Below, piece by piece: positions 1 through 64,000 of a stretch of 64,000 bases of DNA (the stretch's first letter is position 1; the number at the start of each line of letters is the position of its first letter). The position numbers and the translations under genes were made by a program. The DNA lies in NCBI GenBank assembly GCA_020199775.1, contig JAIVJZ010000041.1:310001-374000 (forward strand). The letters are read 5' to 3'. This DNA is from Acidobacteriota bacterium. Its GTDB lineage: Bacteria > Acidobacteriota > Blastocatellia > Pyrinomonadales > Pyrinomonadaceae. Below the pieces are notes generated by a model. The model was not told where the DNA came from, ran no database searches, and worked only from the letters and a program-made list of their open reading frames with translations.

Positions 1-615
1 CGAAGCCCACGACGAACCCAACTCGCGCAGCTTCGTGCGGCTGACTTCCGCCACCCTCACGGACAACTGCACCTGCGCCATGTTCTTGACCGGCGACGCC
101 AGCATGTTCACCGTCTGGAACCCGGCGGCCTTGACCACCGCCTCGACCTGCGCCGAGGTCTGCGGCTGCGCGACGCTGCCCGAAATAACGACCGACCCGT
201 TGGCCTGACTGAGGCTGATGTTGTCCTTCGGAAAGAGAGCGCGAATCTGCGAATCGATCAGCGAGAGGTTGGCGCGCACGAACACGTCGAAGACGACGAA
301 CTTGCCCGATTCCTTCTCCCACGCGATGAAGTTGACTTGGCCGAACGCCTTGCCGTTGACGAGCACCTGATCGGGCGCGACCAGCACGGCCTCGGCCACT
401 TCCGGGTTCGACACGGAGAAGCGTCCGATCTTGCGGTCGAAGTTGATCACGCGCGACTGGCCGACCAGCACGTTGATCGCCACGGGGTCTTTCTGCGGGT
501 TGGCGAACGACCCGCTCACGCTGATTTCCTGCGCCCGCGCCGCGCTCGTGACGCCGGACATGAGCGAAGCGCACAGCATCGCGATGAAAAAGGGGATAAG
601 ACGACGGGTCTGCAT
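1..615 (-). CDS. cpaC: Tad/Flp pilus secretin CpaC/RcpA, N-terminal part (runs off left edge)
   Basis: Outer-membrane secretin of the Tad (Flp) pilus, here only its first 205 codons. It starts MQTRRLIPFF with a signal peptide ending near ARAQE. A pilus-assembly N-terminal domain follows (VGQSRVINFDRKIGRFSVSNPEVAEA, split here: VGQSRVINFD then IGRFSVSNPEVAEA), then a BON-like segment (LFPKDNISLSQANGSVVISG) and the start of the secretin region (VQLSVRVAEVSRTKLRELG). The secretin pore domain lies outside the window. The ATG at 613-615 is preceded by a GGAGTCC Shine-Dalgarno-like stretch. It is the last gene seen of the minus-strand cpaA-cpaB-cpaC run and is separated from cpaB by a heptad repeat element. 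Family assignment is firm; the exact subfamily name is by context. Confidence 0.85.
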   Translation of the reverse strand, partial: MQTRRLIPFFIAMLCASLMSGVTSAARAQEISVSGSFANPQKDPVAINVLVGQSRVINFDRKIGRFSVSNPEVAEAVLVAPDQVLVNGKAFGQVNFIAWEKESGKFVVFDVFVRANLSLIDSQIRALFPKDNISLSQANGSVVISGSVAQPQTSAQVEAVVKAAGFQTVNMLASPVKNMAQVQLSVRVAEVSRTKLRELGSSWAS

Positions 616-642
616 GATTGGACTCCTTTGGAAAACGGAAAG

Positions 643-738
643 GGTTTCAGGTTTCAAGTTTCAGGTTTCAAGTTGTCAGTTTCAGGCTCCGGGCTCTCGT
701 CTCACAGACTTGAAACCTGAAACCTGAAACTTGAAACT
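643..738. repeat. Heptad hairpin repeat 1 (TTTCAGG type)
   Basis: Four to six 7-bp units TTTCAGG/TTTCAAG, a spacer of about 30 bp, then the inverse units CCTGAAA/CTTGAAA. The arms can form a long imperfect stem. It fills most of the cpaB-cpaC junction and ends 9 bp from the cpaB stop codon. Confidence 0.9.
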
Positions 739-746
739 AATGTCTC

Positions 747-1718
747 TTAGGGAAAATCTACGTTTCGTTTCTTCGCGCCTTCGATCACTTCGACCGAGGA
801 GCGCGGGGGAGCAGGAGCAGCAGCAGCGGGGGCGGCCGGAGGATTGGCCGCCTGCGGCGCGGGGGCGCCGCTGCTGCTGCTGCTGCTGCTCCTGCCGTAG
901 TCGGCGGCGCGCGGGTAGCGGCGAAAGACGGGCGCGCTCTGCGGCTGCGTCTGCGGCGGCTGCTCGCTCTTGAGCGAACCGGCGTCGGGCACAGGCTTGG
1001 CGCGTTCGCCACCCAGGAGGATGCGCTTGTCAACGCCGAGCGTCTGCTCGTCGCCTTGATCCACGGAATTGCGCATGACGAGTTGGAGCTTGCCTTCGGA
1101 CGACGCGAGCGCGAGCTTCTCGGCCTGTTCAGGCAACACTTGCAGCGTCACGGCCTTGACGCTCTCCGGCTCGCGGTCGTTCTTCGGGCGGTCGATGTTC
1201 TGCCCGTTGGCGAGCACCTTGATGTTCTGCAAGACGATCTTCGAGATCGGGTTCTGCTGCCCGTTCTGCTCGGCCGGCTCGATGACGACCACCACATCGA
1301 CGAGCGCGCCCGGCATGACGAAGCCGGAGATGCCCACCACGTCGTCAACCTTCACGGTCATCGCGCGGTAGCCTTCGGGGATGACGGCGGAGAGGCCGCC
1401 CGCCGAGCCTTCGGGCGCGAGCTTGAAGTCGGTGACGGGTTCGCGCGCCGCGATCTGGACGACGGCCACGCGGCCGATGAGTTTATCGGCCGACTGGAAC
1501 GTCCCGTCGGGCACGGCGTTGCTCGGAAACTGCACGCTCTGGAGTTGCTCCGCGATGATCTTCTCGCCCGGCTGAATGTTCACCTTGGCGACGACGACCG
1601 AGTTGAGATTCTTCGCGTAGGCCTGCGTGCCCGACAGGTAACGGCTGACCGAGAAAGCCGCGACCAGCCCGAACACCACCGCGCCGCACATCACAAAGAC
1701 AAGACGTTTATTACGCAT
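747..1718 (-). CDS. cpaB: Flp pilus assembly protein CpaB
   Basis: CpaB/RcpC is the inner-membrane or periplasmic assembly factor of Tad pili and works with the secretin. The 323-aa product has an N-terminal membrane anchor (residues about 6-28), then a SAF-domain region (VVVAKVNIQPGEKI, VAARE-like IAAREPVTDFKL) and the typical RcpC/CpaB core (YRAMTVKVDDVVGISGFVMPG, split: GYRAMTVKVDDVVGI and SGFVMPGALVDVVV). The C-terminal 80 residues are low complexity, with a poly-Ser run encoded by a short AGC repeat (about 880-900) and Pro/Ala stretches. That tail is probably disordered and may vary in length between strains. It lies between cpaA and cpaC on the same strand. Confidence 0.92.
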   Translation of the reverse strand: MRNKRLVFVMCGAVVFGLVAAFSVSRYLSGTQAYAKNLNSVVVAKVNIQPGEKIIAEQLQSVQFPSNAVPDGTFQSADKLIGRVAVVQIAAREPVTDFKLAPEGSAGGLSAVIPEGYRAMTVKVDDVVGISGFVMPGALVDVVVVIEPAEQNGQQNPISKIVLQNIKVLANGQNIDRPKNDREPESVKAVTLQVLPEQAEKLALASSEGKLQLVMRNSVDQGDEQTLGVDKRILLGGERAKPVPDAGSLKSEQPPQTQPQSAPVFRRYPRAADYGRSSSSSSSGAPAPQAANPPAAPAAAAPAPPRSSVEVIEGAKKRNVDFP

Positions 1719-1805
1719 GGTTCATTCTCCGTTCGAGATCAAATTCCCGCGCGCGTGGTCTGAAGACCCACAGGACGACTGCGCGGCGTTTCCTAGTTTC
1801 AGTTA

Positions 1806-2333
1806 TCAAGCGCGAAAGAGCGCGAGCGAGATCAGGCTGCCGACCGTGATGGCGACGCCGTAAGGAATCGTGTAGCGGCGTTCCGCCGGGACTGAGAAGC
1901 GCGGCATCTCCCAGCCGGGCAAAAACCCGACGAAAATTTGCACGACGCGCCATAAGGTTTCTTTAACCGTCCCGGCGCGAATCATCGTCACGACCGCGAG
2001 TGCGCCGCCCACGAGCACCACGACGAGAAACGTCGGCACGACGAGCGACGCGCCGAGCACCGAGCCGATGCCCGCGAACAGCTTCACGTCGCCCGCGCCC
2101 ATCGCGCCGAAGATGTGCAACATGAACATCAAACCGAACGCGAGCGCGCAGCCGCCGAGACTGGCGAGCGCGCCCTGCGCCCCGTTGATGATGGTGTTGA
2201 CGGAAAGACCGGCGACGAGAGTGGCGAGCACGAAGGCGTTCGGGATGCGACGATAGCGCGCGTCGTAATAGCTGATGACGACCGCGAGCGGGGCGAGAAG
2301 TGCGCTGCTGACGATGGTTAAAGTGCCTGACAT
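1806..2333 (-). CDS. cpaA: Prepilin peptidase CpaA (A24 family)
   Basis: Membrane aspartyl protease that processes Flp prepilins. The 175-aa product is hydrophobic throughout. It has the two catalytic Asp sites of the A24 family: YYDARYRRIPN (Asp24) and GAGDVKLFAG (Asp82). It lacks the N-terminal methylase domain of PilD, as CpaA/TadV proteins do. It lies between cpaB and the two pilin genes, its expected substrates. A Rho-independent terminator at 2487-2550 separates it from the pilins, so pilins and assembly genes can be expressed at different levels. Confidence 0.93.
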   Translation of the reverse strand: MSGTLTIVSSALLAPLAVVISYYDARYRRIPNAFVLATLVAGLSVNTIINGAQGALASLGGCALAFGLMFMLHIFGAMGAGDVKLFAGIGSVLGASLVVPTFLVVVLVGGALAVVTMIRAGTVKETLWRVVQIFVGFLPGWEMPRFSVPAERRYTIPYGVAITVGSLISLALFRA

Positions 2334-2420
2334 GCTGTTTATAAAAATTACTTGAAGGTAAGTTTGCCGCCGCCCGTCGCGGTAGCTGTCAGGCTACCTC
2401 GTTCACACCACGCGGCCGGG

Positions 2421-2458
2421 ATTTCAAATCTGAGATTGCAAATTTAAGAATTCAAATG
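2421..2458. repeat. Possible degenerate heptad element
   Basis: AT-rich stretch with a loose 7-bp period (ATTTCAA, ATCTGAG, ATTGCAA, ATTTAAG, AATTCAA). It resembles one arm of the heptad hairpins elsewhere in the window but has no clear second arm. Confidence 0.4.
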
Positions 2459-2486
2459 TGTGAGTCTGGTCGCTCATTGACTGAGG

Positions 2487-2550
2487 TTAAAAAATCGGCT
2501 GGCGCGCTCCGGCTGTTTCGTTGCGGGAAGCGAGGCGGGGCGCGCCAGCC
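2487..2550 (-). terminator. Rho-independent terminator after the Flp pilins
   Basis: An 11-bp perfect stem (GGCTGGCGCGC at 2497-2507 with its complement at 2540-2550) is followed on the minus strand by GATTTTTTAAC. It lies directly downstream of the pilin gene at 2588-2749 and upstream of cpaA. Confidence 0.8.
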
Positions 2551-2587
2551 TTGTTGGAAGCCCCTGTCCGGGGATTGGTTTGAAGGC

Positions 2588-2749
2588 TTAGGGCTTGCCG
2601 ATCTTCGTCGCCAGAGAGTCGATCTTGCCACCGATGTTCGTGCCGAGGGTGCCGAAGGCGGTGATGACGGCCAGCGCGACCAGCGCGGCGGCCACGGCGT
2701 ATTCCGAAAGTTCGAGGCCAGTTTCGTCGCGGAGGAATTTCTTAATCAT
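2588..2749 (-). CDS. flp: Flp/Tad major pilin, copy 1
   Basis: A 53-aa Flp-family prepilin: MIKKFLRDETGLELSEYAVA, followed by a hydrophobic helix and a short polar tail ending KIGKP. The Flp motif is visible: a short basic leader, a processing site before the hydrophobic segment, and Glu-Tyr (EYAVAAALVALAVI), the conserved Glu-Tyr pair of Flp pilins. After cleavage by CpaA (gene downstream) it would polymerise into the Tad pilus fibre. It differs from its upstream paralogue at only a few positions near the C terminus. It is too short for many gene callers. Upstream lies an AGGAGCAAAAGACA ribosome-binding stretch. Confidence 0.92.
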   Translation of the reverse strand: MIKKFLRDETGLELSEYAVAAALVALAVITAFGTLGTNIGGKIDSLATKIGKP

Positions 2750-2816
2750 TGTCTTTTGCTCCTATGTCTGGAAGTTGAAGTTGAAGTGGATTTGAAGTGG
2801 AATTTGAGGCCGGTTA

Positions 2817-2975
2817 TTACGGGGCGATCTTCTGCGCGAGAGAGTCGATCTTGCCACTGATGTTCGTGCCGAGGGTGCCGAAGGCGGTGATGACGGCCAG
2901 CGCAACCAGCGCGGCGGCCACGGCGTATTCAGAAAGCTCCAGACCGGTTTCGTCGCGGAGGAATTTCTTGATCAT
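2817..2975 (-). CDS. flp: Flp/Tad major pilin, copy 2
   Basis: A 52-aa tandem paralogue of the pilin at 2588-2749. The first 40 residues are identical except that Gly at position 40 is Ser, and the tail is SLAQKIAP. It has the same leader, Glu-Tyr motif and hydrophobic helix. AAGGAGCAAACAC precedes the ATG. It is the promoter-proximal copy of the pair. The near identity at DNA level points to a recent tandem duplication or gene conversion. Which copy is the dominant fibre subunit cannot be told from sequence. Confidence 0.92.
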   Translation of the reverse strand: MIKKFLRDETGLELSEYAVAAALVALAVITAFGTLGTNISGKIDSLAQKIAP

Positions 2976-3059
2976 GTGTTTGCTCCTTGCAATGCGGTAA
3001 GTTTCGGGTTTGTTGTTTCAGCCGCCGCGCGCATAAACGCCGTGCGGCCGACGAGACCA

Positions 3060-3272
3060 TCAGAGAACAGGATGCTTCGAGAGACCGTGCCACGAACGGG
3101 CGAGCACGCCGGCAATCGCCAGGGCGACGACGAGCCAGTTGCCGTCCGCGCCCGCCGAAGCGGCGACCGCCAGAGCGCGCTCGCCCGCCAGCAGCGCGAA
3201 GGCTGCGAACGGCAGGACGAGTAATCCGGCGGCGACTGTCAAGAGCGTTTTGTTGAGCACGGTTTTCATCAT
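3060..3272 (-). CDS. Small two-helix membrane protein
   Basis: A 70-aa product starting MMKTVLNKTLLTVAAGLLVL. It has one hydrophobic segment at about residues 8-27, a second at about 43-57 (NWLVVALAIAGVLARSW) and a short basic tail. The start is chosen because GAAGG lies 7 bp upstream. An in-frame upstream extension is open but has no ribosome-binding site. It sits just upstream of the Flp pilins on the same strand and could be an accessory pilus protein, but no family is recognised. Confidence 0.5.
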   Translation of the reverse strand: MMKTVLNKTLLTVAAGLLVLPFAAFALLAGERALAVAASAGADGNWLVVALAIAGVLARSWHGLSKHPVL

Positions 3273-3752
3273 CGAGTTTCCCTTCGTCCACCTCACGATT
3301 CGAGTTGCCACACCTTTCATCGTTGCCTGCGGACGACAGACCCTATTTCAAGGCGCGTGCCACGCGACCCGAAACGCGCGAATGCAGGCAAACACACCGT
3401 TTCCGCTCCACGCGCCGCCCCGCCCTGTAAACGCCGGGCGACAAATTCACGCGCCGCCGATGCTTCACCGCGCCCCTCGTTCTTTGTTGAAACTGAGCAA
3501 CGAGAAGCACTTAACCTGTTGTCGCTTCCGGTTGACGGCGTGACGCGCGAATTTCAACCTGCGGCGACGAATATTGTTCAAAGTGCCGGAGAGGATTGAT
3601 GCGAGCGTGTGACGCGGGTTGAGTCGCGTTAAAAAATTAAGGGACGCGGCACGTGCCGCGTCCCTCTCGAATTGATCTCGTTGATGTAACTACGCCCGTG
3701 CTGTTACCGCCCGCTTCAAGCCCACACGATAACGGAAATCAGCCCGGCAATT
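3273..3752. other. Gene-free stretch upstream of the pilin group
   Basis: No convincing coding sequence on either strand. It holds the terminator of the M50-like gene (3631-3664) and probably the minus-strand promoter of the pilin group, which could not be pinned to clear -35/-10 boxes. Confidence 0.5.
3631..3664 (-). terminator. Rho-independent terminator of the M50-like gene
   Basis: A perfect 24-bp palindrome (3641-3664, left half GGGACGCGGCAC) is followed on the minus strand by TTAATTTTTT. It lies about 90 bp past the stop of the gene at 3753-4247. Confidence 0.85.
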
Positions 3753-4247
3753 TTACAACCCCTTCATCACCAACGCGGCCAACAACACGAGACTCACGCC
3801 GCCGCCCGCGATGGTGAACGTCCATTCGACGAGCGCGCTCCGGCGTTGCATCAACGCGCGCACCAACACCATGCCGCACTTCCAACCGTCCTGTTGATAA
3901 AACGGCAGCAAGTTCGTCGCCGCCAGCAGGTAGTTCATCGCGCCGAAGATCGTCCCGCTCGCGAGCGACGCGGCGCACAGGTTCACGATGACGCCCGCCA
4001 GAAGCACCAGCACTTGCTGGCTGAGCGGCCTTAGCTGCAAGCCCGCCATGTCGAGACGCACGTACGCGCCGAGGGGCAGCGCGTGCAGTTTGTATTCAAC
4101 CCCGCCGCACTTAAAGCCATATACTTTGCGCCCCCAGCCGAGTCCCAGCTCCGTCGCGCCGACGCCGCACGCGCGCGCCGCCAGCAGATGACCCAACTCG
4201 TGTATCAACATCGCGACGGCGAAACAGAGAACGTAGGTGAGGAACAT
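3753..4247 (-). CDS. Minimal M50 (site-2 protease-like) membrane metalloprotease
   Basis: A 164-aa integral membrane protein. Residues 16-20 form HELGH, the zinc and catalytic site of M50/S2P proteases, inside the first hydrophobic helix. The second motif, usually NxxPxxxLDG, appears as NLLPFYQQDGWK near residue 112, keeping Asn, Pro and Asp-Gly. There is no PDZ domain, so this is a compact form compared with RseP (about 450 aa). The substrate is unknown. The neighbouring downstream genes belong to the pilus locus, but no functional link is shown. An enzyme of intramembrane or membrane-near proteolysis is likely. Confidence 0.8.
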   Translation of the reverse strand: MFLTYVLCFAVAMLIHELGHLLAARACGVGATELGLGWGRKVYGFKCGGVEYKLHALPLGAYVRLDMAGLQLRPLSQQVLVLLAGVIVNLCAASLASGTIFGAMNYLLAATNLLPFYQQDGWKCGMVLVRALMQRRSALVEWTFTIAGGGVSLVLLAALVMKGL

Positions 4248-4289
4248 ATGGGTTTGACGTTTGTCCGTGGTCAGTGTGCAGCAGTGGGT

Positions 4290-4396
4290 AGTCAGTTGTC
4301 AGTTGTCAGTTGCTCGTCATGGGGCGTCCGGCGTCGTCTACGAGCATCAAGCCACGCCGTCACAAACAACTGACAACCGGCTATCGGCAACTGGCT
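4290..4396. repeat. Heptad hairpin repeat 2 (GTCAGTT type)
   Basis: Three GTCAGTT units at 4291-4311, then after about 50 bp the inverse arm AACTGAC with variants AACCGGC, TATCGGC and AACTGGC. It lies between the sigma-54 regulator (stop at 4403, 7 bp away) and the M50-like gene. Confidence 0.8.
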
Positions 4397-4402
4397 GCCC
4401 TT

Positions 4403-5971
<1,569 letters not shown>

Positions 5972-6230
5972 GAAACCCCTGTACTGAATTATGACAAGCA
6001 CCGGCCTTGAGCGGGCGCAATCCGGCGCGCTCAAAACGAAGTTTGCTGGAGTCAGGGCAAGTCTTGCTGACGAGAAGTACGGGGAGTGGCTCGTCCTGCC
6101 GAAGTACACATGAGGTGGCTTCGACTCAAACTAAAATTAGTCTAGTCGCCCGACGCGGCGAGTGTCAATAAAATTAAGAATCGCGCCCCGCCGCAGAGAG
6201 AAAATGAGCGGCGCGGTTAGCACGAACGGC

Positions 6231-6280
6231 GAAAGAGAGCGTCGCCGGGTTATGCCCGCAGCCCGGCGACGCTCTCTTTC
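6231..6280 (-). terminator. Strong hairpin downstream of the BON-LysM gene
   Basis: A 19-bp perfect stem (6231-6249 with 6262-6280) has a 12-nt loop. No T-run follows on the minus strand, so a terminator or 3'-end stabiliser is likely but not certain. Confidence 0.6.
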
Positions 6281-6311
6281 ATGTCTTGACTTCAGACGGT
6301 GAAAATTCAGT

Positions 6312-6800
6312 TTAAGACTTGTTGGGAATGTTCAACTCCTGACCGACCTGAATCTTGTCAGGGTCTTTCAGTTTGTCGCGATTCGCGTAGAAGATTTGCA
6401 TGTACTCGTTGGCGTCGCCGTAGAATTGTTTGCTGATCTTCGAGAGCGTGTCGCCGGATTTGACGGTGTAAGTCTGCGCGTTCTGGCTGCCGCCACCCGC
6501 CGTCGCGGCCTGCGCGCGGCTCGAATCCACGTTGATGTCTGCCGTGATATCGTCCAAGTTCGGGTTGACGAGCTTGATCTGATCCCAGAACTTACCCTTG
6601 GCTTCGTCCGAAGGTGCGATTCCCTTGATGAAAAGTTTGTCGTCCTGTATGTGCAGGTTGTGAAATTGAATGTGTTGTTGGTCAGCCATATTCAGCACTG
6701 ACTGGTATTTTTGCTTGAGCGTATCGAACCGTTGCTGCGCGTTCGGTTGTTGCTGCGACTCATCGGCACCGTTGCCAAACATTTTATCCCAAAGTCCCAT
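6312..6800 (-). CDS. BON-LysM protein, Kbp/YgaU-like
   Basis: A 162-aa soluble protein with a BON domain (about residues 25-92) and a C-terminal LysM domain (about 107-160: YTVKSGDTLSKISKQFYGDA to VGQELNIP). This order matches Kbp (YgaU), a cytoplasmic K+-binding protein of E. coli. There is no signal peptide, which also fits Kbp rather than an envelope LysM protein. AGGAGG precedes the ATG. It is a single gene with its own hairpin downstream. A potassium-sensing or stress role is inferred from the family only. Confidence 0.82.
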   Translation of the reverse strand: MGLWDKMFGNGADESQQQPNAQQRFDTLKQKYQSVLNMADQQHIQFHNLHIQDDKLFIKGIAPSDEAKGKFWDQIKLVNPNLDDITADINVDSSRAQAATAGGGSQNAQTYTVKSGDTLSKISKQFYGDANEYMQIFYANRDKLKDPDKIQVGQELNIPNKS

Positions 6801-7082
6801 GAAGAGTTCCTCCTAACATTGGTAAAGCGATTTTTTTCCAAACACCACGAGGCATCGTCCGGCTATGAGTGCAACGTTCATACCACGCGACCAGGTTCTT
6901 TCCCTTGTCTCCCACGCACCTACTTATTACTGGTTGAATTAAGCATGAAACGCTCTGGCGTGCGCTTTGCTAACTGGTCAGGCGCGACTGATTTCCTAGG
7001 TTGAAATCGTACAGTTGCTAATTTCGTGGCTGCTTTCGAGCAGTTTTCAGTATTTCAACAGGATTACTCGGGAGGATGCGAG

Positions 7083-7349
7083 ATGGATATTATTGGAGCG
7101 ATTATCGTCGGCCTGATAGCCGGGGCGTTGGCAAAGGCAATTATGCCGGGTAAAGACCCCGGCGGGTTGATTGTCACAATCCTGCTCGGAATTGTCGGCG
7201 GTCTCATCGGGACTTTCATCGCACGCAGCTTGTTCGGCGCGGGCGACGAGCAGGGTCTCATCATGCGTATCGTGTTCGCCATCATCGGCGCGCTCATTCT
7301 ACTGTTAGGCTATAGACTTATCACTGGCCGAAACCGCACAACCGTGTAA
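7083..7349 (+). CDS. GlsB/YeaQ/YmgE family membrane protein
   Basis: An 88-aa protein with three hydrophobic segments and the family pattern GLIAGALAKAIMPGKDPGG, ILLGIVGGLIGTFIARSLFG and a third helix. Family members are small inner-membrane stress proteins (also called transglycosylase-associated) with no proven activity. The ATG at 7083 has GGGAGGATGCGAG upstream; an in-frame start at 7026 lacks a binding site. A Rho-independent terminator follows at once, so it is monocistronic. Confidence 0.88.
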   Translation: MDIIGAIIVGLIAGALAKAIMPGKDPGGLIVTILLGIVGGLIGTFIARSLFGAGDEQGLIMRIVFAIIGALILLLGYRLITGRNRTTV

Positions 7350-7382
7350 CGAACGGTCGAGCTTAACTCTTTTAATCTCAAT

Positions 7383-7438
7383 AAATAGAGGCGGCTCTGA
7401 CGCGTCTTGCGCCGGAGCCGCCTCTATTTTTACCTTTT
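7383..7438 (+). terminator. Rho-independent terminator of the GlsB-like gene
   Basis: A 15-bp stem (AAATAGAGGCGGCTC with its complement at 7415-7429) has a GC-rich loop and is followed by TTTTTACCTTTTTT. Confidence 0.9.
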
Positions 7439-7924
7439 TTGGTCGGGATTTTTATGTAAACACCTGCAAAGATAGCAATTACAAATTTAATCCCTTAAAC
7501 AAGCTATTTGTCACGAAGTCTTCTGCACACTCCACCTTTCAGAACATACTTTGCCGGTCTGTTTCGCTGCGAATAATGTTTTCCACACCTGTGCTCCCTC
7601 CCGCGATTCTCTATCTAACTGCAAGATAAAGCGAATTTTGAGCCTTGCCCACGCAGCGGATTTCCGTTCGCCGCCTGTTCGCCATTTTAAGCGCTTAAGA
7701 GCCGTTACCTCAAGTAAACGTTGAACTTAGCCGCATAAATCGTTGTAAAGAAATAGCTTTACAGCGTATAGGTCGCGTGCTAAATTCCCGCCACTTTACG
7801 CTAAACAATTGAGCGATAAAGGATTGAACATGATCAAAGTACATCCCATTGTAGTGTCCCGAACCTAGCGGCACACTATCTTGAGCTTTTGACATAAATC
7901 GGACACAAAGAAGCCCCGATAGAG
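7439..7924. other. AT-richer gene-free stretch before the phosphohexomutase
   Basis: No coding sequence is supported. Base composition is clearly more AT-rich than the neighbours. The promoter of the gene at 7925 should lie here, but no unambiguous -35/-10 pair was found. Confidence 0.4.
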
Positions 7925-9331
7925 ATGCCCATCAAGTTTGGAACATCAGGCTGGCGCGCCATCATCGCAGACGAATTCACGTTCGCCAATGTGCGGATCG
8001 TAACTCGCTCCATTTGCAGCTATTTACGCACCAACGGGGTTGGCGATGGCGCATCTCTCGTGGTTAGCTATGACACGCGTTTTCTGGGAGAAAAATTTGC
8101 CGCGGAGTGTGTGAAAGAGGTGGCCGACAATGGACTGAGCGCAATATTTTGCGACCAACCGACGCCGACGCCGACCATCTCCCACACGATTCGAGAGCGG
8201 GGCGCGGCCGGGGGGATCAACTTCACGGCCTCACATAACCCGCCTGAATACAACGGGATGAAGTTCTCCACCGCTGACGGCGCACCCGCACTGCCCGATG
8301 CCACAAAACAAGTCGAAGCGTTAATCGCGGGCGGACAGCCGGAGGGCGAAAGCGCGTCGGACGATAAACATGCCGAGCAGATTGAAGTTTACGACCCGCG
8401 TCCGGCTTATTTCGCAGACCTCGAAAAGAAAATCCGTTTTGACCTAATTGCCGGAGCGGGCAGCAGTTACGCCTACGATCCGCTGTGGGGCACGGGGCGC
8501 GGCTATCTCGACACGGCCTTGCGCAGCCACGGCCTCGAAGTGGAAACGATTCACGATTGGCGCGATGTGATGTTTGGGGGGCGTTCGCCCGAGCCGGACG
8601 ACCATCATCTCGACGAGTTGCGCGAGGCGATGAAACGCCGAGGCTGCGTGCTCGGGCTCGCCACGGACGGAGACGGAGACCGTTTCGGCGTCCTTGATGC
8701 GGACGGGACTTTCATTACCCCCAACCGGCTGATCCCGCTGCTGTTCGATTACCTCGCCGAATCGCGCGGGTGGACGGGCGGCGTGGCGCGCTCGGTCGCC
8801 ACCTCGCATCTGGTGGATCGCGTCGCCGAATCGCGCGGGTTGCCGGTGTACGAGACGCCGGTCGGCTTCAAGTTCATCGGCGAGTTGATTAACGAGGATA
8901 AGATCATCCTCGGCGGCGAAGAGTCGGCCGGGCTCTCGATTCGCGGTCACTACCCGGAGAAGGACGGCATTCTGGCCTGCCTGCTGGCGGCCGAAGCGGT
9001 GGCGGCGCGCGGGGCGAGTTTGTCGGAGCAGTTGAACGAATTGTACGCGCGCGTCGGGCGACTGGAAGCGGGGCGCATCGGTGTGCGCCTGACGCCGGAG
9101 ATTCTGGCGACGCTGCCGGAGAAATTGGAACGTGACCCGGAAGCGATTAGCGGGCGGCGCGTCGCACGCACCAATCGCGCCGACGGGGTGAAGTTTATTT
9201 TTGAGGATGGGTCGTGGCTGCTCCTGCGTCCTTCGGGGACGGAGCCGCTGGTACGCATCTACGCTGAATCTGAATCGGAACAAGAGTTGGAGGTGTTACT
9301 TGAACAAGGCCGCAAATACTTACTGGACTGA
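7925..9331 (+). CDS. Phosphoglucomutase/phosphomannomutase family enzyme
   Basis: An alpha-D-phosphohexomutase of 468 aa that moves a phosphate between C1 and C6 of a hexose phosphate (glucose, mannose or glucosamine). All four family motifs are present: the catalytic serine loop TASHNPPEYNGMK (Ser103), the Mg2+ loop DGDGDRFG (about 244-251), the sugar-binding loop GGEESAGL and the phosphate loop RPSGTEPLVRIYAE. The sugar specificity cannot be set from these motifs. The protein starts MPIKFGTSGWR, the usual family N terminus. It overlaps the next gene, which suggests translational coupling to a division-protein homologue. Confidence 0.92.
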   Translation: MPIKFGTSGWRAIIADEFTFANVRIVTRSICSYLRTNGVGDGASLVVSYDTRFLGEKFAAECVKEVADNGLSAIFCDQPTPTPTISHTIRERGAAGGINFTASHNPPEYNGMKFSTADGAPALPDATKQVEALIAGGQPEGESASDDKHAEQIEVYDPRPAYFADLEKKIRFDLIAGAGSSYAYDPLWGTGRGYLDTALRSHGLEVETIHDWRDVMFGGRSPEPDDHHLDELREAMKRRGCVLGLATDGDGDRFGVLDADGTFITPNRLIPLLFDYLAESRGWTGGVARSVATSHLVDRVAESRGLPVYETPVGFKFIGELINEDKIILGGEESAGLSIRGHYPEKDGILACLLAAEAVAARGASLSEQLNELYARVGRLEAGRIGVRLTPEILATLPEKLERDPEAISGRRVARTNRADGVKFIFEDGSWLLLRPSGTEPLVRIYAESESEQELEVLLEQGRKYLLD

Positions 9332-9716
9332 CTCGCGTCTCTCCGCGCAACGCCCCGCCGCCCGCCCTCTCACGCTGGCCGCCCCGGCACGCGAACTTTC
9401 ACGCGAACTCGTCGGCACGCGCGCGGAGGTGCGTCGCCGCGGTGGACTCATTCCCTCATGGGCTGTGTTCACCATGATCATGCTCGCCACCTTCGCGCTC
9501 TGCGTCACCGTTACGATGCGCACGCACGCCGAGATGCGCGGCGCGGAGCAGAAGTTTTCGCAGATGCAAACGGAGGTGCAAACGCTCAGCAACACGAACG
9601 CCTCGCTCAGGCGCGAGGCCGAGCGTTTGCAGAATGACCCGCGCGCCATCGAGGCCGCCGCGCGCGCGCGTCTCAATATGGTGCGCGCCAACGAGTTTGT
9701 CGTGCCGGTTGATTAA
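9300..9716 (+). CDS. FtsL/FtsB-like septum protein with TTG start
   Basis: A 138-aa bitopic protein: a basic N-terminal tail, one transmembrane helix (about residues 55-77: WAVFTMIMLATFALCVTVT) and a coiled coil (KFSQMQTEVQTLSNTNASLRRE) ending in the septum-initiator pattern DPRAIEAAARARLNMVRANE. This is typical of FtsL/FtsB (DivIC) division proteins. The start is a TTG at 9300 with GGAGG 6 bp upstream, inside the end of the mutase gene (32-bp overlap). The next ATG would delete the membrane helix. The intact helix and coil make the TTG start convincing. Confidence 0.8.
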   Translation: MNKAANTYWTDSRLSAQRPAARPLTLAAPARELSRELVGTRAEVRRRGGLIPSWAVFTMIMLATFALCVTVTMRTHAEMRGAEQKFSQMQTEVQTLSNTNASLRREAERLQNDPRAIEAAARARLNMVRANEFVVPVD

Positions 9717-9837
9717 CAGACAAGGCGGATGCTCTTTATCGCAGTGGACAGTGTCGCACTTATACCAAGTTCTGCCGGTCGCCCGCCGCTCGCTGCCCGC
9801 TTAGTTTCTGCTTAACGTTAGTTCCTTCCTGACCCCG

Positions 9838-9868
9838 CGCGGCTGCTCGATTTAATCGGGCAGTCGCG
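9838..9868 (+). terminator. Strong stem-loop after the ftsL-like gene
   Basis: A 14-bp stem with two G-T wobbles (CGCGGCTGCTCGAT with ATCGGGCAGTCGCG) closes a TTA loop. Only a weak T-rich tail follows, so this is a probable but not certain terminator. Confidence 0.55.
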
Positions 9869-9914
9869 CTACTTCATCTTGTAATTCTCCTTCGTTTTCT
9901 CGCCGGAACATGCG

Positions 9915-9944
9915 GTTGACACCCCCGTGAGTGTCAACTAATAT
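9915..9944 (+). promoter_or_regulatory. Promoter with operator-like inverted repeat before the mutase
   Basis: TTGACA at 9916-9921 and TAATAT at 9939-9944 are separated by exactly 17 bp. The spacer is flanked by perfect 8-bp inverted arms, GTTGACAC (9915-9922) and GTGTCAAC (9931-9938), which overlap the -35 box. A repressor dimer bound there would block the promoter. The regulator is unknown. Confidence 0.7.
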
Positions 9945-10024
9945 CAAACTCTATTTATCTCGTCATAAATTTTATTGACAGCAAGACCGCAGAGTTTTTT
10001 TACGCGGGAGAGACAAGTAAAATT

Positions 10025-11707
10025 ATGTCTGAAGTCAAAGAAATCGCATCGCCGGAACAGGCCGCCGTGGAGCGTTGGGAAGATGAGACGCTCGCGCCCG
10101 TGTTGCAGAAGCGTCCCGAGCGCAAGAAGCGTTTTGAGACCGTTTCGCTCGACGCGGTTGAGCGTCTTTACACACCCGCCGACGTGCTCGACATCAACTT
10201 TGACGAAGACACTTCTTTCCCCGGCGAGTTCCCTTACACGCGCGGCATACACCCGACCGGCTATCGCGGCAAACTCTGGACGATGCGCCAGTTCGCCGGG
10301 TTCGGCACGCCCGAAGAGACCAACGCGCGCTTCAAATATCTGATGGCCGAGGGGCAGACCGGCCTCTCCGTCGCCTACGACCTGCCGACGCTGATGGGCT
10401 ACGACGCCGACGCGATGCTCTCGGAAGGCGAAGTCGGCAAGTGCGGCGTCGCCGTCTCGTCGCTGGCCGACATGGAGACTTTGTTCGACGGCATCCCGCT
10501 CGAAGCGGTCACGGTTTCGCAGACAATCAACGCGCCCGCGTCCGTCCTCTTGGCGATGTATCTGGTGGTCGCGGAGAAGCAGGGCGCGGACTGGCGCAAA
10601 ATTTCCGGCACGCTGCAAAACGACATTCTCAAAGAGTACATCGCGCAGAAGGAATGGATTTACCCGATCCGCCCGGCGATGAAACTCGTCATCGACACCT
10701 TCGAGTTCTGCACGCGCCACGTGCCGAAGTACAACCCGATTTCGGTCAGCGGCTATCACATCCGCGAGGCGGGTTCGACGGCCATGCAGGAGCTCGCCTT
10801 CACCCTGCGCGACGGCATCGAGTACGTGCAGTGGGGCGTTGACGCCGGACTCGACGTTGACGAGTTCGTCCCGCGCATCTCCTTCTTCTTCAACGCGCAC
10901 AACGACTTCTTCGAGGAGATCGCGAAGTATCGCGCCGCGCGCCGCATCTGGTCGCGCACGATGCGCGAACGATTCAACGCCAAAGACCCGCGCACGCTCC
11001 AACTGCGTTTCCACACGCAGACGGCGGGCGTCTCGCTCACCGTGCAACAGCCTTTGAACAATATCGTCCGCGTCGCCATACAGGCTCTCGCCGGGGTGCT
11101 CGGCGGCACGCAGAGTCTCCACACGGACGCCTACGACGAAGCGCTCGCGCTCCCGACCGACCGCGCCGCGCTCATCGCGCTGCGCACGCAGCAGATCATC
11201 GCCGAAGAGACAGGCGTTGTGAACACGGTCGATCCGCTCGGCGGTTCGTACTTCCTCGAATCGCTGACGAAGAAGTTGGAGGACGGCGCGCTCGACTACT
11301 TCGCCAAGATCGACGCGATGGGCGGCATGGTGTCGGCGGTCGAGAAGGGCTTCCCGCAGCGGGAGATTCAAGAGTCGGCCTATCAATATCAGAAGGCCGT
11401 CGAGCGCGGCGAGCAAACCATCGTCGGCGTGAACAAGTACCAGATGGGGGACGAGCAATCGAAGATTGACATTCTCGTCATCGACGAATCCGTCCGCGCG
11501 CACCAGATCGCCCGGCTCGACGAGGCGCGCGCACGCCGCGACAACGGCGCGGTGGCAAACGCTCTCGAAAAACTGAAACTCGCGGCGCAAGCCGGCGACA
11601 ACACGATGCCCGCCACCATCGAAGCCGTTCGCGCCTACGCCACGCTCGGCGAAATCTGCGACGCCCTGCGCGACGTTTACGGCCTCTACGAAGAGCCTGC
11701 GTTTTGA
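10025..11707 (+). CDS. B12-dependent acyl-CoA mutase large subunit, isobutyryl-CoA-mutase-like
   Basis: Catalytic TIM-barrel subunit of the methylmalonyl-CoA mutase superfamily (560 aa, without a B12 domain; that domain is the next gene). Motifs are clear: [23 protein letters not shown], split as [12 protein letters not shown] and [11 protein letters not shown], then [16 protein letters not shown] and [11 protein letters not shown]. At the two positions that set substrate type, methylmalonyl-CoA mutase has Tyr89 and Arg207 (P. shermanii numbering). This protein has Phe90 and Gln208. Phe/Gln is the isobutyryl-CoA mutase pair; Ile/Gln is 2-hydroxyisobutyryl-CoA mutase. So conversion of isobutyryl-CoA and butyryl-CoA is more likely than methylmalonyl-CoA. 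Automated annotation would probably call it methylmalonyl-CoA mutase. Confidence 0.85.
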
Positions 11708-11709
11708 AG

Positions 11710-11780
11710 TAGCAGTTAGGCGCCAGCCGTCAGCTTTAACAAGATCGATAGCTGGCGGCCGACGGCTGATTGCCGATTGC
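11710..11780. repeat. Heptad hairpin repeat 3 (GCCGTCA/GGCTGAT type)
   Basis: Degenerate 7-bp units GCAGTTA, GGCGCCA, GCCGTCA, then after a short spacer the inverse units AGCTGGC, GGCCGAC, GGCTGAT, TGCCGAT. It begins 3 bp after the mutase stop and fills the junction with the B12 subunit gene. Confidence 0.7.
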
Positions 11781-11782
11781 TT

Positions 11783-12187
11783 ATGACTGACAGGAAAATA
11801 CGCGTACTCGTCGCCAAGCCCGGACTCGACGGTCATGACCGTGGGGCGAAAGTGATCGCGCGCGCGCTGCGCGACGCGGGGATGGAGGTCATCTACACGG
11901 GGCTGAGGCAGACGCCGGAGATGATCGCCGCCGCCGCGTTGCAAGAGGACGTGGACGCGGTCGGCGTCTCGATCCTGAGCGGCGCGCACAACACGCTCTG
12001 CCCGCGCATCGTGCAGCTTTTACAGGAGCGCGGGATGGACGATTGTCTCGTGCTCGTCGGCGGCATCGTGCCGAAAGAGGACGTGCCGCGCTTGAAGGAG
12101 ATGGGCGTGGCCGAAGTTTTCCTCCCCGGCACCTCCACCGAAGACATCGTGACGTTCCTGCGCAACAACGTGCGCCCGCGCGCCTGA
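11783..12187 (+). CDS. B12-binding small subunit of the acyl-CoA mutase
   Basis: A 134-aa cobalamin-binding domain protein. It carries the DxHxxG base-off motif (LDGHDRG, His as lower cobalt ligand), SILSGAH and the GG motif (LVGGIVP) of the mutase B12 fold. It is the partner of the preceding large subunit, as in the two-subunit isobutyryl-CoA mutase IcmA/IcmB and in archaeal mutases. The ATG at 11783 is used; a TTG two codons earlier is also open. The heptad repeat leaves little room for a ribosome-binding site, and none is strong. Confidence 0.9.
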
Positions 12188-12210
12188 CTCTTCCTCTCAC
12201 ACAATCTCGC

Positions 12211-12837
12211 ATGACAGACGACGAGCCATCACTCGACGCGCGCCCTCAGGTGGTCGTCGAAACGCGCGAGGCATGCGAGTCAATCGTCGTCATTCGTCTC
12301 AACCGCCCCGCCGAACGCAACCCACTCTCCGTCGCCACACTCGAAGAATTAGACCGACACGTCTCCACGCTCGCAACCCGAACGGACATCTCCGCGATCA
12401 TCTTAACGGGCACGGGCGCGGCCTTCGCCTCCGGCGCGAACATTCGAGAACTACGCGCGCTCACGCCGGAGACGGCGAGCGAGTTCGCGCGTCGCGGTCA
12501 ACGTCTCATGCAAAGGATAGCGGACGCGTCGCAACTGACCGTCGCCGCCGTCAACGGCTACTGCATGGGCGGCGGTCTCGACCTCGCTCTCGCCTGCGAC
12601 CTGCGCTGCGCCTCCCGTTCGGCCGTCTTCGCACACCCCGGCGCGCGTCTCGGCATCATCACCGGCTGGGGCGGGACGCAAAGGCTGCCGCGTCTCATCG
12701 GTCAGGCACGCGCGCTCGAAATGTTCGCCACGGCGCGGCGCGTGACGGCCGACGAGGCACACGAGATCGGCTTAGTGAGTCGCATCGGCGAACCTGTGTT
12801 GGACTGCGCTTTCGCGTTGGCGCAAACTTACGCGTAA
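12211..12837 (+). CDS. Crotonase-fold protein, short and without both catalytic glutamates
   Basis: Enoyl-CoA hydratase/isomerase superfamily member of 208 aa. The oxyanion-hole regions are present (SGANIRELRA and GGGLDLALACD) as well as the GWGGTQRLPRL segment. In enoyl-CoA hydratase the two acid/base glutamates lie in GGGCELA and FGQPE. Here the sites read GGGLDLA (Asp) and FAHPG (Gly). The C-terminal helical part (about 50 residues, used for trimer contacts and acyl binding) is missing. It may catalyse another crotonase reaction or be decaying. It follows the mutase genes by 23 bp, which suggests one transcript. Confidence 0.8.
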   Translation: MTDDEPSLDARPQVVVETREACESIVVIRLNRPAERNPLSVATLEELDRHVSTLATRTDISAIILTGTGAAFASGANIRELRALTPETASEFARRGQRLMQRIADASQLTVAAVNGYCMGGGLDLALACDLRCASRSAVFAHPGARLGIITGWGGTQRLPRLIGQARALEMFATARRVTADEAHEIGLVSRIGEPVLDCAFALAQTYA

Positions 12838-13076
12838 CGGCAGCCATGTGCCCGAAGACGGACAGGCCGCCCGGCGCGTCAATCGTTCATCCCTTCACGC
12901 ACGCAACTCGCCCCGCCGGATGTTCCATCGATCACAAAAGGATTTACGCTCGTCGCGACCGGACGTAATATCCGCAACTTGTCCCGGCCGCCCGCGACGC
13001 CCGCTTCCGGCGATCCGGCGGGATATGCACGCCCGAACAGTTCACAGCATCCCAATGTTTCCGCGACGGAGTGTGG

Positions 13077-13508
13077 ATGAGGACGCAACTCTTATACTTT
13101 TCTTTCTTCGAACGCCGACGCGAATATGCGGCTCTGTTCCTCCGTCTCATCATCGGCTCGTTCATCATCTGGGGCGTGCAGGACAACGTGTTCAGCCGCG
13201 CGCAGATGGAAGAGTTCGCACATTTTCTCGGCGCGCGCGGCGTCCCCTTCCCGCTGCTCGCGGCCTTCCTTTCGGCCTACACGCAGTTCGTCTGCGGCAT
13301 CCTGATCCTCGTCGGGGCGTTCGTCCGGCTCATCTCGATTTTCTTCATCATCAACTTCGTCGCGGCGATCATCATTGCGCATCGCGGCGACAGTTTTCGC
13401 GGCATGTTCCCCGCACTCCTCATGATCTTCGTCGGCTTCTTTTTCCTCTTTCACGGGGCGGGCAAGCCTTCGGTTGATGAGTGGTCGGCACGACGCGGCA
13501 AGCGTTAA
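13077..13508 (+). CDS. DoxX family membrane protein
   Basis: A 143-aa protein with four hydrophobic helices and the DoxX pattern: RLIIGSFIIWGVQDNVF, a charged cytoplasmic loop with PFPLLAAFLSAYTQFVCGILILVGAF (split: PFPLLAAFLSAYTQ, FVCGILILVGAF), and GMFPALLMIFVGFFFLFHGAGK. DoxX proteins are quinone-linked or redox-associated membrane proteins of mostly unknown function. The start at 13077 has GGAG 5 bp upstream; a GTG two codons earlier is also possible. It is monocistronic as far as can be seen. Confidence 0.8.
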   Translation: MRTQLLYFSFFERRREYAALFLRLIIGSFIIWGVQDNVFSRAQMEEFAHFLGARGVPFPLLAAFLSAYTQFVCGILILVGAFVRLISIFFIINFVAAIIIAHRGDSFRGMFPALLMIFVGFFFLFHGAGKPSVDEWSARRGKR

Positions 13509-13567
13509 TTCAGGCCAAACTCGCCGCACCGCGTTCAAGTGAAACGCCGCCGGGCACTGGTATGAGC

Positions 13568-13597
13568 TTGACACGGGCTTTGCCGCGCGCTTATTTT
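13568..13597 (+). promoter_or_regulatory. Promoter of the phenylalanine hydroxylase leader
   Basis: TTGACA (13568-13573) is followed after 17-18 bp by TTATTT/TATTTT (13591-13597). Transcription would start near 13604, about 33 nt before the leader-peptide start. Confidence 0.55.
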
Positions 13598-13636
13598 AGA
13601 TTTCACGCGCCGCGGTTTCCGGCGCGCCTGACAAAG

Positions 13637-13744
13637 ATGTTAATGCACCCGAACAGTTCCTATCGCTATTACGGCTATTACGGCTCGCTCTCCGCACGGA
13701 GGGATGGGGCGGCGATGAACTGTCGGCGCGTGCTCGTCATGTAG
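13637..13744 (+). CDS. Tyrosine-rich leader peptide upstream of phenylalanine hydroxylase
   Basis: A 35-codon reading frame (or 33 codons from the second ATG at 13643). It contains SYRYYGYYGS: five Tyr codons within seven codons (13661-13681), using both TAT and TAC. It ends at TAG 13742-13744, 22 bp before a Rho-independent terminator, and the next gene makes tyrosine from phenylalanine. This is the layout of a ribosome-mediated attenuator: with enough charged tRNA-Tyr the ribosome passes and the terminator forms; with tyrosine shortage it stalls and the gene is read. CCGAACAGTTC before the Tyr codons can pair with GAACTGTCGG after them. The antiterminator pairing was not resolved and no strong ribosome-binding site is visible. 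Confidence 0.65.
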   Translation: MLMHPNSSYRYYGYYGSLSARRDGAAMNCRRVLVM

Positions 13745-13766
13745 CGCAAACGCAGACTGATTTCTT

Positions 13767-13820
13767 GAACCGGCCACTTCCCTTCCGACGCGGGAGGACA
13801 AGTGGCCGGTTCTTTTTATT
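13767..13820 (+). terminator. Attenuator terminator before phenylalanine hydroxylase
   Basis: A 13-bp perfect stem (GAACCGGCCACTT at 13767-13779 and its complement at 13800-13812) is followed by TTTTTATTT. It lies between the Tyr-rich leader peptide and the gene start at 13858. Confidence 0.88.
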
Positions 13821-13857
13821 TCACCTTCGATACAGTCCGACGATTGGAGTTTCAATC

Positions 13858-14748
13858 ATGTCACAGGAACAGCAGCTATCGACCGCCATCATTACCGAAA
13901 TCGCGACGCGGGAAGATACCGCATCTCACGCCTTGCCGGAAGCACGGCGCGCGCTCGTCAAACTCGATCCAGACCACCCCGGCTTTCGCGACGTGGCATA
14001 CCGCGCGCGGCGCGACGAGATCGCGGAGATCGCCCTGCGCTACGAGCCGGGTTCGTCCATCCCCGACGCGCCTTACACGGAAGAGGAACAGCAACTCTGG
14101 CGCACCGTCCGCGACGCGCTCCGGCCGCAACATCAGAGCCACGCCTGCGCCGAGTATCTGAAATGCGTCGAGCGACTTGGTCTCCCGTGCGACCGGATTC
14201 CGCAGTTGCGCGAAGTCTCGGAAAAGGTGCAGGCGTTGAGCGGCTTTCGTCTCGAACCCGTGGGCGGGTTGGTCGCGCCGCGCGTCTTTTTGGAGTCGCT
14301 GGCGAACGGCGTGTTCCTGTCGACGCAATACATCCGTCACCACTCGACACCGCTCTACACGCCCGAACCCGACGTGGTTCACGAACTGCTCGGCCACGCC
14401 GTGCTGCTCGCCAGCGAGGGCATAGCCGAACTCAACCGGCTCGTCGGCGAAGCCGTCAAGCGGACGACCACGGAAGAGGCTCTGGAACGGCTCGCGCGCG
14501 TCTACTGGTTCACAATCGAGTTTGGCGTCCTCAAGGAAGCGGGCGAGGTCAAAGCCTACGGCGCGGGGCTGGTGTCTTCGGCGGGAGAGTTGGAGGCGAT
14601 GCGGCGCGCGGAACTGCGCCCGCTGGATTTGGAGGCGGCGGCACGGCAAGAGTTCGACACCACGGACTACCAACCCGTCCTCTTTTGCGCCGACTCATTC
14701 GAGAGCATGTTTCAGAACTTGCGCGACTACCTGATACGCTGGCCTTAA
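13858..14748 (+). CDS. phhA: Phenylalanine 4-monooxygenase
   Basis: Pterin- and Fe(II)-dependent phenylalanine hydroxylase that makes tyrosine from phenylalanine (296 aa). The iron ligands are visible: His175 and His180 in PDVVHELLGHAVLLA, and Glu221 in YWFTIEFG. The pterin region (VGGLVAPRVFLESLANGVF, YIRHHSTPLYTPEPD) is intact. The length fits the bacterial single-domain form without an ACT regulatory domain. The start at 13858 has GGAG about 9 bp upstream, only 38 bp after the attenuator terminator. Control by tyrosine supply through the leader is inferred from layout. Confidence 0.95.
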   Translation: MSQEQQLSTAIITEIATREDTASHALPEARRALVKLDPDHPGFRDVAYRARRDEIAEIALRYEPGSSIPDAPYTEEEQQLWRTVRDALRPQHQSHACAEYLKCVERLGLPCDRIPQLREVSEKVQALSGFRLEPVGGLVAPRVFLESLANGVFLSTQYIRHHSTPLYTPEPDVVHELLGHAVLLASEGIAELNRLVGEAVKRTTTEEALERLARVYWFTIEFGVLKEAGEVKAYGAGLVSSAGELEAMRRAELRPLDLEAAARQEFDTTDYQPVLFCADSFESMFQNLRDYLIRWP

Positions 14749-14771
14749 GCTCACAGCGCGGTTCCGGCAAT

Positions 14772-15536
14772 CTACTTTTTGAGGAAGCGCGCGATGCCTT
14801 GCCGGCAGTCTTCCGTCATGCGTGCGATGGCGTTGAGGTCTGCGCCGGATTGAAGCGCGGCGTCGAAGGTCATGCCGTCCATGTGATACAGCAGGCGTTT
14901 GGTGAGCATCACGGCCGAGCGGCTCACGCGCTCAAACCCGGCGACATATTGTTCAACTTCCGTCTCAAAACTCTCGTCGTCGAACACATGATTGACGAGA
15001 CCGAACGCGGCCGCCTCTTCCGCGCCGACTTCCGCGCCGCGCGTGATCAGTTCGAAGGCGCGCTTCTCCGAGACGTTGCGCCGCAAAATCGCCATCACCA
15101 TCGCGGGCACGAAACCGATCTTCACTTCCGGGTAGCCGAAGCGCGCCGAACGCGCCGCGAGCACGAGGTCGCAGGCCGTCGCCAGACCGCACCCGCCCGC
15201 CAGAGCGCGGCCGCGCACGGCGGCCACCACCGGCACGCGCACGCGCCGGATGAGCGCGAACAATTCCGCGAGCGACTGCGCGTCTTCGAGGTTTTCCGTG
15301 ATCGAACTTTCGGAAATTTTTTGCAGCGCGGAGAGGTCTGCGCCGGAACAGAAGTCCGCGCCCGCGCCCGTCAAGACGACGACGCGCACGGCGTCGCTCT
15401 GGTCGGCGCGTCGCAAGGCGTCTTTGAGTTCGGCGATGAGCGCGTCGTTCAGGGCATTGCGCTTTTCGGGACGGTTGAGCGTCAGCAGCGCGACCGCGCC
15501 TTCCGCAGTGTAGATCAGTTGTGACTGCTCGTTCAT
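14772..15536 (-). CDS. Enoyl-CoA hydratase family protein (methylglutaconyl-CoA hydratase-like)
   Basis: A full-length crotonase of 254 aa. It has oxyanion-hole motifs CSGADLSAL and AGGCGLATACD. The first hydratase Glu is replaced by Gly, while the second is kept in FGYPEVKIGFVPAMV. Loss of the first Glu with an EVxxGFxPA motif is seen in methylglutaconyl-CoA hydratases of leucine degradation. The carboxyltransferase at 20282-21943 would fit that pathway. It is the last gene of the minus-strand group with the epoxide-hydrolase-like gene and the AtuA pair. The exact substrate is inferred. Confidence 0.82.
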   Translation of the reverse strand: MNEQSQLIYTAEGAVALLTLNRPEKRNALNDALIAELKDALRRADQSDAVRVVVLTGAGADFCSGADLSALQKISESSITENLEDAQSLAELFALIRRVRVPVVAAVRGRALAGGCGLATACDLVLAARSARFGYPEVKIGFVPAMVMAILRRNVSEKRAFELITRGAEVGAEEAAAFGLVNHVFDDESFETEVEQYVAGFERVSRSAVMLTKRLLYHMDGMTFDAALQSGADLNAIARMTEDCRQGIARFLKK

Positions 15537-15638
15537 ATTCTTTCCGCGAAGACCATTGGCGACGCCAGCATACTGTTATCAACGCCGCCGTCAAAGTCAC
15601 GGCCGGTCGGTGCGCGGACATTGTACGCCCGGCGGCTT

Positions 15639-16556
15639 TTAGGATTCGAGGAAACTTTGAAGCGCGGCGTTAACTTCCGCGTGCGATTCCTGTTGCACCC
15701 AGTGGTTGCTGTCGGCGAGACGGAGTTCGCGATAGGGCGCGTCAACGTATTTGCCGACATCGCGCACGCTCTCCGGCACGATGGCGAAATCGCGTTCGCC
15801 GTAGATGAAGAGTGTGGGGACGCGTATGCGCGCCCGTCCGGCCTTCGACGCGCCGGGCGACGAGCGCGAGAGATTTGCGAAGACGTTGGCGCGATAGTAA
15901 TTGAGGGCGGCGGTGAGCGCGGTCGTGTTCGTCCGTTCGCTTTTTTGCCGGAGCGCGTTTTTGTAGACGGCGAGGTCTGTGTCGGTGAACGTGCCGGGGC
16001 GCGAAGTCTTTTTGAACATGCGTTCGAGAGTGGCGAAATCGTTCGCGCTCATCTGCCATTCGGGCAAGAAAGGGAGTTGAAAAAAAAGCATGTACCAACT
16101 GCTCAGAGCTTGCTTGACGGTCATGTTGGCGAACCAGACGGGCAGCGGCGGCACTTGCAGCGACGCCACTTTCCACACGCGTTCGGGGTGACGCGCGGCC
16201 ACCGCCCACGCCACGGCCGCGCCCCAGTCGTGCCCGACGACGCCCGCGTCGCGCGCGCCGAAGTGATCCAACAGGCCGAGCACGTCGCCGACCAGCTTCT
16301 CCATCCGGTAGTCTGCCACGCGCGCGGGCTTGTCGCTCAGGTTGTAGCCGCGCAGGTCTGGCGCGACGACGTGGAAGCGTTCGCCGAGCGCGGTCAATTG
16401 ACGCCGCCACGAATACCAGCATTCGGGAAACCCGTGCAGCAACAGCACCAGACGCCCGCCCCGCCGCCCGCACTCCGCGTAATGCAGACGCACATCACTC
16501 AGTTGCGCGTAGTCGTGGCGCACGCCGGGGACGGTACTGTCGGATACGCGGCTCAT
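15639..16556 (-). CDS. Alpha/beta hydrolase, epoxide-hydrolase type
   Basis: A 305-aa alpha/beta hydrolase. HGFPECWYSWRRQL carries the HGxP oxyanion motif. The nucleophile elbow is GHDWGAAVAW (Asp, not Ser), which marks epoxide hydrolases and haloalkane dehalogenases. The acid lies in YGERDFAIVPES and the catalytic His in SNHWVQQE. The two lid tyrosines that open the epoxide ring are probably in the segment with SSWYMLFFQLPFLPEW. Soluble epoxide hydrolase activity is the most likely function; the substrate is unknown. It lies between the AtuA C-terminal gene and the crotonase on one strand. Confidence 0.85.
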   Translation of the reverse strand: MSRVSDSTVPGVRHDYAQLSDVRLHYAECGRRGGRLVLLLHGFPECWYSWRRQLTALGERFHVVAPDLRGYNLSDKPARVADYRMEKLVGDVLGLLDHFGARDAGVVGHDWGAAVAWAVAARHPERVWKVASLQVPPLPVWFANMTVKQALSSWYMLFFQLPFLPEWQMSANDFATLERMFKKTSRPGTFTDTDLAVYKNALRQKSERTNTTALTAALNYYRANVFANLSRSSPGASKAGRARIRVPTLFIYGERDFAIVPESVRDVGKYVDAPYRELRLADSNHWVQQESHAEVNAALQSFLES

Positions 16557-16568
16557 ATTTTAAAAGCC

Positions 16569-16651
16569 GTAAATCGTGAATCGTCAATCGTGAATAGATG
16601 AAGGCGGATTTTCTCTATTCACGATTGACGATTTACGATTCACGATTCACG
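16569..16651. repeat. Heptad hairpin repeat 4 (AATCGTG type)
   Basis: Units AAATCGT, GAATCGT, CAATCGT, GAATAGA, a 15-bp spacer, then TCTATTC, ACGATTG, ACGATTT, ACGATTC, ACGATTC. The arms are almost perfectly complementary. It lies 12 bp from the stop of the gene at 16663-17010. Confidence 0.92.
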
Positions 16652-16662
16652 TTCTTCTCCCA

Positions 16663-17010
16663 TCACTGCCCCAATCCGAGCACGCGGGCTTCTTCGTCGG
16701 GCACGTCTATCAACATGCGCAGCAGCGCGGTGGAGAAGGTCTTGCCCTGCGCGTCGGTCATCAGCGAGAGCGTGCCGCCGCCGCCGAGGGATTCGTGCAA
16801 CAGGAAGTTGAGCGCGCCGAGGTTCGCCAGCTCGAAGCGTTCCACCGCTCCACGGCAGACGCCCGCGAAATGTTCTTTGACGCGCGCCGCCGTCACTTCG
16901 CGGACGAGCAGCGGGTAGTAGTCTTCGCGCAGGGCGATGAGGCCGACGTTAGCCGTGTCGCCTTTGTCGCCGGAGCGCGCGTGCGCGAGTTTGGTCAATT
17001 GAATTTTCAT
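16663..17010 (-). CDS. AtuA C-terminal ferredoxin-fold domain protein
   Basis: A 115-aa protein matching the C-terminal domain of AtuA-type proteins (KLAHARSGDKGDTANVGLIA, LGALNFLLHESLGGGGTLSL). In Pseudomonas AtuA this domain is fused to the DUF1446 domain. Here it is a separate gene, with the large part at 17622-18989 and a Nudix gene between. AtuA-type proteins occur with acyl-CoA carboxylases of terpenoid or branched-chain degradation; their reaction is not established. Only 3 bp separate it from the Nudix stop, so the three genes form a tight operon. Confidence 0.82.
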   Translation of the reverse strand: MKIQLTKLAHARSGDKGDTANVGLIALREDYYPLLVREVTAARVKEHFAGVCRGAVERFELANLGALNFLLHESLGGGGTLSLMTDAQGKTFSTALLRMLIDVPDEEARVLGLGQ

Positions 17011-17013
17011 AAC

Positions 17014-17625
17014 TTAGACGACGGGCGCGTGTCCCGACCGGTGCAGCGTCAGCCAGTAGAAGCCGACGACGACGAGCGCGTGATTGATCGTGCCGTCGGC
17101 AATGAGACGCGGGATGTCGGCGAGCGGGACGAGCCGCACGACGGTGTGCTCGGTGCTTTCGATCACGGGCTTTTGCCGCAAGCGCACATCGCGCGCGAGA
17201 AACGTGTGTATCCAGTTGTCGTGAATCGCGGGGTTGGGTCTGACTTTGCCGAGACTGACGACTTCGCGCGTGGCGGCGTAGCCCGTCTCTTCCAGCATCT
17301 CGCGCGCGGCGGCCGCTTGCGGCGACTCGCCCGCGTCCACCATCCCGCCCGGAATTTCCAGCGTCACCTCTTCCGAGCCGTGCCGGTACTGTTCGATCAT
17401 CACCACCTCGTCGTTTGCCGTCAGCGGGATGATGTTGATCCAGTCGGGCGATTCGAGTACGAAGAAATCATGGTCGCTGCCCCTGTGGGGGCTGACGCTC
17501 ACGTCGCGCCGCACCCGAAAGATGCGGCAGTCGGCAACGATCTCGGAACTCAGTCGCCGCCATGAAAGTTCGTGCGGGTCGTCGTTGCTCATCGGGTCAT
17601 TGGCGGCGTCCTTACCAGCGCTCAC
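17014..17625 (-). CDS. Nudix hydrolase (ADP-ribose pyrophosphatase type)
   Basis: A 203-aa Nudix protein. The Nudix box is complete: [24 protein letters not shown] fits Gx5Ex7REUxEExGU (residues about 92-115; given here only as reference). The length and the surrounding [10 protein letters not shown] segment fit the ADP-ribose/NDP-sugar pyrophosphatase subgroup. The first start is a GTG whose bases overlap the TGA of the AtuA gene (GTGA), suggesting translational coupling. An ATG at 17592 is an alternative. It is oddly placed between the two halves of the AtuA system. Confidence 0.85.
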
Positions 17626-18989
17626 GCTTCCGTCACCTCGACGCGGGCTTCGATCTCCGTCTTCGGGATCAGCGCAGGCCAGTAGGCGACGATCTCTTCG
17701 ACCTTCGGGCGGCCGCCGGCGAAGCCCGTCACGCCCGGCGGCCCCGTCAGGATGAGCGGCGCGATCTCTTTCGTGAAGCGTTCGACCGACGCGCGATCCG
17801 CGCCGCGTACGCCGACGCGCAGTTGCACTTCGGGCAGGTCGGCCGACGGCTCACCGGCCAGCCGCCCGTGCGTCGCGTTCGCGCCGACGAACTCCGTCAG
17901 GATTTGATCGAAGCGCAGGCCGAGACGTTCGAGCCGCGCGCGCAAAATCCCGTCGGCCGCACGCGCCTTCGCGTAAGCGTCGGGCCACGAATAGACGAGC
18001 GTGCCGACGGCCTTGTAGCCCGCCGAATAACTGATCGAGACTTTCAAAAACTCCGTCGCCGGTCGCCCCTTGATGCCGTGGACGCGCACGCGGTTTCGCC
18101 CCGCGTCCACGAGCCGGATCGAAGTGAAGTCCGCGACGCAGTCGGGCGTAATGTACTCGTGCGGGTCGCCCATCTCGTAAACGAGTTGTTCCTTGATGGA
18201 AGGGATCGAGACGATGCCGCCCGTGCCTTCGTGCTTCGTGACGACGAACGTGCCGTCGGGCGCGGCCTCGACGATGGGGAAGCCGACGTTCGCCAGATCG
18301 GGGATCGACTGCCAATCGTACTGGCAGTTGCCGCCCGACGCCTGCGCGCCGCATTCGATGATGTGCCCCGCGATGGTTCCGGCCGAGAGCCTGTCCCAAT
18401 CGTCCGCGCGCCAGCCGAACTCGTGTATGACGGGGGCGAGCGTCAGCCCCGTGTCGGTCGCGCGCCCGGTGATGACGACCTGCGCCCCGCCGTTTAAAGC
18501 CTCGACCATCGGCCACGCGCCGAGATAGACGTTCGCGCTCTGAATCGCGTCGCGCACCTGCGAGAGCGGTTCGCCCGTGTCCATGTTGCGCAGTTCGATG
18601 CCGCGAGACAGAAATTCGTCGAGCCGCCCCATGATGTCGTCGCCCGTCACCGTGCCGATGCGCAGGCGACCGCCGAGGCCGAGAGAGCGCGCTACGTCGC
18701 GGACGGCCTCGGCGCAGCCCACGGGGTTCACGCCCCCCGCGTTGGCCGTCACGCGGATATTTTTCGCCACGCAGTCGGGCAGAATCTCGCGCATCAGCGG
18801 CACGAAGTCGCGCGCGTAACCGGCGCGCGGGTCGCGCGCGCGCTGCTTCTGCATGATGGACATCGTGACCTCGGCCAGATAGTCGAGCATCAAATAATCT
18901 ATCTGCCCGCCTCTGACCTGCTGCACGGGCGCGTCGAGCATATCGCCCCAGAAGCCCTGCCCGCTCGCGATGCGAATCTTCTCTTTCAT
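17622..18989 (-). CDS. AtuA family protein, DUF1446 domain
   Basis: A 455-aa acyclic-terpene-utilisation AtuA family protein, large N-terminal domain only. Characteristic stretches are [49 protein letters not shown] and [23 protein letters not shown]. The reaction is unknown; family members sit in operons for citronellol/geraniol or leucine breakdown. Its stop overlaps the Nudix start, and the ferredoxin-fold partner domain is encoded downstream (16663-17010). Together the two would rebuild a full-length AtuA. Confidence 0.88.
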
Positions 18990-19003
18990 CTTTGATCCAA
19001 AAA

Positions 19004-19088
19004 GGTTTCAGGTTTCAGGTTTCAGGTTTCAGGACTGAGGTTCTTCCGTTCTTTAACTTGAAACCTGAAACTTGAAACCTGAAACTTA
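19004..19088. repeat. Heptad hairpin repeat 5 (TTTCAGG type)
   Basis: Four TTTCAGG units, a spacer of about 30 bp, then ACTTGAA/ACCTGAA units. It belongs to the same heptad family as the elements at 643, 31781 and 57856, and is followed directly by a different element. Confidence 0.9.
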
Positions 19089-19095
19089 CTCTGCG

Positions 19096-19177
19096 GCGAA
19101 AAGTAAAAAGGTAAAAGTGAAAGCAAGAAGCAGTTCTCGCCTTTTGCCTTTTACCTTTTCGCTTTCGCCTGACTTTT
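19096..19177. repeat. Heptad hairpin repeat 6 (AAAAGGT/ACCTTTT type)
   Basis: Units around AAAAGTA, AAAAGGT, AAAAGTG, AAAGCAA, then inverse units GCCTTTT, GCCTTTT, ACCTTTT, CGCTTTC. It is placed back to back with the preceding TTTCAGG-type element, so two families sit in one junction. Confidence 0.8.
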
Positions 19178-19207
19178 AAACTACACGGCGCGGCCGACGC
19201 TTTTGAA

Positions 19208-19909
19208 CTACTGCGACCGACCGTTAAACGTGAACGCACGCGACTCGCCGCGCACACTCTGGATTCTCAGGTTGCGTCCCCTGTGCCACGCGCGCGTCGA
19301 GATGATGGTGGCGGGCAAGGTGTCGCCGAAGCGCATCGAGAGCGCGGTATAACCCGGCCAACTGCGCGCGCTGAGCGTGCCGCTCGCCGTCGCCGAACCG
19401 GCCGTGATCGTAAACGTGTTGGACGTGATGGTCAGCGATGCCTCGCCCGACATGCCGCCCTCCGCGTAATTGATCGTGCCCGTGTAGGTGCCGGACAGAT
19501 CGGCCACGTCGCCGAACGTGCCCATGCCGGGCATGCTGCCGCCCTGGCCGCCGCCGGACATATTCGTGTTCTGCGTCCCCGTCATGTCGGCCGACGTGTT
19601 CATGTTGCCCGATGTGTCACCCGACATATTTGCGTTCGCGTCGCTCATGTTGGCGTTCGCGTTCATCATACCGGCGGCGTTGGCGTTCCGGCGGGCGCGA
19701 CGGCGCGCGCGGCGTGCTTGACGACGCACCCGGCGGCGGCCTCTGCGTCTGCTCATGCTGCCGGTGTTCGTATTCTCCTGCATCATCGTGTCGCCGGTCG
19801 AGCCGCTGTTGGCGTTCTGCGCCGATGCGGGCAAATCCGCGCCGACGAAAACAGCCGCGACGAACAGGACTAAGAGACAGATCATTTTGCCTGTAATGTT
19901 TCTCTTCAT
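19208..19909 (-). CDS. Exported low-complexity protein with arginine-rich block
   Basis: A 233-aa product. A signal peptide (residues about 1-31, ending LPASAQN) is followed by an Asn/Thr/Met-rich stretch, then a very basic block (SRRRGRRRVRRQARRARRRA, about 60-80), then Asn-Ala-Met repeats. A probable small beta domain forms the C terminus (DLSGTYTGTINYAEGGMSGE to RAFTFNGRSQ). No family is recognised. The Arg block could bind nucleic acid or acidic polymers in the envelope. The start at 19909 is chosen over 19945 because it begins the signal peptide and follows GGTGAG. Confidence 0.65.
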   Translation of the reverse strand: MKRNITGKMICLLVLFVAAVFVGADLPASAQNANSGSTGDTMMQENTNTGSMSRRRGRRRVRRQARRARRRARRNANAAGMMNANANMSDANANMSGDTSGNMNTSADMTGTQNTNMSGGGQGGSMPGMGTFGDVADLSGTYTGTINYAEGGMSGEASLTITSNTFTITAGSATASGTLSARSWPGYTALSMRFGDTLPATIISTRAWHRGRNLRIQSVRGESRAFTFNGRSQ

Positions 19910-20281
19910 AGTGATCTCACCCTCCGTTGGTATATCGCGTCGCACCTCACAGGCCGACGGCTAAGCGTTTTCGTAAGACGCCAGTGCGACCAATCCCCTC
20001 CCCGCGCTCGACTTAATTCCCGTCTTCGACCGACGCCGGAACTTCGCCGTCGAACTGCTTGCTGATCGATGCCCGCACGCGTCGCGCGTTGGTCGCTTGA
20101 CGCCTTTCGCGCGCTCCGGGAAGTCGCACAAGCCGCCCTGCTGCACCTTCCCGGCCGATGCGAGCGAGGGGCGAAAAACTGTTCCGGTTAAGCTGCTAAC
20201 TTTGCACGTAGTTTCTCACAAGATGAAAACTGTTGCACGGAAAATCGTGCGCCCTCATCCGAACACACGGAACTCTTTTCT
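19910..20281. other. Gene-free stretch between exported protein and carboxyltransferase
   Basis: No supported coding sequence, RNA gene or repeat was seen. It should contain the minus-strand promoter of the exported protein. Confidence 0.4.
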
Positions 20282-21943
<1,662 letters not shown>

Positions 21944-22124
21944 CTTGACACGTGGCCGCACGAGCGTCGGGCGTCCGGCGGGCACAACCCTGCGACCTTC
22001 GTTCGCTGCTTAAATTTTATCGCCAAAGATGCCTCAACATAACATAGGAGCGCGACGCGAGACAACGCGCCCGTTATGCGCGGCGACGGGCGGCGGCGGG
22101 CGGCGGAGGCGGGATTTTCGCGCT

Positions 22125-23480
22125 TTACGGTGTGCCCATAACCCTTTTCAATAACGCTCTCACGTCGGCCTTCTCCGGCACGCCTTCGAGGATGCAGACG
22201 CGCGCGCCCTGTCGTTCCATGACGATCAGGCCCTCGCCCGTCGTGCGCCAGACGCGGCGCGTCTCCACCGGGACGCTGGCACGTGTGTCGGCGACGGCGG
22301 CGGCATCCTTGTAGCGACGTTCCGTGCGTTTGAGGTAGGCGTTGAAGAACTCTGCGGCGTCCTGTTCGGTGTCCCAAGCCGTGAGTTGGGCGAGCAAGAC
22401 CTGACGCTTCGCACGATTTTCGTAGAGCGCGAAGCGGTCGCCGCCCCAGCCCGCGACGGCCTCCCGCGACTCTTTCTCCGCGCGTAAGTATTCGTCGAGG
22501 ATTTGGAAATAGCTCCACTCGCCGTTCACGTCGTAGTCGAGCCGCGCCCAACCTTTGCCGAGCAGCCCGGCAATGTCGGGCAAGTTGATCTTAACGGGCG
22601 CGTCGCGCGCGAAATATTTTTCGGCGTGCAGGATTTGTTCGGTTGACTGCGGCAAATTTTTGAAGGCTTCGGAGACGAGCGGCCAGCCGCCGCGCCGGTA
22701 AACCTGTGATGTCCACTCCATGCCCTGCTTGTAGGGAAACAGGAGCGACTCGCGCAAGACGCGCGGGGCGCGCTCGATCTTTTCCGTCGCGCTGCCCGCC
22801 GCGCCCATCGATTTCATCATCGCGGCGACGCGCTTCAAATCGCGCATCACGTAGAAAGTCATCACGAGCGTCGCGTCGCCTTCGACGAGGGCGTGCGCGG
22901 CGAGTTCGGCGTCGGAGTCGCCCTTGGGCCAATCCGCGAAGCGGCGCAGGTTGAAGTGCTGATCCTGTAGTGCATGCGTTAGTTCGTGCGCGATGACGGG
23001 CTGCTGGCCGTCGAGTTCAATCCAGTCGGCGAGGTAAAACTCCTGCGTCTTCGGGTCGTAGTAGCCCGCCACCTGTTCGGTGAGCAGTTCGATCAGGAAG
23101 GATCGCATCGCGAAGCCGGCGGGCACCAGCCCCAACTTCTTGAGCGCGAGTTCGCTCGCGTGCAGTTCGGCGGGCGTCGTCTGCTCGTCGAGGTTGCGCA
23201 CCAGCATGCGCTCGATCTCGGCGCGCGACTGCGCCCCGCTCTTGACCGCGCGGAGCACTTCGAGTTGCCTGATCTCGCCCGTCTCTTTTAAGACTTCGGT
23301 GGTCGCCGCCGCCACGCTCGCGCTGCGGGGGTTGACTGTCGCCACGGGCGGCCTTTGCGGCGCGGCGATCTGCGCCGACGAGCGCGGCGCGCCCGCCGGC
23401 CACAGACCAGTTGCACACGCAAACGCGACGACGAGGGTGATGGTCGCGCGCCGCCAACCGCACTTGATTCTCTTTGACAT
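22125..23480 (-). CDS. Secreted HExxH metallopeptidase-like protein
   Basis: A 451-aa protein with a signal peptide (about 1-38). The centre holds VIAHELTHALQDQHF, an HExxH zinc site followed by the pattern seen in a family of uncharacterised bacterial metallopeptidases. An Asp/Glu-rich segment with SDAELAAHALVEGDAT follows and probably gives the third zinc ligand (Glu). The remainder has no known domain. AAAGG lies 6 bp upstream of the chosen ATG; an upstream start at 23522 is less likely. It is divergent to the thioesterase gene and shares a 94-bp promoter region with it. Confidence 0.75.
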   Translation of the reverse strand: MSKRIKCGWRRATITLVVAFACATGLWPAGAPRSSAQIAAPQRPPVATVNPRSASVAAATTEVLKETGEIRQLEVLRAVKSGAQSRAEIERMLVRNLDEQTTPAELHASELALKKLGLVPAGFAMRSFLIELLTEQVAGYYDPKTQEFYLADWIELDGQQPVIAHELTHALQDQHFNLRRFADWPKGDSDAELAAHALVEGDATLVMTFYVMRDLKRVAAMMKSMGAAGSATEKIERAPRVLRESLLFPYKQGMEWTSQVYRRGGWPLVSEAFKNLPQSTEQILHAEKYFARDAPVKINLPDIAGLLGKGWARLDYDVNGEWSYFQILDEYLRAEKESREAVAGWGGDRFALYENRAKRQVLLAQLTAWDTEQDAAEFFNAYLKRTERRYKDAAAVADTRASVPVETRRVWRTTGEGLIVMERQGARVCILEGVPEKADVRALLKRVMGTP

Positions 23481-23574
23481 CTCGAACCTTTCGCTTTTAT
23501 AGTCCGCAGACACACGGCTCATTTCGGTAGTGTAGATGGCTCTCCGGCAGAGGGCAATCGAACGGGAGGCTTTT

Positions 23575-24084
23575 ATGATGGCAGAAACTGCGATGGACGA
23601 TCCTTTGTTCGACGTGTGGCACGAGACGGACGTGCGCGTGCGCTACGCGGAGACCGACAGGATGGGCGTCGTCTATCACGCCAACTATCTCGTCTGGTTT
23701 GAAATCGGTCGCACCGAATTCTGCCGGGCGCGCGGTTTCGCCTACCGCGAGATGGAAGAAAACTCCGACGCCTTCCTCGTCGTCGCCGAAAGCTACTGCC
23801 GCTACAAAGCCCCGGCCTTCTACGACGACGAACTGATCGTGCGCACGCACATCACCGAACTGCGCCGCCGCTCCGTCCGCTTCGGCTATGAAATCCTGCG
23901 CGCCTCGGACGGGCTGATCATCGCCGAAGGCGAGACCGGCCACGTCGTCACGGACGGCAACGGGCGCGTCAAATCAATGCCCGAACACTACCGCGACCTG
24001 CTCTCCGCCGTCCCCGAAGAAGACATCCACTCGTCGCAACTCCCGCAACGCATCGAACCCGTCCCCGAAAACAGCGCGCCTTGA
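23575..24084 (+). CDS. Acyl-CoA thioesterase, YbgC/4-hydroxybenzoyl-CoA type
   Basis: A 169-aa single hotdog-fold thioesterase. VRYAETDRMGVVYHANYLVWFE contains the family's YAETDxMGxVYHxNYxxW signature, including the catalytic Asp region. SYCRYKAPAFYDDELIVRT and a C-terminal VTDGNGRVKSMP segment also fit. It hydrolyses acyl-CoA or acyl-ACP; the substrate is unknown. The ATG at 23575 has GGGAGG 5 bp upstream. It is a single-gene unit ending at a bidirectional terminator. Confidence 0.88.
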   Translation: MMAETAMDDPLFDVWHETDVRVRYAETDRMGVVYHANYLVWFEIGRTEFCRARGFAYREMEENSDAFLVVAESYCRYKAPAFYDDELIVRTHITELRRRSVRFGYEILRASDGLIIAEGETGHVVTDGNGRVKSMPEHYRDLLSAVPEEDIHSSQLPQRIEPVPENSAP

Positions 24085-24111
24085 ACGGCGTGGATGCGTG
24101 TGCATGATGTA

Positions 24112-24152
24112 AAAAGCGTAGCCGCTCAACTAACTTGAGCGGCTACGCTTTT
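24112..24152. terminator. Bidirectional terminator between convergent genes
   Basis: An 18-bp perfect stem (AAAAGCGTAGCCGCTCAA with its complement at 24135-24152) closes a 5-nt loop and has A/T runs on both flanks. Confidence 0.92.
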
Positions 24153-24222
24153 CAACTTGCACGCGCAGGCTGCTCGACACACGCGCGCGTGCGTTCGTTA
24201 CTCGTCGCTTGCGCGCGCTCGA

Positions 24223-24813
24223 TTACTTGACGCCGAACTTGCCGCTCATCAAGGTCGTGCCCCAGTGGATTTTGACTTCGCCGTCGCCGCCCGCGTCCGA
24301 CAGATTGATCGTCAACATCTCGGCGGAGTCCGTCGCCTTCTCAAGTTTCAAGGGCAACTCGGCCACGTAACCCTCTTTCAGCGCGGGCGCGCCCCACACG
24401 CCCGTCTTCGGGTGAAAGGCGAGCGTCCACGCGTCGTCGCCCGTGCGACGCACCCAGAGCGAATACTTGCCGGCCTTCAGTTCCTTGCCGCCGACCGTGA
24501 GGTCGGCTTCGGTCGTGATCTCCGTCGCCTGATTCATGCCGACGCGCCAGACCATGCCGACCGGGGCTTGCGCCAACAAGTCGCGGCCTTTCATGCTGGG
24601 GCGTCCGTAGTTGATGGAAATCTTTTTGCCTTTCACGGTCGTAGACGCATCGGCGCGCTCGGGTGCGGCCTTCTGCGCCTGCGGCGTGGCCGCGCCGGAC
24701 GCAGGTGTCGCGGGCGTGGCCGGTGTGGCGGGCGTCGTGGCGGAGTTTTGCGCCTGCGAGGCGCACGCGCATGAGAGCAACAACAGCAGCGGTAAAAGTG
24801 TGCGGGTCTTCAT
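24223..24813 (-). CDS. DUF2911 family lipoprotein or exported protein
   Basis: A 196-aa product. The N terminus is a signal peptide with a possible lipobox (LLLLS-Cys near residue 15), followed by a Thr/Pro/Ala linker. The DUF2911 domain follows: ISINYGRPSMKGRDL, GMVWRVGMNQATEIT, LKAGKYSLWV and WGAPALKEGYVAELP. DUF2911 proteins are widespread exported proteins in Bacteroidota and Acidobacteriota with no known function. It has its own terminator. Confidence 0.85.
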   Translation of the reverse strand: MKTRTLLPLLLLLSCACASQAQNSATTPATPATPATPASGAATPQAQKAAPERADASTTVKGKKISINYGRPSMKGRDLLAQAPVGMVWRVGMNQATEITTEADLTVGGKELKAGKYSLWVRRTGDDAWTLAFHPKTGVWGAPALKEGYVAELPLKLEKATDSAEMLTINLSDAGGDGEVKIHWGTTLMSGKFGVK

Positions 24814-24918
24814 CTGAAATCCTCCGGAACTAAATCTGTGTGATGTCGGAAACTTTGCCGCCGATTATAACCGGGGCGGGAGGCGAATGTCTTATCGAAA
24901 CGAGGGGCACAGGAGGTC

Positions 24919-25701
24919 TCAAGATTCGTGTGGCAGCGAGAGGCGAGAGATTTCGCGCGCCCGCCCGGTTTCGTCGTCAACGTCTATGACGGCGGCACAA
25001 ATGCGGACGCTGCCCACGGAATGCTCTGCGCGCCGGTGCGTGACGGAGGTGAAGCGCGCGATCACGTCGTCTTTGTCCATGCCGATGACGCCCGCGTAAC
25101 TGCCCGTCATGCCGATGTCCGAGAGGAAGGCCGTCCCGCCGGGCAGGATGCGCTCGTCGGCCGTCTGGACGTGCGTGTGCGTGCCGACGACGGCCGAGAC
25201 GCGCCCGTCCAGAAACCACCCCATCGCGCTCTTCTCCGAAGTCGCCTCGGCGTGCATGTCCACGAGGCGCACGCGCACGTCCGCCGGGATTGAATTGACC
25301 AACTCGTTCGCGACGCGAAACGGATCGTCCGCCGTGCCCATAAAGACGCGCCCGATCAGGTTGACGACGGCGACGCCGACGCCCCGCGCTTCGCCGACCC
25401 AGAGCCCCGCGCCCGGCGTGCCCGGCGGGTAGTTGGCGGGGCGCAGCAGCCGCCCGTTGCGTTCGATGTAAGGGATCACGTCGCGCTTGTCGAAGATGTG
25501 ATTACCGGAGGTCATCACGTCGATGCCGCTCTGGAAGAGTTGGTCGGCGAGGGTCGGGGTGATGGAGAAACCGCCCGCGACGTTTTCGGCGTTCATCACG
25601 GCGAGGTCGATCCGGTGCTGTTCGCGCAAGTCCTGAATGCGCTCAAGGAGCGCCACGCGCCCCGGCTTCGCCACCACGTCACCGATCATCAAGACTCTCA
25701 T
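24919..25701 (-). CDS. ymdB: YmdB family metallophosphoesterase
   Basis: A 260-aa protein of the YmdB/TIGR00282 family, 2',3'-cyclic nucleotide phosphodiesterases with a calcineurin-like dimetal centre. Visible metal motifs: MIGDVVAKPG (GDxxG), NAENVAGG (N-E), TSGNHIFDK (GNHxxD), VDMHAEATSEK, and VVGTHTHVQTADE (GTHTHVQT), the family hallmark. The start at MRVLMIGDVV is typical; two upstream in-frame codons lack support. It follows the 6S RNA and a heptad repeat. Confidence 0.93.
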   Translation of the reverse strand: MRVLMIGDVVAKPGRVALLERIQDLREQHRIDLAVMNAENVAGGFSITPTLADQLFQSGIDVMTSGNHIFDKRDVIPYIERNGRLLRPANYPPGTPGAGLWVGEARGVGVAVVNLIGRVFMGTADDPFRVANELVNSIPADVRVRLVDMHAEATSEKSAMGWFLDGRVSAVVGTHTHVQTADERILPGGTAFLSDIGMTGSYAGVIGMDKDDVIARFTSVTHRRAEHSVGSVRICAAVIDVDDETGRAREISRLSLPHES

Positions 25702-25730
25702 CCGTTGTTGTCGTGCGCCTCTCAAAAGAG

Positions 25731-25804
25731 TAAATCGTGAATCGTCAATCGTAAATAGACTAAAACAATTTTCATCTATTTACGATTGACGATTCACGAT
25801 TTAC
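25731..25804. repeat. Heptad hairpin repeat 7 (AATCGTG type)
   Basis: Units TAAATCG, TGAATCG, TCAATCG, TAAATAG, a 16-bp spacer, then CTATTTA, CGATTGA, CGATTCA, CGATTTA. The arms are nearly perfect complements. It begins about 2 bp beyond the 3' end of the 6S-like RNA. Confidence 0.92.
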
Positions 25805-25805
25805 A

Positions 25806-26026
25806 AAAGGATGGCAGAGGGATATCCGCGAAGCCGCTCCGAAGCCGTAATTGAACCTGCACTCAACAGGTGGGTGTCCTTTTGTGAGCCGCGGCCTTTG
25901 GCAGTTCCTTAACGATGAAGGAATGCACTGGCTATCAGAGCGGCGTCGGACTCCCTTATCAACGGCATTGGCTCAACATGGGAAATCGGTGACGAACCAC
26001 GCAGAAGACTTCCCTCAGCCAACTCG
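25806..26026 (-). ncRNA. ssrS: Probable 6S RNA
   Basis: About 220 nt on the minus strand directly downstream of zapA, the classic 6S RNA neighbour. The fold has the 6S plan. A closing stem pairs GGCTGAGGGA near the 5' end with TCCCTCTGCC near the 3' end. A large central bubble has a small 3'-side hairpin (ACCTG-loop-CAGGT). A long interrupted terminal stem (GGGAGTCC, GCCGC, GCCAGTGCATTCCTT on one side) ends in a 7-nt loop. An upstream TTGACA and TATGCTAGTAT support transcription from this strand. 6S RNA binds the housekeeping RNA polymerase holoenzyme. The ends are estimates. Confidence 0.75.
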
Positions 26027-26027
26027 G

Positions 26028-26059
26028 ATACTAGCATAAATCGGCAGCCCGTTTGTCAA
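26028..26059 (-). promoter_or_regulatory. Promoter of the 6S-like RNA
   Basis: On the minus strand TTGACA (26054-26059) precedes TATGCTAGTAT (26028-26038). The exact -10 hexamer is ambiguous (spacings of 15, 17 or 20 bp). Confidence 0.6.
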
Positions 26060-26122
26060 TTTTCAAATGCTAAAAACGGGCTCTCGAAACTTGACAACCG
26101 GCGTCCGTTTTTCTCTCAAGTT

Positions 26123-26491
26123 TCAGGTGAAGGAGATGTTGCTTTGATTGGCGGTTTGCTGTTCGGCGACGGTGCGCGCCTTGAGCAGGCGGTCGAGCAG
26201 GTCGGCGCATTCGCCGCTGCGCGCGGCCAGTTGCGAGTCGGCCTGTTCGTGGAGACGCTTGAGGCGGTGGAGCTCGTCGGCGATGTGGAGCGCGGCGAGG
26301 ATCGCCACTTTGAGCGAATCGACCGTGAGCGTGCCCGAAGAGATTTCGCGCATGCGGCGGTCGACGAACTCGGCGAGTTGCGTGACGTATTCGCTGTCGC
26401 CGTCGGAGCGGATGTTGTAAATCTGGTTATAGATTTCCACGCGGATGGTGGGCGTGCCGGCGGAATCGCCTGGGCTTTTGATGGCACTCAT
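26123..26491 (-). CDS. zapA: Cell division protein ZapA
   Basis: A 122-aa ZapA homologue, a small FtsZ-ring stabiliser. The N domain (IRVEIYNQIYNIRSDGDSEY, VTQLAEFVDRRMREIS) and the C-terminal helix that forms the tetramer coiled coil (ILAALHIADELHRLKRL, then DLLDRLLKAR) are present. It lies 22 bp after the zapB-like gene and upstream of the 6S RNA, a conserved order in many bacteria. It likely belongs to the pheS-pheT-zap transcript. Confidence 0.92.
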   Translation of the reverse strand: MSAIKSPGDSAGTPTIRVEIYNQIYNIRSDGDSEYVTQLAEFVDRRMREISSGTLTVDSLKVAILAALHIADELHRLKRLHEQADSQLAARSGECADLLDRLLKARTVAEQQTANQSNISFT

Positions 26492-26513
26492 AACTTACCT
26501 GATTCTCCGCCGG

Positions 26514-26795
26514 TCATTTCCTGACGGCTTCGGCCATCTCCGGGTCGAGCACGGCGACGGCATCGAGCATCGCCTCGACCTTCATGCGGATCATGTCGCG
26601 CTCGGACAGCAGACGCTCGACTTGCGTTTCGAGCCGTTCCTTCTCGTCGAGCAGGTTGCCCAACTCGCGCCGCGTGGCGGCGACATCGCGTTCCAGTGCT
26701 TCCTTCTCCTGACGCAGCGTCTTCGTCAGTTCGATGGTGCGGTAAATCTTATCTTCGAGATGTGAAAATTTCTCCAGTCCGGTTAATCCGACCAT
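26514..26795 (-). CDS. ZapB-like coiled-coil division protein
   Basis: A 93-aa protein that is almost entirely coiled coil (LEDKIYRTIELTKTLRQEKE through RRELGNLLDEKERLETQVER to RMKVEAMLDAV). Its position just before zapA and the coil pattern suggest a ZapB-type partner of ZapA at the division site. Sequence similarity to E. coli ZapB is too low to settle by eye. GGAGAGG precedes the ATG at 26795, which decides the start. Confidence 0.75.
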   Translation of the reverse strand: MVGLTGLEKFSHLEDKIYRTIELTKTLRQEKEALERDVAATRRELGNLLDEKERLETQVERLLSERDMIRMKVEAMLDAVAVLDPEMAEAVRK

Positions 26796-26966
26796 CGCCT
26801 CTCCTTCACCACAAAACAGCAATTCAAAATTGCCGCCCGATTATGCGACTTCGTGACTCCGAGCGCAAGAGAGAAAGAGCAGAGGCTAGAGATGAGAGGC
26901 GAGAGGCCGTTGAAAATCAGTTTTGCTTTTCGATAACCTCTCGCCTCAGACCTTTGGCATCTGCTT

Positions 26967-29087
26967 TTACCGCTTCAACTGTGCGCCGAATTTCTCTTCC
27001 AGAGTGTTGACGATGCGGCCGTGCAGTTCGTCAACCTCCTGGTCGCGCAGCGTCCGATCATCGGCGCGATATTCGATTCTGAGCGTCATGGAGCGTTGCC
27101 CCTCGGGCACGCGCTCGCCCTCGTAGACGTAGACGAGCGTGACGCGGCGCACCTGTTCGAGGTTCAACTCAAGCACGGCGCGCCGCATCTCGGCAAAGGT
27201 CACGCGGCGATCCGCGACGAGCGACGCGTCGCGCACGACTCCGGGGAAGCGCGCCAGCGGGGCGTAGCGCACGCTCGTCTCGCCCGCCGCGAGCAGGCTC
27301 GTGAAATCAACTTCCGCGACGTAGATCGGCTGCTTGAATTTATAGACGGCGGCCACGTCGTCGGCCAGCCTGCCGAGCACGCCCGCGGCGTTCCCGGCGA
27401 GCAGAATTTGCGCCGCCTGTCCTTCGCGCAGATGCCTCGCGCTCGTCGCGGCAAACTCCACGGAGGAGACGTTCATCGCGGCGAGGGCGGCTTCGAGCGC
27501 GCCCTTCAGATCGTAGAAATCGAGTTCGCGCGATGCGCCCGCGTGCCCTTCTTCGGTCGCGACGCCCGTCGCGACGAGCGCGCACGCTTCGGTCTCGCGC
27601 GGCTGGTCGCCCGCTTCCACGCCCGCCGCGAAGACGCGCCCCAACTCGAAGAGGCGCACGTCGCGCGTTCCGTGGTTGAAGTTGTGACGCGCGGATTCGA
27701 GCAGAGCGGCGAGCAGTGTCGGCCGCATGCGCGCCGCGCCTTCGATGATCGGGTTGTTCAGGGTCACGAGCGACGACTCGCCTGCGCGCCGGACGAGTCC
27801 CGGCAGCAACTCGAACTGTTCGTCGTGCGCGGTGTCAATGAAACTGTAAGTCAGAGCCTCGTCGAACCCGCACGCGTTCAGTGCGCGCCGCGCCTCGCGC
27901 CTGCGCCCCTCGTGCGCGCCGTATTCGCCCGCGACGTTGGCGGCGGGCAGTGTGTCGGAAACTTTGTCGTAACCGAAATGACGCCCGACCTCTTCGACCA
28001 AATCCTCTTCGATCCGTATGTCCGCGCGCCACGACGGGCTGACGAACGTCGCCTCAGACGCCGCGCCCTGCCCGCCCGCATCGGCGGCGGATCGCCCTGC
28101 GCCGTTCGCGCCCGCAAGCTCGATGCCGAGCGCGCCGAGAATGCGAATTGAATCCTCCGGCGGCACGTCCAGACTCGTCAATTCCCTGACTCGCGCGAAG
28201 CGCAGCGGGACGAGCGGCGGCGTGAGCGGTTGCGGATAAACGTCTATCGCGTCGGTCGTCGCCGTGCCGCCCGCCAGTTCCGTGATGAGCGCGGCGGCTC
28301 GCGCCTGCGCGCGCAACTGCCCCTCGTAGTCGATGCCGCGCTCGAAGCGATCCGACGCTTCGGTCTGCAAGCCGAGCGCGCGCGAAGTGCGCCTGACGGA
28401 CGCGGGCGCGAAGTGCGCCGCCTCGATCAAAACGTCCTCTGTCGCGCCAGAGATTTCGGTCTCCGCGCCGCCCATCACGCCCGCAATGGCGACGGCGCGC
28501 GCGGCGTCGGCGATGACGAGCATCTCCGCGTCGAGTTCGCGCTCCACCCCGTCGAGAGTCGTCAGGCGTTCGCCCGCGCGCGCGCGACGGATGACGAGGC
28601 GGCGCTCGTTCAACTTCTCCAGATCGAACGCGTGGAGCGGCTGCCCCAGTTCGAGCATCACGTAGTTGGTGATGTCCGCGACGTTGTTGATCGGACGCTG
28701 CCCGATGGCCTGCAAGCGCGCGACGAGCCACGCGGGCGACGGCGCGATGCGCACGCCGCGCACGACGCGCGCCGTGAAACGCGGGCAGAGGTCGGCCGCC
28801 TCCACCTCGACGGACGTGAAACTTTCCGTCCTCCCCTCTTCGCGCGCCGCACGCATCTCAGGCCAGCGCACCTCGCCGCCCGCGAGCGTACACACCTCGC
28901 GCGCGACGCCCAGATGCGACAGCAGGTCGGGGCGATTCGAGGACACGGCGATCTCCAACACGAAATCGTCGCCCGCCTCGTGCACGGCTTCGACCTCAAG
29001 CCCCGCCGTCGTCAAACGCTCGCGCAGTTCGCCCGCCGTCAAGCGCGCGCCGGTCAATTCGCGTAGCCAGTTGTAGCTGATGTTCAT
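26967..29087 (-). CDS. pheT: Phenylalanyl-tRNA synthetase beta subunit lacking the EMAPII domain
   Basis: Beta subunit of PheRS, about 706 aa; the usual bacterial form is near 800. The N terminus runs MNISYNWLRELTG to TTAGLEVEAVHEAGDDFVLE and goes straight into IAVSSNRPDLLSHLGVAREV. The roughly 100-residue EMAPII-like tRNA-binding domain normally found between these blocks is absent. The B3/B4 editing region (FTARVVRGVRI, GQRPINNVADITNYV), B5, the catalytic-like core and the C-terminal FDX-ACB anticodon-binding domain (PLARFPGVVRDASLVAD to EEKFGAQLKR) remain. ATG codons at 29087 and 29093 are both possible. Confidence 0.95.
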   Translation of the reverse strand: MNISYNWLRELTGARLTAGELRERLTTAGLEVEAVHEAGDDFVLEIAVSSNRPDLLSHLGVAREVCTLAGGEVRWPEMRAAREEGRTESFTSVEVEAADLCPRFTARVVRGVRIAPSPAWLVARLQAIGQRPINNVADITNYVMLELGQPLHAFDLEKLNERRLVIRRARAGERLTTLDGVERELDAEMLVIADAARAVAIAGVMGGAETEISGATEDVLIEAAHFAPASVRRTSRALGLQTEASDRFERGIDYEGQLRAQARAAALITELAGGTATTDAIDVYPQPLTPPLVPLRFARVRELTSLDVPPEDSIRILGALGIELAGANGAGRSAADAGGQGAASEATFVSPSWRADIRIEEDLVEEVGRHFGYDKVSDTLPAANVAGEYGAHEGRRREARRALNACGFDEALTYSFIDTAHDEQFELLPGLVRRAGESSLVTLNNPIIEGAARMRPTLLAALLESARHNFNHGTRDVRLFELGRVFAAGVEAGDQPRETEACALVATGVATEEGHAGASRELDFYDLKGALEAALAAMNVSSVEFAATSARHLREGQAAQILLAGNAAGVLGRLADDVAAVYKFKQPIYVAEVDFTSLLAAGETSVRYAPLARFPGVVRDASLVADRRVTFAEMRRAVLELNLEQVRRVTLVYVYEGERVPEGQRSMTLRIEYRADDRTLRDQEVDELHGRIVNTLEEKFGAQLKR

Positions 29088-29103
29088 AAGCATTCGGCCG
29101 TCC

Positions 29104-29168
29104 GCGATCAGTCGTCAACTAAGAGCCGGAGGTTACCGGCTGATCGCTGACGGTTGATCGCTGACCGC
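29104..29168. repeat. Heptad hairpin repeat 8 (CTGATCG type)
   Basis: Arms with CGATCAG, TCGTCAA, CTAAGAG and the inverse units CTGATCG, CTGACGG, TTGATCG, CTGACCG around a short CCGG-AGGTTA-CCGG centre. It lies in the pheS-pheT junction, 2 bp after the pheS stop. Confidence 0.8.
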
Positions 29169-29169
29169 T

Positions 29170-30273
29170 CTAATTAAATTGTTCGAGGAAGCGCACGTCG
29201 TTCTCGAAGAGAAGGCGTATGTCGTCGAGGCCGAAGTTCAGCATGCACATGCGGTCGATGCCGAAGCCGAAGGCGAAGCCGGAGAACTCCTGCGGGTCTA
29301 TGTCGACGGCGCGCAGCACGTTCGGGTGCACCATCCCCGAGCCGCCCAGTTCGATCCAGCCCGAACCTTTGCAGAGGCGACATCCCGCGCCGTTGCACTT
29401 GAAGCAACTGAAGTCGAACTCCGCGCTCGGCTCGGTGAACGGGAAATATGACGGGCGGAAACGCGTGCGCGTCTGCGGCCCGTAGAGGCGGCGCAGGAAT
29501 TCCGTGACCGTCCCTTTCAGGTGTCCCATCGTGATGCCGCGGTCAACGAGCAGCCCTTCGAGTTGAAAGAACATCGGGTTGTGCGTCGCGTCGGGCGTGT
29601 CGCGGCGGAAAACTTTACCGGGCGCGATGACGCGCAGAGGGGGCTTGCGCCGCTGCATGGCGTGAATCTGCACGGTCGAAGTTTGCGAACGCAACGCGAA
29701 GCCTTCCGAGGTGTAGAAGGTGTCCTGCGGGCTGCGCGCGGGGTGCGCCCGCGGGATGTTGAGCGCGTCGAAGTTGTAGAAGTCGGTCTCGATTTCGGGG
29801 CCGTCCTCGACCGTGTAGCCCATCGCGACGAAGATGTCCTCGATGCGCTGGCGCACGAGCGTGATCGGGTGTTGATGCCCGCGACGCGGGCGGCGGCCGG
29901 GCAGCGTCACGTCCAAAAGCTCGCGCTCGACGCGCAAACGCGCGACGTGGTTTCCGATCAGGCTTTCGACTTCTTCGAGGCTTTCGATGATCGCAGCCTC
30001 TAGCTGCTGCGCCTGTTGCCCGAAGGCCGCGCGTTCCTCCGGCGCGACGCGCCCGATCATCTTCTTGAGATTGGCGAGCGCGCTTTTCTTGCCCGTGTGG
30101 CGCGTGCGCAGATCACCGACCTCTCGCAAGAGAGTTTCGGCCTCGCTCGATTTCAGCGCGTCAACACCGGCCGACGCCTCGGCACCGCGAAAACGTGCGA
30201 AGCGTCCGAACTCTTGCTCGAACGCTTCGCGCACCGCTTCGATTTGCGGCTGTTCTCTGACTTCCGAACTCAT
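29170..30273 (-). CDS. pheS: Phenylalanyl-tRNA synthetase alpha subunit
   Basis: Class II synthetase catalytic subunit (367 aa). An N-terminal coiled coil (about 1-100) is followed by the catalytic core with motif 2 [20 protein letters not shown] (RRDxxDATHxxxFxQ), the Zn-like segment [20 protein letters not shown], and motif 3 [14 protein letters not shown]. It joins PheT as an alpha2-beta2 enzyme charging tRNA-Phe. The CxxCxxxxCxxC zinc-ribbon insertion between motifs 2 and 3 is present in some but not all bacterial PheS. It follows rplT on the same strand. Confidence 0.96.
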
Positions 30274-30288
30274 TCAGAAACCTCTATC

Positions 30289-30366
30289 TCGTGAATCGTG
30301 AATCGTGAATCGTCAATAGAAAGAACCGTCTTTCTCTATATTACGTTTGACGATTCACGATTTACG
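30289..30366. repeat. Heptad hairpin repeat 9 (AATCGTG type)
   Basis: Units CGTGAAT repeated three times, CGTCAAT, spacer, then inverse arm with ACGTTTG, ACGATTC, ACGATTT. It sits in the rplT-pheS junction, 5 bp after the rplT stop. Confidence 0.92.
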
Positions 30367-30370
30367 GCTG

Positions 30371-30748
30371 TTAAGCCGCTTGCTGCTGCCCGTTGCTGAT
30401 GGCGTTCTTCGCCTGCCCGGCCAGTTCGGCGAAGGCGTCGGGCGAGTTGGCGGCGAGGTCGGCCAGCACTTTGCGGTCGAGTTCGATGCCCGCCACTTTC
30501 AGCCCGTGCATGAACTGTGAATAGTTCATGTCGTTCAAACGCGCGGCCGCTCCGATGCGCACGATCCACAGGCTGCGGAAGTCGCGCTTCTTGAGTTTGC
30601 GCCCCGTGTAGGCGAAATTCAGCGCGCGATCCACCGACTCGCTCGCCTGCCGGAAAAGCTTCGACTTCGTGCCGCGATAGCCCTTCGCCAATTTAAGAAT
30701 CTTCTTGCGCCGTTCCGTGCGCTTATTTCCACGTTTTGCCCTCGGCAT
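30371..30748 (-). CDS. rplT: 50S ribosomal protein L20
   Basis: A 125-aa bL20, an early 23S rRNA-binding assembly protein. It begins [20 protein letters not shown] and continues [23 protein letters not shown]-like [20 protein letters not shown] and [20 protein letters not shown], all conserved. AGGAGG precedes the ATG. It is part of thrS-infC-rpmI-rplT-pheS-pheT. In E. coli L20 represses rpmI-rplT translation; no matching mRNA structure was recognised here. Confidence 0.97.
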
Positions 30749-30767
30749 AACATTCTCCTCCTAAAAT

Positions 30768-30846
30768 CAGTGACAAGTGACAAGTAACAAGCGACGAGAC
30801 AAAGCAACTTCTTACTTCATCCCTCATCCCTCATCCTTCATCCCTC
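30768..30846. repeat. Heptad repeat 10, asymmetric (AGTGACA and TCATCCC types)
   Basis: The left arm has AGTGACA, AGTGACA, AGTAACA, AGCGACG. The right arm has TCATCCC, TCATCCC, TCATCCT, TCATCCC. Both keep the 7-bp period but the arms are not complementary, unlike the other elements. It lies between rpmI (stop 3 bp away) and rplT. Confidence 0.8.
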
Positions 30847-30848
30847 TC

Positions 30849-31052
30849 TTAGCTTCTCCCGTAGGGCAGCATGTCTCTGAAGCGCTGTTCGTCGGACTCG
30901 GACACGAGCGTGTCGATGTCGAGATGGCGTTTCCGTTTTTGCGTCTTGCTGGTCAGGATGTGGCGCGCGTGCGAGTGGCCGCGTTTGAACTTGCCGCTCG
31001 CCGTCATGCGCACGCGTTTGGCCGCGCCCTTGTGTGTTTTGAGTTTTGGCAT
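30849..31052 (-). CDS. rpmI: 50S ribosomal protein L35
   Basis: A 67-aa bL35: [20 protein letters not shown], then [20 protein letters not shown] and KRHL, with the conserved lysine/arginine-rich N half. The C terminus MLPYGRS is typical. GGAGCAGTTATT lies upstream. It lies 31 bp after infC in the standard translation operon. Confidence 0.97.
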
Positions 31053-31083
31053 AATAACTGCTCCTTCGTGACTAAAAAATATC

Positions 31084-31758
31084 TTATTGAGATGACGCGC
31101 CGCCGCCGCCGCCGCCGCCGCCCGTCTCCGTCGCTATCGGCAATACGGGCGCGGCCGGTTTCGCGCCGCCGCCGCTACCGCCGCCGCCGCCGCTGCTGGT
31201 CTTCTGCTTCTTCGGCGTGAAGATGAAAAACATCTGGTTGCCCTCCATCCGGGGGCGCGATTCGACCTCGCCGAATTCGGCCAAATCCTTCTCCAGACGT
31301 TGCAGCAACTCCGCGCCGAGTTCGCGATGCGTGATCTCGCGGCCGCGGAAGAAGATCGTCGCTTTGACTTTATCGCCGTCCGTCAGCCAGTCGCGCGCGT
31401 GCTTCATCTTGAAGTTGTAATCGTGGTCGTCCGTGCCCGGCCGGAACTTCACTTCCTTGACGGTGATCGTGACCTGCTTCTTCTTCGCCTCTTTCTGCTT
31501 CTTGCTGTTCTCGTACTGGAACTTGCCGAAGTCGATGATGCGACAGACGGGCGGGTCGGCCGTGGCCGCCACCTCGACCAGATCGAGGCCCTTCTCGCGC
31601 GCCATGCGAATGGCGTCGCGCGTGTTCAAGATGCCGAGTTGCTCGCCGTCGTCGCCGATGACGCGCACTTCAGGCACGCGAATCCGGTCGTTGATGCGCG
31701 CAGAGGGTGTCCGGCGTGTGTCAGGACGCTGTCCGCGCCCGCGAAAACTTGGTGAGAT
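31084..31758 (-). CDS. infC: Translation initiation factor IF-3 with an AUC start codon
   Basis: IF-3 of about 224 aa. N domain: [21 protein letters not shown], split [12 protein letters not shown] and [11 protein letters not shown], then [20 protein letters not shown] and [10 protein letters not shown] domain: [36 protein letters not shown]. No ATG/GTG lies near the expected N terminus. The strong ribosome-binding site AGGAGGTGG is 7 bp before an ATC codon at 31756-31758, giving [10 protein letters not shown]. infC is known to use rare starts (AUU in E. coli) so that IF-3 can discriminate against its own mRNA. A TTG at 31794 lies inside the repeat and has no binding site. A Gly-rich C-terminal tail is unusual. 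Confidence 0.85.
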
Positions 31759-31763
31759 TGCTC

Positions 31764-31775
31764 CACCTCCTCGGT
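31764..31775 (-). promoter_or_regulatory. Ribosome-binding site that decides the infC start
   Basis: On the minus strand GAGGAGGTGGAG precedes ATC (31758-31756). No standard start codon is correctly spaced from it. Confidence 0.75.
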
Positions 31776-31780
31776 TAGAA

Positions 31781-31863
31781 GTTGCAGGTTTCAAGTTTCA
31801 GGTTTCAAGTCTGAATGTTCTTCATTCTCTAACTTGAAACCTGCAACCTGAAACTTGAAACTT
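31781..31863. repeat. Heptad hairpin repeat 11 (TTTCAGG type)
   Basis: Units TTGCAGG, TTTCAAG, TTTCAGG, TTTCAAG, a spacer, then ACTTGAA, ACCTGCA, ACCTGAA, ACTTGAA. The paired change GCAGG/CCTGC in both arms keeps the stem. One end overlaps the thrS stop codon; the other stops just before the infC ribosome-binding site. Confidence 0.93.
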
Positions 31864-33853
31864 ATGTATTGGTCAATGCGCGCGACTCGACGAGGGCGCG
31901 CGCCATCCGCTTGAAATCTTCCGTCGGCATCGAGCCGAGGTCGCCCTGTGCGCGCTCGCGCACGGCGACGTTTCCCTGTTCCATCTCACGGTCGCCGAGC
32001 ACGAGCATGAACGGCACTTTCTGCAACTGCGCGTCGCGTATCTTCGCGCCGATCTTCTCGCTCCTCGTGTTCACCTCGACGCGCAAGCCCGCCCCGCGCA
32101 ATTCACGCGCGACCGCTTCGGCGTACTCGTTGATGCGGTCGGTGATGGGCAGCACCGCCACTTGCAGCGGCGCGAGCCACAGCGGGAACGCGCCCGCGTA
32201 GTGTTCGATCAACACGCCGAAGAAGCGTTCGATTGAGCCGAAGAGCGCGCGATGCACCATCACGGGGCGGTGCGGCTTGTTGTCTTCGCCGATGTACTCA
32301 AGCTCGAAGCGTTCCGGCAGGTTGAAGTCCCATTGCACCGTGCCGAGTTGCCAGAGCCGCCCGATGGCGTCCTCGATCTTGAAGTCGATCTTCGGCCCGT
32401 AGAAGGCCGCCTCGCCCTCGATGCGCTCGTAAGAGACGCCGCGCGCGTCCAGAGCGTCGGCGAGCGCGCTCTCGGCCTGCGCCCAGTCCTCGTCCGCGCC
32501 GAGGTAATTCTTGTTCGTCCCGTCGCCCTTGGCGGACAACTCGAACTTCACGCGCTCGAAGCCGAACACGCGGAAGACTTCCTGCACGAAATCCACGCAG
32601 TCGCCGATCTCTTTGCGCACCTGTTCGGCCGTGCAGAAGAGGTGCGCGTCGTCCACCGTGAAGCCGCGCACGCGCATCAGGCCGTGCAGCGTGCCCGACA
32701 GTTCGGCGCGATAGACCGTGCCCATCTCCGCGTAACGCTGCGGCAGGTCGCGGTAGGAACGCGGCTGCGATTTATAGATACCGATGTGGAACGGGCAGTT
32801 CATCGGCTTCAGGCGAAACTCCGTCTCTTCGAGCTTCGTCGGCGCGAACATCGAGTCGCCGTAGTTCTGATCGTGGCCGCTCACCTGCCAGAGTTCGCGC
32901 TTCGCGATGTGCGGCGTGTAGACGAAACTGTAATCGCGCTTGACCAACTCCTCGTACAGGTAATCCTCCATCTTCTTCCGAATCATCGCGCCCTTCGGAT
33001 GCCAGAAGATGAGACCCTGCCCGTAGCTCTCCTGAATCGAAAACAGGTCGAGTTCGCGCCCCAGCCGGCGGTGATCGCGCCGCTCGGCTTCCTCGCGCTG
33101 CCGCTGCCAGGCGTCGAGTTCCTCCTGCGTGAAGAAGGCCGTGCCGTAGATGCGCTGCATCTGCTCGCGCTCGGCGTCGCCCATCCAGTACGCGCCGGAG
33201 AGCGCGAGCAGCTTGAAGGCTTTCAGCTTGTTCGTGTTCGGCACGTGCGGGCCGAGGCAGAAATCTATGAACGGCGAATTGTCTATGTGGTAGACGCTCA
33301 CCGTTTCGCCGCCCTTGTCCTCGACCAACTGGCACTTCAAAGGCTCGCCGCGCTCCTCGAAGATGCGCAACGCGTCGGCCTTCGGAATCTCTTCGCGTCG
33401 ATACGCGAGATTGCGCTTGGCGATCTCGCGCATGCGCTTTTCGATGACGGGCAGGTCTTCGACCGTCAACTGGCGCGGCGCGATCACGTCGTAGAAGAAG
33501 CCGTAGCGCGGGTCGTCCAAGAGCGCGGGGCCGATGCCGAGTTGCGTGCCGGGAAAGAGGTCTAGGACGGCGGCGGCCAAGAGGTGCGCCGTCGAATGGC
33601 GCAGCACGTCGAGGCCGTCGCGCGTCGCGGGCAGCACCGGCTCGATCTCGATGGCGGCCGCGCCGTCGCCGCCGTTCGCGCCGCCCGACTCCAACTTGAA
33701 AGCGAGATCAACTTCGCGGCCGTCCACCTTCGCCGCCAGAGCCTGCTTCGCCGCGTCGCGGTCGAGCCGCTTCAGGGCTTCGCCCACGCTCGCGCCCGCG
33801 GGCACTTGCACCGCCTGCGCGCCTTCTTTCAGTTGTACGTTTACTTCACTCAT
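31862..33853 (-). CDS. thrS: Threonyl-tRNA synthetase
   Basis: Class II synthetase of 663 aa with the full ThrRS layout: N-terminal TGS domain (about 1-65), editing domain ([20 protein letters not shown] carries the HxxxH site), catalytic core ([20 protein letters not shown] with the zinc Cys, [14 protein letters not shown] motif 2 region, and [20 protein letters not shown] motif 3), and the C-terminal anticodon domain. It charges tRNA-Thr. It starts the operon thrS-infC-rpmI-rplT-pheS-pheT. GGGAGACGACAGGCG precedes the ATG. Confidence 0.97.
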
Positions 33854-34200
33854 CGCCTGTCGTCTCCCGCGAAAGATTTACGAGACCACCGGCGCGCAAC
33901 GCGCATGTTAAGCAACGAGCGCGCAACACGCCCCCCCGGTCACATGGGTCGGAAGAGAAACCCGTCGGACACGAGCGGCGGCCTTCGCGGAAGCAAAAGC
34001 GTCAACCTGATTCTGAATTTCGCGTTCGTCTTAAGGTGACGAACAAATTTGAGATCGGATTCGACAGAAGCGCCTTTGCCGCGCGACGCCGCTCAACTCT
34101 GTGGCGGGTCGCTCGTGATTAGAATCGAAACGTAGTTCGAGTTCGCGTCAACATAAAAAGCAAAGGTCTTCCGGAGCTCACTGTCGAAAAAAGAAAATGG
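33854..34200. other. Gene-free stretch upstream of thrS
   Basis: No coding sequence. It contains a symmetric inverted repeat GTTCGTC-TTAAGGT-GACGAAC (34024-34044), which could be an operator for the thrS operon. No T-box or leader peptide was recognised. Confidence 0.5.
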
Positions 34201-34272
<72 letters not shown>

Positions 34273-34725
34273 ACATCTACCAACACCAAACGCTTCAAAC
34301 ACTCTGAAAACGGACTTGTAAAGTAACAAACGCCCCGCGCACATGTCAAGCAAGCGTCTTGCCTCTAAAATCATCGCACACGACCCTCAAACCTCTCCGG
34401 CAAGAATCGCCGCGCCGCCGTATTTACAGGCCGTTTTCGCACGCCCGTTCGCCGGGTACGACTTTCGCCGCCCTATGACGGAACGAGGCCGCCAGCGTCC
34501 GGCTCTTGCTGCTCCATGACGGAACGAGGCCGCTATGGTGCGGCGCAATACGGGCGAGGCGGAGGTTGCTTCGAGGAAAGGTTTCGTGCGAAAGATGATA
34601 ATTTAGGTTGCAATTCGTCCGGGTTAGTATTAAGTTCCCCGCCGTTCTCACTTCCTCGCTTCGCCGCTGAAGAGTTCCGACACTTTTCAGCCCCACACCA
34701 AAACACCCAATCTTGAGGAGGTCGC
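34273..34725. other. Gene-free stretch with an 18-bp direct repeat
   Basis: ATGACGGAACGAGGCCGC occurs at 34475-34492 and 34516-34533, with start points 41 bp apart (about four helical turns). No coding sequence is supported. The promoter of the gene at 34726 probably lies in the AT-richer 34600-34640 part. Confidence 0.6.
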
Positions 34726-35013
34726 ATGATCGAATACTACATTATTGCCGGTTTGGTTGCAGGCGTAGACCGTTTGACTTGGGCCATATACGGGCGCATA
34801 TGGAAGCTCATCCCGCCTAAAGGTGGAGAGCCGTGGCTGCACGCCGTCTTTTCGGCAATCGGAGGGGTGATAGGCGCATTTGTGGTCACCAAGCTGACGG
34901 GTCAGGCCGATCTTTTCTCGACAGTCGTGGGGGCTTTTATCGGCGGGAGACTGGTGGGAGGCATACTTGATAGTATGGCTAAGCCGCGTCAAGTAGATGC
35001 CGCACGCTCGTAA
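34726..35013 (+). CDS. Small membrane protein with glycine-zipper-like helices
   Basis: A 95-aa protein. The N-terminal helix MIEYYIIAGLVAGVD, helices near residues 40-56 (HAVFSAIGGVIGAFVVTKL) and 64-80 (STVVGAFIGGRLVGGILD) contain repeated small residues, recalling the GlsB/YeaQ family, but the match is not decisive. GGAGGTCGC lies just before the ATG. No partner gene is visible. The upstream region carries an 18-bp direct repeat. Confidence 0.7.
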   Translation: MIEYYIIAGLVAGVDRLTWAIYGRIWKLIPPKGGEPWLHAVFSAIGGVIGAFVVTKLTGQADLFSTVVGAFIGGRLVGGILDSMAKPRQVDAARS

Positions 35014-35032
35014 GCGTCGAGCCGCTGTGATG

Positions 35033-35073
35033 GCTTACCCGCCGCGCTGAACTAGGAACGGCGACGGGTAAGC
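35033..35073 (+). terminator. Hairpin after the small membrane protein gene
   Basis: GCTTACCCG (35033-35041) pairs with CGGGTAAGC (35065-35073) around a structured loop. No clear T-run follows. Confidence 0.45.
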
Positions 35074-35263
35074 ACTCTCACTAATTTCATTCACGTTTCG
35101 TTAAGGGCGGGCACTGCCTCACAATTCAAGTCGAACGCGGGATGGCGTTGCTCTCGTCCGCCGGACTTGAAGGCTTGTCCGGTTGTGCGCGGCTGACGGC
35201 GCGAGTTGGAAAGCCTCCTCTTAGCGGAGTCCGGCAAAGCCTCATGGTTAGTGAAGTCGAATT

Positions 35264-35830
35264 ATGATTGATTCGGAAATTCTCCCGACCATCGACGCGC
35301 CCAGAGTAGCCTTGCGTTGGCTGACCGACGCGGACGCCTCCTCCCTGTTCTCTATTTTCTCCGACCCGGAAGTAATGCGGTATTGGAGTTCTCCGCCCCT
35401 CGCCGATATAGAAGGGGCGCGCGGATTGCTCGCAGACATCCATGAATATTTCCGGCAACAGACTCTTTTCCAGTGGGGGATTGCGCGCCGCACGGATGAC
35501 ATGGTGATCGGAACCTGCACTCTCTTCCACATCGATTTATCCAACCGTCGCGCGGAACTGGGCTACGCACTCGGTCGTGACCATTGGAAGAATGGTTATA
35601 TGCAAGAGGCTCTCGGAGCGATACTTGGTTTCTCGTTCGACATTCTGAACATGCACCGGATCGAGGCCGACGTTGACCCGAGAAACATCTCGTCGGTAAA
35701 AACACTCGAACGGCTGGGCTTCCAAAGAGAAGGCTATCTGCGGGAGCGTTGGCTGGTTGGCGGGGAAATTCAGGACGCGCTCTTTTACGGGCTGCTCCGG
35801 CGTGAATGGCAGAGTAGCAGGCTTGCCTGA
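35264..35830 (+). CDS. GNAT N-acetyltransferase, RimJ/RimL type
   Basis: A 188-aa acetyltransferase. It starts ILPTIDAPRVALRWLTDADA and contains the acetyl-CoA-binding core (ELGYALGRDHWKNGYMQEAL, with the RxxGxG/A loop degenerate as GRDHWKNGYM), the helix ILGFSFDILNMHRIEADVDP and NISSVKTLERLGFQREGYLR, the standard C-terminal signature. The substrate (ribosomal protein N terminus, amino acid or antibiotic) cannot be told. It stands alone on the plus strand. Confidence 0.87.
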   Translation: MIDSEILPTIDAPRVALRWLTDADASSLFSIFSDPEVMRYWSSPPLADIEGARGLLADIHEYFRQQTLFQWGIARRTDDMVIGTCTLFHIDLSNRRAELGYALGRDHWKNGYMQEALGAILGFSFDILNMHRIEADVDPRNISSVKTLERLGFQREGYLRERWLVGGEIQDALFYGLLRREWQSSRLA

Positions 35831-35963
35831 CAAGCCCACAAAGCGAACCTCTTTTCCGCCACGCGCCCCGGCCTCTACATTAATCCCCCGGTCGCACCCT
35901 ATGGCAAACGGACACCGCCGGGCGCGTCAGATCATCGAGAGACGCAAACGGCCAGTTTGAAAA

Positions 35964-36512
35964 ATGCCTATGGGAGAGTTCGGCAAGTGGTTGCTGCATG
36001 ACGACCAGAAAGAGGTGTTCGACGCCCTCTTCGCGAGCGTGCTGACGATCCTTTTTTTCGGGCTGAGCGCGCTCGTGCTCTGGCCTCTCGGCAGGGCGTC
36101 GATGACCTTTCACCTGTTGAAGGGTTATTGGGTCTTTTGCATCGTGATGTGTCCGACGGTTGTGGTGACAGTCCGGCTGCAACGAATGTTCCGCGTGGAT
36201 ATTGACTCGCACTTCGACGCCTATGTCATATCGGGTCTGGTCGTCAGCGGGTTTCTGCAAGCGGGTTGGTCGGCTTTCGCCGCACTCGCCGTGCACAGCT
36301 TCGTTGCAGGCGCGCCCCTCTGGGTTGTCGTCGTCCTGTACGTCGTCGGGTTCCTTTCGTGCTACGTCGTATTCGCCATCGTGTCGATGGTTTACGCCGG
36401 CAGCATCTACCGACAGACCAACCTGTTGCTCGCCGTAGCCAGCTTCATTATTTTCAGCGTGTGGCCTGCGGGCGGCCGCGCGATATACGGATGGTTCTTC
36501 AATCTTTTTTGA
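35964..36512 (+). CDS. Membrane protein of unknown function, about five helices
   Basis: A 182-aa hydrophobic protein. Helices lie near residues 20-42, 52-68, 86-105 (YVISGLVVSGFLQAGWSAFA), 112-137 and 150-168. No recognised motif is present. The soluble N terminus is short (MPMGEFGKWLLHDDQKEVFD). It lies 120 bp before a response regulator on the same strand and may be co-transcribed. Confidence 0.65.
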   Translation: MPMGEFGKWLLHDDQKEVFDALFASVLTILFFGLSALVLWPLGRASMTFHLLKGYWVFCIVMCPTVVVTVRLQRMFRVDIDSHFDAYVISGLVVSGFLQAGWSAFAALAVHSFVAGAPLWVVVVLYVVGFLSCYVVFAIVSMVYAGSIYRQTNLLLAVASFIIFSVWPAGGRAIYGWFFNLF

Positions 36513-36632
36513 GACGTTGGCGAGCGCGGGCAAAGAAATGCATGTAGGAGCAGGGACAAGGAGCACGTAAGATTGTTGCGGGCGCGCCGCGTGTGTGGCG
36601 TGCGCGCGTTGGTCGTAAAGGAGGATAGCAAG

Positions 36633-36998
36633 ATGTCTCGGGCGACGATCCTCTATGTCGAAGACGATGAACTGTTGCGGCTGACGGTGCAGGACACGCT
36701 TGAGTTGGAAGGCTGGTGCGTCGAATCCTGCGACGACGGTCTGGCGGCTCTCGCGCGGATCGAGAGCACGGGGGCTTACGACCTGCTCCTCTTCGACAAC
36801 GAACTGCCCGGCGCGAGCGGGATCGAACTGCTGCGCCACGCGCGCATGCTCCCCTCGCGTCAATCCACGCCCATCGTCATCATCTCCGCGACCGACAGCG
36901 CGCATGAAGCGCGTCGCGCGGGCGCGGACGCATTTCTGAAAAAGCCGGACGACATAGGTCAACTCGTCTCGACCATCGCACGCCTGCTGACGCCGTGA
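36633..36998 (+). CDS. Single-domain response regulator
   Basis: A 121-aa CheY-like receiver without an output domain. The acidic pair is VEDDE, the phospho-acceptor is the Asp in LLLFDNELPG, and the conserved Ser/Thr (IISATDS) and Lys (FLKKPDD) are present. AAGGAGG before the ATG at 36633 fixes the start and rules out the longer frame. It is similar to the response regulator at 63549. No histidine kinase is adjacent, so its partner is elsewhere. Confidence 0.88.
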   Translation: MSRATILYVEDDELLRLTVQDTLELEGWCVESCDDGLAALARIESTGAYDLLLFDNELPGASGIELLRHARMLPSRQSTPIVIISATDSAHEARRAGADAFLKKPDDIGQLVSTIARLLTP

Positions 36999-37064
36999 GC
37001 CGTCTTCGGGCTATCGGCCGAACCACAAGCTATCCGCCATCGCCCCTCACGAAACTTTCACCGC

Positions 37065-39053
37065 TCACGCGCTGGCCGCTTCGGCGGAGACCTGTTCCCA
37101 TTCTTCGTAGAGCGAGCGCAGGCGCGCGTCGCGTTGCTGGTATTCGTCGTTGAGCGTCATCGCGCGACTCGCGTCGCGCGCGACTTCGGGGCGGGAGAGC
37201 TCGTCGGAGAGCGCGGCGAGCCGCTTTTCGACTTCCGCGATTTCGCTTTCGATCACCTGCGTCGTGCGCCGGAGGGCTGCGCCGTGCGCCTGCTTCTTCT
37301 TGCCGCCCTTGCCTTCCGTGGATTTCCCCTTGCGCGAAGCGTTCGCCGGATCGTCACCTTGGGCGGCGGCGGCGGCGCGCGGCGCGGTCTTGGCGGCGGG
37401 CGCGCTCGCCGCCTTCTCGCGCGCGGCCTTTGCGCTCGCGGCCTCGGCGCGTATGAGGGCTTTCCAATCGTGATACTCGGTGTAGTCGCCGTCGTAATGT
37501 TCGGCCGCGCTCTGGCCGTCGAGCGCGAGAATTTGCGTCGCCACGCGGTCGAGGAAATAGCGGTCGTGGCTGATGGTGATGATCGTGCCTTCGTAGGCGT
37601 CGAGAGCTTCTTCGAGGGCTTCGCGCGAGGGGATGTCGAGGTGGTTCGTCGGCTCGTCGAGGACGAGGACATTGACGCGCGAATAGATCAACTTGGCGAG
37701 CGCGAGCCTGCCCTTCTCGCCGCCGGAGAGGTCGCGGACGTGCTTGTACACGTCGTCGCCGACGAAGAGAAACTTGGCGAGGAAGCCGCGCAGTTCGCCC
37801 GCCGTCACGGTTGAAGGCGCGACGCGGCGCAATTCCATGATGATCTCGTTGCGTTCGTCGAGGTCGTCTAGCTGCTGCGCGTAGTAGCCGATGTTGACTT
37901 TCGTGCCCCAGCGCGTCTCGCCCGCGAGCGGCGGGAGTTTGCCGAGAAGGGTCTTGATGAAGGTCGTCTTGCCCGAACCGTTCGGGCCGATGACGCCGAG
38001 GGCTTCGCCGCGCGTGAGGGTGAAAGTGATGTCGGTGGCGAGCACCTTGCCGGGATAGCCGACCGCGAGGTCTTTGACGATGAGCGTCTGGTTGCCCGTG
38101 CGCTCGACGCCCTTCAACTGGAAATTGCCCTGCGACTGATCGGCGCGCACCGCTTCGACGCGGTCGAGTTTTTGCAACATCGTGCGGCGCGACTTGGCCT
38201 GCTTGGTCTTCTGCCCCGCGAGGTTGCGACGGATAAACTCTTCGGTCTTGGCGATGAGGTGTTGCTGGTTTTCGTAAGCCCGCCGCTGCGCCTCGCGCCG
38301 CTCCTCGCGCTCGACGAGGAAGGCCGAATAGTTGCCGTTGTAACTGACGGCCTTGCCGTTTTCCACTTCGACGATGCGGCGGCACGAGCGGTCGAGAAAA
38401 TAGCGGTCGTGCGAGATGATGACGTAGGCCGACGCGTAGGACGATAGAAACTCTTCGAGCCATTCGACGCCCGCTACGTCCAGATGGTTCGTCGGCTCGT
38501 CGAGCAAGAGCACATCGGGTTCGGCGAGCAGGAGACGCGCCATGCCGAGCCGGTTTTTCTGCCCGCCCGAAAGTTTCTCCGTCTCCAACTGCCACATCTC
38601 GCGCTCGAAACCGAGGCCGAACAGAATCGCCTCGGCGCGCGCCGCGTACTCGAAGCCGCCCTCGCGCTCGAACTCGTGTTGGAGGTCGCTGTAGCGTTCG
38701 AGCACCGCGTCGAGGTCGTCGGTGGCTTCGGCCATGCGGTGTTCCAGTTCGTGCATCTCGTGCTCGATCTGTTGGAGACGACCGAAGGCGGCGAGCGCGG
38801 ACTCGTGGACGGTCATGCCCGGCTCGAAATCCACGTGCTGTTCGAGCAGTCCGAGGTTGAGGCCGCGCGCGCGCACCACGTCGCCGCTGTCGGGCGTCTC
38901 TTCGCCGCCGATCAAGCGGAACAGGGTGGTCTTGCCCGCGCCGTTGCGCCCGACGAGGCCGACGTGTTCGCCCGGATTGATCTGGAGCGACGCGCCGCGC
39001 AGCACGTCCTGCGAGCCGTAAGACTTATAAACTTCCGAGAGACGAAACAGCAT
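37065..39053 (-). CDS. ABC-F family ATPase
   Basis: A 662-aa soluble protein with two ABC domains and no membrane segment, as in ABC-F translation factors. Walker A sites are GRNGAGKTT (about 36) and GPNGSGKTT (about 355); signatures are SGGQKNRLGMARLL and SGGEKGRLALAKL; both Walker B sites read LLDEPTNHLD or VLDEPTNHLD. Between them is the ABC-F linker (P-site tRNA interaction motif), and the C terminus has an Ala/Lys-rich part and a coiled coil (EVEKRLAALSDEL). It probably acts on stalled ribosomes; a resistance role is possible but unproven. Confidence 0.93.
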   Translation of the reverse strand: MLFRLSEVYKSYGSQDVLRGASLQINPGEHVGLVGRNGAGKTTLFRLIGGEETPDSGDVVRARGLNLGLLEQHVDFEPGMTVHESALAAFGRLQQIEHEMHELEHRMAEATDDLDAVLERYSDLQHEFEREGGFEYAARAEAILFGLGFEREMWQLETEKLSGGQKNRLGMARLLLAEPDVLLLDEPTNHLDVAGVEWLEEFLSSYASAYVIISHDRYFLDRSCRRIVEVENGKAVSYNGNYSAFLVEREERREAQRRAYENQQHLIAKTEEFIRRNLAGQKTKQAKSRRTMLQKLDRVEAVRADQSQGNFQLKGVERTGNQTLIVKDLAVGYPGKVLATDITFTLTRGEALGVIGPNGSGKTTFIKTLLGKLPPLAGETRWGTKVNIGYYAQQLDDLDERNEIIMELRRVAPSTVTAGELRGFLAKFLFVGDDVYKHVRDLSGGEKGRLALAKLIYSRVNVLVLDEPTNHLDIPSREALEEALDAYEGTIITISHDRYFLDRVATQILALDGQSAAEHYDGDYTEYHDWKALIRAEAASAKAAREKAASAPAAKTAPRAAAAAQGDDPANASRKGKSTEGKGGKKKQAHGAALRRTTQVIESEIAEVEKRLAALSDELSRPEVARDASRAMTLNDEYQQRDARLRSLYEEWEQVSAEAASA

Positions 39054-39082
39054 GGCGTTGAAGAGTAGACGAACGACGAGAC

Positions 39083-39155
39083 GGTAAATCGTAAATCGTG
39101 AATCGCAAATAGAGACTCGGCTCGCCTCTATTTACGATTCACGATTCGGGTTCAG
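39083..39155. repeat. Heptad hairpin repeat 12 (AATCGTG type)
   Basis: Units GTAAATC, GTAAATC, GTGAATC, GCAAATA, spacer, CTATTTA, CGATTCA, CGATTCG. It lies in the junction of the SurA-like and ABC-F genes. Confidence 0.9.
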
Positions 39156-39179
39156 ACTACGAGTTCAATGCGGCGACCG

Positions 39180-40403
39180 TTACTTGTTAGTGTTCGCCGC
39201 ATTATTGGTGTTGGACGAAGGCGTCGCCGCGCCCGACCCGCCGCCGCCGCCGGAGGCGGGCGAAGCCGCGGGACTCGCGGCCGTCGCCGGACTCGCGGCG
39301 GGCGTCGCCGCCGCCGGGCGGCTGCCGGCCGGTCGCAGGCTGCTCAGGGAAGTCGAACTGTTGAGCATGTCCTGCGCCAGATTGTTCGTGATCTTCGCCT
39401 CGCGCATGGCGACTTCGAGCATCGCGGCGTTCAAAATCTGCTTGCGCTGGTTGAGGATGTTCTCCGTCGCGTCCTTGCGCACGTCGGGGTTGTCGAGCGT
39501 CAGGTTCTCGCTCTGCAAGCGTTTGTCCGTGAGTTTGAAGATCGTCCAACGCCCGCTCGTCTGGATAGGCGCGGTGTAGCTGCCGACTTCCATGCCGCTG
39601 AAGAAACGCGTGATCAACTCCTGCGGGAAACCGCTCTGCTTGAGTTGCTCTTCGCTGAAGAAGCCCACGTCGCCGCCGCGCTGCACGCTCTGCGGGTCTT
39701 CGCTTTCGGCGCGCGCCACGGTGGCGAAGTCGGCGTTGCTCTTCAAGCGTTGGTAGATGATGTCGATCTTCGTCTTGGCCTCGATGTCGCTCTTGGCGTC
39801 GTTGGTCGCGCCGTTATCGGCCGGATCGACGACGATGGCGGCCAGCCCCACGCCGCGCTGGCTCACGTAGCGCGCCTTGTTGTTGTTGTAAAAGTCTTCC
39901 ACTTCCTTGTCGGTCGGCGGCTCGATCTTGGCGGCGGTGCGGTCGAGCAGTTTTTGGATCGCCAGTTGACGACGCGCGACATCGCGCATGGCCTCCTCGG
40001 TCTGCCCCGACTCCCTGAGCGCGGTCTCGAAAGCCTCTTTGGTTCCGAGTTGCTGCTTCTGCTCGTTGATGACCTGCGTCACTTCGTCGTCCTTGGGCAG
40101 CAGGTTCTCTTTCTCGGCGCGCTGGAACAGCACCTCGCGGCGGATCAACTCGTCGAGCACCTGCAAACGACCGGCGGCCAGTTCGAGTTGCGACATGTCG
40201 GAAAACTGCACTTGCTGGCTCTTGGCCTGCTGTTCGAGAATCTTGTCCACTTCGGTCAGCATGATCTTTTTGTCATTGACCGTGGCGGCGGCGGCCGTCC
40301 CCTTGCCGTCGCCGCCTCCCTTGTTGCGGTCGCAGGCGACGAAGAGGCCCGCGAGGGAAATGACGATGGCGAGAAGGCTGAACTGTTTGGCGGCTCTGTA
40401 CAC
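39180..40403 (-). CDS. SurA-like peptidyl-prolyl isomerase lipoprotein
   Basis: A 407-aa lipoprotein: signal peptide with lipobox GLFVAC (Cys24), a SurA-N-like helical chaperone region (EVDKILEQQAKSQQVQFSDM to QLAIQKLLDRTA), then a parvulin domain (about 170-285) with SNADFATVARAESEDPQS, GGDVGFFSEEQL and GSYTAPIQTSGRWTIFKLTD. The C-terminal 60 residues are Ala/Pro/Ser-rich and probably disordered. It likely assists folding of exported proteins. It is upstream of the ABC-F gene on the same strand. Confidence 0.9.
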   Translation of the reverse strand: MYRAAKQFSLLAIVISLAGLFVACDRNKGGGDGKGTAAAATVNDKKIMLTEVDKILEQQAKSQQVQFSDMSQLELAAGRLQVLDELIRREVLFQRAEKENLLPKDDEVTQVINEQKQQLGTKEAFETALRESGQTEEAMRDVARRQLAIQKLLDRTAAKIEPPTDKEVEDFYNNNKARYVSQRGVGLAAIVVDPADNGATNDAKSDIEAKTKIDIIYQRLKSNADFATVARAESEDPQSVQRGGDVGFFSEEQLKQSGFPQELITRFFSGMEVGSYTAPIQTSGRWTIFKLTDKRLQSENLTLDNPDVRKDATENILNQRKQILNAAMLEVAMREAKITNNLAQDMLNSSTSLSSLRPAGSRPAAATPAASPATAASPAASPASGGGGGSGAATPSSNTNNAANTNK

Positions 40404-40596
40404 TTTGGCTTTCTACTCCTTCAACTTTTCTGTGGTGATCCGATGAAACTCGCATGCCCACAGCGGGCGTGCGCGCTTGACCTCTTGTAAAACTGTTTGC
40501 TATAAATTTTGGTTTCCCGCGTACTCCAAGTCCTCACCGTGTGTGTTGGCGACCGGCGCGGCGCGCTTTTACTTATTCGGAGGTACTCAGGCAATC

Positions 40597-40809
40597 ATGG
40601 CAAAACGATGCGAAGTCTGCGGCAAAGGCCCGCAATTCGGTAACAACGTCTCCCACGCGAACAATCGCACCCGCCGGCGTTTCAATCCCAACCTGCAAGA
40701 AATCCGCGTGCAACGCCCGCAAGGCGGCAACGTGCGCATGCGCGTCTGCACCAGTTGCATCAAAGGCAACAAGATAACGAAGGTGGCGCAAACGGCGAAA
40801 GCGGCTTAA
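40597..40809 (+). CDS. rpmB: 50S ribosomal protein L28
   Basis: A 70-aa bL28 of the zinc-ribbon (C+) type: [34 protein letters not shown], and a second CxxC in CTSCIKG. The ATG at 40597 is the normal N terminus (MAKRCEVCG); CGGAGGT lies upstream at a slightly long spacing. It is monocistronic and convergent with the RidA gene. Confidence 0.96.
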
Positions 40810-40811
40810 GA

Positions 40812-40896
40812 GAAACGATAAAGTAGGAACGCGGAACGATGAAGTAAAAGCAGTTGTCTTTCGTTCATCGTTCCGCGTTCATCCTTCATCGTTATT
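40812..40896. repeat. Heptad hairpin repeat 13 (GAACGAT type)
   Basis: Units AACGATA, AAGTAGG, AACGCGG, AACGATG, AAGTAAA, then after a spacer TTCGTTC, ATCGTTC, CGCGTTC, ATCCTTC, ATCGTTA. It lies between convergent rpmB and ridA, starting 2 bp after the rpmB stop and running into the ridA end. Confidence 0.88.
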
Positions 40897-41283
40897 CTTT
40901 CTCACCGCTATCGCATCGATTTCGACGCGCGCGTCGCGCGGCAGTCGCGCGGCCTGCACGGTCGAACGCGCGGGCGGCTCGCTTGAAAAATAGCGTGCGT
41001 ACACTTCGTTCATCGCCGCGAAGTCGTTCATGTCGGCCAGAAACACGGTCGTCTTAACCACCTCTTCGAGACTCGTCCCCGCCGCCCGCAAGACCTCCGC
41101 GAGATTGCGCAAAACCTGCTCGGTCTGCTCCGCGATCCCACCCTCGACGAACACGCCCGTCTTCGGGTCGATCGGAATCTGTCCCGACGTGAACACGAAA
41201 TTACCCAGACTGACGGCCTGCGAATACGGGCCGATGGCCTGTGGCGCGGCCTCGGTTGCGACGATCTCTCTCACGGTCTGCAC
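40879..41283 (-). CDS. RidA family enamine/imine deaminase
   Basis: A 134-aa Rid protein. APQAIGPYSQAVSLGNFVFT, SGQIPIDPKTGVFVEGG, AGTSLEEVVKTTVFLADMND and RSTVQAARLPRDARVEIDAI all match the RidA signature, including the active-site Arg near the C terminus (VQAARLPRDA). It removes reactive 2-aminoacrylate made by PLP enzymes. The start may be GTG at 41283 or GTG at 41274; GAGG lies better for the second. The C-terminal codons overlap the heptad repeat. Confidence 0.9.
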   Translation of the reverse strand: MQTVREIVATEAAPQAIGPYSQAVSLGNFVFTSGQIPIDPKTGVFVEGGIAEQTEQVLRNLAEVLRAAGTSLEEVVKTTVFLADMNDFAAMNEVYARYFSSEPPARSTVQAARLPRDARVEIDAIAVRKNNDEG

Positions 41284-41525
41284 ATCCTCTTTTTAGACTC
41301 GCCAAGCAAATTGCGCATTGTAACAAAAACTCGGCCGCTAGACCAACGCGGGAACGCCGCGAGCGCGTTGCCACCGTTGCCGCCTCGCGTGAGCACGCGG
41401 TCAAAGCAGAGACTTGTATATTACAGATGAATTTTCGGTCGCGACGGATGCTTTGAGGGCGAATTTAACACGCGGGGCAAAATCGTTTGTCTTCTTCGGA
41501 TCGCGGCTTTCGGGCGTGAGTTTGC

Positions 41526-43712
41526 TCAGGCCGCCCCCTGCAAACGCTCCACGTCGAGCACGCCGGGAACGCCGCGCACCGCGCGGATCACTTTATCCAG
41601 ATGCTTCACGTCGAAAACTTCGACCGTGACCTCGATGCGCCCGCGCGCGTCCGAGGCGACGGACGCGCGCGCGTCTCGGATGCCGGTCTTCATGTCCGAG
41701 ATCGCGCTCGTGATGCCCGCGATCATGCCGGTACGGTTCTCCGTGACGGCGAGGAGTTTGACGGCGTAGGCGGCGTGCTCGCTCCTGCCTGCCCACTCGA
41801 CCGCGACGATGCGTTCGGGGTTGACCATCAACTGCTGCACGTTCTTGCAACGCTCGGCGTGGACGGCGACGCCCTTGCCGCGCGTGACGTAGCCGATGAT
41901 CGGCTCGCCGTGAACCGGGTTGCAGCAGCGCGCGCGCGCCACGAGCAGATCGTCCACGCCGCGCACGACGATGGCGTCGTCGCCGAGACGGATGAGGCGT
42001 TTGACGGCCTGTACGCCCGTGCGCAGCCGCGACTCCTTCCGCTCGTCCAGTTCGGCAAACTTTTCGGGGCCGAGGAATTTGGAGATGACGCTGCGCGGCA
42101 CGAGTTTGCCGTAGCCGATGGCGGCGAGCAGATCGTCCGTGCGCCCGTAGCCGTATTCGCCCGCGATCTTTTTGAAGTCGCCGTTGGAATCGTTGAGCAG
42201 TTTCTTGGTCGAGAGTTGGAAGCGCGCGGCCTCCTTCTCGAACAGCTTGCGCCCGATCTCTATACTTTCGGCGCGCTGCTGCTCGGCGACCCAGTGACGC
42301 ACGCGGTTGCGCGCCTTGGAAGTGACGACGAAGTTGAGCCAGTCGCGCGACGGCGTGGAGTTCAGCGAGCGAATGATCTCGACCACGTCGCCGTTCTGAA
42401 TCGGCGTGCGAAGGGGGACGATGCGGCCGTTGATGCGCGCGCCCGTACAGGTGTTCCCGACCTCCGTGTGAATCATGTAGGCGAAATCCACGGGGGTTGC
42501 GCCGCGCGGGAGCTGGATGATCTTGCCCATGGGCGTGAAGGCGTAAACGTCACGCGGGTAGAGGTCGAGTTTCAGCGATTCGAGGAAGTCGCGCGAGTCT
42601 TTAACTTCCTGCGTCCACTCGACGAGCGAGCGCAGCCACTGAAACGCCTCGTCGTCTTCGTGCGCGCCGCGCCTCCCTTCCTTGTACTTCCAGTGCGCCG
42701 CGACGCCCTCTTCGGCGATGCGGTGCATCTCCTCCGTGCGAATCTGCACCTCGAAGGGCTGCCCCTCCGTGCCGATGACGGAGGTGTGCAGCGACTGGTA
42801 GAGGTTCTCGCGCGGCGTGGCGATCCAGTCTTTGAAACGCCCGGGCAGCGGCCTCCATAAGTTGTGTATGACGCCGAGCGCGGCGTAGCAGTAACGCACC
42901 TCGTTCGGCAGGACGACCCGCGCGGCGACCAGATCGTAAACCTGATCGAGTTCGATCTTTTGCCGCTTCAGTTTCTTCCAGATCGAGTAGAGACGTTTGA
43001 CGCGCCCCTCGACGCGGATATAAGGCACGTCGGCCTCGCGCAGTTTCTCCTCGATGCGGGCGGTCGTGGCGTGGAGGAACTGTTCGTGCTCGGTGCGACG
43101 CTGTTCGAGTTGGGCGGCGAGCGCGCGGTAGTCTTCAGGATGGAGGTGCTGGAAGGCGAGGTCTTCGAGTTCGCTGCGGAGTTTGCCCATGCCGAGGCGG
43201 TGGGCGATGGGGGCGAAGATGTCGAGCGTTTCCTGCGCGATGCGCTGCCGCTTTTCCGGTTTCAGGAAGTGAAGCGTGCGCATGTTGTGGAGGCGGTCGG
43301 CGAGTTTGACCAGAACGACGCGCACGTCGTCGATCATCGCCAGCAGCATCTTGCGCACGTTCTCGGCCTGCTGCACTTCCTTCGACTGGCTGCTGATCTG
43401 CGCGATCTTCGTCAGACCTTCGACGAGGTGCGCCACCTCTTCGCCGAAATACTCGCGGATCGTCCCCGCTTCGACGAGCGTATCTTCCACCACGTCGTGC
43501 AAGAGTCCGGTGGCGACGGAAACTTCGTCGAGCCGCATGTCGGCCAGAATGTTAGCGACTTCGAGCGGGTGGACGAGGTACGGCTCGCCGGAGGCGCGCG
43601 TCTGCCCCTTATGCTCGCGCGCCGAAAAGAAGTAGGCGCGCCTGAGCATGTCCAGATCGGCCTGCGGGTGATTGCGCCCGACCTTTTCGACGATTTCCTC
43701 GATGCGAATCAT
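41526..43712 (-). CDS. rel: Bifunctional (p)ppGpp synthetase/hydrolase RelA/SpoT
   Basis: A 728-aa Rel protein with all domains: HD hydrolase (VHPLEVANILADM, ATGLLHDVVEDT carrying HDxxED, so hydrolysis should be active), synthetase (VYDLVAARVV, NLYQSLHTSVIG, FEVQIRTEEMHRIAEEGVAA), TGS (YAFTPMGKIIQLPRGATPVD), a helical/zinc-finger-like region (RARCCNPVHGEPIIGYVTRG) and a C-terminal ACT domain. It is the stringent-response enzyme. It is separated from the TonB-group TPR gene by a heptad repeat and a terminator. Confidence 0.96.
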   Translation of the reverse strand: MIRIEEIVEKVGRNHPQADLDMLRRAYFFSAREHKGQTRASGEPYLVHPLEVANILADMRLDEVSVATGLLHDVVEDTLVEAGTIREYFGEEVAHLVEGLTKIAQISSQSKEVQQAENVRKMLLAMIDDVRVVLVKLADRLHNMRTLHFLKPEKRQRIAQETLDIFAPIAHRLGMGKLRSELEDLAFQHLHPEDYRALAAQLEQRRTEHEQFLHATTARIEEKLREADVPYIRVEGRVKRLYSIWKKLKRQKIELDQVYDLVAARVVLPNEVRYCYAALGVIHNLWRPLPGRFKDWIATPRENLYQSLHTSVIGTEGQPFEVQIRTEEMHRIAEEGVAAHWKYKEGRRGAHEDDEAFQWLRSLVEWTQEVKDSRDFLESLKLDLYPRDVYAFTPMGKIIQLPRGATPVDFAYMIHTEVGNTCTGARINGRIVPLRTPIQNGDVVEIIRSLNSTPSRDWLNFVVTSKARNRVRHWVAEQQRAESIEIGRKLFEKEAARFQLSTKKLLNDSNGDFKKIAGEYGYGRTDDLLAAIGYGKLVPRSVISKFLGPEKFAELDERKESRLRTGVQAVKRLIRLGDDAIVVRGVDDLLVARARCCNPVHGEPIIGYVTRGKGVAVHAERCKNVQQLMVNPERIVAVEWAGRSEHAAYAVKLLAVTENRTGMIAGITSAISDMKTGIRDARASVASDARGRIEVTVEVFDVKHLDKVIRAVRGVPGVLDVERLQGAA

Positions 43713-43800
43713 AGCGGTCAGCGGTCAGCGGTCAGCTATTAGCTATCAGCATTCAGCTTTGTTATTGCTAGTGGCTGACGGCTGATAGCTGACGGCTATT
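43713..43800. repeat. Heptad hairpin repeat 14 (GCGGTCA type)
   Basis: Three GCGGTCA units, then GCTATTA, GCTATCA, GCATTCA, a spacer, and the inverse units GGCTGAC, GGCTGAT, AGCTGAC, GGCTATT. It directly abuts the rel start codon, an exception to the usual position next to a stop codon. Confidence 0.9.
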
Positions 43801-43809
43801 TATAAGAAT

Positions 43810-43843
43810 AGGTGATGCCCGACGCGAAAGTCGAGCATCACCT
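43810..43843 (-). terminator. Terminator-like hairpin after the TPR lipoprotein gene
   Basis: AGGTGATGC/GCATCACCT outer stem plus a CCGAC/GTCG inner part around GCGAAA. An AT-rich stretch follows on the minus strand. Confidence 0.65.
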
Positions 43844-43925
43844 GATGTCTTGCAGTGAAAGTTGAGAAGGCGCGTTGGGGACTTGCAGTCTCGCGCGGCG
43901 CGCGTGCGCGCTCGACCGGCGCGCC

Positions 43926-44786
43926 CTAGCTTGAGGCGGGCGACTTGGACGCCTTGGCCTTTTCTTCTTCCTCTTTCTTGCGCTTGTTCTCTTCGCTCAG
44001 TTGCGAAGTCTTCTGCTGGGCGGCGGCGGCCTGTTTCTGGTATTCGGCCTTCTTGTCGTTGTTGCCTTCCATCTCGGCCAGTTTGACGAGTTCGAGCAGC
44101 AGGTTCGTCTTGTACGACCAGGCCTGTTCGCTGTTCGGGTCGAGGGCGACGGCGCGCTCGGCCAGCGCCATGCCGTCGTTGACGCATTTCATCGCCTTGT
44201 CGAAGTCGGCCTGCTCCTTCGGCTTCTTGTACTGGATGATCATCTTGCCCTCTTTGGGCACGGTCTGCTTGTTATCCTTCTGCTCCGTGATGGTGTAGGA
44301 ACAGTTCCATTCCTTGCTCGCCATCAGCGTGTAGGCCTGCGACCGTTTGACTTCGGGGATCGAACCCATCTCGGCGCGCGCCGTCAACCACTGGCGCGCC
44401 TGCTGCTCATCCTTGAGTTGGCCGAAGAGGTAGATGACGGCGTTGTAGGCTTCGTCGTTGCCCTGATCGGACTTCAACACTTCCTCGTAAGCCGTGATCG
44501 CGCGGCGCGCCTTCTCGACGTTCTCGGGGGCTTCGACGCCCGGGCGGTATTGCGCGTGGATCGAGCGCGCGATGAAAAACTTCGCGTTGCGCTGCTCGGG
44601 GTTGAGCCGCAGAGACTCTTCAAAATGCTGCTGCGCCTCGGCGAACCTTCCGGCCTTGTAGGCGCGCGCGCCTTCGTTCAACTGGTTCTTGGCGCGAATG
44701 CTGCTGACCATGCCGCAGCCGGCGGAACTCACCGCCGCCAGCAAGACCAACATTATCAAGGTTGTTCTCGACTGAGAGAGTTTCAT
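43926..44786 (-). CDS. TPR-repeat lipoprotein of the TonB cluster
   Basis: A 286-aa lipoprotein: signal peptide with lipobox VSSAGC, then tetratricopeptide-like repeats (GARAYKAGRFAEAQQHFEES, RRAITAYEEVLKSDQGNDEA, MALAERAVALDPNSEQAW) and a charged coiled-coil tail rich in Lys/Glu. It is the last gene after tonB-exbB-exbD-exbD, so it may help the energy-transduction complex or an outer-membrane receptor. The start at 44786 begins the signal peptide; a longer frame from 44903 reads through non-conserved sequence. Confidence 0.82.
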   Translation of the reverse strand: MKLSQSRTTLIMLVLLAAVSSAGCGMVSSIRAKNQLNEGARAYKAGRFAEAQQHFEESLRLNPEQRNAKFFIARSIHAQYRPGVEAPENVEKARRAITAYEEVLKSDQGNDEAYNAVIYLFGQLKDEQQARQWLTARAEMGSIPEVKRSQAYTLMASKEWNCSYTITEQKDNKQTVPKEGKMIIQYKKPKEQADFDKAMKCVNDGMALAERAVALDPNSEQAWSYKTNLLLELVKLAEMEGNNDKKAEYQKQAAAAQQKTSQLSEENKRKKEEEEKAKASKSPASS

Positions 44787-44835
44787 CTGTTTAATGACTC
44801 CCGAAGGGAATTTGTACACGATAAAAAATGACAGG

Positions 44836-44886
44836 TAGCGCGAATGGCAAGCGGCGTCAGATTGAATTCGTCGCTTGCCATTCACC
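44836..44886. repeat. Possible heptad hairpin (GAATGGCAAGCG/CGCTTGCCATTC)
   Basis: A near-perfect inverted repeat between the exbD and TPR genes. The heptad period is not obvious, so membership in the repeat family is uncertain. Confidence 0.5.
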
Positions 44887-44899
44887 GAATGTCCAGATT

Positions 44900-45403
44900 T
44901 CACTGCGCCAGATCGTCAATTTGCAACCCGATGGGGTTTCCGCCCGCACCCTTGATCGCGTCGATGACCTTCACCACCTCGACGTATTTCAGCGAGCGCG
45001 GGGCTTTGACGAAGACGGCCTTGGCGATGCGCTCCTCTTCGGGCAGATCGACGCGGTTCTCTTTGCCCGGCTCGTAAGCGCGGTTGGCGCGGCGGTCTTT
45101 AAAGATTTGCGTCAGACTTGTGCTGAGCGGCGCGGTGTCGTTGGCCGAACCCACGCTGTCGAGGTTCAACTTGAGCGACAGGTCGCTCTCAATCGAGACG
45201 ACGAGCGTCAACGGGTTCGGCTTGATCGGCTCGGTCGAAGGCGGCGGCTCGCTCGGCACGAGCGCCTTGAAGCGCGTCGGCTTGAGCGGCGTGATGACCA
45301 TGAAGATGATGAGCAGCACCAGCAACACGTCAATCAAAGGGGTCACGTTAATGTAAGGGACGGCGGTCGAGCCGCCCCTTTTGTTTTCCGAAGACATTTC
45401 CAT
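44900..45403 (-). CDS. exbD: ExbD/TolR family biopolymer transporter, second copy
   Basis: A 167-aa ExbD-type protein: a short cytoplasmic N terminus, then INVTPLIDVLLVLLIIFMVI, the single transmembrane helix with the conserved Asp (PLIDVLLVLL) that carries the proton path, then a periplasmic domain. It differs in the periplasmic part from the copy at 45504-45974. Together with ExbB it powers TonB-dependent uptake. Confidence 0.93.
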   Translation of the reverse strand: MEMSSENKRGGSTAVPYINVTPLIDVLLVLLIIFMVITPLKPTRFKALVPSEPPPSTEPIKPNPLTLVVSIESDLSLKLNLDSVGSANDTAPLSTSLTQIFKDRRANRAYEPGKENRVDLPEEERIAKAVFVKAPRSLKYVEVVKVIDAIKGAGGNPIGLQIDDLAQ

Positions 45404-45503
45404 GATCTTACAAATCCTCTCTGGCCGTTAATCGCGAGACGCGGCGCCGGGAGTCGATTCCTCCCCTCCTCCGGGCTTCGCCGCAGCAGCAGTCGCCGCC
45501 GCG

Positions 45504-45974
45504 TTAAAGTCCGGCGGCGGGAGCGGCGGCGGGAGCGGCGGTCGCTCCACCCTTCTTCTTATCCGCGACCAGGCCAATCTGATCGACGCCCGCCTGCCGC
45601 ACTGTGTTAATCACTTCGACGACGCTGCCGTAGTTGGCGTTCACGTCGCTCTTGACGTACACGATGCGCTCTTCGGGCTTCTTGCTTTCCATGGCCTTCT
45701 GGATTTTATCCGTGAGGTCGATGGTCTCAACTTTATCTTTTCCGATGTAATACTCGTTGTCCGCCGTGATGGCGACGACCACGGAAGACTCTTTGATGAT
45801 CGCGGGGTCAACTTCGGGATTGTTCATCTCCTTCGGCAAAGCGACAGAGACGCCCGATTGCAACAGCGGCGTGATGACCATGAAGATGATCAGCAAGACC
45901 AGCATGATGTCCACCATCGGCGTGACGTTGATGTCCGAGTTGTACTTATTAGCCCCGCCAACTGCCATTCCCAT
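45504..45974 (-). CDS. exbD: ExbD/TolR family biopolymer transporter, first copy
   Basis: A 156-aa ExbD-type protein. DINVTPMVDIMLVLLIIFMV carries the conserved membrane Asp; the periplasmic domain ends in IVYVKSDVNANYGSVVEVIN and RQAGVDQIGLVADKK, then an Ala/Pro tail. Paired exbD genes are common in Acidobacteriota and Bacteroidota TonB clusters. It lies between exbB and the second exbD. Confidence 0.94.
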   Translation of the reverse strand: MGMAVGGANKYNSDINVTPMVDIMLVLLIIFMVITPLLQSGVSVALPKEMNNPEVDPAIIKESSVVVAITADNEYYIGKDKVETIDLTDKIQKAMESKKPEERIVYVKSDVNANYGSVVEVINTVRQAGVDQIGLVADKKKGGATAAPAAAPAAGL

Positions 45975-46108
45975 AAATCACTCTCCATTCAACCCAAACG
46001 AATAATGCCGTCCCGGCGCGCGCGCTCCCGCCACAGTCCGGGGAGCGCGCGCAAGTAAGGCCGGTCTCTATGATCTCTCGGCGCGGCGCGCCGCAATCGC
46101 AGAGGCGA

Positions 46109-46888
46109 TTACGGGTTCAGGCGACGCGTGCGGTTCTTCAAGAAGTAGTCGAGCAGTTCCGAAGCCGAGTTGTCCATCTCGATGACGAAACCGTCAACCT
46201 TGCCGGTGAAGTAGTTGAACATCCACACGGCGGGCACGGCCACGGCCAGCGAAAGCGCGGTCGTCATGAGCGCCTCGGCGATGCCGCCCGCCACCGCGCC
46301 GATGCCCGCGCTTTCGGCGTTCTTCATGCCCGTGAACGCGGCGATGATGCCGAACACCGTGCCGAACAGGCCGACGAACGGCGCGGTCGAACCGATGGTC
46401 GCCAGCCCCGATAGGCCGCGGCGGAATTCCGCGCTCTTGATGGCGATGGCGCGTTGGAGCGCGCGCTTCGAGGCTTCGATCTCGTCGCCCGAAATCTCCG
46501 TCGATTGTTCGTGCGCGCGAAACTCTTGCAGACCGGCGTTGACCACCATCGCGAGGTGCGACTTCTTGTGCTTGTCGCTGATGTTGATGGCCTCTTCGAT
46601 GCGGTCATTCTTCAAAGCCTGCGCCACGCGCGGGGCAAACTCGCGCGACTGCGCTTTGGCGGCGCGGTAGGTCAAGAACCGCTCGACCATCACGGCGATG
46701 GAGTACATCGACATGATGAGCAGGATGACGATGACGCCGATGGCGATGGGGCCGAGATTCTTGATCATCTCACTCATCGTGAACGCGCTGGCCGTCTCGT
46801 TGGCGGCGGCAGCCCCGCCGCCCTCCTGCAACAAGAAGGCGAAAAAGCCAAGAAACTTGGTGGCAAACAGACTCATTGAAATTGTCAC
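46109..46888 (-). CDS. exbB: ExbB/TolQ/MotA family proton channel
   Basis: About 259 aa with three transmembrane helices: near residues 8-22, 45-66 (GVIVILLIMSMYSIAVMVER) and two close helices in the C half with ATIGSTAPFVGLFGTVFGII and EALMTTALSLAVAVPAVWMFN, the MotA/ExbB signature. It forms the proton channel with ExbD. A GTG at 46888 has GGAGGG 7 bp upstream; an ATG four codons later (46876) is an alternative start. Confidence 0.93.
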   Translation of the reverse strand: MTISMSLFATKFLGFFAFLLQEGGGAAAANETASAFTMSEMIKNLGPIAIGVIVILLIMSMYSIAVMVERFLTYRAAKAQSREFAPRVAQALKNDRIEEAINISDKHKKSHLAMVVNAGLQEFRAHEQSTEISGDEIEASKRALQRAIAIKSAEFRRGLSGLATIGSTAPFVGLFGTVFGIIAAFTGMKNAESAGIGAVAGGIAEALMTTALSLAVAVPAVWMFNYFTGKVDGFVIEMDNSASELLDYFLKNRTRRLNP

Positions 46889-47019
46889 GGTAGAACCCTC
46901 CAAAATTTTCGGATGCACTATAGCGAGAGCGCGAACGTGCCAGCGCCGGAAAGGGGAAAGCAGCGTTTAAATTAAACCCGCAACGCGCCCAAAATCCCGA
47001 CCGTTATGTCGCACCCAAT

Positions 47020-47850
47020 TTAATTCAACACAAAGTTGTAAGTAATGACGCCGTTCACCTTCACCGGCTGCCCCGAAAGGAGCGTCGGCGAGAAGCGCGC
47101 CTGACGAGCCGCCGACACCGCCGCCTGTTGCAGCAACGGATGACCGCCGGCCGCGCGGGCGGAGATAACCCGGCCTTCTTCGTCCACGGTGACCTGCACC
47201 GTGACCGTGCCCGAGGCGCGTGCGGCCTTGGCAATCGGCGGGTAAGCGGGCTGCGGCTTGCTGATCGCTTTGCCGTTCAAGACGCCGCCGGAAATGGGCG
47301 CGCGGGGTTTCGGCGGAGGCGTCGGCGTCGGCTTCGGCGGCGGCGGCGGTTCGTCGTCGGGAGGCACCACTACGGGCGGCCCACTGCCCCCCGTGCCCGC
47401 GCCGCCCACTCCGGGGCCGGTGGGGCCGATGGGGCCGGTGTTACCGCCGACCGGATCGGTGTTCGACGTACCACGGACGGCGCCGCCCGGCGGAACCGGC
47501 GGAACTTTACTCGCCACGGCCGAAACTTTCTCCGGCACTTTCGTCGGGTCTAAGTTGCTGGCGACGAAATCCGTGCGCGTCGCGACCTGGCGGTCGGGTG
47601 ACGCCTCTGCGGGCTTTGCCTCGGCAGGCTTATCGGGCTGCTGCTCCGGTTGATTCTGGACGGGGACAGGCGCCACCATCGTCATCAATTCGAGATTGTC
47701 GCTCGGCAAACTCTCGTTATAGAGATAGATACTGAGGACGCCGAGAGCTAGCAGAATCACCGCGTAGATGGCAAACGTCCCAAGAAAAAATGAGCCTTTC
47801 CGCGCAAGATCGTCCTTGTGCGAACCAGACTCTACAAGACTATCGAACAT
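47020..47850 (-). CDS. tonB: TonB family energy-transduction protein
   Basis: A 276-aa TonB: a short cytoplasmic part, one transmembrane helix (about 21-44), a long Pro/Gly/Thr-rich periplasmic linker with PPPPPKPTPTPPPKPRAPIS, and a C-terminal TonB domain (KPQPAYPPIAKAARASGTVTV, VDEEGRVISARAAGGHPLLQ, AARQARFSPTLLSGQPVKVN). It couples the ExbB/ExbD proton motor to outer-membrane receptors. It is the first gene of the five-gene minus-strand cluster. AGGAG lies upstream of the ATG. Confidence 0.94.
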   Translation of the reverse strand: MFDSLVESGSHKDDLARKGSFFLGTFAIYAVILLALGVLSIYLYNESLPSDNLELMTMVAPVPVQNQPEQQPDKPAEAKPAEASPDRQVATRTDFVASNLDPTKVPEKVSAVASKVPPVPPGGAVRGTSNTDPVGGNTGPIGPTGPGVGGAGTGGSGPPVVVPPDDEPPPPPKPTPTPPPKPRAPISGGVLNGKAISKPQPAYPPIAKAARASGTVTVQVTVDEEGRVISARAAGGHPLLQQAAVSAARQARFSPTLLSGQPVKVNGVITYNFVLN

Positions 47851-48276
47851 CTTTTTCTCCTCCCAACTTCCGGTGCCAATGGATCAGGGGTGCGAAATAT
47901 CAATTCATTAGATGCCTTTGAGAAGCGTTATGTTCCCAAACGTCGTTCGTTACGCGAAACGTACCCGTAGATTAAATTGAAACTTAAAATTATAGCGGGG
48001 GTAGCAGCGGCGAGCAGGCGCAATAATCATGCGCACTCTTTAATTTCACACACGCCGCGCGGGGAAACAGATCGGCCTACCGACCACTTTCGGCAAATAA
48101 CTACAATCACGCATCACCGTCAACGACACGAATGCGAGAAGACGGGAGCGTTCTTGTTTAACCTATTAAATTGGGACAGCAAACGCGCTCAGTCTATGTC
48201 GCGACGCCCGCCCAAGTCAAGCGCAAAATCTTTAATCTAAAGCACTCCCGAACGAATTAACGCGCCGCCGCGAGAC
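47851..48276. other. Gene-free stretch upstream of the TonB cluster
   Basis: No coding sequence, RNA gene or heptad element recognised. It should hold the minus-strand promoter of tonB-exbB-exbD; the 47935-48000 part is AT-richer. Confidence 0.4.
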
Positions 48277-49338
48277 TTACGAACGCGCCGTGCGTTGCGA
48301 CCCGCGCGCCGCCGACTTCGCGCGCGCGCCGCGCCCGCCCGCCACCGCGCCGCCGGTCGAGACCGCGCCGCCGGCCGGGGCGACCGTCGCACGCTTCGCG
48401 GGTTCGAGACGTTGCTGGAACCAGACCATGATCGGCGTCGCGATGGCGATGGTCGAGTACGTCCCGACGATGATGCCGATGAACAAAGCCAGAGAGAAGC
48501 CGCGCAACACGTCGCCGCCGAAGATGACCATGGCGAGCACGGAGAAAAAGACCAGACCGGCGGTAATGACAGTGCGCGAGAGCGTCTGGTTGATGGCCTC
48601 GTTCGTCAGATCGTAGAGGGAGGTGCGGCGGTGCAGGCGCAGGTTTTCCCGGATGCGGTCGAAGGTGACGATGGTGTCGTTGACCGAGAAGCCGACGAGC
48701 GTCAGCAGCGCGGCGATGACGGTCAGGTCAATCTCCCACTGCATGATGGAGAAGATGCCGAGCGTGACGAGCACGTCGTGGAAGACGGTGATGACGGCCG
48801 CCGCGCCGTAAGTCCACTCGAAGCGCGAGCCGATATAGAGCAGGACGCCGACGAGCGCGAGCAGCGTGACGGCGATGGCCTGATTGCGCAGGGCGCGCCC
48901 GGCGGCGGGGCCGACGGCATTCGTCTCCTCGTTCTTCGCCCCGATTTCGGGGCCGAGAGACGCCAACGCCTCGTTCGTCTTCGCCTGCCCGACATCCACC
49001 TGCGCCTGCTCCTGCGCCTCCTCGCCACTGCCCTGCTGCGGGACTTTGATCAACACTTCGTTGGGCTTATCGGTTGACTGCACGATGGCGTTTTGCACGT
49101 CCTTCTGCTGCAACGCGGTGCGGATGGTGTCTTCCGACGGCCGCTGGTTGAAGCGCACCCTCATCACCGTGCCCGCCTTGAAGTCCACGCCGAGGTTGAA
49201 AGCATCCGTCCCGCCCGGCACCAACTGCCGTGTGACGGCCGAGCCCAAGCCCGCCAACATCAGGAGCGACGAGAAGATGAGCCAGTAACGACGCTGCGCG
49301 AGCCAATCGATTTTTACGTTATGAAGAAGTCGAATCAT
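48277..49338 (-). CDS. secF: Protein translocase subunit SecF
   Basis: A 353-aa SecF: six transmembrane helices and an N-terminal periplasmic domain. GVDFKAGTVMRVRF matches the D-F-x-G-G-like region of SecF; AVTLLALVGVLLYIGSRFEW, ALLTLVGFSVNDTIVTFDRI and RENLR are the conserved segments, with the helix 4 Asp (VNDTIVTFDR). The C-terminal tail is Ala/Gly/Arg-rich. With SecD and YajC it uses proton motive force to drive export through SecYEG. Confidence 0.95.
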   Translation of the reverse strand: MIRLLHNVKIDWLAQRRYWLIFSSLLMLAGLGSAVTRQLVPGGTDAFNLGVDFKAGTVMRVRFNQRPSEDTIRTALQQKDVQNAIVQSTDKPNEVLIKVPQQGSGEEAQEQAQVDVGQAKTNEALASLGPEIGAKNEETNAVGPAAGRALRNQAIAVTLLALVGVLLYIGSRFEWTYGAAAVITVFHDVLVTLGIFSIMQWEIDLTVIAALLTLVGFSVNDTIVTFDRIRENLRLHRRTSLYDLTNEAINQTLSRTVITAGLVFFSVLAMVIFGGDVLRGFSLALFIGIIVGTYSTIAIATPIMVWFQQRLEPAKRATVAPAGGAVSTGGAVAGGRGARAKSAARGSQRTARS

Positions 49339-49347
49339 GATTTTTAG

Positions 49348-49422
49348 CTAATCGTGAACCGTGAATCGCAAATCGCGGAAGACTGTTTCAGTCGAGTCAC
49401 GATTTACGATTCACGGTTCACA
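49348..49422. repeat. Heptad hairpin repeat 15 (AATCGTG type)
   Basis: Units TAATCGT, GAACCGT, GAATCGC, AAATCGC, spacer, CACGATT, TACGATT, CACGGTT, CACAGTT. A GAACCGT unit on one side is matched by CACGGTT on the other. It lies in the secD-secF junction, 5 bp after the secD stop. Confidence 0.9.
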
Positions 49423-49426
49423 GTTT

Positions 49427-51145
<1,719 letters not shown>

Positions 51146-51199
51146 AACAAATTTACGGGCGCGCGCGCTTCACATCGCACCGGCGCGCCAAATTAAACC

Positions 51200-51505
51200 T
51201 TAAGCCCTCTTCTCTTCTTCGCCGTGCATCCCGGCGACCGCCGCGCGGGAAATTTCCAGAATCGACTTGTCCGCCGTGCGGACGAGCAGAGAGGTCTCGC
51301 GCACCTCGGCGATTTTGGCGATGATGCCGCCCGTCGTGATGATCTTGTCGCCGGCCTTGAGGGCGGCGATGGTGGCCTGAAGTTGCTGCTGCCGCTTGCG
51401 TTGCGGCAGGATGATCAGAAAGTAGAAGACCGCGAAGATCAGCAGGAAGGGGAGAATCTGGATAATCGGCCCCAACGCCGATTGCAGGATAAAGACGAGT
51501 GTCAT
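51200..51505 (-). CDS. yajC: Preprotein translocase subunit YajC
   Basis: A 101-aa YajC: an N-terminal membrane helix (PIIQILPFLLIFAVFYFLII), the PQRKRQQQLQATIAALKAGD motif and a small soluble domain (KIITTGGIIAKIAEVRETSL). It accompanies SecDF. It sits between tgt and secD on the same strand. Confidence 0.96.
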   Translation of the reverse strand: MTLVFILQSALGPIIQILPFLLIFAVFYFLIILPQRKRQQQLQATIAALKAGDKIITTGGIIAKIAEVRETSLLVRTADKSILEISRAAVAGMHGEEEKRA

Positions 51506-51663
51506 GGTTTAAGTTTCAGTTTGAGCAGTTGTAAATTTGTGCAAGGCGAATGTGCGCCTGACGGACGAGAGTTGACACGAGCGCGGCGTAACTCACGGTG
51601 TCGTCGCGAATCGCCCGGATTCTATTAAATCTCTCAATTTAATAGAATGTTGGGCGCGAAAAC

Positions 51664-52857
<1,194 letters not shown>

Positions 52858-52885
52858 CGCCGTTTCGCCTGCGCTCACCGCCAAC

Positions 52886-53098
52886 CTATTGTTGTGAATC
52901 GGAGTTGTCAGGCTTCTGGCTGCCCATCCCCTCTTCATCGCTCGGCTTCTCGCTGCCCATGCCTTCCTTGCCCGACTTTCCCGCACCCGCGTTGCCACCG
53001 CTCCTGCCGTAGCCGCTTCCCTGTTCGCTGTTTTGCTCTCCGCTACCGGAATCTTCCCGCCTGCTTTTTTCCTGCGCCTTATCTTTCTGATCCGCCAT
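52886..53098 (-). CDS. Small hydrophilic Gly/Ser/Lys-rich protein
   Basis: A 70-aa protein starting MADQKDKAQEKSRREDSGSG. It has no hydrophobic segment and is rich in Ser, Gly, Lys and Glu, with two similar blocks (GMGSEKPSDE and GMGSQKPDNS). It is probably disordered. AAAGGAGA upstream of the ATG supports translation. No family is recognised. Confidence 0.5.
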   Translation of the reverse strand: MADQKDKAQEKSRREDSGSGEQNSEQGSGYGRSGGNAGAGKSGKEGMGSEKPSDEEGMGSQKPDNSDSQQ

Positions 53099-53129
53099 GT
53101 TGCCTTGTCTCCTTTAACTTCGATTAACT

Positions 53130-53324
53130 TCACACCGTCAACTCAACGACTTCCCGATTCTCAATCTCTTCCGGCTCGGGTTCGAGATACAGGTCAATCG
53201 CTTCTTTGATGTTTTGCAGAGCTTCTTCCCTCGTCTTGCCTTGTGACCAGCAGCTTTTCAGTGCCGGGACATGCGCGACGAAGTAACCATCTTCGCCTTT
53301 TTCGACAACGACTTTTATGTTCAT
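53130..53324 (-). CDS. HicB-like protein without a HicA partner
   Basis: A 64-aa HicB-fold protein: MNIKVVVEKGEDGYFVAHVP, then LKSCWSQGKTREEALQNIKE and AIDLYLEPEPEE. This is the partial RNase H-like domain of HicB antitoxins and of many orphan HicB-like proteins. No HicA toxin frame (small basic double-stranded-RNA-binding type) was found on either side, and no C-terminal DNA-binding domain is present. GAGGTGGT precedes the ATG. An orphan regulator or relic is likely. Confidence 0.8.
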   Translation of the reverse strand: MNIKVVVEKGEDGYFVAHVPALKSCWSQGKTREEALQNIKEAIDLYLEPEPEEIENREVVELTV

Positions 53325-53400
53325 ACCACCTCACACAGGCAGAGAATGTTGCATGAGAGATTAGGGGGATTTTCATCCTGCGGCAATTATTCACTCAAAG

Positions 53401-55098
53401 CTATTTCGACCGCCCGCCTTTGCCGCGCCCGCCGCCGCCCTTCTCGCGCTTGTGGCGTTCGACGAGGCGCAGGGGCGTGGCGAAAAAGTCGAACTCTTCG
53501 CGCAGGCGGTTTTGCAGGTAACGCTCGTAGGAGAAGTGGAGGCCGGAATTCTTGCCGCTGAGGCCGCCCGCCGTGAAGACGATGAAGGTGGGCGGGCGGA
53601 CGCCCACTTGCGTGACGTACTGCACGCGGAGGCGCGAGCGGCCGCCCTTGACCGGGGCGACGGCCGAGGGCGCGCGCGGCGCGTCGATGGCGCGCTCGAA
53701 GAAGTCGTTGAGTTGCGAGGTGGAGATGCGGTTGTTGCGCGCCTTGTTCGCGCGAATGGCGAGCGGCAGGAGGCGTTCGACGCGCTGCCCGGTGAGGGCC
53801 GAGATCGTCACGACCGGAGCCCATTCCAGAAATTTCATCTTGTCGCGCAGGTTGCGCTCGAACTCGAAGGGCGTGCCCGTCTCCTTGTTCAAGAGCGCGT
53901 CCCACTTGTTGACGGCGATGATGATCGAGCAGCCCGCTTCGAGCGCGTAGCCCGCGATGTGCGCGTCGAGCGCGGTCACGCCTTCGACGGCGTCAACGAC
54001 GACGACCGCCACGTCCGCGCGTTCCAGACTGCGCCGCGCCATCACGACCGACAACTTCTCGGCCATCTCGCCCGTCTTGCCCTTGCGCCTGATCCCCGCC
54101 GTGTCGATCAAGCGAAACTGTTGCACGCGCCGCCGCGCGGGCTGCGCCGATCCCAAATTTGAACTTTCCGATTCGTGATTTGAAGTTCCGGCTTCCGCAT
54201 CTTCCGCCACGTGAGTTGACGCATCACCGTCCGCCGCCCTCGCAACATCTCCCGCACGGGTCGCCGCGAAGGTCTCGGCCGCATCGTCGCCGGATGCCGT
54301 CGCTTCGTCAAACGCCGCGCCGGTGGTCGCCGCGCCGTCGGCTTCTTCGTCCTCATCTTCGAGCGGCCATTCGAGCACGGTGTCAACGGCGTCGCGTGTC
54401 GTGCCGGCGATGGGCGAGACGATGACGCGCTCCTCGCCGAGCAGGCGATTCAGCAGCGACGACTTGCCGACGTTCGGACGCCCGATGATCGCGAGGCGTA
54501 TCTCGCGCGGCGCGTCCTTGTCCGCATCTTCTACGGCCTCGCCCGCGTCGAAACGCTCGACGAGCGCGTCGAGCAGATCGCCCACGCCGTCGCCGTGTTC
54601 GGCCGCGAGCGGGAACACGCCCTCGAAACCGAAGCGATAAAACTCGCCCGCGTCGGCCTCGAAGCGCACGGCGTCCGTCTTGTTGGCGGCGACGAGCACA
54701 GGCTTGCCCGTCGAGCGCAAGAGGCGCGCGAGTTCCTCGTCGAGCGGCGTCATCCCGGCGCGCGCGTCCACCACCCAGACGAGCGCGACGGCGTCTTGAA
54801 TCGCCGTCTCGGCCTGCTTCAAAATGTTCGCGGGGATGACGGCCTCGTCGTCCGGCACGATGCCGCCCGTGTCCACCACTTTGAAGCGACGCCCCGCCCA
54901 CTCGGCCTCGCCGTAGATGCGGTCGCGCGTGATGCCCGGCTCGTCGCCGACGATTGAACGCCGCTCGCCGACCAGACGATTGAACAGAGTTGACTTGCCC
55001 ACGTTCGGCCGCCCGACGATGGTGACGAGCGGCAGGAAGGCTCGCGCCTTCACCGGCTGCGCTTTCGCGTCGCTTCCCTTACCTTCACTTGTACTCAT
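53401..55098 (-). CDS. der: Ribosome-assembly GTPase Der (EngA) with an insertion in the second G domain
   Basis: Der has two GTPase domains and a KH-like domain and is needed for 50S assembly. This one is 565 aa, longer than the usual 440-490. G domain 1 has [14 protein letters not shown] and DTGGIVPDD, and ANKTD. G domain 2 has [18 protein letters not shown] and GTTRDAVDT, then an acidic Ala/Asp/Glu/Thr-rich insertion of about 90 residues before [10 protein letters not shown] and VNKWD. The C-terminal KH-like domain ends in a basic tail. The start at 55098 is chosen because upstream in-frame sequence overlaps the divergent yraN region. Confidence 0.94.
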
Positions 55099-55195
55099 AG
55101 CCACAGATGATGCGCTATACTTCCGCGCCGCGTCAAAGACTGCGCCCCGCGCGCCGCGACGCGAATCGCCCGCGCCCTCGCGCGAACGCCTCACG

Positions 55196-55729
55196 ATGAA
55201 ATTGCCCGTCAGCATTTTCCGCATCTTTGATAAACCGGACGCGCCCGCGCGCGGCGGGGAAAACGCGCCCCTGCCCGCCCCACACGTCGCGCTCGGACAA
55301 CGCGGCGAAGCGTTCGCCGCCGCCTTTCTCGAACGCGCGGGCTACGCGCTCGTCGCCGCGAATTTCGCGTTGCCGGTCGGGAGAAATTTGCGCGGCGCAA
55401 TCGTCAACGCGGAGATCGACATCGTCGCCTACGAGGGCGAGACGCTCTGTTTCGTCGAAGTCAAGACGCGCGCCTCCGATTGGTTCGCCGCGCCCGAACA
55501 GAACGTTGACCGGCGCAAGCAACGCCAGATTACGCGCGCCGCGCGGGTCTACCGGCGCACCTTCGGACTCAACCACACGCCCTACCGTTACGACGTGGTG
55601 AGCGTCATCCTCCCGCCCGCGACCGACGCCCAACCCGCACCCAACCCCCGCATCGAACTCCTGCGCAACTTCTGGACGGACGCGAAATTTCGCAAGCGTT
55701 ACTGGTCGGACGCGGGCACAGAGAGTTGA
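55196..55729 (+). CDS. yraN: YraN family (UPF0102) endonuclease-like protein
   Basis: A 177-aa protein of the YraN family with a PD-(D/E)xK nuclease fold. [40 protein letters not shown] (E-x-D and E-V-K active-site residues) and a C-terminal YRYDVVSVI segment match. It carries a 35-residue N-terminal extension before the usual start. It is divergent to der. The function in the cell is uncertain. Confidence 0.85.
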
Positions 55730-55810
55730 ACGCGGAAGTATGAACGATGAATGATGAACTGAAGACAACTCGCTTTCAGTTCATCGTTCATCGTTCCGCG
55801 TTCATCGTTC
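55728..55810. repeat. Heptad hairpin repeat 16 (GAACGAT type)
   Basis: Units GAACGCG, GAAGTAT, GAACGAT, GAATGAT, GAACTGA, spacer, TCAGTTC, ATCGTTC, ATCGTTC, CGCGTTC, ATCGTTC. It touches the yraN stop codon and lies upstream of the TIR gene. It is the sister of the element at 40812. Confidence 0.9.
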
Positions 55811-55921
55811 TTTCCCTGTGCTAATCCATAGGGCTTTGTTTTAGAATGTCGGGCGCGCGCGTCCCGGCGCAGTACCGCCGGCGCGACCTGTCGGCCAACA
55901 CAAATCTCAGCGGAGAAATTA

Positions 55922-57854
55922 ATGCCCCCCACGAGTGTCGAACAAGCAAGCGACAAAGAGCCTGTGTCCACCGAAACGCCCCCGCCCACGGCAGACTCCG
56001 ATTACAAGTATTGGGCTTTCATCAGCTACAGCCACAGCGACGAGCAATGGGCGCAGTGGTTGCATAAAGAGTTGGAGACTTACCGCGTGCCGCGTCGTCT
56101 CGTCGGGCGCAGGAACGCGTTCGGCGCGGTGCCGCGACGCATCTTCCCGGTCTTTCGCGACCGTGAGGAATTGCCGGGCGCGTTCGATCTCGGCAGCAAC
56201 CTGACGGACGCTTTGCGGCTGTCGCGCAACTTGATCGTGATCTGCTCGCCGCGCTCGGCCGCCTCGCACTGGGTCAACGAAGAGATCAAACTTTACAAGT
56301 CGATGGGACGCGCGGATCGCGTCCTGTGTCTCATCGTGGACGGCGAGCCGAACGCGACCGACCGCCCCGAACTCGGCATGGCGGAGTGCTTCCCGCCCGC
56401 CCTGCGTTTCCGCGTCGGCGCGGACGGCCAACTGACGGACGTGCGCACCGAACCCATCGCGGCCGACGCGCGCAAGGGCAAAGACGGGCGCGAGAACTCC
56501 AAGCTCAAATTACTGGCGGGCGTGCTCGGCGTCGGCTTCGACGAATTGAAGCAGCGCGAGCAGCGTCGCGTGCGGCGACAACGCCTGCGCCTCGCGGCGA
56601 CCGTGGCGGCGTCGCTCGTCCTGCTGGTCTTCGTCTACGTCGCGATGGCCGACAAGGGGTTCGCCCTGCCCGGCGGCGACGCGGTGCGCGCGTTCTTCGA
56701 CCGCCACGACTCGTCCGTGTTGCGCCCCGCACACGACATGCCGGAGATACGCCGCGCGGCCGCGCCCCTGCGCCGCCAGTTGTTCGACGCGCTCGTCGCC
56801 GGCCGCACCACGGAGGGCGACTTGCGCTGGATCAAGGCGACGCTCAAACAGGGCGTGAAATTGAACATCGAGACGTGGAGCCATTCGCAGTCGCTCTTCG
56901 CCATGTTCCGCATCCCCGAAGCCACGAACGACGAACTGCGCGCGTTGCTGCCCTATCTGGAAATGCCTTTCGCGCCGGGCGTGCCGGTCGAGCACGACGG
57001 CCTGAAGTACGGCTGGACTTCACATCAGGGCGACACGGACACGCTCGCCGAACCCGCGCTCTGGACGACCGCCGCGCTCGCTGCCGCGCTCGCCCGCCCC
57101 AATTTGCTCGACGCGACGGAGCGCGAACGCCTGCTCGCGCACCTCGCTTACACAGAGGAGGTCTTGAAACTTTACCGCCCGCTCGACAACGGCGGCTGGA
57201 ACATGTTCCCCCGCCAGAAAGTCGCGGAGGAGGCCAGCCCCTACACGACGACGCTCGCCCTCCTGACGCTGCTCGAACTGCGCCGCGCCGGGTTGCCGTG
57301 GGAAGGCAGCGCGTCGCGCCGCGACGAATTACTGGGGCGCACCGCGCGGTGGCTCGTGGACAACTACGACGCGACGACCACACCTCCCGGCTGGCACGGG
57401 CGAAGGCGCGGACGAGACGTTCGACGGGCTGACCTTGCAAATCTACTCGCTGCTCCTGCGCGCGCAGGAAGAGACCCGCTTCCAAGTGCCGCCCACCATC
57501 CTCCAAAACATCCCGCGCCACCTTGCACGAATGAGCGAGCGCGATTTCACCTTCCCCATCAGCCGCGCGGAATTTTCCGCCATCTGCATCGACCACGAGC
57601 GGCGCGAGTACACGGGCAAAGAGGGCGTCGGCTTCCTCTGGCACCCGTGGGCGATTGACGGGGCGGAACGCTGGCTGCGCTGGGCTGAACAGAACAACGC
57701 CGCCGTGCCGCCCGAAGAACGCGTGCGCGTCCGCCGCGCGCTCGGCTACATGGTCGTCGATCTCGGTCAGGAAGCCGTGAAACGCTCGACCGCCGAGTGG
57801 ACGTTCATCCCGGCCGAGACGCTCTACGGGTTGACCGCCGTCGCGCCGCTGTGA
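55922..57854 (+). CDS. TIR-domain membrane protein, split by one frameshift
   Basis: A TIR domain (about 29-180) starts KYWAFISYSHSDEQWAQWLH and has ICSPRSAASHWVNEE, with Trp117 and the Glu of bacterial TIR NADases. One transmembrane helix follows (about 223-243), then a C-terminal helical domain of unknown family. The frame is lost at 57398-57401: after GWHG the same frame gives Arg-rich nonsense to 57658, while the +1 frame continues EGADETFDGLTLQIYSLLLR with normal composition to the stop at 57854. One extra base (GGGC) explains it. The intact protein would have about 643 residues. It may be a real mutation, programmed shift or assembly error. CGGAGA lies before the ATG. The RyR/cyclase gene follows. 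Confidence 0.8.
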
Positions 57855-57855
57855 A

Positions 57856-57930
57856 ATTTCAGGTTTCAGGTTTCAAGTTTCAAGTTCAAAAACATTCAGA
57901 CTTGAAACCTGAAACTTGAAACTTGAAACT
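57856..57930. repeat. Heptad hairpin repeat 17 (TTTCAGG type)
   Basis: Units TTTCAGG, TTTCAGG, TTTCAAG, TTTCAAG, spacer, ACTTGAA, ACCTGAA, ACTTGAA, ACTTGAA. It lies in the junction of the TIR and RyR/cyclase genes, 2 bp after the TIR stop and 22 bp before the next GTG start. Confidence 0.93.
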
Positions 57931-57951
57931 ATTATCCGTAAGGAGAAGTTT

Positions 57952-60237
57952 GTGACATACAAACCACGTCCCATCGACACGTCTCGCGTCACGCTCTCCG
58001 AAGACGTGCTCGAACTGACGGAGTTGCTGGCGAAGAACACACACGAAATCTGGGCGCGGCAGCGTCTCTCCGAGCGTTGGCGCTACGGCGCGCAGCGCGA
58101 CGACGAACGCCGGGAACACCCCGGCCTCGTCTCCTACGAAGAGTTGTCCGAAGTCGAGAAGCAGTACGACCGCAACACCGCGCTCGAAACTCTCAAGACC
58201 ATCATCTCGCTCGGCTATCGCATCGAGCCGCCCGCACGCCCCGCGCACACGGACGCCGCGCCCGACGCCGCCCCGGCGGGCGAGACACAGGCGGTCTTGG
58301 ACACTCTCAAACAACCCGGCGCGCTCGCGCTGGGAGCGTTGCTCGCCATCTGGCAGGCGCGCGACCCTTCGCGCTGGGCGCAGAGCGCGGAAGTCTATCA
58401 ACGGCTCGGCTCGCGCCTCATGAAACTCGGCGAGATGCTTCTGGCCTACGACGTGTTCTCCGAGGGGTTGAAACCGTGGCCGGGCGACCTGCGCTTGCGT
58501 CAACTACAGGCGCACGCCCTCACGCGCCTCGGCGCGACCGCGAGAGCCAACGCCCTGCTCCGCGCGCTCTACGACGAAGGGCCGCGCGATGAAGAGACGG
58601 TCGGCATGCTCGCGCGCACGCACAAAGACCTCTGGCAGCAGGCGGCCGACCCCGCCGAACGCGAGCGGCAGTTGCAACTGTCGTACAAGTTTTACGAAGA
58701 GGCTTACCGCCTGAGCGGCGGCTACTGGACGGGCATCAACGCCGCCACCGTCGCCCTGCTGTCGGGACGCCGCGATGACGCGCACGCGCTGGCCGCCGAG
58801 GTGCGCGAACTGTGCCTCGCGGAGTTGCGCCGGACGGAAGAGACGGGCGGGGATCGTTACTGGACGCTGGCGACGCTCGGCGAGGCCGCGCTCGTCTCCG
58901 AAGACTGGCCGGAAGCCGCGCGCCGCTACGACGAAGCGGTGACGGACGCCCCGCGACAGCTAGGCGAACTAACTTCCACACGCCGCAACGCGCGTCTGAT
59001 CATCGAATACCTCGGCGGCGATCCCGCGTTCGTCGAACGACACCTGCCCGTGCCGAAAGTCGTCGTCTTCGCCGGGCGGGACGCGTGCGACTGGCAAGCG
59101 CCCCCGGAGACGGAAGCGGCGGTCAGACAAGTGATCTTCGAGCGTCTGAACGAAATCGGCGCGGGCGTCGGCTACACGGTCGTGCCCACGCCCTACGACG
59201 CGGCGTTTCTGGAGGCGATGCTCGAAGCGGGGGGCGAGGCGCATGCCGTGCTGCCCTGCCAGTTGAGCGAACTGCTCAAGGCGGAACACGGCGGCGGCGG
59301 CGGCGATTCACAGGCGGGCGCGAGCGCGCGTTATGAATCCATCCTCGGCCGCGTCACGTCCGTCGTCGCCGCCTCCGAGCAGAACATGACGGTGGGGGGC
59401 ATGTCGGGCGAATACTCCCGGCTCCTGCTGCACGGGCTGGCCTTGATCCGCGCCAAGCAACTCGACACCGAACTCGTCCCGCTCGCGCTCCTCGACAACT
59501 ACGCCGCGACGAACGCCGCCGAAGCACAACCCGCTTCAAGCGCGTCGCCCGCCGGAGCGGCGACGGACGAGCGCGCCGAGTTGATCGACCTGAGCGGCCT
59601 CGCCCGCCCTCAAGCAAACGCGGCGTCAACTCGAACACCGGATGCAAGTTTCGCGCACGGTGTTCGACCGGACGCGGCGACCGGATTCAACGCGCGCATG
59701 GTCGCGCTGCTCTTTGCCGACGCGGTCAACTTCAGCAAGCTCACCGAGACGCAGATTCCCATCTTCGTGCGCGACTTCCTCGGCGCGGTCGGCTCGCTCG
59801 TCTCACGCTTCCAGCCCGCGCCGCTCCTCAGGAACACTTGGGGCGACGGCCTCTATCTCGTCTTTGAAGACGTGCAGGCCGCCGGACGCTTCGCCCTCGA
59901 CCTCAGCGACCTCTTGAACGCGACCGACTGGACGCGGAGCGGGCTACCGGCCGACCTCAACCTACGCATCGCGCTCCACGCCGGGCCGGTCTACGCCTGC
60001 ACCGACCCGGTCACGCAAGGACTCAACTTCATCGGCACGCACGTCAGCCGCGCCGCCCGCCTCGAACCCATCACGCCGCCCGGACAGGTCTACGCCAGTC
60101 AGGCCTTCGCCGCGCTCGCCGCCGCCGGGCGCGCCCACGGCTTCACCTGCGACTACGTCGGCCAGACGCCCCTCGCGAAGAAGTACGGCACGTTCCCTAC
60201 CTACCACATGCGGCGCACGCAAAATTCGCACGGCTGA
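57952..60237 (+). CDS. RyR-TPR-Rossmann-class III cyclase protein
   Basis: A 761-aa multidomain protein. Residues 3-91 are a ryanodine-receptor (RyR) domain (YKPRPIDTSRVTLSE, LLAKNTHEIWARQRLSERW, YDRNTALETLKTIISLGYRI). Residues about 140-350 are TPR-like, of the TRAFs-binding (DUF4071) type. About 366-515 is a Rossmann-like domain (VVVFAGRDACDW, FLEAMLEAGGEAHAVLPC). About 580-745 is a class III cyclase. Both metal Asp are kept (Asp590, Asp632), as is Arg703. Base-recognition Lys is Asn628, Asp is Asn692, and the transition-state Asn is Ser699. The GTG start follows AAGGAG. It is probably a signalling partner of the TIR protein. Confidence 0.85.
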   Translation: MTYKPRPIDTSRVTLSEDVLELTELLAKNTHEIWARQRLSERWRYGAQRDDERREHPGLVSYEELSEVEKQYDRNTALETLKTIISLGYRIEPPARPAHTDAAPDAAPAGETQAVLDTLKQPGALALGALLAIWQARDPSRWAQSAEVYQRLGSRLMKLGEMLLAYDVFSEGLKPWPGDLRLRQLQAHALTRLGATARANALLRALYDEGPRDEETVGMLARTHKDLWQQAADPAERERQLQLSYKFYEEAYRLSGGYWTGINAATVALLSGRRDDAHALAAEVRELCLAELRRTEETGGDRYWTLATLGEAALVSEDWPEAARRYDEAVTDAPRQLGELTSTRRNARLIIEYLGGDPAFVERHLPVPKVVVFAGRDACDWQAPPETEAAVRQVIFERLNEIGAGVGYTVVPTPYDAAFLEAMLEAGGEAHAVLPCQLSELLKAEHGGGGGDSQAGASARYESILGRVTSVVAASEQNMTVGGMSGEYSRLLLHGLALIRAKQLDTELVPLALLDNYAATNAAEAQPASSASPAGAATDERAELIDLSGLARPQANAASTRTPDASFAHGVRPDAATGFNARMVALLFADAVNFSKLTETQIPIFVRDFLGAVGSLVSRFQPAPLLRNTWGDGLYLVFEDVQAAGRFALDLSDLLNATDWTRSGLPADLNLRIALHAGPVYACTDPVTQGLNFIGTHVSRAARLEPITPPGQVYASQAFAALAAAGRAHGFTCDYVGQTPLAKKYGTFPTYHMRRTQNSHG

Positions 60238-60267
60238 AATCCTCAAGGTTCATCATCCTCAAAAGAG

Positions 60268-60303
60268 AAAAGCCTGATCGAGCGTCAAACTCGATCAGGC
60301 TTT
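60268..60303. terminator. Bidirectional terminator between convergent genes
   Basis: A 14-bp perfect stem, AAAGCCTGATCGAG with its complement, closes a 7-nt loop, with A-rich and T-rich flanks. It serves both the RyR/cyclase gene and the S9 peptidase gene. Confidence 0.9.
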
Positions 60304-60331
60304 CGCCGTCGGAAGCGCGGGAGGGCGCGGC

Positions 60332-62848
60332 TTACTTCGCGGCCGCCGAGGCTTTCTGTTCCGGCGTGCGCGGCGGCGCGTTCTTCACGTGACGGTCGAA
60401 CCAGTCGAGCATTTCGTAGAGCACATGTTCGGTCGTCTCGCGCGCCGCGTAGCCGTGCGATTCGAGCGGGAGCATGACGAGCCGCACCGTGCCGCCCGTG
60501 CCGCGAATGGCCTGATACATGCGTTCTGACTGGATCGGAAACGTGCCCGTGTTGTTGTCGGCCTCGCCGTGGATCAAGAGGATCGGTTCTTTGATCTTGT
60601 GCGCGTTCATGAACGGCGAGACTTTGATGTACATCTCCGGCGCTTCCCACAAAATACGCCGCTCGCTCTGGAAGCCGAAGGGCGTGAGCGTGCGGTTATA
60701 CGCGCCGCTGCGCGCGACTCCGGCGCGAAACAGGTTGCTGTGCGCGAGCAGGTTCGCCGTCATGAACGCGCCGTAACTGTGGCCGCCGACGCCGACGCGT
60801 TCCGGGTCTGTCACGCCCATCTCCGTCGCCTTGTCAATCGCCGCCTTCGCGCTTGAGACGATCTGCTCGACGTAAGTGTTGTTGACCGTTTCCGGGTCGC
60901 CGACGACGGGCATCGTCGTGTTATCCAGCACGGCGTAGCCGTTCAGCAGGTAGAAGAGATGCGACGGGCCGCCGATGGTCGTGAAGCGTTGGGTCGAGCC
61001 GGAGACCTGACCGGCGGTGGCCGCGTCGTTGAACTCCAGAGGGTATGCCCAGACGACCGTGGGCAGGCGCGTGCCTTCCTTGTAGCCGGGCGGCAGGTAG
61101 AGCGTGAAAGAGAGTTGCACGCCGTCGGCGCGCTTGTAGGTGACGAGTTGCCTCTTGATGTCGCGCAGTCGCGGCGTCGGGTCTGGGAACTGCGTGAGCG
61201 GTTTTGCCAACGTCTCGTAATTCGGATCGTTGACGGATATTGTTCTTGTAGGATCATCAATACGACGGTCGCCGATTGAGCGTAGAAAATAATTTCCCGG
61301 CTCAAGCGGGGTCTCGCGGCGCGTGATGAACTCCGCGCCGTCATCTCTCAAGAGCGCGACGGGCGTTTCGTAGCTCTTTTCGTCGCTGCGGAAGAGGCGT
61401 TCGGTCTTCTGCGTCGTGACGTTGAAGCGGTCGAGGAACGGGCGGTCGCCCGCGTTCGACGCGCCCGCGCCGGAGAGAAAAATCTGATCGTTGTGATAGA
61501 TGACGGCGCGGTGTCCCGTGGGCAACACGCGCGTCATGGCCGTGCCCGGATCGTTATAGCGATCCTGCATGTTGCGATGCCAGATGACGCGCGGCGCGAC
61601 ATTCGCCGCGTCCGCGTTGACGAGTTGCGTACGGATGCGGCGCGTGTCGCGGTTGTAGTCTTGGACGAAGGCGAGTCCGCCGCGCTCGAACCAGGTCATC
61701 ACGGCGTAGCGATCTTCGAGTTTCATCAACTCGACGGGCGCGCCCATGAACGGAGCTTTCAACATCAACACGCGGTCGCGGTGCGCGACTTTCTTCTTCG
61801 GGTCGCCTTCGTCCAGAGCCTCGACCCAGACGAGCGTCGCCGGTTCGGTCGGCCGCCAACTGTGCGAGCGCGGCCCCGTCGAGACGCCGCCAATCGGCAC
61901 CTGATCCTGCAAGGGCGTGCTCGCCAGCTTGTGAATCAACTTGCCGCGCGTGTCCCAGACCTCGACCTCTTTCGGAAAACCGCCGGCGGGGTGGAGGAAC
62001 GAATAAGGGCGTCTGATGCGTGTGACGAGCAGGTGCTGGCCGTCGGGCGCGGGCGCGGTCTCCTCGTAGATGGCGGGCTGGCCGACGTTCGTCACGCGGC
62101 CGCCCTCAGTATCGACGAGGGCGAGTTGCGCCGTCGCGTAGTAGTCGAATAGTTCCTCGTCGTAAGGCGTCCTGAGCAAATCCTGATACGTGCGCACCGG
62201 GCCGGCTCTGCCCGAACTCTCCTGTATGTTCGGCTCGCGCGGCACGTTCGACGCGGGCGCAAGGCGCGCGCGCGCGGCCGGAACGAGTTGCGCGAGGAGC
62301 GTGCGGTTGTCCGGCATCCACCGGAGCGGGTCGCCGATGGCCGCGTTGAGCATGACGCCCGTGATCTTCGTCACGCGCCCCGAAGCGGCGTCGCCCACCC
62401 ACAACTCGATCCCGTTCGCGACCGTGTTCGTGAACGCGAAACGCTTCCCGTTCGGGCTCCACTGCGGGGAGCCCACCTGCGCGCCGGGCGGCAACTGAAT
62501 CTTCGTCTCCGCGCCGTCCGCGATGCGCTTCAAAGAGAGCGCGACGAAATAAGGCGCGAGGTGCCGCCCGTTGGTGCTCGGGTTGATGCGGTAGCCTGCG
62601 AGCCTCAGCATCGGCTGCGCCAGTTCGCTGATGGGCGGGTAGCGCACGCCCGTCGCCAGCAACATCTGATCGCGCGCCGGGCTGATCGAAACCGACGGTG
62701 TGACGGGCGAATTCAACACGTCGAGCACGGCCTGCGGCGGCTTCCGGTAACCCTGACCTGCCGCCCCGCACACGAGCAGCAGCAACAGCGCGCACGACGA
62801 CAACGCCGCGCGCCCGAACGACGACGACAAAGAATCTCTCGAAGACAT
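60332..62848 (-). CDS. Secreted S9 family (prolyl oligopeptidase-like) peptidase
   Basis: An 838-aa exported serine peptidase. The signal peptide is followed by a beta-propeller-like region (GSPQWSPNGKRFAFTNT, WMPDNRTLLAQLVP) and a C-terminal alpha/beta hydrolase domain. The catalytic triad is visible: Ser in GVGGHSYGAFMTANLLAHS, Asp in LLIHGEADNNTGTFP, His in PLESHGYAARE. This is the S9C/glutamyl-endopeptidase-like layout common in Acidobacteriota, used for peptide scavenging. The start at 62848 (MSSRDSL) opens the signal peptide. Confidence 0.9.
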   Translation of the reverse strand: MSSRDSLSSSFGRAALSSCALLLLLVCGAAGQGYRKPPQAVLDVLNSPVTPSVSISPARDQMLLATGVRYPPISELAQPMLRLAGYRINPSTNGRHLAPYFVALSLKRIADGAETKIQLPPGAQVGSPQWSPNGKRFAFTNTVANGIELWVGDAASGRVTKITGVMLNAAIGDPLRWMPDNRTLLAQLVPAARARLAPASNVPREPNIQESSGRAGPVRTYQDLLRTPYDEELFDYYATAQLALVDTEGGRVTNVGQPAIYEETAPAPDGQHLLVTRIRRPYSFLHPAGGFPKEVEVWDTRGKLIHKLASTPLQDQVPIGGVSTGPRSHSWRPTEPATLVWVEALDEGDPKKKVAHRDRVLMLKAPFMGAPVELMKLEDRYAVMTWFERGGLAFVQDYNRDTRRIRTQLVNADAANVAPRVIWHRNMQDRYNDPGTAMTRVLPTGHRAVIYHNDQIFLSGAGASNAGDRPFLDRFNVTTQKTERLFRSDEKSYETPVALLRDDGAEFITRRETPLEPGNYFLRSIGDRRIDDPTRTISVNDPNYETLAKPLTQFPDPTPRLRDIKRQLVTYKRADGVQLSFTLYLPPGYKEGTRLPTVVWAYPLEFNDAATAGQVSGSTQRFTTIGGPSHLFYLLNGYAVLDNTTMPVVGDPETVNNTYVEQIVSSAKAAIDKATEMGVTDPERVGVGGHSYGAFMTANLLAHSNLFRAGVARSGAYNRTLTPFGFQSERRILWEAPEMYIKVSPFMNAHKIKEPILLIHGEADNNTGTFPIQSERMYQAIRGTGGTVRLVMLPLESHGYAARETTEHVLYEMLDWFDRHVKNAPPRTPEQKASAAAK

Positions 62849-63050
62849 AAGCGAAGACCTCTCTTCTGCACGGACGCGTGCGGGTTGAATCATTTGCAGT
62901 TCGGTTGCCCGGCAACGAATCCGAATTTATAAGGAGTTTGATGATGGCGCTGACGTGAGGAAATTAACCGCGCGCGGGCGGCCTTGTCAAATTTCGTCCG
63001 AGGCTTCGCTTGACAAGCGGGGATGAATCGGTAAAATCTCTTTTCGCTGA

Positions 63051-63125
63051 GCGGGAGTAACTCAGTGGTAGAGTGCGACCTTGCCAAGGTCGAAGTCGCG
63101 AGTTCAAATCTCGTCTCCCGCTCCA
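63051..63125 (+). tRNA. tRNA-Gly (GCC), CCA encoded
   Basis: Acceptor GCGGGAG/CTCCCGC, anticodon arm CGACC-TTGCCAA-GGTCG (anticodon GCC), T arm GCGAG-TTCAAAT-CTCGT (with a wobble). The 3' CCA is encoded, unlike the two other tRNAs of the window. Confidence 0.96.
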
Positions 63126-63140
63126 ACATTTCAAGCAGCG

Positions 63141-63200
63141 AGTAGAAAGGCGAAAGGCGAAAGATTAACTTTCACCTTTCGCCTTTCGCCCTTCATCTTC
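63141..63200. repeat. Heptad hairpin repeat 18 (AAAGGCG type)
   Basis: Units GTAGAAA, GGCGAAA, GGCGAAA, GATTAAC, then TTTCACC, TTTCGCC, TTTCGCC, CTTCATC. The spacer is almost absent. It lies between tRNA-Gly and tRNA-Cys. Confidence 0.9.
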
Positions 63201-63206
63201 TCTCAC

Positions 63207-63278
<72 letters not shown>

Positions 63279-63295
63279 TCAATCTTTTCAACAAT

Positions 63296-63490
63296 TTACA
63301 AGTAGTTAGGAATGCAGTTCAAAAGGGTATGTAGTAGGAAATGTAGTAGCCCTTTGCCTTTGATTAAGACAAGCTGCCAAATAATGTTGAGCAAGTGGGC
63401 GATAATCTCGACCATTTGATTGACCGGCTTCCTAATGAAAGCGTCTGCGCCCGCACCTCGCGCTGCCTGCCCGCACTCTTTAGCAGACAG
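63296..63490 (-). pseudogene. Response-regulator receiver remnant
   Basis: On the minus strand this stretch reads LSAKECGQAARGAGADAFIR, then KPVNQMVEIIAHLL, the end of a CheY-like receiver: Ser-Ala strand, GADAF and the conserved Lys-Pro. It continues as unrelated sequence to a stop at 63296. A stop codon lies just before its first residues, and no receiver N half follows upstream in frame. The intact response regulator begins only 60 bp away on the same strand, so it is probably a decayed tandem copy. Confidence 0.65.
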
Positions 63491-63548
63491 AGCTATCTAC
63501 AAAAGTCACCCCCGAAAATCTCACGCGGTTAGCGCAAATATCCTTCGA

Positions 63549-63992
63549 TCAGGAAGTATTTTTAGTTAGTAAGCGTGTCACTGTGGTTGACAGTCGCTTG
63601 ATGTCTTGAGGCTTCCGCAAAAAAGCATTGACGCCTGCGCGCAGCGCATCCCGCTCAATATCGCTCGCCGAAAGCATGATGATCGGCGTTCGTCGCCGGT
63701 GTGGAAGTGCCCGCGCACGCCGCGCAAGCTCTAAGCCATCTTTGCCGGGTAACTGATTATCAAGAATGAGCAAGTGATAGCGCGCCTTGCTTTCAATCTT
63801 GCGCATGGCCTCCTTCCCGTCGGCGCAGAGTTCTACCGTCCAACCTAATTCCTCTAATGTCTCCTTCACAGCGTCGGCGACCGCCGGATAATCTTCAACG
63901 CAGAGAATATTGATCGTGCGCGCTTTAGTGCGCGGGCGGCGACTTCTGGGGTTAATGATGCTCTGCCTGCGCGTTTCGGGTGGAGTGCGCAA
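63549..63992 (-). CDS. Response regulator receiver protein, N terminus uncertain
   Basis: A CheY-like receiver domain: ILCVEDYPAVADAVKETLEE, phospho-acceptor Asp in LLILDNQLPGKDG, IIMLSASD and FLRKPQDIKRL. It resembles the receiver at 36633-36998 in length and motifs. About 27 residues rich in Arg/Pro precede the domain. No ATG is found, only a TTG at 63992 without a good binding site, and the frame stays open to the window edge. The protein may therefore begin outside the window. Confidence 0.8.
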   Translation of the reverse strand: MRTPPETRRQSIINPRSRRPRTKARTINILCVEDYPAVADAVKETLEELGWTVELCADGKEAMRKIESKARYHLLILDNQLPGKDGLELARRARALPHRRRTPIIMLSASDIERDALRAGVNAFLRKPQDIKRLSTTVTRLLTKNTS

Positions 63993-64000
63993 GTATGCAA

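Follow-up and report, generated by a model that had tools for sequence, protein, structure and literature searches.

Why should a small frame rich in tyrosine codons, followed by an intrinsic terminator, lie ahead of phhA, a gene whose product makes tyrosine? This arrangement is found in a window of 64,000 nucleotides, the whole stretch of DNA analysed here, from a member of Pyrinomonadaceae in the phylum Acidobacteriota, and the original prediction read it as ribosome-mediated attenuation. From the comparative analysis, the phhA leader very probably acts as a ribosome-mediated attenuator of transcription, which responds to the level of charged tRNA-Tyr and thereby governs tyrosine synthesis via phenylalanine hydroxylase. 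Both the Tyr codons and a mutually exclusive antiterminator are conserved, in support of the attenuation reading, and the apparent absence of TyrA from the draft genome adds a physiological reason for it. The locus is made up of the following elements.

13071-13508, + strand (the strand of phhA): DoxX-like gene, upstream neighbour of the leader
13568-13597, + strand: promoter-like pair of the sigma-70 type, TTGACA-18-TATTTT (-35, 13568-13573; -10, 13592-13597)
13637-13744, + strand: leader peptide ORF of 35 codons (ATG 13637; alternative ATG 13646; TAG 13742-13744)
13661-13681, + strand: putative control codons Tyr-Arg-Tyr-Tyr-Gly-Tyr-Tyr
13684-13693, + strand: region 1, 5' arm of the protector (anti-antiterminator) hairpin, starting 2 nt past the last Tyr codon
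13698-13724, + strand: region 2, partner of region 1 in the protector or of region 3 in the antiterminator (from folding and alignment)
13767-13786, + strand: region 3, 5' arm of the terminator or, alternatively, 3' arm of the antiterminator (from folding and alignment)
13792-13812, + strand: region 4, 3' arm of the intrinsic terminator (from covariation)
13813-13821, + strand: U-run of the terminator (TTTTTATTT); U-runs also follow the hairpins of the relatives
13846-13849, + strand: Shine-Dalgarno-like GGAG of phhA, read directly from the sequence
13858-14748, + strand: phhA, phenylalanine 4-monooxygenase of 296 aa, the predicted regulated gene (ATG 13858; from NCBIfam, Pfam and PDB)

The promoter-like pair, the Tyr-rich frame, the 13-bp stem with its T-run and phhA were all found where the prediction had placed them, and in that order. 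The promoter-like pair matches the consensus at 10 of 12 positions with an 18-nt spacer and is the sole such site in 13000-14900, where 0.3 would be expected. It is identical in both of the sampled genus mates (L002 and L003), and about one-third of the relatives have pairs matching at least 9 of 12 positions at a similar distance. Conceptual translation of the leader ORF gives MLMHPNSSYRYYGYYGSLSARRDGAAMNCRRVLVM, and the starts and stops of the relatives' leaders align with it (for example, MLTQPNSSYRYGYYYGSLSARRDG). No clear Shine-Dalgarno sequence was read upstream of this ORF. The cluster of five Tyr codons in seven is unique in the six frames of the 64-kb window, for which a first-order Markov model gives an expectation of 0.0 (60 simulations).

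The identity of the downstream gene is supported by 264 bits against NF008877 (NCBIfam, phenylalanine 4-monooxygenase; cut-off, 247), by 286 bits against PF00351 and by a phenylalanine hydroxylase as the best PDB match. TyrA (prephenate/arogenate dehydrogenase, PF02153) was not found in the 92%-complete draft of the window genome, with 14 of 14 controls positive, or in the drafts of two genus mates, and homogentisate dioxygenase (PF04209) was not found in the window genome, such absences from drafts being no proof. Because neither TyrA nor homogentisate dioxygenase is recognisable, phenylalanine hydroxylation by PhhA is probably the route to tyrosine in this genome, and induction of phhA upon tyrosine shortage would then make sense. 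Phenylalanine hydroxylase has been established as a route of tyrosine biosynthesis in other bacteria, Dyella and Legionella (PMC7311316). Across the order, only 17 of the 119 draft genomes have a PF02153 match above the cut-off. The idea that phhA and tyrA strictly replace one another was rejected, since TyrA occurs in 5 of the 22 genomes without phhA and in 12 of the 97 with it, which is a tendency only. Prephenate dehydratase (PF00800), present in 68 of the 119 genomes, is also absent from the drafts of the window genome (G000) and its genus mates (G039 and G040), so that phenylalanine may be imported in this genus or made by an unrecognised enzyme.

In the 97 phhA-containing genomes of the order the gene falls into two subfamilies; products of the first are about 60-84% identical to the window protein and those of the second about 45%. 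The Tyr run, protector, antiterminator and terminator precede phhA at 32 of the 38 first-subfamily loci, in many genera. At L005 and L027 the leader is clipped by contig ends with the rest of the module kept, L030 has a degenerate leader, and L024, L026 and L038 have no leader. The leaderless phhA of L024 and L026 lies directly behind a frame read as a candidate trpA, which suggests that the gene was transferred to a trp operon, with loss of its original attenuator. Tyr is kept at the final two Tyr positions in 29 of 30 leaders, and the Tyr codons of the leaders are TAT (91) and TAC (81) in about equal numbers. Rates of difference at the three codon positions are 0.14, 0.21 and 0.38, as expected of a translated stretch. 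Judged from this pattern, the Tyr codons are kept as an amino acid, not as DNA. The terminator is kept in relatives as well, so that the check proposed with the prediction came out in its favour. The genes upstream of the leaders differ even within the genus, and DoxX is lacking even in genus mates; as the upstream gene varies and the terminator stays, the terminator travels with phhA. No conserved leader was seen in 12 loci read from the second subfamily, or in the scanned phhA relatives from Myxococcota, Deltaproteobacteria, archaea and actinobacteria, and the system is thus confined to one clade.

The GC-rich terminator stem of 13 bp is formed by pairing of 13767-13779 with 13800-13812, immediately before the U-run. 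This hairpin alone has a folding energy of -34.0 kcal/mol in the window sequence, and the fold of the leader has a z of -4.1, with none of 200 shuffles equally stable. The terminator (13767-13821) is not picked up by a simple consensus scanner, probably because the interrupted stem makes a long apparent loop, and is detected by folding. In an alignment of 33 phhA leaders, the terminator (3:4) has 92.9% of cells paired, 16 of 20 pairs changed on both sides and 63 compensatory cells, a covariation reached by 0 of 500 shuffles, and the protector (1:2) has 89% of cells paired and 6 of 10 pairs changed on both sides, with 1 of 500 shuffles as high, although these shuffle counts are guides and not probabilities because the related leaders are not independent. 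The mutually exclusive antiterminator (2:3), which shares the 5' arm of the terminator (region 3), has 85% of cells paired in the alignment versus 38-51% when slid, and for nearly all sequences it is the structure of minimum free energy when the stretch from region 2 to region 3 is folded. Its covariation is modest and weaker than that of the terminator and the protector, as expected for an arm, region 3, that is constrained by two partners. The energy of the 2:3 duplex is only mildly better than that of shuffles for the window sequence alone (P = 0.085), and its mean z over the 33 related sequences is -1.2. The alternative fold for which the prediction had called, an antiterminator exclusive with the terminator, thus exists and is conserved in relatives.

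In the free leader RNA of the window, the protector is folded and region 3 is left unpaired, open for the terminator. When the RNA is free only from 13694, regions 2 and 3 pair at -34.7 kcal/mol before region 4 exists; with a spacing of 2 nt, a ribosome halted at the Tyr codons would occlude region 1. At equilibrium the full-length RNA retains the terminator even when region 1 is masked (-57.0 kcal/mol), so that antitermination would have to be under kinetic control, as it is in known attenuators.

The following scheme is built on what can be read from sequence, namely the parts and their order, their conservation, the covariation of the protector and the terminator, the second possible pairing and the apparent loss from the genome of TyrA. 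Transcription would start near 13604, and a ribosome would translate the leader peptide. When Tyr-tRNA is ample, the ribosome would pass the Tyr codons and reach the stop codon; behind it region 1 would re-pair with region 2, which would also be partly covered, and region 3, being free, would pair with region 4 to end transcription at the U-run. Under a shortage of Tyr-tRNA, the ribosome would stall on the Tyr codons and cover region 1, region 2 would pair with region 3 once this is made, region 4 would be left without a partner, and polymerase would continue into phhA. If the leader is not translated, the 1:2 protector would form and termination would be the default. PhhA would then probably be made only when tyrosine is short. 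Translation of the leader, stalling of the ribosome and kinetic capture of the antiterminator are the steps that we infer in this scheme.

The leader peptide might be translated and yet exert control by another step, such as peptide arrest, Rho or translation coupling, and not by the choice between 2:3 and 3:4. Relatives also share the C-terminal half of the peptide (GSLSARRDGxAMGCRR), which could mean a functional peptide; however, it overlaps the covarying regions 1 and 2, so that constraint on the RNA explains its conservation. Besides, complete modules contain an intrinsic terminator with a U-run, which makes Rho unnecessary, and the leader stop lies far from the phhA match, at a spacing that varies among loci (84-352 nt). 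Such a step is improbable as the basis of control. Still less probable is a translation-independent RNA sensor, either a T-box that binds tRNA-Tyr directly or a tyrosine riboswitch. Tyr T-boxes are known in Firmicutes (PMC1262725), and the phhA leader is strongly structured, but a search of Rfam gave no match of the leader at gathering and no T-box, riboswitch or leader family (His, Trp, Phe or others) at E up to 5. Conservation is at the codon level, with the Tyr run kept and the third positions free, and the sister leaders described below swap the amino acid to suit the gene, as a ligand pocket would not. That the terminator merely ends the DoxX-like gene lying upstream on the same strand and that the Tyr-rich frame, with no clear Shine-Dalgarno sequence, is a chance ORF is the least credible of all and can be dismissed, because no relative has DoxX upstream of its leader, the Tyr run and the terminator persist beside phhA, about 0 such clusters are expected per 64 kb and the Tyr codons vary synonymously.

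In support of attenuation by a translating ribosome, leaders of similar build lie ahead of other amino-acid genes. Covariance models of the phhA leader (R1) and of a generalised leader (R2), the E-values of which are rough, found homologous-looking modules in 53 of the 119 genomes of the order and in a small number from other parts of the phylum. A leader with FYYFAFTYRFF precedes genes for chorismate mutase/prephenate dehydratase and DAHP-synthase-type genes (L167-L174, L182-L186, L218 and L226). Phe/Tyr-rich leaders with terminators lie ahead of pheA/aroF-type genes at L201, L222 and L224 as well, and such leaders range over Pyrinomonadaceae and one distant family of the phylum. A YHCCCYCACCACC leader precedes cysteine synthase (L175, L176, L200, L202, L203, L208, L209, L213 and others) and an MCCCACMDC leader precedes sulfite reductase (L204, L206 and L207); Cys-rich leaders with terminators stand at L175-L177, L180, L200, L202-L211, L213 and L217, before cysteine synthase or, at the three loci just named, sulfite reductase. 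A His-rich leader, HHGYWHHHH (GHHGYWHHHHRGG), with a terminator is found at L216 (G093:C16), and the downstream frame was read as hisG. These targets were named from Pfam for one sulfite reductase and one cysteine synthase and from PF00800 matches for pheA, and by reading for the rest. The same antiterminator geometry folds in all 17 pheA, aro and cys leaders tested. In the window genome the phhA leader is the only R2 match, and a second copy of the leader was rejected there, the other R1 matches being the phhA terminator on the opposite strand and a bare hairpin without a leader on another contig (L181). Weak model matches at L179, L214, L215 and L219 are plain terminators without a leader ORF and were dropped.

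Common descent of the phhA leader and its sisters is plausible, and similar constraints could also yield similar parts. There is perhaps an even chance that they form a modular attenuator family of Acidobacteriota, in which one ancestral leader was copied to amino-acid genes and its control codons were rewritten. On this reading phhA received Tyr codons, pheA and aroF-type genes Phe/Tyr codons, the genes of cysteine synthase and sulfite reductase Cys codons, and hisG His codons. Such a family would include the Tyr leader that precedes a diiron enzyme gene in another two Blastocatellia, and, if true, it would point to an unrecognised tyrosine-linked function of this enzyme.

The latter leaders, at L220 (G179:C33) and L237 (G467:C62), are Tyr-rich (MKMNRNSYRGFYYYVSS and MLKNYAPNRFYYYYRLKTGRDG) and have the same kind of terminator, and their hosts are two Blastocatellia of different families. 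The gene after them encodes a heme-oxygenase-like diiron enzyme (PF14518), the nearest PDB relatives of which are 4-chloro-allylglycine synthase and CADD-type 4-aminobenzoate synthases. G179 has no phhA (PF00351) and has a TyrA match. From its leader codons, the diiron enzyme may be tyrosine-linked.

The classical ribosome-mediated attenuators are trpL, hisL, pheL and pheST of E. coli and other Proteobacteria (see the literature cited in PMC1262725). Most descriptions of attenuation by codon runs come from Proteobacteria and Actinobacteria, and some from Firmicutes. Like the proteobacterial systems, the phhA leader has a short ORF with codons for the amino acid of the pathway, a target gene within that pathway, a protector beside the control codons and an antiterminator exclusive with an intrinsic terminator. 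It differs from them in that its control codons are for tyrosine, its host belongs to Acidobacteriota, its target is phenylalanine hydroxylase, an oxygenase usually thought to be catabolic, and it shares no sequence family with them in Rfam. Actinobacteria have leader-peptide attenuators for trp, ilvB, leuS and cys (PMC1262725), which are similar in combining leader peptides and terminators outside Proteobacteria, and their Cys leaders parallel the sister Cys leaders found here. On the other hand, no Tyr leader has been reported there, and mycobacterial cys leaders lack obvious terminators (PMC1262725), whereas the Cys leaders of Pyrinomonadaceae have them. The Tyr T-boxes of Firmicutes also control aromatic genes in response to charging of tRNA-Tyr, which the phhA leader is predicted to sense, but T-boxes bind tRNA directly, without translation. 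In Pseudomonas, phenylalanine hydroxylase is likewise regulated, there by the transcription factor PhhR, which activates phhABC for catabolism of Phe and Tyr (PMC1173090), unlike the RNA attenuator proposed here, which is predicted to induce phhA on Tyr shortage for biosynthesis.

Open-access papers (most subscription papers lay outside the search) yielded no attenuator with Tyr codons, no attenuator of phhA and no case assigned in Acidobacteria, and almost none of the Acidobacteria attenuators predicted in a 2010 survey had associated functions (PMC2965389). The mechanism follows the classical pattern; what appears to be new is which amino acid is sensed, which gene is controlled and in which phylum, and the priority of a Tyr/phhA attenuator in Acidobacteria is not certain. 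One phylum would thus have a Tyr-sensing attenuator on phenylalanine hydroxylase together with sister attenuators for Phe, Cys and His. In this family of soil bacteria, mostly without TyrA, the biosynthetic role of bacterial phenylalanine hydroxylase becomes testable via its regulation. For these mostly uncultured hosts a practical rule follows, that the codons of the leader peptide state the amino acid served by the next gene, which can help to assign unknown genes such as that of the diiron enzyme.

Elsewhere in the window, 25819-26010 on the - strand gives a 6S RNA match above the Rfam gathering score.
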